NCBI GenBank assembly: GCA_002863125.1
Contig: PKEB01000011.1
Location: forward strand, 1-46,296
Direction of reading: 5' to 3'
Source: Flavobacteriales bacterium
GTDB taxonomy: Bacteria; Bacteroidota; Bacteroidia; Flavobacteriales_D; Sanyastnellaceae
Length of the DNA stretch: 46,296 nucleotides
A program made the translations under genes and the position numbers. The stretch's first letter is position 1; every line of letters starts with the position of its first letter. This document shows, piece by piece, positions 1 to 46,296 of the stretch. The notes under the pieces were generated by a model. The model was not told the origin of the DNA. It made no database searches and saw nothing but the letters and a program-made list of their open reading frames with translations.

Positions 1-201
1 GAACAAACCAGTCATATCGGTCACGGCACTCACATCCCAGCTAGAGATGTCCCCGTAGGCTGCCAAGGCTGCGTTTTGATCACTGGTCCACATATCGACA
101 GCCTCATGGATGTTCTCGTTTGTAATCGGCGTCTGCGCATCCAAAAGAATAGGCCACATCACCAGTATCAAGAACAAAGGGAAATTACTAAACCACTTCA
201 T
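1..201 (-). CDS. DUF285 / BspA-like surface protein, N-terminal part
   Basis: The gene starts at 201 and runs off the left edge, leaving 67 codons. It opens with a hydrophobic signal peptide (MKWFSNFPLFLILVMWPILL, then DAQ), so it is exported. The mature part contains ISSWDVSAVTDMTGLF, which matches the repeat unit of the DUF285 / BspA-type leucine-rich surface protein family (pattern W(D/N)VSxVTDMxxMF). Members of this family in Bacteroidota are usually secreted or surface-bound and often carry a T9SS tail, but the C-terminus lies outside the window. The repeat identification is strong; the function is unknown. Confidence 0.8.
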   Translation of the reverse strand, partial: MKWFSNFPLFLILVMWPILLDAQTPITNENIHEAVDMWTSDQNAALAAYGDISSWDVSAVTDMTGLF

Positions 202-308
202 TGTGAAAGACTTTAATCGGCTAAAAAATTATATCGATGAGCAATGTAAGTATTTTTAGCGATAGTTTGAGGTTTTTTAACGAATACTCCCTTGCCCCAA
301 TTTGAGCC

Positions 309-803
309 TCACGGCATGGCAATCGCTTCCAAATTCCGAACCAACGGCAGCTCGACCGCGGTGCATCCGCTTTCATCGCTTTGAATCATGAAGGCCGCTT
401 CCGACAAGTAAGATCCTGAGCGAGCGGGGCGCTCTTCCTCCAAAAACATCACCCCTTCTCTCACTGCTTGGTAGAAATTGCGAGAGCCCGACCACTGCCA
501 CGCACCATTCTCCTCCGCACGAACGCGCAACGGAATCAGGATCGAGTCCACTGCGAGCATCCACTCACTGCGGGCATTGAAGCCCTTCGCTGGCGGGCCA
601 AGCACGACGTACACGCGTTGTTTCCGGAGGTTGCTCTCTCGCCCGGGCAGGACATCCTGCAAGGTGAAATGGTCTGCTTGCCAAGCCTCGACCGAGCACG
701 TTTCACCCGCTACCACCATGTGTGGTGCACTGCAGCCCTGCAGGGTTATCAGCCCTATGACAACCATGGAAAACCCAAGCGCTATGAACAAGGAGGATTT
801 CAT
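309..803 (-). CDS. Predicted lipoprotein, function unknown
   Basis: This encodes 164 aa starting at ATG 803, seven bases after the stop of the preceding T9SS gene, so the two are probably co-transcribed. The N-terminus is a lipoprotein signal: MKSS, a hydrophobic core, then the lipobox LQGC. The acylated Cys would be residue 24. The mature protein has no domain I recognise. An in-frame upstream start at 842 exists but lies inside the previous gene and would bury the signal peptide, so I prefer 803. It is the last gene of the minus-strand run that begins with the dapF fusion. Confidence 0.7.
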   Translation of the reverse strand: MKSSLFIALGFSMVVIGLITLQGCSAPHMVVAGETCSVEAWQADHFTLQDVLPGRESNLRKQRVYVVLGPPAKGFNARSEWMLAVDSILIPLRVRAEENGAWQWSGSRNFYQAVREGVMFLEEERPARSGSYLSEAAFMIQSDESGCTAVELPLVRNLEAIAMP

Positions 804-810
804 TTGAACA

Positions 811-2247
811 TTAACGCACCACCCAGACGGGTATTGCTTCATGGGTTCCGCTCACCTGCAGCACATACACGCCGAGGCTTAGTCCGCTGACATCTCCAGT
901 CTCCCCATACCCATCAAGCACGATGTGCCCTGCAACGTCTGACAGACTCCAACGGGAACCCGCAGGGACATTAACAACGGTGAAAGTGCTGCGAACCGGA
1001 TGGGGGTAGACCGCCAAGGGCGGAACTCGGCCCCACTCTTCAACGGCCACTGCGTCTTCGCTAACTTCAACTTGGACGTTCGTCGCCGTTTCGTTGTTAC
1101 CCACCTGCGGGGATGGCGCCACCACCAAGTACACATCGTCCCGGCCATTGGAATAGCCATCCGTGGCACCAATCATCCACAAACGACCGTCGGAGGCGTA
1201 TAGGATGGCAGCAGGCGATTCATCCCATTGCGTGCCAAACGTGGGACCACCTTGCCATACCCCGCCATCGGTCCATCGCGAAAACAACCACTCGCCTTCA
1301 CCGAGTCCCAAATCGCTGGTCGCGGCGATGGTCGCAAAATTGTTGGGACCGTACCACGCAATGTCTTCGCCCGCCACATCCACCCCTGAGCCAGGGATGG
1401 TTTGGAGGATGGTATCCCCTTGCAGATTCAAGCATGCAAACCCCAATCGCATCCCATCGGGGGTATCTGCATTGAAGAGCATCACCACGGTCGAATCGCG
1501 CACATCCACCGCCTTGGCGCTCGTCGGCGAATCATACGGCGTCGCATAGCTCCAGTGCACATTGCCATCCAGCGCATCGAAAATTGTACAATGCGCCTGG
1601 TCGTTGACGGAGGTAGACACGGCTATGCCCCCCCCAATGAACGCGGCATCGGTTACTTCATCCGCTGCTCCGCTGTCCCACGACCACGCACTGTCAAAAA
1701 CCCATGCATCCTCGCTCCAAGTGTGCAACGTCACGTGCACATCCCCGCCGCCGGTTGCGTAGGTCGTCCCCACCGACCACAGAGAATCGTTGCGCTGAAG
1801 AAGCCGAGCGGGAATGTCCCACGCGTCGGAACCCCACTGAGTCTCCGAAATCGAATTGCCTTCGGCGTCGAGGGTATACCAGCCCCAATCGTATGCTGCC
1901 GAAGCGTTCTCGTAGCGAACGCCCAACACAGTAATGAAGCCCGCCCCGTGTTCGACAGCATCGACAGGCTGCAGCAATGGGGTGTCTGAAACAGTCGCGT
2001 TCCAAACCGGATTCACAAGCGAATCAAAACGGTGGAGCCACGCATGGGGTTCTTCGTCGGTTGTGCTGTTCGATGAGCTCAGTGCGAGGACGTCGCCATC
2101 GCCGAGTTCGACCAACCGAAGGCCGCGGTCGTCTCGCTGCCCTCCATACACGCGTACCTCAACGGTGTCGACTTGCGCCCAACCTCCCACGGCTGCACAC
2201 ATGCTCGCCGCAATGCATGCCGTTTCAATCCACTTGAACGGCCGCAT
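811..2247 (-). CDS. Secreted protein with type IX secretion C-terminal tail
   Basis: This encodes about 478 aa. The N-terminus (MRPFKWIETACIAASM...GWAQ) is a signal peptide. The body is rich in W, D and G and resembles a beta-propeller or repeat protein that compares values (many DS, DG and W motifs), but I cannot assign a named domain. The last 75 residues have the T9SS type A sorting layout: YPHPVRSTFTV, then SLSDVAGHIV, then LGVYVLQVSG and a basic end (VVR). It should therefore be exported and possibly attached to the surface. The start at 2247 overlaps the end of kdsA by 23 bases; an ATG at 2253 is also possible. Expression is probably coupled to kdsA. Confidence 0.8.
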   Translation of the reverse strand: MRPFKWIETACIAASMCAAVGGWAQVDTVEVRVYGGQRDDRGLRLVELGDGDVLALSSSNSTTDEEPHAWLHRFDSLVNPVWNATVSDTPLLQPVDAVEHGAGFITVLGVRYENASAAYDWGWYTLDAEGNSISETQWGSDAWDIPARLLQRNDSLWSVGTTYATGGGDVHVTLHTWSEDAWVFDSAWSWDSGAADEVTDAAFIGGGIAVSTSVNDQAHCTIFDALDGNVHWSYATPYDSPTSAKAVDVRDSTVVMLFNADTPDGMRLGFACLNLQGDTILQTIPGSGVDVAGEDIAWYGPNNFATIAATSDLGLGEGEWLFSRWTDGGVWQGGPTFGTQWDESPAAILYASDGRLWMIGATDGYSNGRDDVYLVVAPSPQVGNNETATNVQVEVSEDAVAVEEWGRVPPLAVYPHPVRSTFTVVNVPAGSRWSLSDVAGHIVLDGYGETGDVSGLSLGVYVLQVSGTHEAIPVWVVR

Positions 2248-3046
2248 GTACACGTTTCAATTGAGTGAGCAAGTCCTTGAGCTGATCCAGCGGCAACATG
2301 TTCGCTCCGTCCGAAAGTGCTTCGCCCGGACGGGGGTGCGTTTCAATGAAAACCCCGTTGGCGCCAGCGGCTACGGCTGCTTTGCCAATGGTGGCAATCA
2401 GTTCTGGTCGACCACCGGTGACTCCGGACGATTGATTGGGCTGTTGCAAACTGTGGGTGATGTCGGCAATGACAGGAGCCATTCGTGCCATCACCGGGAA
2501 GCCGCGCATGTCCACCACTATGTCGTGGTAGCCGAACATGGTCCCGCGTTCGGTCAGCCAGACGCGCGAGTTGCCCGAATCTTGGACCTTGACCACTGCG
2601 TGTTGCATGGCTTCGGGCGAGAGGAATTGACCTTTCTTGATGTTGACCACTTTACCTGTTTGTGCGGCAGCTACGAGCAAGTCGGTTTGCCGGCACAAGA
2701 AAGCCGGAATTTGCAGAACGTCGACGTAACCTGCAGCCATCTCCGCTTCTTCTGCTGCGTGAATGTCCGTGGTGGTAGGCAGGGAAAAACGCTCGCCGAC
2801 TTTAGCAAGGATTTCGAGGGCTTTCTCATCGCCAATGCCGGTAAAGCTGTCCAACCGCGAGCGGTTCGCCTTGCGGTACGACCCCTTGAAAATCAGTGGG
2901 AGGTCCAAGGCCGCACAGACTTCGGCGACTCCTTCCGCCACTTCCATGGCGATACCTTCTCCTTCAATGGCGCAAGGACCAGCGATAATCTGTAGCCGGT
3001 TGCCTGCTGTCCATCCTGCGTTTTGGAAACGTTCCGCTTGGTTCAT
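2225..3046 (-). CDS. kdsA: 3-deoxy-D-manno-octulosonate-8-phosphate synthase (KDO8P synthase)
   Basis: This 273-aa protein condenses arabinose-5-phosphate with phosphoenolpyruvate to make KDO-8-phosphate, the precursor of the lipopolysaccharide inner core. It aligns along its whole length with the family: IAGPCAIEG, KGSYRKANRS, PTTTDIH, IPAFLCRQTDLL, KKGQFL, LTERGTMFGYHD and ETHPRPGEALSDG. A Cys is present in the GPC motif (C25). With H198, E235 and D246 it matches the metal ligands C11, H185, E222 and D233 of the Aquifex enzyme, so this is the metal-dependent class, not the E. coli type, which has Asn there. The gene lies 42 bases after the predicted barrel gene and overlaps the T9SS gene. 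Confidence 0.96.
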   Translation of the reverse strand: MNQAERFQNAGWTAGNRLQIIAGPCAIEGEGIAMEVAEGVAEVCAALDLPLIFKGSYRKANRSRLDSFTGIGDEKALEILAKVGERFSLPTTTDIHAAEEAEMAAGYVDVLQIPAFLCRQTDLLVAAAQTGKVVNIKKGQFLSPEAMQHAVVKVQDSGNSRVWLTERGTMFGYHDIVVDMRGFPVMARMAPVIADITHSLQQPNQSSGVTGGRPELIATIGKAAVAAGANGVFIETHPRPGEALSDGANMLPLDQLKDLLTQLKRVHAAVQVD

Positions 3047-3088
3047 GAGGTAAAGTTCGTGGTTTCTGGTGGAGTGAATGCGACGGCT

Positions 3089-4243
3089 TTACAAGTTTTG
3101 GTAGCGAAGGGTGATGCCGCGCCCGTACGCCGCGTTGGAACCCCAACCAAACGGATCTTCAATGAACAGCATCCAAGCGTGTTCACCTGGCTTTCGCCAG
3201 CGCGCCCACGCTGCAGGGCGCAACCGGCCCCAGCCGCCAGCGACCAACTGCACACCCGCTTGCCATCGCTTGCCAATGGCTCGACGGTAACCAGTGACTG
3301 CCCTTGGTACGGGCATCCAATCCCCCATCTGTGCCTGCACGTCCCATCCGGAACGCGGGCCGAGAGGGTATTCAAACGAGGCATCGATGCGAAAAGGCAT
3401 CAAGCCAAACCGGTACCGCTCGTTCAATGTGGTGATGACCTCCGATGCACCGAAAGATTCCGTTAGCGATTCCACGGAGAATCCAGAGCCCGAGAATGTC
3501 AGTCCGGTCGTTTCCACCAAGGTATCGACCTGCAATTCGGTCCATTTGGGCGCAACGGTGAACCCCAAGTTTTGTACGCGCAGGTGGAAAGCAAACGGCG
3601 CTTCTTCCCGCAGGAAATGCCACTCGACATTGGTGGCCAACCCCCACGAACCGCCTTCGGCCCACCCCATGTGGCCGCGGACGTATCCGGACAAATAGTC
3701 CAACCCTTCGCTCACATATAAGTGCCCATTGCGAATCCGCGCATCAGTCGACCGCAGGCGGTAGACAAACCCCAGTTCGATGCGATTCCGGTTTGCACCT
3801 TCCAATCCAATGGCCGCCTGAATCCAAGTTCCCGCGCGAAATCGTGAACCGTCCAACACGTCCCATCGACCGAGGTGTCCGGCATTGCCAGTGAATACCA
3901 AATCAAACAGTTCCGGCGTCCACCGGATGTCGCCGAGGGTTTTGAATTGAATCGAACCGCACAGCCTCGATTCCGTCTCTTTCCAAGGACGCAAGCTGCG
4001 CCAAGTCACAGCCACACCCGAAGTGTATCCAAATGCGCCCATTTCACTGGCTTGATCCGCCTGTGCGGACTCCACCAAGGTTCGATCAATGTGGCCTCCG
4101 CGAATGAGCAGCGCAGCCAATTCGTTAGACAGGGCATTGGAACGATGTTGACCCCACGCCGTGGCTTCCCACGTCAATGAATCCAACTGTCCCTGAGCAG
4201 CGCAGGACAGAGCCAAAAACAAGTATGCGAGCCAGCCCCTCAT
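3089..4243 (-). CDS. Predicted outer-membrane beta-barrel protein
   Basis: This encodes 384 aa with a short signal peptide (MRGWLAYLFLALSCAAQGQ). The rest alternates polar and aromatic/hydrophobic residues in strands, such as GSIQFKTLGDIRW, VEWHFL, FHLRVQNLGFTV and WQAGVQLVAGGWGRL. It ends in RGITLRYQNL, close to the terminal beta-signal of outer-membrane barrels. It resembles the DUF5723 type of Bacteroidota barrel proteins, but that assignment is from memory and weak. The start codon overlaps the stop of the preceding lipoprotein gene (ATGA), which points to translational coupling. The ligand or role is unknown. Confidence 0.6.
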   Translation of the reverse strand: MRGWLAYLFLALSCAAQGQLDSLTWEATAWGQHRSNALSNELAALLIRGGHIDRTLVESAQADQASEMGAFGYTSGVAVTWRSLRPWKETESRLCGSIQFKTLGDIRWTPELFDLVFTGNAGHLGRWDVLDGSRFRAGTWIQAAIGLEGANRNRIELGFVYRLRSTDARIRNGHLYVSEGLDYLSGYVRGHMGWAEGGSWGLATNVEWHFLREEAPFAFHLRVQNLGFTVAPKWTELQVDTLVETTGLTFSGSGFSVESLTESFGASEVITTLNERYRFGLMPFRIDASFEYPLGPRSGWDVQAQMGDWMPVPRAVTGYRRAIGKRWQAGVQLVAGGWGRLRPAAWARWRKPGEHAWMLFIEDPFGWGSNAAYGRGITLRYQNL

Positions 4244-5787
4244 TGCACACTGACTTGATACGTTCCTTCACATGCCACCTGCAGCCGAACCCGCTCCGCG
4301 CCAGTAAACTGCACTGGACCTACGGAGGTCATCGCCGCTTCGATGATCAAGGTGGCCGGCGAGGCCAAGCGGGCTTCATCGATGGGGATGCGCACCTCGG
4401 TCACCTCGGCCATCGGGAAGGCAGCGACTTCGGCCGAAAACACCTCAGGGTCGAGCGCCGGATCTTCGTAATCCCACGTTCCGTTTAGGTTCCAATGCAC
4501 CGGGTAGCCATTTGTGATCCGCACAATGAGTTCGCCAGTGAATCCGGCCAGGTCGGTCCCTTCCAACACGAGCGAACGGACGACGCGAAAATCCTCAACG
4601 GCCCCTTCCAACGGCCATTCAAAATCGAAGTACAGTTGCGGGGGCTGACGCGTATCGAGAAAATCTTGCCCGCCCGAGACATCGCCAAGCGGATTGAGCA
4701 AAGCTTCTCCACTCGCGGTGACAACCTCAGGCAAGTACCCCAACAAATCGAACAACGACGGAGTTGTTTGAAGCAAATCGATCTCCCAGACGGTCGGTTC
4801 CACCTCCCCTCCGCTCCAGTCCGCTCGAGCAATTTGCTGGGGGACGCCGAGCGCCGGATGGCTCACGGCAATGCCATCTACCGACAGCGCATCCAATTGC
4901 AAACGCAAGTCTGCGGCAATGGTGTTGCGAAACTGAAGCGTGGCACGCGTGGGCTCGATTTGTAAAAACCCACCGGGAAAATCCGCGGGTTGGAACACGG
5001 TTTGATCCACGTCGAAGGCAACCGTCTCCTGGCCAAAATACCCGCCAACTTGTTCCACGACCATGTCTTGGAAGTGCATCCTCACCCGAATGCTATCGGT
5101 TCCATATACCTGCGCCGTATCCGTGATGTCTGTGGGTGTCCCGATGATCAATTGACTCGCAATTCGGTTGATTTCATTGCCCGAAACACCGGTCAAATCG
5201 ATGACCGCACCGGCCAGATCAATGCTGCCCGACTCGGTCTGGAATGCTACGCCGTCACTCGGGGGCAGCACCACTTTCAACTCCACCGCCTCACCGCCGA
5301 TGGTCACGCTGGGGAAGTCATACTGCAGTTGCACGGAGCCATTGGTGGAACTCTCAACGAGGTAATCGATGCGTCCGCCCGACAGCACGAGACCTGAAAA
5401 TTGTTGGTCGATTCCCTGAAATACAATGTCCTCCTCGGAATCCAGCAACACCGTCCCGGGGGGCACGGGAAAGGGTCCACCCATGAAGTCCGGTGTAAGC
5501 TCTTGGGCTACGATGGTATCGGGCAGTTCTGTGAGCGAGGGAATTTCCCAATCAGCAACCGGCCCCTCAAATCGGAGGACCGCCGGCGCACCCTCTTCTA
5601 CGTCGATGCTGCCATTCTCCGAGGAGGCCTCAATGACATCCACCCAGCTCCAACCGTCATCGATGAGCGGCAGCGCAACGTCAACGGTCCACGTGGTAGG
5701 TTCGCGTTTGCACCCAAAAGCCACTGCGGCAAGCAGGAGGACGAAAAGTCCTTGCTGGAATCGAATGCGGGTATGGAGGCGTTTCAT
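4240..5787 (-). CDS. Large predicted lipoprotein, function unknown
   Basis: This encodes 515 aa from ATG 5787. That start overlaps the stop of the dapF fusion gene in an ATGA motif. The frame stays open further upstream, but that stretch is antisense-like shadow over the neighbour and lacks a signal peptide. The N-terminus MKRLHTRIRFQQG is followed by a hydrophobic core and the lipobox AFGC, with Cys about residue 24. The mature part is almost entirely beta-strand-like (repeated ID, VEL, LQL and DTAQV patterns), suggesting stacked beta-sandwich domains. I do not recognise a family. The overlaps on both sides suggest that it works with the barrel protein downstream. Confidence 0.7.
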   Translation of the reverse strand: MKRLHTRIRFQQGLFVLLLAAVAFGCKREPTTWTVDVALPLIDDGWSWVDVIEASSENGSIDVEEGAPAVLRFEGPVADWEIPSLTELPDTIVAQELTPDFMGGPFPVPPGTVLLDSEEDIVFQGIDQQFSGLVLSGGRIDYLVESSTNGSVQLQYDFPSVTIGGEAVELKVVLPPSDGVAFQTESGSIDLAGAVIDLTGVSGNEINRIASQLIIGTPTDITDTAQVYGTDSIRVRMHFQDMVVEQVGGYFGQETVAFDVDQTVFQPADFPGGFLQIEPTRATLQFRNTIAADLRLQLDALSVDGIAVSHPALGVPQQIARADWSGGEVEPTVWEIDLLQTTPSLFDLLGYLPEVVTASGEALLNPLGDVSGGQDFLDTRQPPQLYFDFEWPLEGAVEDFRVVRSLVLEGTDLAGFTGELIVRITNGYPVHWNLNGTWDYEDPALDPEVFSAEVAAFPMAEVTEVRIPIDEARLASPATLIIEAAMTSVGPVQFTGAERVRLQVACEGTYQVSVQ

Positions 5788-7808
5788 GGCTCTTGCTTCG
5801 CTGCATCCGAAAGGGACCAAGGCACCTTCCACGGATCCAGACTCAACCAAACGGCCCAGCCCAACAACAACATGGACAAGGGGACGAATTGGGGAACGAA
5901 AATAAACAGCAACAAAAAGCCGACGACGCCCACGGACAAAATCCACCGGAACCAGCGGTGCCAGCGGCCCTTGGGAAGGAACCAAAGCAAGGGCAAGAAG
6001 GGCGAGGCCCAAAGCATGTTCCAATTGCCCCACGTATCGCGGTGATCGGTCAACGTCCACATCGCGAGCAACAACAGACCAAGCACGCCTGCCAACACCT
6101 GCACGGCCTTGCCTGCACGACGCTCCCTCAACGAAGTCACGCGGCCCGCGCGGTGGCTCAGCAACCGCCGAACCGACCATACGAGCGTCCAAATGAGGAC
6201 CAATGCACACCACAACACCGGATGCGCCAACGCCAGCGTGTAGACGACGCTGCGAAACCACGATCGCTGCGGGGGCAGCAATTCTTCCGCAGGCCCGGCA
6301 ACTGAGCGGCCGTCGAGGGTGGCGTTTTGCAGTTGCTGCATCAAACCGTCGGGGAGGAAACTCGAACCGCATGGCGGCATCAATCGATCGGCACGCGGAC
6401 CGAGGATGAAGTCGATGCCTGTTTCAATCCACGCATCCCCGTGCATGTACGGACGCAGTGCCTCGCGGTAGGTTACGCCCAGTGCAGCGTCGGCGGCGCA
6501 CCCGCTGTCCCAGCGATCGCCGAACACGGCGTGCAGAACCGTCAGCACACGTGATGAGCAATTGTCTTCGAAAAACTTGTAGGCGTAGACCCGGTTTTCA
6601 GGGAGGTAATTCCATTCGAGGTAGGCTACCAATGCCCGTGCATCGTCCGGCGACAAGGCAAGCGGTTGTTCCAAAATGGCCCGCTCGAAGTGCATATACT
6701 CGCGCTGCAAGGAGGAGAAAGGCGATTTGGCCAATCGATAGTTCAATTCACCGCGCATGAAGCGCAGGTAAAATCCTTCACCAAACTCAAACGTACCGTA
6801 GTTGTACGTCAAATCCACTGGTGGCGTCTGGCCAGGATCGAACACGCGGATGGCCGTGTGCCCCCAGGCGCTGTACAAATCTGGTCCGGGTGAACCGGTG
6901 AGAACGGAGACTTCCACCTCATCCGTCCAATTGCCCTGGGCTGCGGCGGCGCGCATCCACCCCATCCCGAGCGCCACCACCAAAACCGTCCATTTCAAAC
7001 CGTTCCAAGCTGCGCGCAACACTTCATTGGCCGCGCCATATAGCCATACGTTGCTGTATGCGCCGGTCGTTTCCTCGGGTTCGTGGAGTTGCACCCGCAG
7101 CGTCCCGCCCGGCATCCGTACCTCGCGCCGCAATGAACCACCGCGTTCAGCATGGTCAGCGACGGCGGCGGCAACGGCGCCCGTTCCGCAGGCACGCGTT
7201 TCAGCCTCTACCCCCCGCTCGTACGTTCGCATCGCAAGTGTATCGGCGTCAATCCGTTGCACAAAATCCACATTGGTACCGTCCGGTGCATACTCCACGC
7301 CGTAGCGAATGGCGCGGCCCTCACCACCTACATCGCGCGAAGCTGCATTTTCCACCCAAATCAAATGATGCGGAGATCCCGTGTCGACAAATGTGGCCCC
7401 TTCAGCGGCGGCCTTGGGCGGAGCAATGGGTCGCAATTCAACACCGGGCTCTGCATGAACTTCATCCCAGGCCACCGCATGGCAGCCATCGCATGCGTGC
7501 AAGGAGCCGCCCGATTGGGGCATCCACCCTTGCCCGCGCAAAAACGCAAAGAGCGCGCGGCTTCCATTGCCGCAGAATGACCGGGACCCATCTGCGTTGA
7601 CGTAATCCATTTCCCATTCGGGGCAAGGCATCGCGTCCTTCGCGTTGTTCAAGGGCTGAAAAAAGATCAATCCGTCCGCCCCAACACCATTCGCAGCGTC
7701 ACACATGGCCGCAATCGTCGCCGCTTCGGGCAGCACAGCCCAATCCCTGCGGTCCAACAGAATGAACGCATTTCCCGTCCCCTCCCATTTCCAAGCATTG
7801 ATGAGCAT
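5784..7808 (-). CDS. dapF: Diaminopimelate epimerase fused to a DUF4105 membrane protein
   Basis: One open frame of 674 aa joins two proteins that are normally separate. Residues 1-264 are DapF, which interconverts LL- and meso-diaminopimelate for lysine and peptidoglycan synthesis. Its start is WEGTGNAFILLD, and both catalytic cysteines are present: C79 in SFCGNGSRA and C207 in ETRACGTGA. After a short linker, residues 271-291 look like a signal peptide or membrane anchor (LKWTVLVVALGMGW, then AAAAQ). Residues 295-500 are DUF4105 (the Lnb N-terminal periplasmic domain): LLxGSPGPDLYSAWGHTAIRV-like motif with H317, YNYGTFEF, and EDNCSSR with C417. About five membrane segments follow at 520-660. 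The codon for residue 271 is TTG (6996-6998), so the second part could start there on its own. I chose ATG 7808 because DapF homology starts there and the longer frame would overlap the divergent gene. Confidence 0.9.
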   Translation of the reverse strand: MLINAWKWEGTGNAFILLDRRDWAVLPEAATIAAMCDAANGVGADGLIFFQPLNNAKDAMPCPEWEMDYVNADGSRSFCGNGSRALFAFLRGQGWMPQSGGSLHACDGCHAVAWDEVHAEPGVELRPIAPPKAAAEGATFVDTGSPHHLIWVENAASRDVGGEGRAIRYGVEYAPDGTNVDFVQRIDADTLAMRTYERGVEAETRACGTGAVAAAVADHAERGGSLRREVRMPGGTLRVQLHEPEETTGAYSNVWLYGAANEVLRAAWNGLKWTVLVVALGMGWMRAAAAQGNWTDEVEVSVLTGSPGPDLYSAWGHTAIRVFDPGQTPPVDLTYNYGTFEFGEGFYLRFMRGELNYRLAKSPFSSLQREYMHFERAILEQPLALSPDDARALVAYLEWNYLPENRVYAYKFFEDNCSSRVLTVLHAVFGDRWDSGCAADAALGVTYREALRPYMHGDAWIETGIDFILGPRADRLMPPCGSSFLPDGLMQQLQNATLDGRSVAGPAEELLPPQRSWFRSVVYTLALAHPVLWCALVLIWTLVWSVRRLLSHRAGRVTSLRERRAGKAVQVLAGVLGLLLLAMWTLTDHRDTWGNWNMLWASPFLPLLWFLPKGRWHRWFRWILSVGVVGFLLLFIFVPQFVPLSMLLLGWAVWLSLDPWKVPWSLSDAAKQEP

Positions 7809-7861
7809 CGCAACGAAGGTAACCCATCCGTGCTGGCCTATCTTTACCCTGTCAACGAAAA

Positions 7862-9928
7862 ATGAACGCATCCACCTCCTTAGAAACGGGCGTCAAAGCA
7901 TTGCTTCAAGCCTTCCGCACTATGAGCACCGCACGTGCCATGAGTGACCTCTTCGAAGCGAATGCGCGGTTGACATCGAAATACGTACACGCCTGTTCCC
8001 GCGGCCACGAAGCCATCCAGTGGGCAACGGGGCGGATGCTCGAACACCAGGACTACCTCAGTGCCTACTACCGAGACGACTGCTTGCTGCTGAGCCTCGG
8101 CATGGAACCCGAGGAATTGATGCTGCAGTTGCTGGCGAAAGGCGACGACCCCTTCAGCGGAGGCCGCACCTACTACAGCCACCCCTCCCTCAATCGGGAG
8201 GGACTGCCCCGAATACCCCACCAAAGCAGTGCCACGGGGATGCAGGCCATTCCGGCAGCGGGTGTGGCCATGGGCGTGCAGTACCGGGAACAGCAGGGCT
8301 TGCCTCACGACCGTGAAGGAGCGCCGCCTGTGGTGGTTTGTTCCATCGGCGATGCGGCCATCACGGAGGGCGAAGTGAGCGAAGCGCTGCACATGAGCGA
8401 TTTGCGCGAGCTGCCCATCATCTGGCTGGTCCAGGACAACGAATGGGACATCTCTGCGCACGCTTCGGAAATCCGTTCCCACGATGCATCCACCTTGGCC
8501 AAAGCGTTTCCACAGATCAAGGCGATGGAAATCGACGGCGCAGACGCGGAGGCGAGTATGAATGCGATGGCGGAAGCATTTGACTACGTGCGAAACGAGC
8601 GCAAACCGGTGCTCGTCCATGCCCATGTTCCACTACTCGGGCACCACACGAGTGGCGTGCGAAAGGAATGGTACCGCGATGATTTGGAAGAACACAGCAA
8701 GCGCGATCCGCTCGTTGCCTTGCGCAAGCGGCTGCTGAAACTTGGCATTGCTATCGAGGCGTTGGACACCATGCAAACGGAGGCGACGGAGGCGGTGGAA
8801 GCGGCATTTGAACGGGCCCAAGGCCACGATGAACCCGACCCGGACACTTTGGCCCAGCACGCTCTGGCACCCACGACCATCACTGAAGAGGTTGGCAATC
8901 GAGCAGGCACAGATGAAGAGCATACGTTGATGGTCGATTGCGCGCTGCACGCCATGCAAGAAATCTTGGCGGACCACCCCGAAGCCTTGCTCTATGGACA
9001 GGACGTCGGCGGACGATTGGGCGGCGTCTTCCGCGAAGCTGCCACGCTCGCCCAGAAATTTGGCGACCAACGCGTCTTCAACACCCCCATTCAAGAAGCC
9101 TTCATCATTGGTTCCACCGCCGGCATGTCAGCCGCGGGACTGCGACCCATCGTGGAAGTTCAGTTTGCAGATTACCTCTGGCCCGGCCTCAATCAGCTCT
9201 TCACGGAGCTCAGCCGAAGCTATTTCTTGTCAAACGGCCAGTGGCCCATACACAGCCTCATCCGCGTCCCCATCGGAGCCTATGGATCGGGCGGCCCCTA
9301 CCATAGTTCGAGCATCGAATCTGTGCTCGCCAACATCCGGGGCATCAAGGTGGTGTATCCGTCCAACGGCGCCGACTTGAAAGGATTGCTCAAGTCCGCC
9401 TTTTACGATCCGAATCCCGTGGTTGTGCTCGAACACAAAGGGCTGTATTGGTCCAAAATCCCCGGGACCGAAGCCGCAAAAGTCATTGAGCCGGATGCCG
9501 CTTACCGCGTGCCGATCGGAAAGGGACGCATGGTGACCGAGGTCCCAGCCGGTGAGGAAAGCACCTGCACCATCATCACGTACGGACGGGGTGTCTACTG
9601 GTCGCAGGCCGCAGCAGCGGAATTTGCTGGACGGGTGGAAATCTTGGATTTGCGCACCATCAGCCCCGTGGACTTTGAATTGATCACCGAACGCATCAAA
9701 CACACGCATCGCGCGGTGATCGTCACGGAAGAACCGATCAATAACGGATTTGCACAGGCGTTGGCAGGCCGCATTAGCAGTGAATTGTTCGCCGAGCTGG
9801 ATGCACCAGTGCAAGTGGTGGGGTCCATGGAGACCCCGGCCATTCCGTTGAATGAAAACTTGGAACGATTTGTCCTTGTAAATGAAACCAAGGTGCGAAA
9901 CGCCCTCGAACAAACGTTGGAGTATTAA
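7862..9928 (+). CDS. Fused alpha-beta subunit E1 of a branched-chain-type 2-oxoacid dehydrogenase
   Basis: This 688-aa protein carries both E1 subunits in one chain, as is common in Bacteroidota. Residues 1-335 are the alpha part: YYRDDCLLLSLG, then PPVVVCSIGDAAITEGEVSE, with the thiamine diphosphate motif running from GD (163-164) to N193. Residues 355-688 are the transketolase-like beta part: LYGQDVGGRLGGVF, NTPIQEAFIIGSTAGMS, EVQFADYLWPGLNQL and a C-terminal domain with TYGRGVYWS and DLRTISPVD. The enzyme decarboxylates a 2-oxo acid and passes the acyl group to an E2 lipoyl protein; branched-chain oxo acids are the likeliest substrate. No E2 or E3 gene is in the window. The gene is divergent from the dapF fusion. 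Confidence 0.92.
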   Translation: MNASTSLETGVKALLQAFRTMSTARAMSDLFEANARLTSKYVHACSRGHEAIQWATGRMLEHQDYLSAYYRDDCLLLSLGMEPEELMLQLLAKGDDPFSGGRTYYSHPSLNREGLPRIPHQSSATGMQAIPAAGVAMGVQYREQQGLPHDREGAPPVVVCSIGDAAITEGEVSEALHMSDLRELPIIWLVQDNEWDISAHASEIRSHDASTLAKAFPQIKAMEIDGADAEASMNAMAEAFDYVRNERKPVLVHAHVPLLGHHTSGVRKEWYRDDLEEHSKRDPLVALRKRLLKLGIAIEALDTMQTEATEAVEAAFERAQGHDEPDPDTLAQHALAPTTITEEVGNRAGTDEEHTLMVDCALHAMQEILADHPEALLYGQDVGGRLGGVFREAATLAQKFGDQRVFNTPIQEAFIIGSTAGMSAAGLRPIVEVQFADYLWPGLNQLFTELSRSYFLSNGQWPIHSLIRVPIGAYGSGGPYHSSSIESVLANIRGIKVVYPSNGADLKGLLKSAFYDPNPVVVLEHKGLYWSKIPGTEAAKVIEPDAAYRVPIGKGRMVTEVPAGEESTCTIITYGRGVYWSQAAAAEFAGRVEILDLRTISPVDFELITERIKHTHRAVIVTEEPINNGFAQALAGRISSELFAELDAPVQVVGSMETPAIPLNENLERFVLVNETKVRNALEQTLEY

Positions 9929-10458
9929 TGAAACGCCTCCTTTTGTGTTGGATGCTTGCTGGTCATGCGGTCGTCGGAGCGCAAGGCGCATGGAGCGGTG
10001 AGGTGATTTTTGACGTAACCCCAGGCCAAGCGAACCAAGGCCAATGGGATTACCTTCCGCACACGGTGACGTACGAGACCGATGGGCAGGACTGGCGCAT
10101 CCTGGAGCAGGGAACGAGCTTTGAACGCATCTGGCTCGGAGCCCACGGCTCGCCCACCCACCACATCCTGTTCCATTTTCTGGGCCATGCCGTGGAACTG
10201 GAGGAACGATGCTCAGGCGAACCCATCGCGCAATTCGAATGGGGACCGGTCCCGTGCCCATGGAGTATTGATGCCTCACGTTCGCTGCTGTTCGTGAACG
10301 ACGGCCCCGTTCGCTACGAACTGAAGGAACGGAGCGTGCGCGCGGTGAAGCGATCCGGATGGGACCGCAAGCATTTCGGTTTGCCCCGTGGGTATGAACC
10401 CATCGACAAGCCCGGATTGGCTGCCTTGCTGCAGTCGCTCGGTCGCTCTATAGATTGA
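9928..10458 (+). CDS. Small exported protein, function unknown
   Basis: This encodes 176 aa and begins on the last base of the preceding E1 stop codon (TAATG), so translation is probably coupled. It has a cleavable signal peptide (MKRLLLCWMLAGHAVVGAQ). The mature part contains WSGEVIFDVTPG, LPHTVTYETDGQDWRI and LLFVNDGPV, and resembles the DUF4412-like pattern of small exported Bacteroidota proteins that report on a beta-sheet ligand pocket. That resemblance is weak and I assign no function. The stop overlaps a possible TTG start of the next frame, but the next gene more likely starts at 10551. Confidence 0.65.
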   Translation: MKRLLLCWMLAGHAVVGAQGAWSGEVIFDVTPGQANQGQWDYLPHTVTYETDGQDWRILEQGTSFERIWLGAHGSPTHHILFHFLGHAVELEERCSGEPIAQFEWGPVPCPWSIDASRSLLFVNDGPVRYELKERSVRAVKRSGWDRKHFGLPRGYEPIDKPGLAALLQSLGRSID

Positions 10459-10550
10459 ACTCAAACCAGTCCGTGTGGCCTTTGTGGACGCTGGATTGTT
10501 TTTTCGAACGGTTCTGCGAACTTTTTGGTAGTTCGTTCTATTGGGAAGGT

Positions 10551-11621
10551 ATGCAGGAGCAAAAAGGCATAGAGTGGAACGTTGCTTCCGTGAAGCGGGA
10601 AGGGCCGGAGGCGGTCCGCGTGCGCCTCGAACCGAAGCACCCTCCCGTGCAGGTCCTTCAACAAAACCTGGCGGGAGGTTATGTTACCTTTTCGCTCCCC
10701 ACTTCCCCAAGGCTGCGCCGAACTTATTCGGTTATTCACCAAGATCAGCAGGGGCTGGAATACGTCGTGAAGAACATTCGCGGAGGTCAAGCCAGCCGAT
10801 TTTTCAGCACGACCCTCCAAGCCGGCGACACGCTGGAGATGATGGATTTCGGAAACGCCCTCTGGCAGCCGGAATGGGACGAAGGTCCACAGAACTTCAT
10901 CGCCTTCGCCGGAGGCATCGGTATGTCGCCCATTATCAGTTGCATGCACCGAGCACTCAACAGCAACGTGGGGCATACGTTCACACTTTACCAATCCTCT
11001 CGAACGGAACGGCGCCGATTGTTTTCGAAGGAACTCGACAGCCTGCGTAAGCACCCACTGTGCTCTGTTTACGAGCTGTACACCGAAACGCAGAACCGTT
11101 CGATTCCAAGCGCGGGCCGCATCACACAGCAACGTGTGGTCCAATGGCTCGAGCACCATCCAAATGCCAGCAAAGCCACGTACCTCATTAGTGCGCCACA
11201 CGGCATGATGGAGGAGGTACACCGGGGGTTGGATGCCTTGGAGGTGCCCATGGAACAGCGTTTCACTGAGCATTTCACCGACCGACCGTTGAGCCACGAA
11301 TCACAGGTGTTACACCCAACGGCGAGCGAGGCGCCTCGACCTCAGTGCGAACTCGAAATCGAGCAAGACAGCGGAACCCAATCCTTCACCATGCACGGCG
11401 AAGGTCAGAGCATCCTGCATGCTGCAACAGCTGCGGGTGTGCAAGTACCGGCCAGCTGCAGTGGGGGCATTTGTTTGTCCTGCCAAGCGCAGGTCATCGA
11501 AGGCGAAGTGCAACCCTACGGCATCAGCGGGTTGACGGAAGAGGAGAAAGCCAGAGGCATGGTGCTCTGTTGCCGATCGCAGCCGAAGTCCGAGCGGTTG
11601 AAACTTCGGTTGATCAAATAA
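10551..11621 (+). CDS. PaaE-like ferredoxin reductase with C-terminal 2Fe-2S domain
   Basis: The 356-aa product has the same length and domain order as E. coli PaaE. An N-terminal flavin-binding barrel with RRTYSV (FAD contact) comes first. An NAD(P)-binding domain with AFAGGIGMSPI follows, then a plant-type ferredoxin domain with CSGGICLSC and a late Cys (C303, C308, C311 and C341 or C340). Such proteins pass electrons from NAD(P)H to an oxygenase or other acceptor. No paaABCD genes are near, so the partner is unknown and this need not be phenylacetate degradation. I chose ATG 10551, preceded by GGGAAGG, because a longer frame from TTG 10455 adds 32 residues with no family match. Confidence 0.88.
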   Translation: MQEQKGIEWNVASVKREGPEAVRVRLEPKHPPVQVLQQNLAGGYVTFSLPTSPRLRRTYSVIHQDQQGLEYVVKNIRGGQASRFFSTTLQAGDTLEMMDFGNALWQPEWDEGPQNFIAFAGGIGMSPIISCMHRALNSNVGHTFTLYQSSRTERRRLFSKELDSLRKHPLCSVYELYTETQNRSIPSAGRITQQRVVQWLEHHPNASKATYLISAPHGMMEEVHRGLDALEVPMEQRFTEHFTDRPLSHESQVLHPTASEAPRPQCELEIEQDSGTQSFTMHGEGQSILHAATAAGVQVPASCSGGICLSCQAQVIEGEVQPYGISGLTEEEKARGMVLCCRSQPKSERLKLRLIK

Positions 11622-11630
11622 GACCTGACC

Positions 11631-12245
11631 TCAAGGCAGACCGAGGTACTTGTGGGTCTGCAGGCTTATGCGCCATTCGGTATTTTCCTGCACAAACGCC
11701 ACCGTATAATCCAACACCTGCTCACGTCGGTCCCACTCGGGCTGGAAATACAGGCGAGCGTCGGTCTGGAGTCGTGCTGCTTGTTCGCGGCCCCATTCGA
11801 GGTCCTGACGATTCACCACAATCACCTTGAGTTCATCCGTTTGCGCATAAATGGCGTCCAAGGGAGCCTTGAAGCGCTTGGGGGAAAACGTGACCCAATC
11901 CCACGAGCCGGTCAACGGGTGGGTGCCCGATGTTTCGATGTGGGTACGAATGCCCGCCGCTTGCAAACCTTCGGTCAGGGCCGTGAGGTCGTGCATGGCC
12001 GGTTCTCCACCGGTGACGACACAGATGGGAGCCTTTGAAGCCACCGCCTCGTCCACCAGGGTGCCGGCGGTCACATGCGGATGGGCATTTAAGTCCCAGC
12101 TCTCCTTGACATCGCACCAAGCGCACCCTACGTCGCATCCGCCCAAGCGGATGAACCAAGCAGCGGTGCCTGTGTATGCGCCCTCTCCTTGCACGGTCAG
12201 GAAGCGCTCCATAACCGGATACTCCTGGTCACGCCAATTTGCCAT
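11631..12245 (-). CDS. queE: 7-carboxy-7-deazaguanine synthase (radical SAM)
   Basis: The 204-aa protein makes 7-carboxy-7-deazaguanine from 6-carboxytetrahydropterin on the way to queuosine in tRNA. Near the start are FLTVQGEGAYTG and FIRLGGCDVGCAWCDVKESW, with the cluster-binding Cys in C-x3-C-x2-C spacing (C37, C41, C44). The substrate and SAM motifs CVVTGGEPAMH and THIETSGTHPL follow. I chose ATG 12245 because it gives the usual family N-terminus; it overlaps the end of rimO by 17 bases. The gene converges on the PaaE-like gene with only 9 bases between the stops. Other queuosine genes are outside the window. Confidence 0.94.
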   Translation of the reverse strand: MANWRDQEYPVMERFLTVQGEGAYTGTAAWFIRLGGCDVGCAWCDVKESWDLNAHPHVTAGTLVDEAVASKAPICVVTGGEPAMHDLTALTEGLQAAGIRTHIETSGTHPLTGSWDWVTFSPKRFKAPLDAIYAQTDELKVIVVNRQDLEWGREQAARLQTDARLYFQPEWDRREQVLDYTVAFVQENTEWRISLQTHKYLGLP

Positions 12246-13542
12246 GCAAGTCAAATTCAGTCGCCGACTCAATGCGCACTTGGGCGAAATCACCAATGCG
12301 CAGGTGGACGTCATCCGGGGTTAGGATGCGGACTTCGTTGTCTACGTCCGGCGAATCCCATTCGGTCCGCCCTACCCATTCGCCGTCTTCGATGCGGTCG
12401 ATGAGGACACGCTGCTCGGTGCCGACGAATTTTTGGTTGAGCTCGAATGAGATTCCGGCTTGTTGGGTCATGATCTCGTCCACGCGCTTCTTTTTCACTT
12501 CTTCCGGCACATCGTCGTTCAGGGTGTACGCGTGGGTATTCTCTTCGTGCGAATACGTGAAGCACCCGACGCGCTCGAACCGCATGCGCTCTGTCCAGCG
12601 CAGCATATCCTCGTGGTGGGCTTCCGTCTCGCCCGGGAACCCACAGATCAACGTCGTGCGCAAGGCAATTTCCGGCACACGGTCCCGGATGTCCCCGATG
12701 AGCCGGTCCATTTTCTCTTGCGTGATGCCCCGTCGCATGGCGCGAAGCATTTCATCGGAAGCGTGCTGCAACGGCATATCGAGGTAGTTGCACACGTTGG
12801 ATTTGCGCGCCATCACATCGAGTACGTACATCGGGAATCCCGTCGGGAACGCATAGTGCAGGCGAATCCAATCGATGCCCTCGACGTCACTCAACCGATC
12901 GACCAATTCCGCGAGTTTGCGCTCTTTGTAGAGGTCGAGGCCATAGTACGTGAGGTCCTGGGCGATGAGAATCAACTCGCGTGAGCCGTTGGCCGCAAGT
13001 GATTGGGCATGCGTGACGAGGTCCTCCATGGGCGTCGAGACGTGCTTGCCACGCATCAAGGGGATGGCGCAAAACGCACACGGGCGGTCACAGCCTTCAG
13101 CGATTTTGAGGTAGGCGTAGTGGGCGGGCGTTGTGAGCAACCGCTCCCCGACCAACTGCTTTTTGTAATCGGCGCGCAGGGTCTTCAACAACCGGGGTAA
13201 ATCGCGGGTGCCGAACCACGCATCCACCTCCGGGATGCCCTCCTGCAATTCGTCTTTGTAGCGTTCCGATAAGCAACCGGTCACGTAAACGCGGTCAACG
13301 TAGCCGGCTTTTTTCGCCTCGGAAAACTGGATGATGGTGTCGATGCTTTCCTGTTTGGCGCTCTCGATAAACCCGCACGTGTTGACGATGACGATGCCTG
13401 CGTCGTCCGCCTTGGACTCGTGCTCGACCTCGAATTCATTGGCCCGCAATTGGCCCATTAAAACTTCAGAATCGTAGATGTTCTTGGCGCATCCCAAGGT
13501 CACCACATTGACTTTGCGCGGTTTCGTCGTTCGGGTTCTCAT
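12229..13542 (-). CDS. rimO: Ribosomal protein uS12 Asp methylthiotransferase
   Basis: This 437-aa radical SAM enzyme adds a methylthio group to an Asp of ribosomal protein S12. The N-terminal domain has the three auxiliary-cluster cysteines in VVTLGCAKN, IVNTCGFIE and YVTGCLSE. The radical SAM core has CDRPCAFCAIPLMRG (C-x3-C-x2-C), and a TRAM RNA-binding domain closes the protein (GEWVGRTEWDSPDVDNEV). The pattern GCAKNxYDSE and the DSPDVDN stretch distinguish RimO from MiaB. It lies 5 bases after ftsY, an order conserved in Bacteroidota. Confidence 0.95.
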   Translation of the reverse strand: MRTRTTKPRKVNVVTLGCAKNIYDSEVLMGQLRANEFEVEHESKADDAGIVIVNTCGFIESAKQESIDTIIQFSEAKKAGYVDRVYVTGCLSERYKDELQEGIPEVDAWFGTRDLPRLLKTLRADYKKQLVGERLLTTPAHYAYLKIAEGCDRPCAFCAIPLMRGKHVSTPMEDLVTHAQSLAANGSRELILIAQDLTYYGLDLYKERKLAELVDRLSDVEGIDWIRLHYAFPTGFPMYVLDVMARKSNVCNYLDMPLQHASDEMLRAMRRGITQEKMDRLIGDIRDRVPEIALRTTLICGFPGETEAHHEDMLRWTERMRFERVGCFTYSHEENTHAYTLNDDVPEEVKKKRVDEIMTQQAGISFELNQKFVGTEQRVLIDRIEDGEWVGRTEWDSPDVDNEVRILTPDDVHLRIGDFAQVRIESATEFDLHGKLA

Positions 13543-13547
13543 GGTCC

Positions 13548-14522
13548 TTAAGCGTTTTGGGCTTCCCAGTCAGCAGGCAACAAGCTATCGATGAATTCAA
13601 TCACCTCAAAGTCCTGCAAATCCTCCATTTTCTCACCGATGCCAATGAAGCGCACGGGAATGCTCAACTGGTCCGAGATCGCGAGGACGACGCCGCCTTT
13701 GGCCGTTCCGTCTAGCTTGGTGAGGACCAGTCCGGTTACGTCGGTTGCGGAGGTGAATTGCTTGGCTTGCTCCACGGCATTCTGACCAGTGGATCCGTCG
13801 AGTACAAGCAATACCTCGTGCGGCGCGCCAGGCACGATGCGGTCCATCACGCGTCGGATTTTGGTCAATTCCTCCATCAAGCCGCGCTTGTTGTGCAGGC
13901 GCCCTGCGGTATCGATGATGACCACTTCGGAATTGCGCGCCACGGCGGCTTCCAAAGTGTCGAAGGCTACGGCTGCAGGGTCCGCGCCCATGTGCTGGGC
14001 GATAATGTCTACGCCGGCGCGTTCCGACCAAATCTTCAATTGATCAATGGCCGCTGCGCGAAAGGTATCCGCTGCACCGAGCAACACGCCCTTCCCTGCT
14101 TGCTTGTAGCGCCAAGCCAATTTGCCGATGGACGTAGTCTTACCGACGCCGTTGACACCGACGACCATGATGACGCGGGGCTGGCCGGGGGCCGGTTCAT
14201 TGGCGGTGGCGGCACCTTGTGCATCCTCGGTAAACAGCCCGCCGATCTCCTCGCGCAACATCGTGTACAATTCTTGAACCTCCGCATACGCTTCAAAGCG
14301 AGCGCGCTTGCGCAGACGGTCGAGGATTTTCATGGTGGTGTCCACCCCGACATCGGCCGTGATCAGTGCTTCTTCCAGGTCATCCATTAACTCCTCGTCC
14401 ACGCGGCGGCGGCCGGTGAAGACCTTCGACAACTTTTGGAAGACATTGGACCGTGACTTTTCCAGTCCGCTGTCCAAGCTTTCCTTTTGCTTGCCTGAGA
14501 AAATGCGCTTAAAAAAACTCAT
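13548..14522 (-). CDS. ftsY: Signal recognition particle receptor FtsY
   Basis: The 324-aa SRP GTPase docks ribosome-SRP complexes at the inner membrane for co-translational insertion. The N-terminal helical domain (to about residue 85) is short, without the long acidic A domain of E. coli. The NG domain has GVNGVGKTTSIGKLA (P-loop), LGAADTFRAAAIDQL, VVIIDTAGRLHNK and LTKLDGTAKGG. The basic start MSFFKRIFSGKQKE probably helps membrane contact. A strong intrinsic terminator lies just upstream (14544-14576), so ftsY either depends on read-through from the rpmG promoter or has its own weak promoter there. Confidence 0.96.
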   Translation of the reverse strand: MSFFKRIFSGKQKESLDSGLEKSRSNVFQKLSKVFTGRRRVDEELMDDLEEALITADVGVDTTMKILDRLRKRARFEAYAEVQELYTMLREEIGGLFTEDAQGAATANEPAPGQPRVIMVVGVNGVGKTTSIGKLAWRYKQAGKGVLLGAADTFRAAAIDQLKIWSERAGVDIIAQHMGADPAAVAFDTLEAAVARNSEVVIIDTAGRLHNKRGLMEELTKIRRVMDRIVPGAPHEVLLVLDGSTGQNAVEQAKQFTSATDVTGLVLTKLDGTAKGGVVLAISDQLSIPVRFIGIGEKMEDLQDFEVIEFIDSLLPADWEAQNA

Positions 14523-14543
14523 GTTGAACGAAAGTTAAGGGCT

Positions 14544-14576
14544 AAAAAAAGGGCCGTCTCCACTGGAGTTCGGCCC
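14544..14576 (-). terminator. Intrinsic terminator between DUF4295 and ftsY
   Basis: On the minus strand the sequence GGGCCG, two As, CTCC, AGT, GGAG, A, CGGCCC folds into a 6-bp outer stem and a 4-bp inner stem. Seven Ts follow. The hairpin covers 14551-14576 and the T tract 14544-14550. It would end the rpmG-DUF4295 transcript 22 bases before the ftsY start codon. Confidence 0.85.
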
Positions 14577-14598
14577 AATTCCATGCGTTGGCGCGCAA

Positions 14599-14754
14599 TC
14601 AGTCGCGAGCCAACCAGTCTTTTACGTCGTCGTTGTGAACCACCTCCTCACGGAAGGTGAAGGCACCGGTCTTCGCACTGCGTACCATCTTGATCACTTT
14701 CGTGTGCTGCTTACCTCCACCAGTTTGGAGCGATGCTACTGTTTTCTTTGCCAT
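14599..14754 (-). CDS. DUF4295 small protein
   Basis: The 51-aa protein begins MAKKTVASLQTGGGKQHTKV and ends VKDWLARD, the pattern of the short basic DUF4295 family found in Bacteroidota. Family members sit beside rpmG and ftsY, as here, and the basic composition suggests a ribosome-associated role, but no function is established as far as I know. It starts 8 bases after rpmG stops, so both share the promoter at 14964-14993. A terminator lies just downstream. Confidence 0.88.
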   Translation of the reverse strand: MAKKTVASLQTGGGKQHTKVIKMVRSAKTGAFTFREEVVHNDDVKDWLARD

Positions 14755-14762
14755 GGCTCAGT

Positions 14763-14945
14763 TTATTTAATCTCTTTGTGGAGGGTGTACTTGCGCAACA
14801 CCGGATTGTACTTCTTCAATTCGATTCGATCCGGAGTATTCTTCCGGTTCTTGGTTGTGATGTAGCGGGATGTTCCGGGCATGCCAGAATCCTTGTGCTC
14901 GGTGCACTCCAAAATCACTTGTACGCGGTTGCCTTTCTTGGCCAT
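14763..14945 (-). CDS. rpmG: 50S ribosomal protein L33
   Basis: The 60-aa protein begins [20 protein letters not shown] and contains [16 protein letters not shown] and [18 protein letters not shown], typical of L33. Only one Cys remains (ILEC), so this is the zinc-free (C-minus) form without the four-Cys ribbon. The start at 14945 gives the standard N-terminus; an upstream in-frame ATG adds seven residues without homology. In many Bacteroidota rpmB (L28) comes first in this cluster. Here it is missing, and the divergent ftsK gene takes its place. Confidence 0.95.
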
Positions 14946-14963
14946 CTTTCGAAAATTGGAGTG

Positions 14964-14993
14964 CAAATATAGCGAATCCTGACGACCTTACAA
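14964..14993 (-). promoter_or_regulatory. Bacteroidota sigma-A-type promoter of rpmG operon
   Basis: On the minus strand TTG (14991-14993) is followed by exactly 19 bases and then TATATTTG (14964-14971). This is a full match to the Bacteroidota consensus TTG-N19-TAnnTTTG. Transcription should start near 14958-14960, leaving a leader of about 12-15 bases before rpmG. It is the best promoter I see in the window. Confidence 0.88.
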
Positions 14994-15099
14994 GGGGTTT
15001 AGCCAAACCCAACAATTCAACGTGGAAAAGCCGGTCGGATTCCCTCTACAGGCGGGCCTTTCCCGTCTTAGCTTTCCTTGCTTCAAGGTCCGACCCGCC

Positions 15100-17652
15100 A
15101 TGTTCAAATCCAAAGCGAAGACAAAACCCAAATCCAAGCCGGCATCCAAGGCCAAAAAGGCCAAAAAACCCAGCCGGTTGCGGGTGTTCTTCCAGTCCGT
15201 CAGGGTATGGTTCGGCGACCCGCGGGTGCAGGCCGTTCACGGCGTTTTGATTCTGGCAGGGTCCATTTTCATGGTCATTGCCTTGGTCTCGGGGCTCTTT
15301 ACGGGAGCTGGCGATTACGCCCTGGTTGCTGAAGGCGTGGCAGATTCGCCCGTCGATACCAACCGAGAGCCGTTCCACAACTGGCTCGGCGGAGCAGGCG
15401 CGTATTTTGCCTTTTGGTTGGGGCGTCAGGGATTTGGATTGGGTGCGCTGGCGCTCCCCGTGCTGCTCGGACGGTGGAGCTGGTCACTCATCACCCAACG
15501 GCCCTTGGGTTCACGCTGGGCGGCCATCCGATACGGCTTCTTCTGGTTGGTATTCACACCGTGGGTTAGCGGCTATGTCGCGACACTGACTAACCATTGG
15601 GGCAACAGCGCATGGGACCACTGGATTGGCGCAACCGGGCAATTCGCCACCGATTTGGGCTTGCTCTACCTCGGCACCTTGGGCAGCGGATTGGCTATCG
15701 CCACAGTCATCTTGGCCATCGCAGCCTACCACTTGCAGCCGGTATTGAACGCCCTCCCCCGTTTCTCTTTTGACGGCATCAAACGCTGGTTTATTTCGGA
15801 AGACGGAGAAGCATCTGTTTGGTCGCAATCGAATGAAGCCGAGGAAGAACCGGATGCAGGAGAGGAAACCGAACTTCCCTTCGACCCCGACGAAGATTCC
15901 GAGTCGATTCTCGATGAGTTGCTCGACGACATTCACCAAGAAGAGGCAGAAACCCCTGCAACTGAAGCACCGCTACCGCCGCCAGCAGCCGAGGCCGAAC
16001 CGGCGCCTGCTGCTCCTGCCGCTCCTGTTGCGGAAGAGGAGTCCGCCACCGCTGAGGACGACGGTGTCACCTTCGAAGTCAAGCAAGTCGACGAAGAGAC
16101 CCAATTGACTGGCGACGAAATCGACAAAAAGGTGCAGGATTTTGGAGAATACGACCCCACTCTCGACCTCAGCCGCTTCGAATTGCCGAACATCGACCTC
16201 CTCGTTCAGCACGGCGATGGCAAGGTCAAGGTGACGGAAGCCGAATTGGACGCCAACAAAACGCGCATCATCGAGACGCTGCGCAACTTCAGCATCGAAG
16301 TATCCAGCATCACCGCCGAAGTGGGCCCGACCGTGACGCTGTATGAAATCGTTCCCGCCCCCGGCATCCGCATTTCGAAAATCAAGAACCTCGAGGACGA
16401 CATCGCCCTGAGCTTGGCCGCTCTTGGGATTCGAATCATCGCCCCCATCCCCGGCCGCGGAACCATCGGCATCGAGGTGCCCAACTCCAATCCGGACATC
16501 GTTTCGATGCGGGCGCTGATTGCATCGGATAAGTTCAACAATTCGGACGCTGCATTGCCCATTGCCATCGGCAAGACCATCTCCAATGAGACGTACGTAT
16601 TTGATTTGGCCAAAATGCCCCACCTCCTCATGGCGGGTGCAACGGGGCAGGGTAAATCCGTTGGATTGAATGCAATGCTGGTCAGTTTGCTCTACCGCAA
16701 GCACCCAGCGCAACTGAAATTTGTCCTCGTCGATCCCAAAAAGGTGGAATTGACGCTCTTCAACCACATCGAGCGGCATTACCTGGCGAAGCTGCCCGAT
16801 TCGGAAGAACCCATCATCACAGACACGTCAAAGGTGGTGGCGACATTGAACTCGCTCTGCATCGAAATGGACCAGCGCTACGATCTCTTGAAGGAAGCGC
16901 AGTGCCGCAACATCGCCGAGTATAACAAGAAATTTATTGGGCGCCGACTGAATCCTGAAGAAGGCCACCGCTACCTCCCCTACATCGTATTGGTGGTGGA
17001 CGAATTTGCCGACCTCATTATGACGGCGGGCAAAGAAGTGGAGACGCCCATAGCGCGCCTCGCGCAGTTGGCCCGTGCCATCGGCATCCACCTCATCATT
17101 GCCACCCAGCGCCCGTCGGTCAACATCATCACCGGCACCATCAAGGCCAACTTCCCGGCGCGCATCGCCTTCCGGGTGACGTCCAAAATCGATTCCCGCA
17201 CCATCCTCGATGCCGGGGGCGCCGACCAACTCATCGGCCGCGGCGACATGCTCCTCAGCACGGGCAACGACCTCATCCGCATCCAGTGCGGCTTTGTCGA
17301 CACCCCTGAGGTGGAGGAGATCTGCGAATTCATTGGCAGCCAGCAGGGCTACCCCGATGCCTTCCTGCTCCCCGAGTACACGCCCGAGGGAGGCAGCGAA
17401 TCCGGGCACATCAGTGACGACGAGCGCGACGACATGTTCGAAGACGCCGCCCGGGTCATCGTCATGCACCAACAAGGTTCGACATCGTTGCTGCAACGCA
17501 AACTCAAGGTTGGTTACAACCGCGCCGGCCGCATCATCGACCAACTAGAAGACGCCGGCATCATCGGACCATTTGAGGGATCCAAAGCACGAAAAGTGCT
17601 CGTCCCTGATGAAATGAGTTTGGAACAGATGTTGCAGAAGGGAGATGCATGA
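15100..17652 (+). CDS. ftsK: DNA translocase FtsK
   Basis: This 850-aa septal ATPase pumps DNA during chromosome dimer resolution and division. After a very basic start (FKSKAKTKPKSK...) come about four membrane segments (roughly residues 45-215). An acidic Pro/Ala-rich linker (about 240-330) is followed by the alpha-beta motor. The Walker A motif is GATGQGKSVG (513-521), the Walker B region is YIVLVVDEFADLI, and IGIHLIIATQRPSVNIITG follows. The C-terminal gamma winged helix that reads KOPS-type sites is present (VMHQQGSTSLLQRKL). I chose ATG 15100; a GTG at 15022 would add 26 residues of no clear value. lolA follows with an ATGA overlap. Confidence 0.95.
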   Translation: MFKSKAKTKPKSKPASKAKKAKKPSRLRVFFQSVRVWFGDPRVQAVHGVLILAGSIFMVIALVSGLFTGAGDYALVAEGVADSPVDTNREPFHNWLGGAGAYFAFWLGRQGFGLGALALPVLLGRWSWSLITQRPLGSRWAAIRYGFFWLVFTPWVSGYVATLTNHWGNSAWDHWIGATGQFATDLGLLYLGTLGSGLAIATVILAIAAYHLQPVLNALPRFSFDGIKRWFISEDGEASVWSQSNEAEEEPDAGEETELPFDPDEDSESILDELLDDIHQEEAETPATEAPLPPPAAEAEPAPAAPAAPVAEEESATAEDDGVTFEVKQVDEETQLTGDEIDKKVQDFGEYDPTLDLSRFELPNIDLLVQHGDGKVKVTEAELDANKTRIIETLRNFSIEVSSITAEVGPTVTLYEIVPAPGIRISKIKNLEDDIALSLAALGIRIIAPIPGRGTIGIEVPNSNPDIVSMRALIASDKFNNSDAALPIAIGKTISNETYVFDLAKMPHLLMAGATGQGKSVGLNAMLVSLLYRKHPAQLKFVLVDPKKVELTLFNHIERHYLAKLPDSEEPIITDTSKVVATLNSLCIEMDQRYDLLKEAQCRNIAEYNKKFIGRRLNPEEGHRYLPYIVLVVDEFADLIMTAGKEVETPIARLAQLARAIGIHLIIATQRPSVNIITGTIKANFPARIAFRVTSKIDSRTILDAGGADQLIGRGDMLLSTGNDLIRIQCGFVDTPEVEEICEFIGSQQGYPDAFLLPEYTPEGGSESGHISDDERDDMFEDAARVIVMHQQGSTSLLQRKLKVGYNRAGRIIDQLEDAGIIGPFEGSKARKVLVPDEMSLEQMLQKGDA

Positions 17653-18308
17653 AGCATCTTCGCAGAATGAAATTTAGTGTTGCCTTAACGTTGACTGCTT
17701 GTTGTGCGACCTGGGGATGGGCGCAGGATGCGAACGCCTTGTTGGGAAAATTGAGCGAACAGGCAAAATCGTACGGCTCCATTGAGGCCACCTATACGTC
17801 GATCATGGTCGACAAGATGAGCGATTTTGAAGCCACCCAAGCGGGCACCATCTATGTGGACGGCAACAAGTACAGCCTCGACATCGGGGACTACCTCATC
17901 ATCTCAGACGGCGAGACCATCTGGACGTACGAGCCTGCCGTCAACGACTGTTACGTCGATGATGCCGAAATGATGGCGGAAGAAGGCATGGACCCTTCCA
18001 AGCTCTTCACCATCTGGGAAGATGATTTCAAAAACGAATGGAAAGGAACGGTTGACTTGAACGGTGAATCGGTGGTGCAAATCAATTTGTACCCACTAGC
18101 CGGCGACGAGAAGCCATTTCACACGATTCAGTTGTTCATCAACGAGAAAGACCTCGAGCTGCGCCGTGCAGTGGTCAAAGGCCGCGAAGGCACCGACGTC
18201 ACCTATGACGTGAGCTCATTCAAGCCCCAAGCGGAAGTCCCTGCGTCCACCTTCACGTTCGACCAGGGCAAGTTCCCTGGCGTGAATATGATCGATAACC
18301 GCATCTAA
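17649..18308 (+). CDS. lolA: LolA-like outer-membrane lipoprotein carrier
   Basis: This encodes 219 aa with a signal peptide ending at about GWAQ (residue 26). The mature protein fits the LolA fold: an N-terminal amphipathic helix (ALLGKLSEQAKSYGSIEATY), then sheet strands with AGTIYVDGNKYSLDIGDYLIISDGETIWTY and a late VTYDVSSFKPQAEVPASTF. LolA shuttles lipoproteins through the periplasm from LolCDE to the outer membrane. The ATGA overlap with ftsK repeats the ftsK-lolA order known from E. coli. Its stop overlaps that of the convergent LysM gene. Confidence 0.85.
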   Translation: MKHLRRMKFSVALTLTACCATWGWAQDANALLGKLSEQAKSYGSIEATYTSIMVDKMSDFEATQAGTIYVDGNKYSLDIGDYLIISDGETIWTYEPAVNDCYVDDAEMMAEEGMDPSKLFTIWEDDFKNEWKGTVDLNGESVVQINLYPLAGDEKPFHTIQLFINEKDLELRRAVVKGREGTDVTYDVSSFKPQAEVPASTFTFDQGKFPGVNMIDNRI

Positions 18309-19822
18309 CGCACCGGCTCCCAACCGCCGTTCGCGAAAGTTTCGAGGAACCAGTGCTCGTTGACGAAACGCGCCCGGGCCTCATCCCATTGCCAATCCAA
18401 TTTGAAATGCGCCTGCGCAGGCAACGGCCATGGCAACCCCTGCCAACGGGCGCTTTCTACCATCGCATCGAAGGCGATGAAGCCGTAAATCGACGGATCC
18501 GTCGCGTGCGCCGCCCGGAACTGTTCAATCTGCCCCGCTACCGTGGAATCATTCCACAGGGTTCCCACTGAAACCGGCACGGTGTAGTCTGCACGATCGA
18601 GGTAGCGGCGTTCGAGGAATTCAAAGGACCGCGAATCAGGATGCCCATAAACGTGCACGGGGAAACTGTCTGCCAGCTGCAATTCCGTCTGCACGTACGC
18701 GTACAGCGACTGGGCGGACTTTCCTACCGGGATGGCAATCGGATTAACCTTGGACGTGTCCAACTCTGCAATCAAGCCTTCAGCGAACTGTGCATTCGCC
18801 GGCACCGATTGCAGCACCGTGCTGTCTGTTGCCGCACCCAAGAAACCCCGGCGAAAGGCCTGTTCCAATCCCGCGTCCACCCCCCGCGTCTCGAGCATCA
18901 TAACCGTATCTCCGGCGTGTTGCTGTGCTGCAAGCGCCCCCAAGGCCTCCATGCCCGGTGAGGGATTGGGTTCCATGCTAAACGCGAGCGGGTGCTTCTC
19001 CCATACAGCCGGATTTTGTGGCGTCAGCACCCATTGGGGCACCTCGGAGTTCTGCAGCAACGTGTTGACCGAATCCAACGGCGCTTTTCGCAGTGGCCCA
19101 AGCACCACATCGGCCCATTGCAGATCGTCTATGCCCCACAGGTGCACCCCCAACGTATCCGGCTCGGTATCGACCACGCGCAAGGCGACGGTATAGCCAG
19201 AATCACTCAGTGATTGTGCAGCCCATTGCGCCCCGTGCATGAACTCCAAGGAGATTTCACGCAGGCGGTTCGTCTTGGCGCTGTAGCCTCCGCCGTCCAC
19301 CGTATCCGCTTCCAACATGAATGGCAACATCAGCAGGGCGCGCAGCGTGTCTTGCCGCAAAGCAGGGAGCGATTGGGACGCATCGACGGGTGCGCCGAGG
19401 GATGCGGGATTGGCTGATTCGGGGGCGGCCCCCACCACCAGCACATCGCCGATGCTCAATCCCTGCGCAGCTGATGGGTTCCAAGCCTCTAACTGTGCGA
19501 CTTCCAAGCCATAGAGGTTGGCGATGGCGTACAAGGTCTGACCAGCCTCAACGGTGTGCACCTCAGCCCCCGCCTGGGACGCATCCAGAACACGCACCAA
19601 TTGCATGGGCTGTGGAATGCGCACCACATCGCCGGGAGACAGGGCTTCTCCTCGGCCCGGATTGGCCTCGCGGAGCTCCGTCAATGTAACATCGTGCGCC
19701 CGTGCGATTCGGGCATACGTGTCGCCAGGGAGAACGGTGTACTCCACCTGGGCAGTGACGAGTTGAACGCCCGACACAAGGCACAACGACAGCACCAAGA
19801 GGAGGTTACGCAAAATGGGCAT
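18305..19822 (-). CDS. Exported protein with two LysM domains and a periplasmic-binding-protein-like domain
   Basis: This encodes 505 aa from ATG 19822 (another start at 19843 adds seven residues before the signal peptide). The signal peptide is MPILRNLLLVLSLCLVSG..., ending at about VTAQ. Two LysM repeats follow: VLPGDTYARIARAHDVTLTE (about 30-75) and HTVEAGQTLYAIANLYGLEV (about 90-135), which should bind peptidoglycan. The remainder (about 160-505) resembles the ABC-type branched-chain amino-acid binding protein fold: LLMLPFML, LEFMHGAQWAAQSL and DVVLGPL. No transporter genes are near, so the domain may bind a ligand for a cell-wall role rather than uptake. It lies downstream of guaA and a small gene. 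Confidence 0.8.
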   Translation of the reverse strand: MPILRNLLLVLSLCLVSGVQLVTAQVEYTVLPGDTYARIARAHDVTLTELREANPGRGEALSPGDVVRIPQPMQLVRVLDASQAGAEVHTVEAGQTLYAIANLYGLEVAQLEAWNPSAAQGLSIGDVLVVGAAPESANPASLGAPVDASQSLPALRQDTLRALLMLPFMLEADTVDGGGYSAKTNRLREISLEFMHGAQWAAQSLSDSGYTVALRVVDTEPDTLGVHLWGIDDLQWADVVLGPLRKAPLDSVNTLLQNSEVPQWVLTPQNPAVWEKHPLAFSMEPNPSPGMEALGALAAQQHAGDTVMMLETRGVDAGLEQAFRRGFLGAATDSTVLQSVPANAQFAEGLIAELDTSKVNPIAIPVGKSAQSLYAYVQTELQLADSFPVHVYGHPDSRSFEFLERRYLDRADYTVPVSVGTLWNDSTVAGQIEQFRAAHATDPSIYGFIAFDAMVESARWQGLPWPLPAQAHFKLDWQWDEARARFVNEHWFLETFANGGWEPVR

Positions 19823-20000
19823 TGTAGTGGGCCGTTCGTTCATCTTTTTTCATTCCAGCCGTTTCCTTGAGAAAACGGTTGCGGTCGTCCGTTGAATTGA
19901 AAACCCAAATGCACACGGAATTATTGCTGTGGTAGATGGCCTTTAACTCATCGTCGATGGCACACAATTCTCGGGGTATTTCGGCGGGAATGCAAATCAT
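19806..20000 (-). CDS. Small hypothetical protein between guaA and the LysM gene
   Basis: This encodes 64 aa, starting 10 bases after the guaA stop and overlapping the start of the LysM gene by 17 bases. It has no signal peptide or membrane segment; it contains ELCAIDDELKAIYHSNNSVC and two Cys. I do not recognise it. The tight packing in the same direction and protein-like composition support a real gene, but the call is moderate. Confidence 0.5.
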   Translation of the reverse strand: MICIPAEIPRELCAIDDELKAIYHSNNSVCIWVFNSTDDRNRFLKETAGMKKDERTAHYNAHFA

Positions 20001-20010
20001 GCCGTCCGGA

Positions 20011-21546
20011 TCATTCCCATTCGATGGTCGCAGGCGGCTTGGAGCTGATGTCGTACACCACGCGGTTCACGCCGCGCACCTTGTTGATGATGTCGTTGGA
20101 TACCTTGGCCAGGAAATCGTACGGGAGGTGGCACCAATCCGCCGTCATCCCATCGGTTGAGGTCACGGCGCGTAAGGCCACCGCCTGCTCGTACGTGCGT
20201 TCATCCCCCATCACCCCGACGCTTTGAACAGGGAGCAAAATAGCGCCCGCCTGCCATACCTCATCGTACAATCCGGCTTCTTTAAGGCCATCGATCCAAA
20301 TGCGGTCGACATCTTGCAGGATGCGCACTTTATCCGCGGTAATGTCGCCGAGGATACGGATGGCCAGGCCCGGTCCTGGGAATGGGTGGCGACCCAAAAT
20401 TTCTTGCTTCACTCCGATTTCCTTGCCCACGCGGCGCACCTCGTCTTTGAACAACAGGCGCAGCGGCTCGACCACTTTTAGTTTCATGTAATCCGGAAGT
20501 CCGCCAACGTTGTGGTGACTCTTGATGGTCGCAGAAGGACCGCCGGTCGCGCTCACACTTTCGATGACATCAGGGTAAATGGTTCCTTGAGCGAGCCAAT
20601 GGGCGTTTTCCACTTGCTTGCTCGCATCGTCAAACACATCGACGAACACCTTGCCGATGGACTTGCGCTTAGTCTCGGGGTCGGATTCCCCTGCGAGGGC
20701 CGAGAGGAATCGGTCTCCGGCACGCACCCCTTCCACTTGCAGTCCCATGTCCTCGTAGCTCGCCAACACCTCTTCGAATTCGTGCTGGCGCAGCAGCCCG
20801 TTGTCAACGAAAATGCAGTGCAACTGCTTACCGATAGCCCGGTGCAGCAGCGCTGCGGCCACCGTGGAATCGACACCGCCACTCAATCCGAGGATGACCT
20901 GGTCGTCTCCAATTTGATCACGCAAATTGGACACTGTCTCGTCGGCAAAGCCAGCCGGAGTCCAATCCCCATCACATCCGCAGATGTTGATTACGAAGTT
21001 TTTGAGCAGCTGAGGGCCGTCGGTGCTGTGCCACACCTCCGGGTGGAATTGAATCCCCCATACGGGGCGATTCACGTCGCGGAAGCCCGCAAATTTGACG
21101 TCGCGAGTGCTGCAAATGGTTTCGAACTGATCGCCAATGCTAATGATGGTGTCGCCGTGACTCATCCACACCTGCGATTCTTGGGCTACACCGTTTAACA
21201 AGGGGTTGGATACGTCCACTTGGGCGAGGTTGGCGCGGCCGTATTCACGGGAGTCGGAGGCTTCAACCGATCCACCATGGGTTTGGGCAAGGTATTGCGC
21301 TCCGTAGCACACCCCCAACACCGGCACGTTTCCGAGCATGTTGGATAGATCGGGGCGGGGCGCATCCTCGTCGCGTACGCTGTGCGGAGAACCACTTAAG
21401 ATCACGCCCTTCACGTCGTCCGGAACACTTTCGTACCGGTTCCATGGGATGATGTCGGAGTAGACATTCAACTCGCGCACCCGGCGGGCGATGAGCTGTG
21501 TGTACTGGGAACCGAAATCGAGGATGAGGATGCGTTGATGCTGCAT
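20011..21546 (-). CDS. guaA: GMP synthase (glutamine-hydrolysing)
   Basis: The 511-aa enzyme converts XMP to GMP with glutamine and ATP, the last step of guanine nucleotide synthesis. The class I amidotransferase domain has [17 protein letters not shown], the nucleophile C80 in GVCYGAQ, and H168 and E170 in QFHPEV. The ATP pyrophosphatase loop GLSGGVDST lies at about 220-228, and the dimerisation domain ends TIEWE. I chose ATG 21546 because the family starts MQHxxILILDFG. Upstream ATGs at 21555 and 21657 are possible, but the latter lies within the divergent maf gene. Confidence 0.96.
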
Positions 21547-21565
21547 GAACGTCATGGTGAAGCCG

Positions 21566-21573
21566 CAAAGGTA
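21566..21573 (-). promoter_or_regulatory. Candidate -7 promoter element of guaA
   Basis: The minus-strand sequence TACCTTTG matches the Bacteroidota -7 consensus TAnnTTTG and lies 19 bases before the guaA start. No TTG sits at the right distance upstream, so only half of the promoter matches. Confidence 0.45.
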
Positions 21574-21610
21574 ATTCGGCCCTTTGGGAGGATGGGCGCG
21601 TAGCAACCGG

Positions 21611-21618
21611 TATTTTTG
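21611..21618 (+). promoter_or_regulatory. Candidate -7 promoter element of maf, leaderless arrangement
   Basis: TATTTTTG matches TAnnTTTG exactly and ends four bases before the maf ATG (21623). Transcription would start at or next to the start codon. The upstream TTG at 21584-21586 is 24 bases away, longer than the usual 17-20. Confidence 0.5.
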
Positions 21619-21622
21619 CACC

Positions 21623-22219
21623 ATGCTGTACCCACATTTGAACGGAAAGCGCGTCATCCTGGCAAGTCAGTCGCCTCGACGGTTAGAATTGGTCAAGGGC
21701 CTTGAACTCCAGCCGGTAACCTGGCTGAAAGACGTCGATGAATCGTTCCCTGATGAGATCTCTGGTCCTGCCATTGCGGAATATGTCACACGGTTGAAAG
21801 CCGAGGCGTATTGGGACGAATTGGGACCAGACGACCTGCTTATCACGGGCGACACGGTCGTCTTGCTCGGCGACGAGGTCTTCCAGAAGCCCGGACACCG
21901 AAACGAAGCGATTAGGATGCTTGAGCGATTGAGCGGTCAAACGCATACGGTGGCCTCAGGCATTGCGGTCACCACCATCAAAACCGGAATTCAATCCGCC
22001 GTCGACACCTGTGAAGTGACGTTTCGACCCCTCGAACGGGCGTGGATTGAACATTACATCGATCGCTATCGACCTTATGACAAAGCCGGGGGGTACGGAG
22101 TACAAGATATGATCGGATTCGCCGGTGTCACTGGGATGCAAGGCTCCTATTTTACGGTGATGGGCCTACCGACGCACAAACTTTTTGAACTTATAAACAG
22201 CTTAAAATCACAACTTTAA
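21623..22219 (+). CDS. maf: Maf family nucleotide pyrophosphatase (YhdE-like)
   Basis: The 198-aa protein belongs to the Maf family, which hydrolyses non-canonical or excess nucleoside triphosphates; the YhdE type acts on dTTP and UTP. Family motifs are [16 protein letters not shown] at the start, [19 protein letters not shown] in the middle and [10 protein letters not shown] near the end, which is the YhdE-like variant. I chose ATG 21623; the frame stays open to 21584 but the family N-terminus begins here. It is divergent from guaA with 76 bases between start codons. Confidence 0.9.
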
Positions 22220-22337
22220 TGTATTTTTCTTTGGGCCTGTTTAACATTTTATAACTTGCCTTGAACAAAATCTGTTAGCAGATGTTAATTGGATGTTTTC
22301 AGGACACGATTCCTATTTGTAACCAAAACCCAAACAC

Positions 22338-23051
22338 ATGAATTCATTACTTCTTGCTGCCCAAATGGACAACACCGATTACGTAGGATTTACCTTCTTC
22401 GTTGGATGTATGGCCATGATGGCAGCCTCCGTTTTCTTCTTCTTCTCCATGAATATGGTAGAAGGAAAGTGGAAGACATCCCTCCTTGTGAGCGGCTTAA
22501 TTACGTTAATTGCTGCAGTTCACTACTACTACATGCGCGATTACTGGGCGGCAACTGAAGATTCACCAACTTTCTTCCGATATGTTGACTGGATACTTAC
22601 AGTGCCATTAATGTGCGTAGAATTTTATCTCATTTTGAAGGCTGCGGGAGCGAAAGTAAACTTACTCTGGAAGTTAATCGCAGCTTCAGCAGTAATGTTA
22701 GTGACAGGATACTTTGGAGAGGCAGTTTATCGAGACGCGGCCGCCATGTGGGGTCTGTTCTCAGGCCTTGCCTATTTCTACATCGTGTACCTGATCATGT
22801 TTGGAGAAGCCAAAGCGTTAGCTGACAAATCTTCGGCAGGTGTTCAAACGGCACATAAACTGCTTTGCAGGTTCGTTTTAATCGGCTGGGCAATTTACCC
22901 AATCGGTTACATGATAGGAACCGGAGAAGGTCAATGGTATTCTTTCCTACAAGGTGCCTTAGAAATGGATGTCATTTACAACATCGGTGATGCCATCAAC
23001 AAAATCGGATTCGGATTGGTCATCTATAGCTTAGCTGTAGGCAAGGACTAA
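22338..23051 (+). CDS. Proteorhodopsin, green-absorbing proton-pump type
   Basis: This 237-aa, seven-helix retinal protein should pump protons outward in light. In helix C, RYVDWILTVPLMCVEFYLIL carries the proton acceptor D84, T88 and the donor E95 (D97, T101, E108 in standard numbering), the DTE set of proton pumps. M92 equals tuning position 105; Met or Leu there goes with green absorption. H62 pairs with D84 (H75 in standard numbering), and K222 in DAINKIGFG is the retinal-binding Lys. The GC content is low: 24 of 60 bases at 22561-22620, versus 35 of 60 in a guaA stretch, which suggests transfer. A weak promoter TTG-N20-cctaTTTG lies at 22289-22319. A strong terminator follows, so it is transcribed alone. 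No retinal-synthesis gene (blh) is in the window. Confidence 0.97.
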   Translation: MNSLLLAAQMDNTDYVGFTFFVGCMAMMAASVFFFFSMNMVEGKWKTSLLVSGLITLIAAVHYYYMRDYWAATEDSPTFFRYVDWILTVPLMCVEFYLILKAAGAKVNLLWKLIAASAVMLVTGYFGEAVYRDAAAMWGLFSGLAYFYIVYLIMFGEAKALADKSSAGVQTAHKLLCRFVLIGWAIYPIGYMIGTGEGQWYSFLQGALEMDVIYNIGDAINKIGFGLVIYSLAVGKD

Positions 23052-23080
23052 TACAGAATCCTTAACGTCCTGAAATGCAG

Positions 23081-23112
23081 ACCGCCGGCTCAATTGAGTC
23101 GGCGGTTTTTTT
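23081..23112 (+). terminator. Intrinsic terminator of proteorhodopsin gene
   Basis: ACCGCCG pairs with CGGCGGT, extended inward by a G-T pair and CTC/GAG around an AATT loop, and is followed by seven Ts (23106-23112). It lies 30 bases after the proteorhodopsin stop. The opposite strand has no T run after the stem, so it serves the plus strand only. Confidence 0.92.
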
Positions 23113-23128
23113 GACTCCAATTTTTACG

Positions 23129-24172
23129 TCAGAGCGAAATATAGCGTCCACCCTGGTGCACGGATAAGCTGCCGATGACCTGCGCAGGCAATCCCGCTTT
23201 CTTCAAAATGGCCTCAACGGCGTCCAGATAGTCCGGGCTCACCGCAACCAACAATCCGCCGCTCGTCTGCGGGTCACACAGTACGTCCCGCTCAAACCCT
23301 TCCACCTCCGCCACATGGTGCCCGTAGCTCGCCCAGTTGCGCTTGGAACCGCCAGGCACGCAGCCCAAGCCGTGGTAATGCAACAGGCGTTCTCCGCTCA
23401 GCAACGGGACATGCGCCACATCCAAATCCGCCTGCAAGCCCGAACTCTCGCACATTTCCACCAAGTGGCCCAGTAAACCGAATCCGGTCACATCCGTCAT
23501 GGCGTGCACACCTTCGATTCGGGACAGCTCGGCTCCGATAACATTCAACTGCTGCATCGACTGCACCGCGAGGTCCAAGTCAGCGGCCTCCACCACGCCT
23601 TTTTTCTCGGCAGTAGTCAGCATGCCCACCCCAAGGGGCTTGGTGAGGTACAACCGATCACTGGCGACCGCCGAGGCATTGGCTTTGAGGTTTGTGAGTG
23701 AAACGCGCCCTGTGACGGCCAACCCAAAAATAGGCTCCGGGCTGTCGATGCTGTGTCCGCCGGCCAACGGAATGCCCGCCTCCGAACAGATAGAACGTCC
23801 ACCATCCACCACGGCGCTGGCCGCGCTTTCCGGGATCTTTCCCAACGGCCACCCGAGGATGGCAATGGCCATGAGCGGGGTACCTCCCATGGCGTAGATG
23901 TCACTAATCGCATTGACTGCAGCGATGCGCCCGAACGTGCGGGGATCGTCGACGATGGGCATGAAGAAATCCGTGGTGGAAATGATGCCGGTGCCGTCGC
24001 CTAAATCCACCACCGCCGCGTCGTCTTTGGTGTCGTTACCGATGACCAGGTTTTCGAATACCTCCGATCGGTCCACGCCGGATAAGATTTCGTGGAGCAC
24101 CGCTGGGGACAATTTGCAGCCGCAGCCGGCACCGTGTGAAAATTGGGTCAATCGGATTGTATCCATGCGCAT
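23129..24172 (-). CDS. selD: Selenide, water dikinase (selenophosphate synthetase)
   Basis: The 347-aa enzyme makes selenophosphate from selenide and ATP. From ATG 24172 the N-terminus [18 protein letters not shown] aligns residue for residue with E. coli SelD, placing the catalytic Cys at C17 and the second Cys at C19; the length is also equal. Other family motifs are [36 protein letters not shown] and [12 protein letters not shown] further start at 24187 adds five residues. It follows mnmH by 30 bases, so the pair probably forms one transcript that supplies selenium to tRNA. Confidence 0.96.
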
Positions 24173-24202
24173 CGTTTGAGACCGCAAGGTACAGCAGCCC
24201 CG

Positions 24203-25243
24203 CTATGCCTCCGCCGCAGCCAATACCGCTGCAGCCGCCTCGGCAAAGTCCATTCCGGCGCACTCCACGTGCACATAGTGATGGCGCGTGTAGCGTTCCC
24301 GTGTGTGCCGGTACAGCTTGTCGTAGTACATCAACCCGATGGCTGCCGCCGAGCGTAAGTCCCCTGCATCCAAGGCGTCGATCGCCTCTTGCATCTTGAG
24401 CCCGCCGAGCTTTTCGCGGATGCGCACAAACGCGGCCTTCAACGCCTCTCGATCGGCATCTCCGTAGACCCGGCACAACTCATCCACCCGCTCCTCCTCG
24501 GTGCGGTTTACGGCCCATACCGGCGCTTCCCGCAACGCATCAAACAACTCCTGCGGCTGGTTCACTGTGCCAATGACGCGGCTCTCGTTTTCCATCCAAA
24601 TGGGCCGGCTCGCATCCATCTTGACCAGGTCGAAGTGGCAATCGTTCCCAAATTGCTCCGAAGTCGGTTGGGGCGTTCGATCGAGGTTACCAAACGCCGA
24701 CCCCAAATGCCCCGCGCGCCCTTCCAAATCCACCACCTGGGCGCCTTGTGCCCGCATGGCTTGGAGGATTTGGGTCTTGCCAACCCCGGTCATGCCCCCG
24801 AGGATGCGGAGGTCTGCAATCTGCGCAAAATCAGTCCGAGCCAAAGCGCGGTAGGCCTTGTATCCGCCGGTGATTTTGACGACATCGAGGCCGGCTGTCT
24901 CGAGTAGCCAGGCGACCGACCCGGAACGCATCCCGCCGCGCCAGCAATGGACAACGAGCGGCAATGGCTTCGCTTGGGCCGCATACCGTTCTTTCGCCTC
25001 GCGCACGAATTCGGCCATTTTGGGTCCGACGAATTCGAGTCCACGCTCCACGGCTGCGTCCTTGCCTCGCTGTTTGTACAGGGTCCCGATGACGGCACGC
25101 TCGTCGTTGTCGAACAAGGGAAACGACACTGCACCCGTGATGTGGCCCTTTTCGTGCTCCTTGGGCGAGCGGGTATCGAGGATGACGTGCGGCTGTTCAA
25201 ACAACCACCGTCCCGGTGGACGTTGAACCGAAGCTTCCCTCAT
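24203..25243 (-). CDS. mnmH: tRNA 2-selenouridine synthase
   Basis: The 346-aa protein (also called SelU or YbbB) replaces sulfur by selenium at wobble uridine 34 of some tRNAs, using selenophosphate from SelD. The rhodanese domain has VILDTRSPKEH and the active Cys C100 in HCWRGGMRSGS. A P-loop ATPase domain with GGMTGVGKT (about 149-157) follows. It starts 4 bases after the stop of the large BNR gene and has no visible promoter of its own, so it may be read from there or from an unseen internal promoter. selD lies just downstream. Confidence 0.95.
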   Translation of the reverse strand: MREASVQRPPGRWLFEQPHVILDTRSPKEHEKGHITGAVSFPLFDNDERAVIGTLYKQRGKDAAVERGLEFVGPKMAEFVREAKERYAAQAKPLPLVVHCWRGGMRSGSVAWLLETAGLDVVKITGGYKAYRALARTDFAQIADLRILGGMTGVGKTQILQAMRAQGAQVVDLEGRAGHLGSAFGNLDRTPQPTSEQFGNDCHFDLVKMDASRPIWMENESRVIGTVNQPQELFDALREAPVWAVNRTEEERVDELCRVYGDADREALKAAFVRIREKLGGLKMQEAIDALDAGDLRSAAAIGLMYYDKLYRHTRERYTRHHYVHVECAGMDFAEAAAAVLAAAEA

Positions 25244-25247
25244 GCGT

Positions 25248-28200
25248 TCATCGAATGGCCCACTTCACACCGCTCACGCCTTCCACTTGGAGGTGGTACA
25301 CCCCGGCAGGCAGGCCCAGGTCGAGTTCCGTTCTCGGCTGCGTCAAACGGCCCCAAGCGACTTCCCGGCCGGCGCCGTCGTAAAGGCGATAGGTGGCACC
25401 CACCGATTCCGCAGGGACAATGAGGTCGCAGCGTCCGTCGTTCGGGTTCGGGAACAGTTGCGGACGCACGGTGGCTTGCTCGAGCACGTCATTCGCCCCG
25501 GGTATGTTGACGTTATCGATCCACGTGTGATTGCCGTAGCCTCCCACGTTGACAAACGCCACCTCGAGGCACGTCTCAGCGCCGCCCGTCCAATCCACTG
25601 GCAATTCGATGCTATGGTTGGCCCATTGAATGGTCCCGCCCGTATCGTACCAAAACCACGTGTAACAGCCGTCCACAGCCAATTCCTCGCCGTAAGCTGA
25701 CCAGAGCACGGTCCACTCACTGGCTCCGCCGGGGCGGCCCCAGACTTCCAATCCATCTACATAAGACGCGTACACTTGATGCGCAACATCAAAGGTGACC
25801 TCCGAGAAGCCCGTGGGATCAAACGCCGGTGTGATCAGCAAATCGTAAACGCCCTCCGTGTTGACCCAATAGTTCGGGAATTGGGCCACGCCGTTGTCGG
25901 TTTCGACCAAGTCCCACGCATGCTCCCACGCATGGCCGTTGACCTCCATGCGCCAGTTGGCCGGTGGGAATTGCGAACCATTGAAATCTTCGGACAAACC
26001 CAACTCCGGAACCACGGGCTCATTCACCACTTCGATCATGCCTTCCCACGTCCACGTGTCGCTGTTGCCATTGGCATCGGTCACGGTCAACGTCACAGGG
26101 TACACCCCTTCCGTTTCGTACGCAACCCAGGCTTCCGCGCCGGCATCCTCGAGCACCACACCACCGGTAAATTCCCACGTGTACATGGCTCCCTCGCACA
26201 AGGCGACCGGAACCGCCGAGAAGTGGATGGGCGAAACCTGGCACGGCGAGGCGAGGTTAATGCGCGTGCGGTCGGCCATGAATCCCGACAACACCTCCGA
26301 CGGCGCATAGAACTCCGCCTGGTGCACGCCGCGAGTGCCGGCGGTACGAATGTGTCCACCGCAGTAATCCGCTTGCATGAAAGTGCACACGTTGATCATG
26401 GGAAGGCCAGTGTTGTACAGCATCCAGTCATCCATCTGTGCATCGCGGTAATACACAGCCTGTGTGGTGCCGACGTAGACCCCGCCGTTGGTGCCGCGCT
26501 GGTGCGCGAGGCTGACGACCCGCTGGCCGGCAATGGTCGCCGTTGACCAATCCTCCCACGTTTCGCCCGCGTCCTCAGAACGCAGGATTTTGTGGCCGTT
26601 TTGGTTGCCCGTGAGCACGCACCAGAGCTTGTCGGGATTGGTCCCATCGACATCGAGGTAGATGGGTTGGTTGTTGTTGTTCCCATTTTCGCCGGGAGTT
26701 GGAGAAGCCAATTCCCACGTCGCTCCGCCGTCGGTCGAGCGGTGCACGCGCCACAGCGAGCCGCTCTGTTTGTGGCTCACATAAATCCGGTTGCGGTCAC
26801 GCGGGCTGACTTTGACCGAGATGATTTTTTCCCCGCCAAAATCGTTGACCAGCACCCAGCTCGCGCCGCCATCCTCCGAATACCAAAGCTCCGATCCAAC
26901 GGGGCTGTATATGCAGTTGTAGCACGTGGGGTCCCACTCGAGGTTGCCGTATTCGCCGAACCAATAGGCCGTGTTGGGTTTTTTGGAGCCGTCAAACGGC
27001 ATCGCATCGATGCGGTCAAACCGGTCGTTGGTGAACCGGAAAGCCCCGCCGTCGTGGTAGCCACGCGTCGCATCGCCCGGGTTGATGAAACCGCGGTAGT
27101 TGTCTCCGGCCAGCTCCGCCAACCAGCCACCGGAACTGTCCTCATCGGCGCCCCAGTGGTACAGATCGGCATTGCGGATCAACGTGCCGTTGTGGTACGT
27201 GCCACCGACCATGACGTCCGGGCCGCGCCAGCCCGACTGCCAACCCCAGAAGTCCGTTCCGTGCAATCCGTACATGCGCGGCTCCATGTGGCCGCCTTCA
27301 TCGGCCGAGTAGTAGAGGCCGCCGTCCGAGGCCACCCACATGTCCACCGTGCCGTCGGTGCGCGTGAAGAATTGGATGTCGTGCACGTCGGCGTGGGTGT
27401 ACCGGTCCGCCGTGAACTCGCCGGCCCAGGTGACCCAGTGGCCGTTGAGTGACCAGTCCGAACCGCCGTTTTCAGAGCGCCACACGCAAATGCCCGCAGC
27501 GAACTGCCGATCGGCGTCGGTTGGGCTCACGTCGAGGGCCAGGTCGTAATAGTACTGCCCGCCATCGCCAGAGCCGTCTTCGCTCCAGCCCAGGATGTTC
27601 GGGTTCGTGCCGGCTTCCCACGGACCGCTGGGGCCGTCGCCGCAGCACATGAATTCAAACGTTTCACCCGCGTCGTAGCTCTGGTACATGCCGTACAACC
27701 CGCCGCCATCGGGCGTCGAGCCTGCAGCAAGTACGACCACTCGGTCGGGGTCTGCTGGAGTCACAGCCAGCTCGCACCGGCGCTGCCCGTCATCGATGCC
27801 CACACTGGGCCAGCCCGATGCGCCCGTGGCGAAGGACACGCCGCCGTCGGTGGAACGCTTGAACACCGTGCTTTCGCCGAGCAGTTGGATGGTGTAGCAT
27901 ATGGAAGGGTCCGTTGGGTGAAAGGCCAGTTCCATGTACTCACCTGAGGCCACTTGGATCATGGTCTCGCCGTCGTTTTCACTGCGGAACAGGCCGTAGT
28001 TGGTGGCGGCAAACAGCTGGGGCTCCTCCCCTTCCACGACCGGTGCAAAGATGACGTCCCGGTACCACCGGTCGGCACCCTGGAACGTGGAGTTGCCGCA
28101 CTCCTCCCACGTGAGGCCTCCGTCGGTCGTCCGCCAGAGTTGGCCCGAACCTGAACCCACAAAAACACGGTCCGAATCCAATGGGTGGATAGCGACGCTG

Positions 28201-28736
28201 TACACACTGGTGAGCGGCAAGTCGCGGGTCATGAGTGCCCAATGCGCTCCGTGGTCGACGCTTTTCCACGCCCCAGCCGTCGCGGTCCCACACCACACCA
28301 CCTCGTGGTTCGAAGCAGCTTGCTCCACCGTGTAGACGTGGCAAGCGCCGGGGCTCTGGACTTGGAATTGCATCGCGACTTCCGGGTCGTAACTCCAGGG
28401 CCCCAGCTCCTCCCACTCTCCGGTGAGGCGATTAGCGGCTTCTGCGTGCGCAGCGGCGTACCCATGCGACACAGCAGGCGCTGGCAGTTCCGCATTGCGC
28501 ATCCAACGCTTGTAGAATTGCGTGTCGCGGTTCTTAACAAACGCATAGTGGGCGTAGTACGCTTCGTATGCCGAACGAACCGCCTCATGCGAGGCTTCAC
28601 CGCTGTACATCAGCTGCACCCACTCCGGGGCTTCGGCCGATGGGCGGTAAGCGGTTTGCGGAACGTGTTGGGCATTTGCCGCCGTAATGAGAAAAATGCC
28701 CAGGGCAGCCAACATGAAGAGTTGGATTTGTCGCAT
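25248..28736 (-). CDS. Large secreted BNR-repeat/PKD protein with T9SS tail
   Basis: This encodes about 1,162 aa with a signal peptide (MRQIQLFMLAALGIFLITAANAQ). Residues 100-800 hold many sialidase/sortilin-type BNR repeats, such as WRTTDGGLTWEE, RSENDGET, YSEDGGASWVL and RSEDAGETWED, which form beta-propellers. A PKD domain follows at about 830-905 (YPVTLTVTDANGNSDTW). Next comes a MAM- or adhesin-like jelly roll at about 915-1080 (LSEDFNGSQFPPANW...HTWIDNVNIPG). A T9SS type A tail closes the protein (LFPNPNDGRCDLIVP, LPAGVYHLQV). No catalytic residues of a sialidase are evident, so a binding or glycan-related role is only a guess. ATG 28742 is two residues upstream. A promoter-like box abuts the start. 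Confidence 0.88.
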   Translation of the reverse strand: MRQIQLFMLAALGIFLITAANAQHVPQTAYRPSAEAPEWVQLMYSGEASHEAVRSAYEAYYAHYAFVKNRDTQFYKRWMRNAELPAPAVSHGYAAAHAEAANRLTGEWEELGPWSYDPEVAMQFQVQSPGACHVYTVEQAASNHEVVWCGTATAGAWKSVDHGAHWALMTRDLPLTSVYSVAIHPLDSDRVFVGSGSGQLWRTTDGGLTWEECGNSTFQGADRWYRDVIFAPVVEGEEPQLFAATNYGLFRSENDGETMIQVASGEYMELAFHPTDPSICYTIQLLGESTVFKRSTDGGVSFATGASGWPSVGIDDGQRRCELAVTPADPDRVVVLAAGSTPDGGGLYGMYQSYDAGETFEFMCCGDGPSGPWEAGTNPNILGWSEDGSGDGGQYYYDLALDVSPTDADRQFAAGICVWRSENGGSDWSLNGHWVTWAGEFTADRYTHADVHDIQFFTRTDGTVDMWVASDGGLYYSADEGGHMEPRMYGLHGTDFWGWQSGWRGPDVMVGGTYHNGTLIRNADLYHWGADEDSSGGWLAELAGDNYRGFINPGDATRGYHDGGAFRFTNDRFDRIDAMPFDGSKKPNTAYWFGEYGNLEWDPTCYNCIYSPVGSELWYSEDGGASWVLVNDFGGEKIISVKVSPRDRNRIYVSHKQSGSLWRVHRSTDGGATWELASPTPGENGNNNNQPIYLDVDGTNPDKLWCVLTGNQNGHKILRSEDAGETWEDWSTATIAGQRVVSLAHQRGTNGGVYVGTTQAVYYRDAQMDDWMLYNTGLPMINVCTFMQADYCGGHIRTAGTRGVHQAEFYAPSEVLSGFMADRTRINLASPCQVSPIHFSAVPVALCEGAMYTWEFTGGVVLEDAGAEAWVAYETEGVYPVTLTVTDANGNSDTWTWEGMIEVVNEPVVPELGLSEDFNGSQFPPANWRMEVNGHAWEHAWDLVETDNGVAQFPNYWVNTEGVYDLLITPAFDPTGFSEVTFDVAHQVYASYVDGLEVWGRPGGASEWTVLWSAYGEELAVDGCYTWFWYDTGGTIQWANHSIELPVDWTGGAETCLEVAFVNVGGYGNHTWIDNVNIPGANDVLEQATVRPQLFPNPNDGRCDLIVPAESVGATYRLYDGAGREVAWGRLTQPRTELDLGLPAGVYHLQVEGVSGVKWAIR

Positions 28737-28739
28737 GCC

Positions 28740-28747
28740 CAAAAATA
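28740..28747 (-). promoter_or_regulatory. Candidate -7 promoter element of the BNR-repeat gene, leaderless arrangement
   Basis: The minus-strand TATTTTTG matches TAnnTTTG and is followed by GGC and then the ATG at 28736. At the -33 distance the sequence is TTT rather than TTG. If used, the transcript would begin at or next to the start codon, favouring the start at 28736 over 28742. Confidence 0.45.
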
Positions 28748-28763
28748 AGCTAGCAGCAGCCGG

Positions 28764-28800
28764 AAAAAGAAAGAGCCGCCCGTTGCTGGGCAGCTCTTTC
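28764..28800 (-). terminator. Intrinsic terminator after the 1,994-aa repeat gene
   Basis: On the minus strand GAAAGAGCTGCCC and GGGCGGCTCTTTC form a 13-bp stem with one G-T pair around a six-base loop, followed by five Ts (28764-28768). It lies 43 bases after the stop of the giant repeat gene and isolates it from the BNR gene. Confidence 0.9.
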
Positions 28801-28842
28801 GTTCAAGTGAAATTTGGATGGTTGGTCCAAATGGTCGGTTCA

Positions 28843-31800
28843 TTATTCAGGGCAAGCAGTTCCGTAGTACTGGAAGAACGTGAGGAGGTCACTGACATCG
28901 ATGAACAAGTCACCATTGATGTCACCCGGACATGCGTCGGGGTAGTCGCAACCACCTGGGAAGTTGGCTTCCGCATCGAAGTTCAACCCCTCCGGATCCA
29001 TGCAGCCTACGATGAGGCAAGATCCGTCGTCGGATGTAGCTGAAGCATCGTAGTTGCAAGCGAGCTCATTCATGCAGCCTGCGAACTCACACGAACCGTC
29101 GTCGCCGAAGGCGTTCGGGTTGTAGTTCGTGGCGTCGACGCTGGTGCAACCTGAGTACAAACATGAGCCGTTGTCCTCTTCCGCGTTGGCGTCGAAATTC
29201 GATGCGGCTGAGTCAGTACAGCCTTGAACAGCACACGAGAAGTCACACGACATGTTATCGTAGGTAGCGGCTGGGTTGTAGTTGGTCGCAGCTTCGTACA
29301 TGCAACCGGCTACAATACAAGAGCCATCGTCTACGTTCGCCCCTGAATCAAAGTTATCGGCATCAGGGTTCGTGCAACCGGTGTACTCACACAAGGCCTC
29401 TTGGTCGCCCGTATTCGCCTGGGCATTGTAGTTCGAAGCCAAGGCATCGTAACAACCGGTATACAAGCAGATTACCGCTTGGTCACCCGTGTTGGCCTGT
29501 GGATCATAGTTGTCTGCAGCTTCGTCCATACAACCGGTGTACAAGCAAGTTCCGTCATCGGCGTTGGCGCCGTCGTCGTAGTTGTCGGCAGCAGCGTCGG
29601 TGCAACCGAAGTAGACACACAATGCTTCTTGGTCACCGGTGTTGGCCTGGGCGTCGTAGTTATCCGCTTCCGAATCCATGCAGCCCGTGTACAAGCAGCT
29701 TCCGTCTTCCACGTTGGCGCCCGCGTCGTAGTTGTCCGCATCTGAATCCATGCAACCGAAGTACTCACACAACGCCTCTTGGTCGCCCGTGTTGGCTTGC
29801 ACATCGTAATTGTCGGCATCGGCATCATAGCAACCGGTGTACAGACACTCAGCAGTCTGATCGCCCGTGTTGGCTTGCACATCGTAGTTGTCAGCATCCG
29901 GATCCATACAACCCGTGTACAAGCAAGAGCCGTCGTTCAGGTTCGAAGCCGGATTGTAGTTGTCCGCCGTTTCATCCGTGCAGCCCTCATAAATGCATGT
30001 GAGGTCATCGAAGTTCGCCGAAGGATCGTAGTTGGAAGCCATTTCATCGGTACAGCCACCCGCGATTTGTGGGAACGTCAACTCAACGTCTTCGTACTGC
30101 TCCAATTGACCACCCAACTCAAATTGAATATTATAGCGCAGGAACATGACGCCGTTGGTCGTGAATTGACCGACGAGCAAACGACCGTCCGCATCGGGCA
30201 CCCCCTGCGTTTCAGAAGCGCCAGGGTTTAAGAAAATCTGCGCACCGGCTTCTGTGTCGATGATCATGTCCTCGCCTGCATTGAATGAAGGCAGGTGCAC
30301 GTACATGTTTTGCTGCGCCAAGGCGTTGTAATCGCCGGGAGCCGCACCAATCGTCAACCATGAATCGTATTCCAATTCAGGGAAGTAGCTGAAGAAGCCT
30401 GGGTTGATGTTGCCACCGAAGTCCTCGCCGAGTGGGTGCTGGTAGAATGCTCCCGTCGTCGCGGTCCACCAAGGGTAGTCAGCGTTACCGAACAATGCCG
30501 TCATGTCAACGTCAGCGCTCGTTTCGAACTGAGCATAAACACGGTAGGTGGTGTTGCCTTCGACCGTATTTTCTCCAACCACCTCATACGTAAGGCCTTG
30601 GAATGAACCATCGCCCCAGATGCACGAACCGTCGTCGTTGGTCGCCAGCGGATCGTAGTTAGTTGCCGAAGCCGAGGCACAGCCCGAGACTTCATCGCAC
30701 TCGTCCACACCATCGCCTTCGTAGTCGCCGTTGCAAATGCCGTCACAGTCAGAGAATGGACCGGCGTATTCGCACGTTTCTGGCACGTCCACATCGGCCG
30801 TTGGGTCGTAGTTGCAGGCCAACTCATCGAAGCAACCGGCATCGAGGCACGATCCGTCTTCATCGGTGGCGTTTTCATTGTAGTTGTAGGCGGACTCTTC
30901 TGTACAGCCCGCAATTTCCTGACCATCGCAGATTCCATCTCCGTCCACATCGCTGTAGCAGTTGCCATCGCAATCCACGTGCTCGGTGCTGTAGTAGCAG
31001 GTGCCGTTGTCATCCGTAGCTTCCAAATCATAGTTGCAAGCTGTTTCGTCTGTGCAGCCTGCACCGAACGTTGGGAAAACAAGATTCAGATCGGTTGCGT
31101 AGTGGGTTTGACTCACCGCATCGCGGAATTGCATATTGTACGTAACCGAAACGACGCCACTGGTTGTGAACTGACCGAGCAAAAGCTGTCCGTCTTGGAC
31201 GAAAGACAAAGGGCTTCCATTTGGTCCGGGTATGTAATACATACTCGCACCGACAGCATCGTTCACGAGAACGTTAGCACCGCTCTCCTCAAAGTCTGTA
31301 AAGAAATTAGCCAATCCTACCGTTTGCAATTCAATCGGAGAGCCGGGACCTCCGCCAAGGGCAAGCCATGTATCGTATTCCAATTCCGGGAACATTGCGA
31401 AGAAGGCCGGGTTGATGGAGTGCGCCAACAAGGCACCGTTTGGATCCTGGTGGAAGACTTCTGTAGAGCTGATTCCCCATGGATCATCCGCCGTACCGTA
31501 GCTCGCCACAACCTGAATCAGGGTGTCCGGGTTGAAGTTGGCGTACAAGCGGTAGGTTGACGTACCTTCAATCAAATCGTGTCCGATCAAGTCGTAGCTC
31601 AATCCTGTGAACAAACCTTCTGGCCAAGTGCACGAACCGTCGTCGTCTGTGGCAGCAGGGTTGTAGTTCGTCGCTGAGGATGAGGAACAACCTGGGATTT
31701 CAGCATCGTTACAAATGCCGTCGCCATCGTGATCGCTCAAGCATTCGCCCGCGCAGTTTTCACCTGCAGCAGGGTATTCACACGAGCCGTCCTCATCGGT

Positions 31801-34800
31801 GGCTTCGGAGTCGAAATTACACGCTGTTGCATCTGTACATCCAGGCACTTCGAACGGGTTGCAAACTCCGTCACCATCGGTATCGGAAATGCATTCGCCT
31901 TCACACGTGTAGCCAGGGTCTGGCAAGTTGCCTTCACAGTCGCATGCGCCAGGGGCTATGCCGTCTCCACCACAAACGCCGCATTCGTCGTTTACCGTGC
32001 AAGAGCCGTCATCCTCAGTAGCGTCGCTGCTGTAGTTGCACGCTGTATCATCGGTACAGCCCAAGACTTCAAATTCGTCGCAGGTGCCGTCGCCATCGGC
32101 GTCGTTCAGGCACACGCCGTCGCAGTCGTAACCTGCTTCTGGACCATTGCCTGCGCAATCGCAAGCGCCTTCAGCAATGCCGTCACCGCCGCATACGCCA
32201 CATTCGTCGTTTTGCAAGCAAGTACCGTCATCGTCCGTTGCCATCGGGTTGTAGTTGCACGCTGTTTCATCCGTACAGCCGTCAAGTGGTGGCATGTACG
32301 TACCGGTCGTAAAGTACAGTTCGCGGCTCTCCATGGTTGCAGTACCACCTTGGCGCCATTGCATGTTCCACAAACCGCTGATATCACCAGATTCTCCTGA
32401 ATCGTTATCTGTGACAGTCAACTGTGCCAACAACACGCGACCATCCTCACCGGCAACCGCGAGTGGGTTGGTTCCCGGTGCAGGCACGTACCAGCTTCCG
32501 CCGGCAGGAGAATTCAATTCAAATCCATTGCCTGCTTGAAATTCAGTGAACGCATCAGCCATTCCAATGGAGCTCACCGACTCGTCGTTGGTGCTTTCTG
32601 AACCAATTGTCAACCAGCTATCGTACTCAAGCGTGGGAATCATAGAAAAGAAGTTTGGGTTGATGCCACTTCCAAGGTTGGACCCCAAGGGGTGCTGCCA
32701 GAAGGTGGTAGTGACCTCAAGCTCGAGCGCTACAGGATCAACTTCTGCTGAACCTACTGCAAACAAGGCCGTGCACTCGTCATCGGCATGTTCGAAGTAA
32801 GCGTAAACCCGATAGGTAGTTCCCAAATCCGTTTCCGCATGCACTTCAGCATGCAAGAATGGGAAGGCAGGAACATTGCATGAACCGTTGTCGTCCGTTG
32901 CGGCCGGGTCGTAGTTGATGGCCAATTCGTTGGTACAGCCCGCTGTTTCAAGCGCATCACAAACGCCATCACCATCCGCATCATTCAGGCAATCTCCGTT
33001 GCAGTCATAACCGGCTTCTGGAAGGGTGCCATCGCAGTCGCAGGTTCCCTCAGGGAAACCTGTGCCGCCGCAAACGCCGCATGAGTCGTTTTGCAAGCAA
33101 GAACCGTCATCTTCCGTGGCCCCAATATCATAATTACAAGCCGTTTCATCCGCACATCCTAACACCTCAAATTCATCACACACCCCGTCGTCATCGGTAT
33201 CCGACAAGCAAACACCGTTGCAGTCGTATCCAGCATCAGGCAAGTTGCCGTCGCAGTCACAGGTGCCCTCAGCAATGCCATTGCCGTCGCAAACGCCGCA
33301 TTCATCTTCAACAGCGCACGAATCGTCGCTCACCGTGGCGAGCGGGTCGTAGTTGCACGCCGCGGCATCCATGCACCCCAATACATCTTCTGTATCACAT
33401 ACTCCGTTGTTGTCGTCATCGGCCAAACAAGTGCCACCGCATACGCCGATCGCATCCAACGTACTGCCTTCGCAATCGCAGGCACCTTCAGGAATCCCAT
33501 TGCCACCACACACACCACATTCATCTTCCTCAGCACAAGAACCATCTTCCTCGGTTGCCGTAGGATCGTAATTACATGCTGTGCTGTCCGTGCAGCCTGA
33601 TACTTCAAATTCGTCGCAAGTTCCATCCTGGTCGGCATCGTTCAAACAGAAGCCATCGCAATCATAACCCGCGTTCGGTATGTTGCCGTCGCAATCGCAA
33701 GCACCCTCGGCGATGCCGTTGCCGCCGCACACACCGCACTCGTCGAGTGTGGTGCAAGAGCCATCGTCGTCTGTGGCCAAATCATTGTAGTTGCAAGCCT
33801 CCGCGTCGGTACAGCCTGTAACTTCAAAAGGATCGCATACGCCATCGCCATCGGCGTCGGCCAAACAAGTTCCTTCGCAATCGTACCCTTCAGCAGCTTG
33901 CGTTCCTTCACAGTCACAATAGCCTTCCGGAATATCTGAACAGCCGCAAGTATAGATATCACCAGGGCCATTGCAAACGCCACACACGTCCAATGCACCC
34001 ACACAATCGTCTGCATCATCGCAAATGCCATCCGCGTCGGCATCTGCCTCGCATGTGCCTCCGCACACGCCCAATGCATCGAAGTAGTCACAAGAACCGT
34101 CATCTGCTGTCGCCGTTGCATCGTAGTTGCACGCTGCTTCATCCGTGCAACCCAATACGTCGGGCAAATTATCTGCAGTATCGTGGGTAACGCCCAACTC
34201 GTTATGGGACACCCCCTCAACATCGCGCCATTGGATATTCCAATCGCAGGTTACGTGTCCAGCATTTCCTTCAGCATCGTCCTCAGCGGTAAACTGCCCC
34301 AGGAGCACCATACCGTCTTCGCCGGCCAAAGCAAGCGGATTCGATTCCGGGGTGACGTACCAGCTTCCGCCTACCGAACCCTCACCGAGGATGAAGCCAT
34401 TTCCGAGGTTGAATTCGGAGAAGGCTGCAGTCATCCCTATGGATGAAATAGTCGGATCGTCACTGGTCTCTGAGCCGATAGTAAACCAGCTGTCAAACGC
34501 GAGTTCCGGGAACATTGACAAGAAGAAGGCATTAATGCCAGATCCCAAGTTTACTCCAGCGGGATGATGGTAGAATGACGTAGTTACACCCAGTTCGAGT
34601 GTAACGGGGTTGTCCTCAGCTGCACCTACGGAGTAAACAGCAACGCACTCATCGGTAGCAGAACCGAATTCCGCATAAATGCGGTACGTGGTGCCGTGAA
34701 CAGAGGTGGCATGGACCTCGCTTTCCAAACCCAAGAACTGGGAAAACCCTGTTGCTGTGAGCAACAAGGTGGAAAGTGAAAGCAGCGAAATGCGCTTCCA

Positions 34801-34827
34801 AGCAGTTGTGATTGTTAAGTAATTCAT
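28843..34827 (-). CDS. Giant secreted Cys-rich repeat protein with dockerin-like C-terminus
   Basis: This encodes 1,994 aa from ATG 34827, which begins a signal peptide (KRISLLSLSTLLLTATGFSQ); an upstream ATG at 34872 adds 15 residues. Four copies of an unnamed domain of about 180-190 aa lie at about 35-220, 657-847, 1071-1255 and 1410-1589. Each has T(T/S)YR(I/L/V)YA(E/Y/N/Q)F, a HP or DP turn, F(F)xxxPxLxxDxWxxxG and a late (L)(G/A)Q(F/L)T. Between them run 29 Cys repeats of the form GCTDETACNYD...DDGSC. Many are embedded in a 73-aa super-repeat that adds ECGVCGGNGIAEGACDCDGN and the calcium-binding-like DADGDGVCDEFEV. The final 29 residues, CPGDINGDLFIDVSDLLTFF and on to the last Cys, form one dockerin-like EF-hand. 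There is no T9SS tail. It is probably an adhesin or surface-layer component. Confidence 0.85.
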   Translation of the reverse strand: MNYLTITTAWKRISLLSLSTLLLTATGFSQFLGLESEVHATSVHGTTYRIYAEFGSATDECVAVYSVGAAEDNPVTLELGVTTSFYHHPAGVNLGSGINAFFLSMFPELAFDSWFTIGSETSDDPTISSIGMTAAFSEFNLGNGFILGEGSVGGSWYVTPESNPLALAGEDGMVLLGQFTAEDDAEGNAGHVTCDWNIQWRDVEGVSHNELGVTHDTADNLPDVLGCTDEAACNYDATATADDGSCDYFDALGVCGGTCEADADADGICDDADDCVGALDVCGVCNGPGDIYTCGCSDIPEGYCDCEGTQAAEGYDCEGTCLADADGDGVCDPFEVTGCTDAEACNYNDLATDDDGSCTTLDECGVCGGNGIAEGACDCDGNIPNAGYDCDGFCLNDADQDGTCDEFEVSGCTDSTACNYDPTATEEDGSCAEEDECGVCGGNGIPEGACDCEGSTLDAIGVCGGTCLADDDNNGVCDTEDVLGCMDAAACNYDPLATVSDDSCAVEDECGVCDGNGIAEGTCDCDGNLPDAGYDCNGVCLSDTDDDGVCDEFEVLGCADETACNYDIGATEDDGSCLQNDSCGVCGGTGFPEGTCDCDGTLPEAGYDCNGDCLNDADGDGVCDALETAGCTNELAINYDPAATDDNGSCNVPAFPFLHAEVHAETDLGTTYRVYAYFEHADDECTALFAVGSAEVDPVALELEVTTTFWQHPLGSNLGSGINPNFFSMIPTLEYDSWLTIGSESTNDESVSSIGMADAFTEFQAGNGFELNSPAGGSWYVPAPGTNPLAVAGEDGRVLLAQLTVTDNDSGESGDISGLWNMQWRQGGTATMESRELYFTTGTYMPPLDGCTDETACNYNPMATDDDGTCLQNDECGVCGGDGIAEGACDCAGNGPEAGYDCDGVCLNDADGDGTCDEFEVLGCTDDTACNYSSDATEDDGSCTVNDECGVCGGDGIAPGACDCEGNLPDPGYTCEGECISDTDGDGVCNPFEVPGCTDATACNFDSEATDEDGSCEYPAAGENCAGECLSDHDGDGICNDAEIPGCSSSSATNYNPAATDDDGSCTWPEGLFTGLSYDLIGHDLIEGTSTYRLYANFNPDTLIQVVASYGTADDPWGISSTEVFHQDPNGALLAHSINPAFFAMFPELEYDTWLALGGGPGSPIELQTVGLANFFTDFEESGANVLVNDAVGASMYYIPGPNGSPLSFVQDGQLLLGQFTTSGVVSVTYNMQFRDAVSQTHYATDLNLVFPTFGAGCTDETACNYDLEATDDNGTCYYSTEHVDCDGNCYSDVDGDGICDGQEIAGCTEESAYNYNENATDEDGSCLDAGCFDELACNYDPTADVDVPETCEYAGPFSDCDGICNGDYEGDGVDECDEVSGCASASATNYDPLATNDDGSCIWGDGSFQGLTYEVVGENTVEGNTTYRVYAQFETSADVDMTALFGNADYPWWTATTGAFYQHPLGEDFGGNINPGFFSYFPELEYDSWLTIGAAPGDYNALAQQNMYVHLPSFNAGEDMIIDTEAGAQIFLNPGASETQGVPDADGRLLVGQFTTNGVMFLRYNIQFELGGQLEQYEDVELTFPQIAGGCTDEMASNYDPSANFDDLTCIYEGCTDETADNYNPASNLNDGSCLYTGCMDPDADNYDVQANTGDQTAECLYTGCYDADADNYDVQANTGDQEALCEYFGCMDSDADNYDAGANVEDGSCLYTGCMDSEADNYDAQANTGDQEALCVYFGCTDAAADNYDDGANADDGTCLYTGCMDEAADNYDPQANTGDQAVICLYTGCYDALASNYNAQANTGDQEALCEYTGCTNPDADNFDSGANVDDGSCIVAGCMYEAATNYNPAATYDNMSCDFSCAVQGCTDSAASNFDANAEEDNGSCLYSGCTSVDATNYNPNAFGDDGSCEFAGCMNELACNYDASATSDDGSCLIVGCMDPEGLNFDAEANFPGGCDYPDACPGDINGDLFIDVSDLLTFFQYYGTACPE
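28948..30057 (-). repeat. Tandem coding repeats of about 75 bp (Cys-repeat array)
   Basis: Fifteen copies of a 23-27 aa unit, GC(M/T/Y)DxxADNYDxxANxxDGSCLYT, lie head to tail in the 3' part of the giant gene. Several units carry the variant ANTGDQEALCEY and are almost identical in DNA. The frame is kept throughout, so these are protein repeats. Confidence 0.9.
31693..32280 (-). repeat. Second array of 73-aa (219-bp) coding super-repeats
   Basis: Two full super-repeats and a third partial unit lie between the second and third copies of the long domain. The spacing of the GCTD motif is 73 residues. Each contains a NDECGVCGGDGIA stretch and a DADGDGTCDEFEV-type acidic loop. Confidence 0.85.
32878..34152 (-). 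repeat. First array of 73-aa (219-bp) coding super-repeats
   Basis: Six GCxDxxACNYD-type motifs lie between the first and second copies of the long domain. Four consecutive intervals are 72-74 residues; the first interval is longer (112), with an extra Cys-rich insertion containing a second DVCGVCNGPGD-type unit. Confidence 0.85.
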
Positions 34828-35056
34828 CGCGGATATAATCCAATTCCTACTTAAATATACAAAATTAATCAACTTAAAACCACTATTTGTCGAATTATTT
34901 GTGGTTATATAGATGAAATTTTGTGGCGTTTTTTCGATTTTTGGGGAGGGGATACTGCCTCCGCATACGCGGCCTGGTGCCTATAAGTTGCGTTCAACGG
35001 TCCAAAAAGTGAACTCCCCTCCTTTACATTAGTTTAGTACTTGATTATCACTGGAT

Positions 35057-37477
35057 ATGCCTTTGAAAACCATCGCTCCGTTACTTGCCAATCCGCGCGG
35101 TCTCTCGCTCGCATTGCTCATGGCGTTCTCCGCTCCGCTTATCGGAATAGCCCAATCGTCTGCCGGCTGTGTGTCGTGGTATGATCCCGCCGCGATTTTT
35201 CAGGTGCACCAACAGGAAGTTCCCTGCCTACCCACCCACCAGAGTGCATCAAGCATAGTGTTCGAAGTCGATTCAATGGTGTGGAGCGCATTGGATGATG
35301 AGCGTCCGGTATACTGGGAAGTGCCATTGACGTTTCCCGGGGGAGCGCACAAGAAGGTTGTCCTCCACGCATTTCAGGCCTACCGTTCCGACTTGGAAAT
35401 TGGCCACATGACCAAGGATGGACTGCGCACAGAGCGCTACGTACCAAAGTTGTTGAGCTACCGCATTGCCAACGATGACATCCACGGAACCGTGGTCTTC
35501 CTCGACGGGCAAGTCGCGGGCGCTATCCGTTACCAAGACGTGCAATATGAACTGGGCGGACTCGAATGCGATGGCCGAGCGACCGGGCTGTTTGTGCTCT
35601 ATGCTACAGCAGACGCCCTGATCAGGCCAACGTTTGAATGCGGGCTGGAAACCGTCGCGGAGCAAGTGCACACCCCACAACCCATGGGCCTACCCAGTCA
35701 ACCGTCGAGCAATTCGGTCACGGAATGTGTGGAAATTGCCCTGGACATTGACCATTTCACGTACAACCAATTCGGAGGCGACTGCAACGCTTCGGTGGAA
35801 TGGGCCCTCGCCTTGCTGAGTGGCGTGAGTGAGATCTACCAAACGGAACTCGACGACCTCATTTCCCTTGCCGCATCGTACATAAATGTGTGGGAAACCA
35901 GCGATCCCTATGCGGCCTACACAGGCAACGCTGGTGCCATGCTCGACGCCTTCCGGCTCGAATGGCTACAAAATCCAGACCTTGCCGACCGGCCCCGTGA
36001 CATTGTGCACCTCTTGACCCGGCGTTCCGACACCGGCACAGGGGGAATTGCCTACCTCGGTGTCAATTGCAGTGCATCGTACGCGGCTGGTTTCAGCTCG
36101 TACTTGAGCCCCTCCATGGTCTACGACCTGAACAACTACAGCTGGAACCTCAACGTCGTGGCACACGAATTTGGGCACAACTTCGGCTCCAACCACACCC
36201 ACTGGTGCGGCTGGCCGGGCGGACCAATCGACGATTGCTACGCTGCCGAAGGCAATTGCACCAACAACCCTACCCCGCAGGTGGGAACCATCATGAGCTA
36301 CTGCCATGCTGTGGCAGGCGGTTCGGTGAACCTTCAATTCCACCCAACGGTCGAGAATTTCGGATTGATTCCCAACATCAACGGGCAGGGCGCGTGCTAC
36401 ACCACATGCGACGAGTTTTCGACGAGTTGCGATTACTACGGCTGCACGTATGCATGGGCCTGTAACTACGATCCTGACGCCGTGCTGAACGACGGGTCGT
36501 GCACCACCGAGGACGCCTGTGGCGAATGCGGAGGTGACGGTTCGAGCTGCTCAGGGTGTACAGATCCCATCGCCTGCAATTACAACGAGAACAACATTGT
36601 GGACGACGGCAGTTGTTTCTATTCGCCCAACGGAGGTGCCTGCAATTGCGAAGCCATCATGTCGCTGGCCGACACACTCGCCCCTGGAGAAATGGCGTTT
36701 ATGGCCGTCAGTGGGTTCGGTTACGTCGCTGCCGTTACGGTGTTCTTGGAATTTGAAAACCTGTACGAGGACGGCTCACAAGCCAGCGACTTAACCGTCA
36801 CCATTGAGGCTCCCGACGGAGAATGCAGGGAAATCGGGGGCTTCGATATCGATTTCGGCTGTACGAGCTCTGGATTTTGGCCGAGCGCTTGGGACACAAG
36901 TACGTCAGGATCATTCACCGGCGCTGCCACCATTGGCAGTGCGCCAGAGGGCAATGGGGTGTGGTTTATCCGGATTGGCAATGGCTGGAGTGGATCGCAA
37001 GGTGCCTACTTCTCCGTTGACATCAGCATTTACGACCTGTGCCTAGATGTGGATCCGCCGGGGTGTACCGATACGGCCGGCTGCAATTATAATCCGGCGG
37101 CAACGGTGGAAGACGGGACCTGTGACTATGTTACGTGTTACGGCTGCACGGATGTGGGCGCATGCAATTACGATGTGGCCTTCAGCATTGACGATGGAAG
37201 CTGTGAATTCGAATCCTGTGCCGGCTGCACCGATCTGGAAGCGTGCAATTACGATCCGGCAGCCACCATCGAAGACGGTTCTTGCCTGGATGAATGCCCA
37301 TGTCCCGGGGACTTGGACGGTGATGGCATCATCGCCGTGACGGACATTTTGCTCTTCCTGTCGGATTACGGCTGCGATACGGCGCCGTGCATCGGAGACG
37401 TGGACGGAGACGACCTTACTACTGTGAACGACTTGCTTTTGTTGCTCAGTGAATTCTCCGAACCATGCACACCTTGA
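35057..37477 (+). CDS. Secreted metzincin metalloprotease with P-domain-like, Cys-repeat and double dockerin-like modules
   Basis: This encodes 806 aa with a signal peptide ending at about GIAQ (residue 33). The propeptide-like part reaches about 215. The catalytic domain has the zinc motif HEFGHNFGSNH (H370, E371, H374, H380) and the Met-turn IMSYCH (M413), the layout of M12B (reprolysin) metzincins. Cys repeats (YGCTYAWACNYD, SGCTDPIACNYN) lie at about 460-525. A beta domain at 533-660 (TVTIEAPDG, GVWFIRIGNGWSGSQG) resembles a proprotein-convertase P domain. Three more Cys repeats (668-745) precede two dockerin-like EF-hands: PGDLDGDGIIAVTDILLFL and GDVDGDDLTTVNDLLLLL. There is no T9SS tail. 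A paralogue lies at 41682-44003. The targets are unknown. Confidence 0.9.
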   Translation: MPLKTIAPLLANPRGLSLALLMAFSAPLIGIAQSSAGCVSWYDPAAIFQVHQQEVPCLPTHQSASSIVFEVDSMVWSALDDERPVYWEVPLTFPGGAHKKVVLHAFQAYRSDLEIGHMTKDGLRTERYVPKLLSYRIANDDIHGTVVFLDGQVAGAIRYQDVQYELGGLECDGRATGLFVLYATADALIRPTFECGLETVAEQVHTPQPMGLPSQPSSNSVTECVEIALDIDHFTYNQFGGDCNASVEWALALLSGVSEIYQTELDDLISLAASYINVWETSDPYAAYTGNAGAMLDAFRLEWLQNPDLADRPRDIVHLLTRRSDTGTGGIAYLGVNCSASYAAGFSSYLSPSMVYDLNNYSWNLNVVAHEFGHNFGSNHTHWCGWPGGPIDDCYAAEGNCTNNPTPQVGTIMSYCHAVAGGSVNLQFHPTVENFGLIPNINGQGACYTTCDEFSTSCDYYGCTYAWACNYDPDAVLNDGSCTTEDACGECGGDGSSCSGCTDPIACNYNENNIVDDGSCFYSPNGGACNCEAIMSLADTLAPGEMAFMAVSGFGYVAAVTVFLEFENLYEDGSQASDLTVTIEAPDGECREIGGFDIDFGCTSSGFWPSAWDTSTSGSFTGAATIGSAPEGNGVWFIRIGNGWSGSQGAYFSVDISIYDLCLDVDPPGCTDTAGCNYNPAATVEDGTCDYVTCYGCTDVGACNYDVAFSIDDGSCEFESCAGCTDLEACNYDPAATIEDGSCLDECPCPGDLDGDGIIAVTDILLFLSDYGCDTAPCIGDVDGDDLTTVNDLLLLLSEFSEPCTP

Positions 37478-37980
37478 TTCCCTCCCTGACGTTTTTGGCT
37501 GCGTTGGGACTGTTCGCTTGCAGCAGCACAGCGCCCGCTGAAGAAAACCGAAAAAAACGTGCAGCCGCCGCAAGTGCCTTGCAATCCGTCGAACCGTACC
37601 GGGTGGACAACTGGTACGGCACGTGGACGGGCGTACGCCCCGAATACCCGTTGCGTAACGCCGATGGCGAGGTCATTGTGGTGCGCGGCAAGGAAGCCAA
37701 GGTCGGCAGCAGCACCTTCACCTTCACCATTGGAGCGATGGGTACGGCAGAATTGGTTCAAAGCCACGATGACGGGCGGGTCGCAGCCTTTTCGGGCACG
37801 TGGAAGGGGCGCATGGAGCCCGGGACGAATGTGTTGACCGCTATCGTCTGCGATCTGACGGCGAACTCCACCGGCGCTTACCGCCAGTATGCCTTGATGG
37901 TGGATGACCAACGCCAAGCGGTAATGTGCCACGGCACTTCGACGGAACCGCCTTTCGAGGTGGAGTTTTCGGCACCCTGA
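37465..37980 (+). CDS. Small predicted lipoprotein
   Basis: This encodes 171 aa and overlaps the end of the metalloprotease gene by 13 bases, so it is probably co-transcribed. The N-terminus MHTLIPSLTFLAALGLFACS has a lipobox-like LFAC with Cys at residue 19. The mature part contains WYGTWTGVRPEYPLRNADG and SGTWKGRMEPGTN, short beta-rich motifs I cannot assign. A role tied to the protease is possible from position alone. Confidence 0.7.
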   Translation: MHTLIPSLTFLAALGLFACSSTAPAEENRKKRAAAASALQSVEPYRVDNWYGTWTGVRPEYPLRNADGEVIVVRGKEAKVGSSTFTFTIGAMGTAELVQSHDDGRVAAFSGTWKGRMEPGTNVLTAIVCDLTANSTGAYRQYALMVDDQRQAVMCHGTSTEPPFEVEFSAP

Positions 37981-38076
37981 ATCGGGTTGTCTTCTTAGTA
38001 TAATTTCGACTAAAATTCAATTTTTTAATACGAAAGTTTTATAGTATCTTCAAGTAGAACACGAACAATCTACTTG

Positions 38077-39222
38077 ATGAAACATGCCGCGCTTCTGCTG
38101 GCTTGCTGCGTTGTCAGCGGGCTTGCAATCGGTCAGGTGACGGGCATTCACGCCGAAGTGATTGCCAACCATGACACCACGGGAATACCTGGATTGGAGG
38201 GGATGAAGACCTACCATCTGTACGCGCAGATGACCCAGGCAACGGACGAATTGTCCGCTGTTTTTGGCGACCAAGCGACTCCCCTTCACGTGAACAGCAC
38301 CGAAGGCTTTTACCAGAGCGCACTGGGCGCTGATTTCGCGTGGGCGCTGAACGGTGCTGTATTGCCATTCTTCCCCGAGGTCAACTACGACTCTTGGTTC
38401 ACCATCGGGGTGACGGACAACTCCATGGGCTCGCTTGCCGGTGCGATTGGTTTGGACATGGCCCTTGCTTCCTTCAACAGCGGCGGGAATTTTGTGGTGG
38501 ATGACCCCATTGGCGGATCGGTTTTCACCCTGCTCGGCGATGCCAATGCTGTGGCCGGAGCCGATGCACGCGTGCTAATTGCCCAATTAACTACGGCCGG
38601 TGAACTCTCCGGCAGCATCAATGTCCAAATGTTCGTTGAGGGACAGCAAAGCGAAAGCGTTCAAGTGCTCGCGATGCCAATCGAATTACCTCAAGGCTGC
38701 GGAGACGTCGAAGCCTGCAACTACGACCCGGCCTTCGGTCCTGAGAGCACGGCCGAATGCCTCTACCCCGATGCGTGTGAAGATTGCGAAGGGAACTGCA
38801 TCGATGGCAATGGCAACGGGACTTGCGACTGCGACGAATTCCCCGGTTGCACCAACCCCATGGCCGACAATTACGATGGCGGCGCAACGTCGGACGACGG
38901 CAGCTGCATCATCGGTGGTTGCATGTACCTCAGCGCGGCCAACTACAACCCCGAGGCAACGTACGACGACCTGTCGTGTGTATTTGCGGGCTGTACCCAA
39001 GCGCTGGCGTTGAACTTTGACCCGGCCGCTGTGCTGGAGGACGGCAGCTGCTTGTTCCTCGGCTGCATGGATCCGGTGGGGCTCAACTTCGACCCCGTGG
39101 CCAACGTCAGTGGCACGTGCGACTACTCTGCGGTGTGCATGAGCGACCTCGACGGCGACGGGTACGTAGACGTCTTCGACCTGCTGCTCATGTTTGAGGC
39201 GTACGGGTACGACTGCGAATAA
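38077..39222 (+). CDS. Secreted Cys-repeat protein with one copy of the long domain and a dockerin-like tail
   Basis: This encodes 381 aa with a signal peptide (MKHAALLLACCVVSGLAIGQ). It is a miniature of the 1,994-aa protein. One copy of the same unnamed domain (about 22-205) has KTYHLYAQM, FFPEVNYDSWFTIG and ARVLIAQLTT. Five Cys repeats follow (about 208-350), such as GCTNPMADNYDGGATSDDGS. The end, SDLDGDGYVDVFDLLLMF, is one dockerin-like EF-hand, and GLNFDPVANVSGTCDY just before it mirrors the giant protein's last repeat. ATG 38077 is preferred over the adjacent TTG 38074. The 93 bases upstream are AT-rich and probably hold the promoter. The base after its stop is the first base of a gltD remnant. 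Confidence 0.85.
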   Translation: MKHAALLLACCVVSGLAIGQVTGIHAEVIANHDTTGIPGLEGMKTYHLYAQMTQATDELSAVFGDQATPLHVNSTEGFYQSALGADFAWALNGAVLPFFPEVNYDSWFTIGVTDNSMGSLAGAIGLDMALASFNSGGNFVVDDPIGGSVFTLLGDANAVAGADARVLIAQLTTAGELSGSINVQMFVEGQQSESVQVLAMPIELPQGCGDVEACNYDPAFGPESTAECLYPDACEDCEGNCIDGNGNGTCDCDEFPGCTNPMADNYDGGATSDDGSCIIGGCMYLSAANYNPEATYDDLSCVFAGCTQALALNFDPAAVLEDGSCLFLGCMDPVGLNFDPVANVSGTCDYSAVCMSDLDGDGYVDVFDLLLMFEAYGYDCE

Positions 39223-39438
39223 CCTTACCATCCGGAGCATGCCGGCGCACTCGAAAACGCTGAGGTCAACCTCGACGACCGCGGCAACATTGCCACCATC
39301 GGATTCCAAACCAACCAAGACGGACTGTTTGCGGCAGGCGATGCCCGTCGCGGTCAGAGTTTGGTGGTGTGGGCCATCGCCGAAGGGCGACGCGCCGCCA
39401 AGGCTATCGATGGTTGGTTATTGAAGGAGTCGAGCTGA
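39223..39438 (+). pseudogene. gltD: 3' remnant of gltD (glutamate synthase small subunit)
   Basis: These 71 codons plus stop have no start codon and begin immediately after the stop of the preceding gene, in the same phase. They read [20 protein letters not shown] and then [20 protein letters not shown], ending [17 protein letters not shown]. This is the C-terminal end of GltD, including the FAD-site signature [16 protein letters not shown](A/N)EGR. The other 85% or so of the gene is absent from the window. It cannot make an active enzyme. The junction marks a recombination or insertion breakpoint, where the secreted-protein gene replaced the 5' part of gltD. An intact copy elsewhere in the genome is likely. 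Confidence 0.9.
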
Positions 39439-39461
39439 CGAGTTCTTGCCTCGACAAGCCC

Positions 39462-40430
39462 TCACATCCCAAAGGCGGGAAACGAGAGTGAGGCAGCGAA
39501 TAGAATCAAGAGCGCCACGGGAATGAGTGCGAGCAACCACATCCATTGTCGATTGGGGTCGTTGGCCAATCGTACCTCCCGCTTCGCTCTGCGTGCAGCA
39601 TACCGGCTGTTCGTTCTTTCGAATCGGGGTCGGAGGTGGGGAAACGCCACCAGGAAGGAGCGCCAGGCCAACACCAGCAATCCAACGCCAAGCAAAGCGA
39701 ATGGTGCTAAAGACGGATCAAAGAAGCCGAGGGAGAAAGCGGGAATACTCGCAAAGGCCAAAACAACGGATAATAAGCCCATGGCGATACGCACGGCAAC
39801 GCCATTGGTGTGACCAGTCGGTTGCTCGATTGGATCTACGGCCGCTGGCGGCTCCGGTGTCGTTGGTTCGCTCAACTCATCTCGGCCCTTGGGGAAGGCA
39901 TACCGCAAGACCCTCCAAGCGATGGCGAGAAGTCCAACTCCAAGCAAAGCGGGGGCGGCGTCACTGCCTGTCCGAGCAGCATTCCTGAAGACGAATACGC
40001 TCCCACCGATGAGCAGCGCCGCGACGACCCCCATAACAGTGCGTTCTTCTTTGTTCGTGCTCGACGGCTGGGTGGGCTCAACACCTGCACCTGGAGCGAC
40101 CTCATCGGCTAGTTGGCGGGTATGCTGCTCCAGTCGCTGCGCGTTGTGCGGCATTTGGAGTTCGGCCGCGTACTCAACGGGCGGAGAAAACTTCATCAAC
40201 GCCTTCACGGGAATGAGCCGATCCAAGGACGTCGGCGCGGTCATAGCCGGAGGCTCAGGTTCCTCCGGGGCCATGTCCGGCATCATCCCCAGGCTCGGTG
40301 TATCTGCAAAAGCCGAGGCCTGCCCCACTCGCTCCACGTGCCAGCCAGGCATGAGGCTACGCTTTTGTAGGGTGCAGCCTTGGAGTAGAAATCCGAATGC
40401 AAACAAGACCAGAATCAATCGCGACATCAT
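39462..40430 (-). CDS. Membrane-associated lipoprotein, function unknown
   Basis: This encodes 322 aa with a lipoprotein signal (MMSRLILVLFAFGFLLQGCT; Cys at about residue 19). Soon after comes KRSLMPGWHVE, close to a short KRxYxxGYHVE-like motif that I recall from many Bacteroidota lipoproteins. A low-complexity Pro/Glu part follows. Then come five or so hydrophobic segments (TVMGVVAALLIGGSVFVF, LLGVGLLAIAW, IAMGLLSVVLAFA, LLGVGLLVLAW and WLLALIPVALLILFAA) separated by charged loops; the LLGVGLL-AW element occurs twice, suggesting an internal duplication. An anchored lipoprotein with membrane helices is unusual. I cannot assign a function. Confidence 0.65.
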   Translation of the reverse strand: MMSRLILVLFAFGFLLQGCTLQKRSLMPGWHVERVGQASAFADTPSLGMMPDMAPEEPEPPAMTAPTSLDRLIPVKALMKFSPPVEYAAELQMPHNAQRLEQHTRQLADEVAPGAGVEPTQPSSTNKEERTVMGVVAALLIGGSVFVFRNAARTGSDAAPALLGVGLLAIAWRVLRYAFPKGRDELSEPTTPEPPAAVDPIEQPTGHTNGVAVRIAMGLLSVVLAFASIPAFSLGFFDPSLAPFALLGVGLLVLAWRSFLVAFPHLRPRFERTNSRYAARRAKREVRLANDPNRQWMWLLALIPVALLILFAASLSFPAFGM

Positions 40431-40464
40431 ACTGCAAGTAAAGGATTACATAACTCAATGCGTA

Positions 40465-40479
40465 GTGATTCCGTTGGGA
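40465..40479. repeat. 15-bp copy of the tRNA-Arg 3' end (candidate attachment site)
   Basis: GTGATTCCGTTGGGA here is identical to 41531-41545, which covers the 3' end of the tRNA-Arg gene. Both copies are in the same orientation, 1,066 bases apart. They flank a low-GC segment with one small gene. This is the pattern left by integration at a tRNA 3' end, but no integrase is present. Confidence 0.55.
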
Positions 40480-40703
40480 GCATAAACCTGCTCCTAACCT
40501 GTCAATAAACAACGGTTAGACCTATCCTGTCGCCCTCGGTATCGCCCACGATTTTGGGTGTTTACAACTCGTGAAGTCAGGCGGCTGGCGCATCCTTTGC
40601 TATATTCGTCAAATCCTTGATAATCTGGTAATTACATCAAATTTCTCCGGATCTGGCATACTTTTTGTCATCAAAGATTTGTAATCCTCTAAAATCATTT
40701 CTC

Positions 40704-41165
40704 ATGACCTTCACCTCCCGCTTTTCTTTTTTAGCTCTACTAATCGCCTCTCTTACTCTTACTGCTGAACCCCTAGCTGCGCAATATGAGTTCACTTCAT
40801 TTACGGTAATCGAATCCATAGTGCCTGGAGGTCTTGGCCGTTCGAGAATTATAACTGCATCTGAAACAAGAAATCACACAGATTTTGAAACGGGAAGTAT
40901 AGAAGATGGACGAAATAAATCATCCAGAAAGGATATTCGTGTAAAAGACTATGAAGAAATCAAATTGCTTAATTTTTATAGCATGGCTGGAATTCGTTTC
41001 GAAAACATAGCTGCCAACGATGCAATAATTAACAGCAAAGTCAATGAGATGATGGCGGATAATTGGGAATTGATCAGTGTCAATTCTGGAGTCGAATCTG
41101 ATGCAGGTGAAGAAGATGGTAACGGGATATTCATCACTCGATTTTACTTCAAACGCAAAAAATAA
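40704..41165 (+). CDS. Small exported protein in a low-GC segment
   Basis: This encodes 153 aa from ATG 40704, with a signal peptide (MTFTSRFSFLALLIASLTLT... ending at about LAAQ). The C-terminal part, MADNWELISVN followed by FITRFYFKRKK, resembles the DUF4177 pattern (WELVSV...YFKR), but the assignment is weak. GC content is very low: 20 of 60 bases at 40861-40920. It lies between the two copies of the 15-bp repeat and differs clearly from its neighbours, so it may have been acquired. Confidence 0.6.
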   Translation: MTFTSRFSFLALLIASLTLTAEPLAAQYEFTSFTVIESIVPGGLGRSRIITASETRNHTDFETGSIEDGRNKSSRKDIRVKDYEEIKLLNFYSMAGIRFENIAANDAIINSKVNEMMADNWELISVNSGVESDAGEEDGNGIFITRFYFKRKK

Positions 41166-41530
41166 TTCCTTGTTGACCGTGGAAATCAGTCAACTAGCGC
41201 TGGGCAGAGTAAAGGGTAGCCTGCATCAAAAACCACCAGCGATCACCGCAGCATCGTCGTAGTAACCATGGTCAAATAATCGCGTTGGTTCTCGTGATAC
41301 ACACGTGCGCTGACAGCTCAGCGAATCCGCTTAGGATGCTCCAGTTTAAAGGTGATTTTCATGGCAAGCGACTCTATTTCAAGATACGAAAGTGTCGCCC
41401 ACTATGGCGCCCATAAATATTCACAAACCCTCTGATTCACTGGGTTTTACTGATAGACATTGTGTGAACAACAGACTGCCCTCAAACGAACAAATCCCGC
41501 GGTATACGAAGGTTTCAGAGCATTTGCTAT
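41166..41530. other. Intergenic region without a convincing gene
   Basis: These 365 bases lie between the low-GC gene and the tRNA. No frame looks protein-like and I see no hairpin with a T run. Short peptide-like stretches in several frames may be debris of decayed genes. It ends at the 15-bp repeat inside the tRNA. Confidence 0.6.
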
Positions 41531-41531
41531 G

Positions 41532-41605
41532 TGATTCCGTTGGGACTCGAACCCAAAACCGTCTGCTTAGAAGGCAGATGCTCTATCCAGTTGAGCTACG
41601 GAACC
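41532..41605 (-). tRNA. tRNA-Arg (anticodon TCT)
   Basis: The 74-nt minus-strand sequence folds as a full cloverleaf. The acceptor stem pairs GGTTCCG with CGGAATC (one G-T pair). The D stem pairs GCTC with GAGC, and the anticodon stem pairs TCTGC with GCAGA around the loop CTTCTAA. The T stem pairs TTGGG with CCCAA around TTCGAGT. Anticodon TCT reads AGA and AGG. No CCA is encoded. Its 3' end is repeated at 40465-40479. Confidence 0.95.
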
Positions 41606-41681
41606 AGCGAATCGCGCGTTCGCGACCGTTGGTGCAAAGATGCAAATTGAAATGCATTAACTTTAGGTAAAACCAAGGTCT

Positions 41682-44003
41682 ATGCTTTCTCCTGCTATAA
41701 AACCGCGCAATTACCGCGGATTGTTCTTGCTGGTGGCTTTGGCGTTCGGAGGGGTTTTGCAGGCTGACGCCCAATGCACCCAAGCCGAGGCGCCCATCGC
41801 GCTGTTTGAAGCCCAAACGCTTGCAACCGATGAAATCCCAACGGTGAACGCGGCAAACCACGTGGGCCTTGGTTTGGTCGAAGAGGCTTTCTCCGACATC
41901 CGTCAGCACAAATACAACGAGTGGACCCTCATGCTCCCTTTCCTCGGCGGCAAAACCCTGCCAATCGAATTGGAGTCTTTCCTCCCCTTCAGCGATGCCT
42001 TCATGATTGGGAGATCGCAAGCCGATGGCAAATTCGTAGATGAGGTCTACCGCCCCAAGCTGCTCTCCTACCGAGCAGTTTCACCGGGAATCAAAGGCAC
42101 CATCGTCGTGATGGAGGATTTTGTCATGGGCACCATTCAATACCATGGCCGGCAATATGATCTAAGCGCCATCCGCAACGGCATGGAAGGTAAGCACGTG
42201 CTGTTCTTACTCGCCGATGCGGCCGATCCAATGGAATTCGAGTGCGGTGTGGACGAATACGGCCCACGCAGGGAAGTGATTCCCATGGGTATGCAACAGC
42301 CTTCGACATCCAACCAAATTACCGATTGTGTCGAAGTAGCCTTTGATATCGATTATTACACGTTTGGAACATTTGGAAACGACTGCTACCCTGCGATTGA
42401 ATGGGCATTGGCTATTCTCGCCGGAGTGAATACCATCTACACCGAAAGCGTTGATGCGCTTGTCAACATTCAAGCGTCGTACATCCACGTATGGGAAACC
42501 ACCGATCCGTACAACGGAATCATCAACGACGCTGGCAGCATGCTGGATACCTTCCGCTTGGAGTGGCTCAACAACTCGAACCTATCCGGCATCCAACGTG
42601 ACATCGTTCACCTGCTTAGTCGCAGAACCGACACTGGTACCGGAGGCATCGCCTACCTCGACGTCGTATGTTTCCCCTCCTACTCAGCCGGATTCAGTGC
42701 AAACCTCGAATCAGGCAACACGTACAACCTCAACAACTACGCTTGGAACTTAAACGTAGTGGGGCACGAACTCGGCCACAACTTCGGGTCAAACCACACG
42801 CATTGGTGCGGATGGTCCAACGGCCCCATTGACAACTGCTACGACGTTGAGGGCTCGTGTACCAACAACCCCCAAGCGCAAGTCGGTACGATGATGAGCT
42901 ACTGCCACGCCGTGGCTGGCGGCTCGGTGAACCTCGAATTCCATCCCACCGTGGTAGCGGAGGCCTTCGTGCCCACCATCACCTCAGACGGAAGCTGCTT
43001 CACCACCTGCGTCGAAATGACGACCAGTTGCCAGTACTTCGGTTGCACCGACTCTGCCGCCTGCAACTACGACCCCAATGCAGTGGAGGACGACGGCACG
43101 TGCGCCTATGAAATCGACGGATGCGGCGTATGCGGTGGCGATGAATCCACGTGCTCAGGATGCACGGATTCAGCGGCATGCAATTACGATCCGGATGCCA
43201 CCATCGAGGACGGCGGGTGCTTCTACCCCCCTGCCGGCAGCACGTGCGATTGCGAATACACTGCGGGTTTCACGGTCAACCTTGCCGCCGGCGAGACAGC
43301 CGAACAAACCCTCGAAGCGTCCGGCTACGTCACCGGTCTCGATGTAACCCTCAACTTCATCGATACGCCAATTGACAACTCCTGGGCCAACGAGATGATG
43401 GTCGGCCTGACTGCACCCGACGGCACATGCCTTCAGTACGGCGGGTACAACCTGACACTGGGTTGTCCGAGCGCAGGGTTATGGCCAGCCGATTGGAACA
43501 CGAGCAATGCGGGCACCTACACCGCGACGGCCGTTTTCGCCGAACCCATCTCGGGCGTGGGCGAATGGACGATCACCATCCTGAATTCTTGGGCCTCTTC
43601 CGACGGCGCATCGTACGATACGGACATCACGTTCATTGGCCTTTGCGAGGGCCTACCCGCCACGCTGGGCTGCATGGATTCGACGGCGTGCAATTACAAC
43701 CCGGATGCCACAGTGGACGACGGCTCGTGCGAATTCACCAGCTGCGCTGGCTGTACCGATGATGGGGCGTGCAATTACGATGTGACGGCGACCTTGGATG
43801 ACGGTTCGTGCGAATATGCGAGCTGCGGGTGTCCGGGCGATCTCGATGGCGATAGCCAGGTTTCCGTTACTGACGTGTTGCTTTTCTTGAGTGACTTTGG
43901 CTGCATGGATGCTCCGTGTGTAGGCGACGCCAACGGGGATGGCATCAACAATGTTGATGATCTGCTCCTCATGCTCGCTCACTTCGGTGATGTGTGCGAA
44001 TAG
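41682..44003 (+). CDS. Second secreted metzincin metalloprotease, paralogue of 35057-37477
   Basis: This encodes 773 aa with a signal peptide ending at about QADAQ (residue 31). The catalytic domain has HELGHNFGSNH (H362, E363, H366, H372) and Met-turn MMSYCH (M405). The spacing from the last zinc His to the Met is 33 residues, the same as in the other protease. The order of modules is identical: propeptide-like region, protease, Cys repeats, P-domain-like beta domain (GEWTITILNSWASSDGASYD), Cys repeats and two dockerin-like EF-hands (PGDLDGDSQVSVTDVLLFL and DANGDGINNVDDLLLML). Sequence is conserved around NLNNYxWNLNVVxHE and THWCGW. It starts 76 bases from the divergent tRNA-Arg. The pair probably arose by duplication. 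Confidence 0.9.
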   Translation: MLSPAIKPRNYRGLFLLVALAFGGVLQADAQCTQAEAPIALFEAQTLATDEIPTVNAANHVGLGLVEEAFSDIRQHKYNEWTLMLPFLGGKTLPIELESFLPFSDAFMIGRSQADGKFVDEVYRPKLLSYRAVSPGIKGTIVVMEDFVMGTIQYHGRQYDLSAIRNGMEGKHVLFLLADAADPMEFECGVDEYGPRREVIPMGMQQPSTSNQITDCVEVAFDIDYYTFGTFGNDCYPAIEWALAILAGVNTIYTESVDALVNIQASYIHVWETTDPYNGIINDAGSMLDTFRLEWLNNSNLSGIQRDIVHLLSRRTDTGTGGIAYLDVVCFPSYSAGFSANLESGNTYNLNNYAWNLNVVGHELGHNFGSNHTHWCGWSNGPIDNCYDVEGSCTNNPQAQVGTMMSYCHAVAGGSVNLEFHPTVVAEAFVPTITSDGSCFTTCVEMTTSCQYFGCTDSAACNYDPNAVEDDGTCAYEIDGCGVCGGDESTCSGCTDSAACNYDPDATIEDGGCFYPPAGSTCDCEYTAGFTVNLAAGETAEQTLEASGYVTGLDVTLNFIDTPIDNSWANEMMVGLTAPDGTCLQYGGYNLTLGCPSAGLWPADWNTSNAGTYTATAVFAEPISGVGEWTITILNSWASSDGASYDTDITFIGLCEGLPATLGCMDSTACNYNPDATVDDGSCEFTSCAGCTDDGACNYDVTATLDDGSCEYASCGCPGDLDGDSQVSVTDVLLFLSDFGCMDAPCVGDANGDGINNVDDLLLMLAHFGDVCE

Positions 44004-44027
44004 CGACAATTCCAGACGCGGACGCAC

Positions 44028-44055
44028 AAAAAAGCCGCCCCGAGAGGAGCGGCTT
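44028..44055 (-). terminator. Intrinsic terminator on the minus strand between converging genes
   Basis: On the minus strand AAGCCGCTCC pairs with GGGGCGGCTT (one G-T pair) around TCTC and runs into six Ts (44028-44033). It would stop transcripts from the gene ending at 44201, with a 3' tail of about 145 bases. It has no T run on the plus strand. Confidence 0.8.
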
Positions 44056-44200
44056 GAGAGGTCATGTGGCATCCAAAAAACTAACCCTTACTTCATGGAA
44101 ACTTACAACCTGCCATTAAAACTGCAGGAGGATTAAAAATGTTTCGAAGGGGGTAAAAAAAAAATGCGCTGCACCTACTGAAGAGCATTCCGTACCTGCC

Positions 44201-45376
44201 TCAGGGGGCTTGGCGGGCTTCTTGGAGTCGTTTCACCAAGATACTAGCGTCGGCATTTTCACCATGCAGTGACCAGCACACCGTGCCGAGGGTCGTGTCC
44301 GTCATCTTCACATCTACCACATCGCGTCCAGCGGCGCATCCCGCCTTCACAAACACCAAACCTTCCGCCCCTACCAATCGTCCTGCCTCGACCAAAGCGC
44401 TGGCATCAAACGTCACCTCCATGGACGTACGCTGCTCCTTCAACACGTCGTCCACGTTGCTCCGGTCGACTACCGCGTATTGCTCCAACAACGCCGTGGC
44501 GATTTCGGCGGCCCAGGTTTCGCTGGATTTGCGGTGGCAATCCACACCACCTTCGTCGATGACCGCGACAGTCTCGATGGGCCGAGCATTGGCTTCCACC
44601 TGTGCCGTCACGCGCACGGTTCCCTTTCGGGTAAGGTCCTCAATGAGTTTGTGCACGATTTCGTTTTTGCACACCGAAGAGATGCGCGGCTGATCGAACC
44701 GCAGGCTTGCCAACAGTTCCCCACTGCTGAGGTCATTGAGCGAGGCGTAGACTTCAGAACAGGTTTCTCCGCACGTGAGCGAATAGCGGTAAACGTAATT
44801 GAACGTAAATCCATACGCCGTTGGCGGTACCCACTCCTCTGCTTCTTCAGCAACGACCGGCGGAGCGGAGTCTGGCGCGATGGCGATGCGGTTACCAGGC
44901 AACATCATGAGGGCACCTTGGCGGATGGCTTCTTCTATGCCGGCCGTGATGTAAAAATTAAACCCCTTGCCCACACCACTTTTCCGCGCGAGTTTCTTCA
45001 TTTGGCGCACCTTCATCGGCAACGCGCTAGGGTCGACCTTGCGGATGTTGTCCAGCATTTGATAGAGTTCGATCGCCGTTTCAGTATGCCCGGGCGATTG
45101 GGACGCAGGCGCCATGAGCTTCTGGGCCTGGGCCACGGAAGTCACATTGAAGCCGGCGCGTTGAAGCTCGCCGGCGAACAACTGGGTCATGCCGATGCGG
45201 TCTGGCCCGAGGTCCATCGCCACAAAATCCGGCATGGAAAACGGCCGTTTGATCTCCACGTCATACGTAGGAGTCAGCACCTGAGCCTGCATCACCGACC
45301 CCACGCCTGCCGCCATGCAAAGCGCGCTGAGGAAGCAGCGCATTGAAACGACCGTGAGGAAAGCGGAACGGAACAT
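44201..45376 (-). CDS. Exported protein with CsgG/LpoB-like C-terminal domain
   Basis: This encodes 391 aa from ATG 45376, with a signal peptide ending at about VMQAQ; ATG 45343 would give a shorter signal. The C-terminal third has YAVVDRSNVDDVLKEQ and VEAGRLVGAEGLVFVKAG, the pattern of the CsgG/LpoB/TolB-N-type fold (DRxNLxxxLxEQ...GxxLGAxxLVxG) found in outer-membrane lipoproteins. Here there is no lipobox. The N-terminal half has no clear family. Cys are frequent (LTCGETCSE, VCKN, VDCH, GCAAG), suggesting disulfides. It is divergent from a small lipoprotein gene. The function is unknown. Confidence 0.65.
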   Translation of the reverse strand: MFRSAFLTVVSMRCFLSALCMAAGVGSVMQAQVLTPTYDVEIKRPFSMPDFVAMDLGPDRIGMTQLFAGELQRAGFNVTSVAQAQKLMAPASQSPGHTETAIELYQMLDNIRKVDPSALPMKVRQMKKLARKSGVGKGFNFYITAGIEEAIRQGALMMLPGNRIAIAPDSAPPVVAEEAEEWVPPTAYGFTFNYVYRYSLTCGETCSEVYASLNDLSSGELLASLRFDQPRISSVCKNEIVHKLIEDLTRKGTVRVTAQVEANARPIETVAVIDEGGVDCHRKSSETWAAEIATALLEQYAVVDRSNVDDVLKEQRTSMEVTFDASALVEAGRLVGAEGLVFVKAGCAAGRDVVDVKMTDTTLGTVCWSLHGENADASILVKRLQEARQAP

Positions 45377-45429
45377 CGGCAGCAAATTACCGCCAACCCC
45401 CTTAAATTCGGCTGACAAATCCTGTGAAA

Positions 45430-45750
45430 ATGACCCGCTTCTTCCTCCCACTGTGTGCACTGCTCTTCTTGAGCGCTTGTGACTTTTGCGAAACGAAAGG
45501 CACCGTCACCTTTGACAACACCGAGCGCCTTTGGTGCAACTGCGAGGTGACCTGGCCCAACGGCGACGTCTACGTGATCAACGCCGGTGAAGCCCGCACA
45601 TACGAATTCATCCGCGGGTCCTATGACTTCGACGCTTACTGCGGCAACGGCGCTTGGGGCAACGACCTCTGCGGATTTGAAGAAGGCATCATCACCCGGT
45701 CCTACGACATCGATTGCGAAGAGGAGCACGTGATGAACCTCAACTTTTAA
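45430..45750 (+). CDS. Small Cys-containing lipoprotein
   Basis: This encodes 106 aa. The start MTRFFLPLCALLFLSACDFC has a lipobox LSAC with Cys at residue 17. The mature part, with TVTFDNTERLWCNCEVTWPN and GDVYVINAGEARTYEF, is beta-rich with several Cys. It could be a small binding or inhibitor-like domain; I do not recognise it. I chose ATG 45430; a GTG at 45424 adds two residues. It is divergent from the CsgG-like gene, 53 bases apart. Confidence 0.65.
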   Translation: MTRFFLPLCALLFLSACDFCETKGTVTFDNTERLWCNCEVTWPNGDVYVINAGEARTYEFIRGSYDFDAYCGNGAWGNDLCGFEEGIITRSYDIDCEEEHVMNLNF

Positions 45751-45793
45751 GCAAACCACCACCGCGCCTTCAAGGTTGTTGATTTAATATTTC

Positions 45794-45821
45794 AACATTT
45801 ATTAAATTGTTCATACATTTG
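45794..45821 (+). promoter_or_regulatory. Promoter and palindromic operator of the ArsR-type gene
   Basis: TACATTTG (45814-45821) matches the -7 consensus TAnnTTTG and ends four bases before the GTG at 45826. Just upstream AACA-N10-TGTT (45794-45811) is an imperfect palindrome of the size bound by ArsR-family dimers. It overlaps the expected RNA polymerase site, which fits autorepression. Confidence 0.55.
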
Positions 45822-45825
45822 CTGA

Positions 45826-46137
45826 GTGAACGCGATTACCTCTGACATTACCCGCGACCAAATGGAACACGCCGCCAAGGTGCTGAAGGCCATTGCGCAT
45901 CCCGTCAAACTGGAGATCCTCAAAATCCTGGCCGCTGCAGAGCCCATGGATGTGACCACCCTGTGTGGGCATGTGGGCATGGACTGCCAGATTTCCATGA
46001 TGAGCCACCACTTGGCCAAAATGAAGGACAACGGCGTACTCACTTCGCAGAAGCACGGCAAGCAGGTGTTCTACTCCATTGCCAATCGCAACCTGCTCAA
46101 CATCTTCAACTGCATCGAAAACTGCGGCGACGCCTGA
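45826..46137 (+). CDS. ArsR-family transcriptional regulator
   Basis: This encodes 103 aa from GTG 45826, or 91 aa from ATG 45862. The winged-helix core is typical: VLKAIAHPVKLEILKILAAA, then the recognition helix region QISMMSHHLAKMKDNGVL, and a wing with HGKQVFYSI. Four Cys occur: C47 and C54 before and in the recognition region, and C96 and C100 at the C-terminus (NCIENC). They may sense a metal or a reactive sulfur species, but they do not form the classical CVC motif. The permease gene downstream starts 10 bases later and is probably its target. If the promoter is used at GTG 45826, the transcript has no leader. Confidence 0.88.
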   Translation: MNAITSDITRDQMEHAAKVLKAIAHPVKLEILKILAAAEPMDVTTLCGHVGMDCQISMMSHHLAKMKDNGVLTSQKHGKQVFYSIANRNLLNIFNCIENCGDA

Positions 46138-46147
46138 CCCCTGGCCC

Positions 46148-46296
46148 ATGGAACTCATTGGTTACTTCCTGGCAATCGCCATCGGCGTTTCCCTCGGTCT
46201 CATCGGCGGAGGCGGGTCCATCCTCGCGGTGCCGGTATTGGCTTACCTGTTTGGGATGGATGAAAAAGTCGCCACGGCCTACTCCCTCTTCATCGT
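46148..46296 (+). CDS. TauE/SafE-family permease, N-terminal part
   Basis: The gene starts at ATG 46148 and runs off the right edge (49 full codons). The sequence LIGYFLAIAIGVSLGLIGGG followed by GSILAVPVLAYLFGM is the first hairpin of the TauE/SafE sulfite-exporter family (GxxxGxxGGGGGxxxVP). These membrane proteins move sulfur-containing or other anions. The position right behind the ArsR-type gene suggests co-regulation. The substrate cannot be told from this fragment. Confidence 0.85.
   Translation, partial: MELIGYFLAIAIGVSLGLIGGGGSILAVPVLAYLFGMDEKVATAYSLFI

Follow-up and report, generated by a model that had tools for sequence, protein, structure and literature searches.

The cytochrome b-c1 polyprotein FbcH of Bradyrhizobium carries two proteins in frame, and signal peptidase cuts them apart at an internal signal peptide; to our knowledge, bacterial polyproteins cut by ordinary signal peptidase are rare. 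Both parts of FbcH belong to one membrane complex, whereas the locus described here joins a soluble epimerase, DapF, to an unrelated lipoprotein enzyme. The solved DapF structures among the matches listed are stand-alone chains of ~275-320 residues. The enzyme beyond the joint belongs to DUF4105, a family now called Lnb; this lipoprotein N-acyltransferase of Bacteroidota was reportedly identified in 2024. A comparable layout is reported for the core-E1 junction of hepatitis C virus: the cytosolic protein terminates in a signal peptide belonging to the protein that follows, and after signal peptidase cleavage it stays at the membrane (PMC5402940). Unlike the DapF-Lnb joint, this junction is viral, lies in the endoplasmic reticulum and is subsequently processed by signal peptide peptidase, so the likeness is one of analogy only, not homology. 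A DapF-Lnb fusion was not named in the titles and abstract openings that we searched, and the main text of the two papers found to contain the term DUF4105 did not mention dapF, diaminopimelate or epimerase.

We analyzed a 46,296-nucleotide stretch of Flavobacteriales DNA (the window), in which the fused gene and its downstream neighbor are laid out as follows.

5784..7808, minus strand: dapF-lnb fused gene, 674 codons plus a TGA stop (from translation, Pfam and relatives' starts)
7011..7808, minus strand: DapF part, residues 1-266 (from TIGR00652, cysteines and model versus solved structures)
6519..6926, minus strand: Lnb_N periplasmic domain (formerly DUF4105), residues 295-430 (PF13387 above the Pfam cut-off)
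5844..6224, minus strand: 5TMH_Lnb membrane domain, residues 529-655 (PF25221 above the Pfam cut-off)
4240..5787, minus strand: next gene, a predicted lipoprotein (lipobox-like ...AAVAFGC start)

Translation of the fused frame (5787-7808, minus strand) yielded 674 residues without an internal stop, and profile searches placed a complete DapF and a complete DUF4105 protein within it, confirming the sequence-only reading that the two are read in one frame with no stop between them. An alternative ATG at 7869-7871 would extend the frame to 695 amino acids; this start was unsupported when we compared in-frame ATGs at or before the DapF start in five relatives (L009, L011, L012, L014 and L015), all of which have only the equivalent of the ATG at 7808. 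At the other end, the TGA of the fusion overlaps the ATG of the next gene as ATGA, and that gene had no Pfam match at E 0.001. Family searches of the window's own genome, which is 98.7% complete, found a single PF01678 gene and no second copy of DapF or Lnb.

The DapF half scored above the cut-offs of both TIGR00652 (residues 6-266; 160.2 bits versus 114.65) and PF01678. All 32 fused proteins examined matched TIGR00652 at E 0.001, and C79 and C207, which align with the active-site cysteines of solved DapF structures, were invariant among them. The model of this part had a pLDDT mostly of at least 85 and a fold that matches the solved structures. The likeness to DapF lies in profile scores, both active-site cysteines and fold, and the difference is that the chain continues into a signal peptide and Lnb. 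Model score and cysteines argue that this half is a diaminopimelate epimerase, which would convert LL-DAP to meso-DAP.

The second half had been labeled a DUF4105 membrane protein, a family match that stands under a name now outdated. Across 32 fused proteins, profile searches detected Lnb_N in all 32 and 5TMH_Lnb in 27, the other five being the five from genus g18. The putative catalytic residues H317 and C417 were invariant in the 32 and would, by analogy with PMC12994826, form the catalytic pair of a permuted NlpC/P60 core. Like Bacteroides Lnb, the protein has PF13387 and PF25221 above cut-off and a His and a Cys at the expected permuted NlpC/P60 places; unlike it, the Lnb half of the fusion lacks an N-terminus of its own. 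Because its score against NF051878 (165.5 bits) was under the cut-off of 550, we call the protein an Lnb homologue rather than a member of NF051878; the five separate Lnb proteins that we scored from the family's other genera all fell short as well (177-296 bits). Lnt (TIGR00546) was above cut-off in 0 of 16 genomes, and we therefore found no rival N-acylation enzyme of the Lnt kind. The Lnb half would be expected to N-acylate lipoproteins.

All 40 retrieved loci that span the joint, from 40 genomes of four genera (the window's genus and three others: g1, g14, g18 and g21), were fused, and none was out of frame or had a stop between the halves. The 34 fused rows retained in the tree, from which six short ones were left out (L020, L021, L037, L043, L044 and L048), formed one clade with an SH-aLRT of 99. 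The window comes from a draft assembly of 35 contigs, in which a sequencing or assembly error could have masked a stop or frameshift. However, 40 genomes of four genera agree, and we reject this explanation as having next to no chance of being correct; fusion in every spanning locus indicates that it is fixed and not an artefact.

Elsewhere, no fusion was present among the best matches listed, whether from 399 genomes of the order that lie outside the four genera or from 257 genomes of the phylum; at most two (order) or four (phylum) candidates were scored per genome, so these searches could overlook a fusion split between contigs. In the phylum search, two long frames (G621 and G652) proved to be separate genes with a stop between them, the upstream gene not being dapF. 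Among 80 named loci, four were fused (L094-L097, already counted in the 40 and not extra evidence), two had adjacent separate genes (L098 and L101), and in the remaining 74 the BLAST threshold applied revealed no lnb within flanks reaching up to 6 kb. In the fused genera, five genomes (G050 and G074-G077) had no match to either family, DapF or Lnb, a joint absence that fits one missing gene in incomplete assemblies; the fused gene may have been lost in G075 (94% complete) and G077 (92% complete). dapF and lnb stood as separate genes in 41 loci from 14 further genera, and 25 of these pairs, from 8 of the 14 genera, overlapped by four bases (ATGA/GTGA); L059 is not among the 25 because its four-base overlap involves an intervening gene. 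Adjacent separate genes in close relatives, which had been raised as evidence against a fusion, thus occur in other genera of the family but not in the four, where all spanning loci are fused. The fusion would have arisen once, from a dapF-lnb pair of the four-base-overlap kind, by a change that would have eliminated the stop codon of dapF and brought lnb into the same frame.

At the joint itself, three further features are of interest.

6939..6998, minus strand: predicted internal signal peptide, hydrophobic core and c-region, residues 271-290 (from the joint alignment and A↓Q counts)
6936..6941, minus strand: predicted signal peptidase I site A290↓Q291, AAA↓Q (from A↓Q counts and the Q-rule, PMC5837995)
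6996..6998, minus strand: in-frame TTG, codon 271, a possible internal start (TTG in L004-L007, GTG in L008)

The signal-like segment and the AAAAQ noted earlier are both present, AAAAQ being residues 287-291, and model pLDDT falls below 50 at residues 285-291. The window's joint has n-region charge, a short core and an A-x-A with Gln at +1, while R286 sits five residues ahead of the predicted cut. A K or R precedes the core in 39 of the 40 joints. Applying the -3/-1 rule by script, we found A-x-A in 36 of 40 joints, all but L016-L019 (weighted, 19.0 of 21 clusters; shuffles had a mean of 15.4 and reached this value in 12 of 5000). On its own, this motif discriminates weakly, as it was present in 29 of 32 full-length joints and at 72 of 131 transmembrane ends. 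A-x-A directly before a polar residue occurred in 29 of 40 joints (14.0 of 21 clusters versus 8.6 in shuffles, 4 of 5000) and in 25 of 32 full-length joints versus 23 of 131 transmembrane ends. A↓Q was present in 23 of 40 joints and missing from 17 (10.67 of 21 clusters; shuffles had a mean of 2.53, 0 of 5000), whereas among 131 transmembrane flanks taken from the same proteins it occurred once.

Under the Q-rule, signal peptidase I exposes an N-terminal Gln in most Bacteroidetes substrates, with a species mean of 71% (PMC5837995). Separate lnb genes have a signal peptide of like kind, with A↓Q in 13 of 41 and A/G/S↓Q in 25 of 41. By eye, Gln followed the likely site in 11 of 11 signal-peptide candidates in the window; these remained of 16 after removal of two lipoprotein-like ones (312-851 and 4243-6423) and three (14983, 22323 and 39465) that begin more than 100 codons into the frame. 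All 7 genomes searched had a signal peptidase I above cut-off. PF05096, the plant-type glutaminyl cyclase family, was found in 0 of 7, so this family lends no support to pyroglutamate formation. The sequence at the joint has kept the appearance of a signal peptide that can be cleaved.

On these sequence grounds, we consider it likely that the product is a polyprotein, split by signal peptidase I into a hydrophobic-tailed DapF and a mature membrane Lnb. One gene would give a DapF-Lnb precursor, the DapF part of which would fold in the cytoplasm. The segment after it, a putative internal signal peptide (N-in), would lead the catalytic domain of Lnb across into the periplasm, the helices of Lnb itself would insert in the membrane, and signal peptidase I would cut after A290. 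One product would be DapF with ~20 mostly hydrophobic C-terminal residues, a tail that would keep it, at least transiently, at the cytoplasmic side of the inner membrane; the other would be a normal mature Lnb from Gln291, with the N-terminus QGNWTDEVEVSVL. The sequence-only reading had framed the choice as polyprotein or tether and proposed this topology. Our data support that as the right question, and the short core, the K or R in 39 of 40 joints and A↓Q in 23 favor the polyprotein, with cleavage as its predicted step.

The identical topology would be feasible without cleavage, in a bifunctional protein tethered to the membrane; its DapF part would be cytoplasmic, its Lnb part would occupy membrane and periplasm, and meso-DAP synthesis would be brought to the membrane. 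The four joints lacking A-x-A, the 17 lacking A↓Q and the frequency of A-x-A alone at transmembrane ends are in line with such a tether. However, it offers no evident reason for A↓Q to have been kept over ~11 substitutions per site of tree, and the near absence of A↓Q from transmembrane flanks of the same proteins further argues against it, making an uncut protein unlikely. Two proteins could also arise by internal initiation, beside or replacing the fusion product. The TTG at 6996-6998, proposed earlier as the start of a separate DUF4105 protein, is indeed in frame, and the nearest relatives (L004-L008) likewise have TTG or GTG at the joint; in addition, the overlaps in 25 of 41 separate pairs suggest ancestral translational coupling. 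Such a start is not general, however: ATG, GTG and TTG are all absent before the core in 6 of 40 joints, and ATG is absent in 26. Moreover, an Lnb start of its own would free the frame to drift, yet no locus is out of frame or stopped, and the frame was kept through at least 14 changes of linker length on the tree. The TTG alternative is thereby weakened, though it may hold for the closest relatives, and we regard internal initiation as quite improbable.

Returning to the polyprotein, we tentatively suggest that one cut could yield two envelope enzymes, probably essential and not otherwise related, on either side of the inner membrane, with the remnant signal peptide anchoring DapF and its later removal perhaps pacing meso-DAP supply with lipoprotein maturation. 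Any benefit might also include fixed 1:1 synthesis. The fusion unites single-copy enzymes from two different envelope pathways and offers a clean case in which an overlapping gene pair became a single gene, kept fused in four genera. It also provides a direct test case for whether a membrane tail is compatible with the function of a soluble enzyme of peptidoglycan-precursor synthesis. Finally, gene order and fusion together tie Lnb to cell-wall synthesis.

The sequence-only reading had held that diaminopimelate epimerase (DapF) and a DUF4105 protein are read in one frame with no stop between them, and this was borne out by translation and by profile matches on both sides of the joint:

5784-7808, minus strand: dapF-lnb fusion, 674 codons, open throughout in translation
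Residues 6-266 of the product: DapF half, TIGR00652 at 160.2 bits (cut-off 114.65)
Residues 295-430: Lnb_N domain, above the Pfam cut-off
Residues 529-655: 5TMH_Lnb domain, above the Pfam cut-off

DUF4105 is the old name of Lnb_N, and passages of PMC12345273 and PMC13103446 name Lnb a lipoprotein N-acyl transferase. The N-terminal half is a DapF and the C-terminal half an Lnb homologue that falls below the NF051878 cut-off, which all five separate Lnb relatives tested also missed. The window's genome (2.27 Mb, 98.7% complete) has a single gene of each family, and Lnt, another type of lipoprotein N-acyltransferase, was above its cut-off in none of the 16 genomes tested, this one included. Among 32 full-length fused proteins there is no variation at C79 and C207 in the DapF half, nor at H317 and C417, the putative catalytic residues of Lnb. 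An AlphaFold2 model of the fusion had a mean pLDDT of 81.6 and a pTM of 0.50, with values of at least 85 in most 10-residue blocks of the DapF half and below 50 at joint residues 285-291; the modelled Lnb half is less certain, with only 7 of 42 alignment rows beneath it. The first 26 PDB matches to the model were DapF or O-ureidoserine racemase. From sequence and model, both halves look intact.

We searched 114 genomes of the same bacterial family, 101 of which had a match, and single matches spanning both halves came from four genera, coded g1, g14, g18 and g21. That relatives might carry two adjacent separate genes, a possibility the earlier reading had raised against the fusion, held in 41 loci of 14 other genera, where an ORF test of the retrieved sequences found dapF and lnb as separate same-strand genes; it failed in the four genera, where the test found both in one open frame in 40 loci (18 in g1, 13 in g21, 7 in g18 and 2 in g14). 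Beyond these, three loci at contig ends (G060, G069 and G103) had an open frame consistent with fusion, and in G055 the C-terminal end alone was visible. Neither family was found in five genomes of fused genera (G050 and G074-G077, the last four belonging to g18), reflecting either an assembly gap or real loss; despite the missing matches, completeness is 94% for G075 and 92% for G077. The fusion is seen in public records L094 (Crocinitomicaceae bacterium MED692 by title, 80% identical), L095, L096 and L097 (partial); these duplicate G058, G113, G106 and G066 and add no further cases. L096 (PBNL01000053.1) is titled Euryarchaeota archaeon SP189 yet carries the bacterial fusion, and is therefore very probably mislabelled. 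No fusion outside these genera appeared among the matches listed from 399 genomes of the order, nor elsewhere in the phylum among those listed from 257 genomes; two long frames from these searches were rejected as candidates when they proved to be separate genes. Five of five g18 fused proteins (L036 and L039-L042) left the 5TMH_Lnb model unmatched at E 1, with Lnb_N above its cut-off, and the membrane domain of the g18 proteins may have diverged or been replaced.

A quick tree of both halves (75 rows) separated the 34 fused rows from all others by a branch with an SH-aLRT of 99, and fused versus separate amounted to one change of state. Under midpoint rooting the fused rows were sister to genus g20, in which 11 of 12 dapF-lnb pairs have a GTGA overlap. 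A 4-base dapF/lnb overlap occurs in 25 of the 41 separate loci, a count that excludes L059, in which a different gene is the overlapping partner. None of 30 close separate pairs shares a frame, and therefore fusion required a frame change plus stop loss. In 7 of the 9 loci that were inspected (genera g4, g10, g15, g16 and g17), dapF and lnb are separated by a gene of about 280 codons:

L059, L065, L066, L073, L074, L076, L077 (five genera): intervening BadF/BadG-like gene

The match was weak in L076, the one scanned (PF01869, 26.2 bits against a cut-off of 31.5); the gene is similar to a sugar kinase that acts in peptidoglycan recycling, and its loss may have preceded overlap and fusion. In L054 a different frame, of 868 codons, separates dapF from lnb. 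The linker, taken from the W-L-x-G of DapF to the S-x-L-T of Lnb, has 13 lengths among the 34 fused rows. The branches descending from the fused ancestor, 11.2 substitutions per site in all, carry at least 14 changes of this length. Nevertheless none of the 40 fetched spanning loci has a stop between the halves or a lost frame, so that the frame across the joint is under selection.

The stop codon of the fusion and the start codon of a predicted lipoprotein gene overlap in an ATGA (5784-5787), and that gene shares 4 bases with the one after it (start MRGWLAYLFLALSCAAQGQ) at 4240-4243, making a tightly packed three-gene row; neither downstream gene had a Pfam match at E 0.001. Directly before the DapF ATG, at about 7809-7850, many g1 loci give a similar in-frame reading (VKIxQxGWxTFxxM); the stretch sits between two divergent genes and is perhaps a shared promoter or coding. 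Unlike the dapF neighbourhood, L190 and L191, from two distant genomes of other families, have lnb directly after an outer-membrane-protein-like gene (product start ...RKYSNEFMNIGVDAAALGM).

The joint resembles a signal peptide. K or R lies within 12 residues before its core, past the usual DapF end, in 39 of 40 joints; the core is short (a median of 14 residues, none of them charged or strongly polar, versus 16 in the protein's own membrane helices) and is followed by a polar end with A-x-A. Signal peptidase sites follow the -3/-1 rule, which we applied by counting A at -1 with a small residue at -3. This A-x-A occurs in 36 of 40 joints, or 19.0 of 21 clusters; shuffles average 15.4, with 12 of 5000 reaching the observed value. 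However, it was present at 29 of 32 joints and at 72 of 131 membrane-helix ends, and because so many helix ends pass as well, A-x-A taken alone is weak evidence. With a polar residue next it is found in 29 of 40 joints, and in 25 of 32 full-length fused proteins versus 23 of 131 helix ends. The sharpest test was Ala followed by Gln across the cut, seen in 23 of 40 joints and 10.67 of 21 clusters against 2.53 in shuffles (0 of 5000 reaching the observed value), and at 1 of 131 membrane-helix flanks. This pair matters because of the Bacteroidetes Q-rule, described in PMC5837995, by which most substrates of signal peptidase I are left with an N-terminal Gln (71% on average across species). Counting against a cut, the pair is absent from 17 of the 40 joints, and four joints (L016-L019) lack A-x-A by the rule, though they still have Ala before Gln. 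Separate lnb genes have the same kind of signal peptide, with A before Q in 13 of 41 and A, G or S before Q in 25 of 41, and signal peptidase I was above cut-off in 7 of 7 genomes. Among 16 signal-peptide candidates listed in the window, five were set aside (two lipoprotein-like, three starting far into the frame); by eye, Gln follows the likely cut in all 11 kept (nine after A, one after S, one after G). Yet none of 7 genomes had a match to glutaminyl cyclase PF05096, a further point against.

Less probably, Lnb may instead arise from an internal start at the joint in the window's closest relatives. The TTG suggested earlier as a separate Lnb start is kept in L004-L007, and GTG stands at that place in L008. 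The suggestion does not extend to all joints, however: 26 of 40 have no ATG before the core, and 6 have no ATG, GTG or TTG there. The best-supported reading, on present sequence comparisons, is a precursor that signal peptidase I would cut at the joint, yielding a mature Lnb and a DapF whose C-terminus keeps a hydrophobic tail. FbcH, the cytochrome b-c1 polyprotein of Bradyrhizobium, is a known mechanism of this type, and dapF-lnb would resemble it. The hepatitis C core-E1 joint, as treated in PMC5402940, is similar by analogy only. After the cut, DapF may stay on the membrane or be released by a membrane protease.
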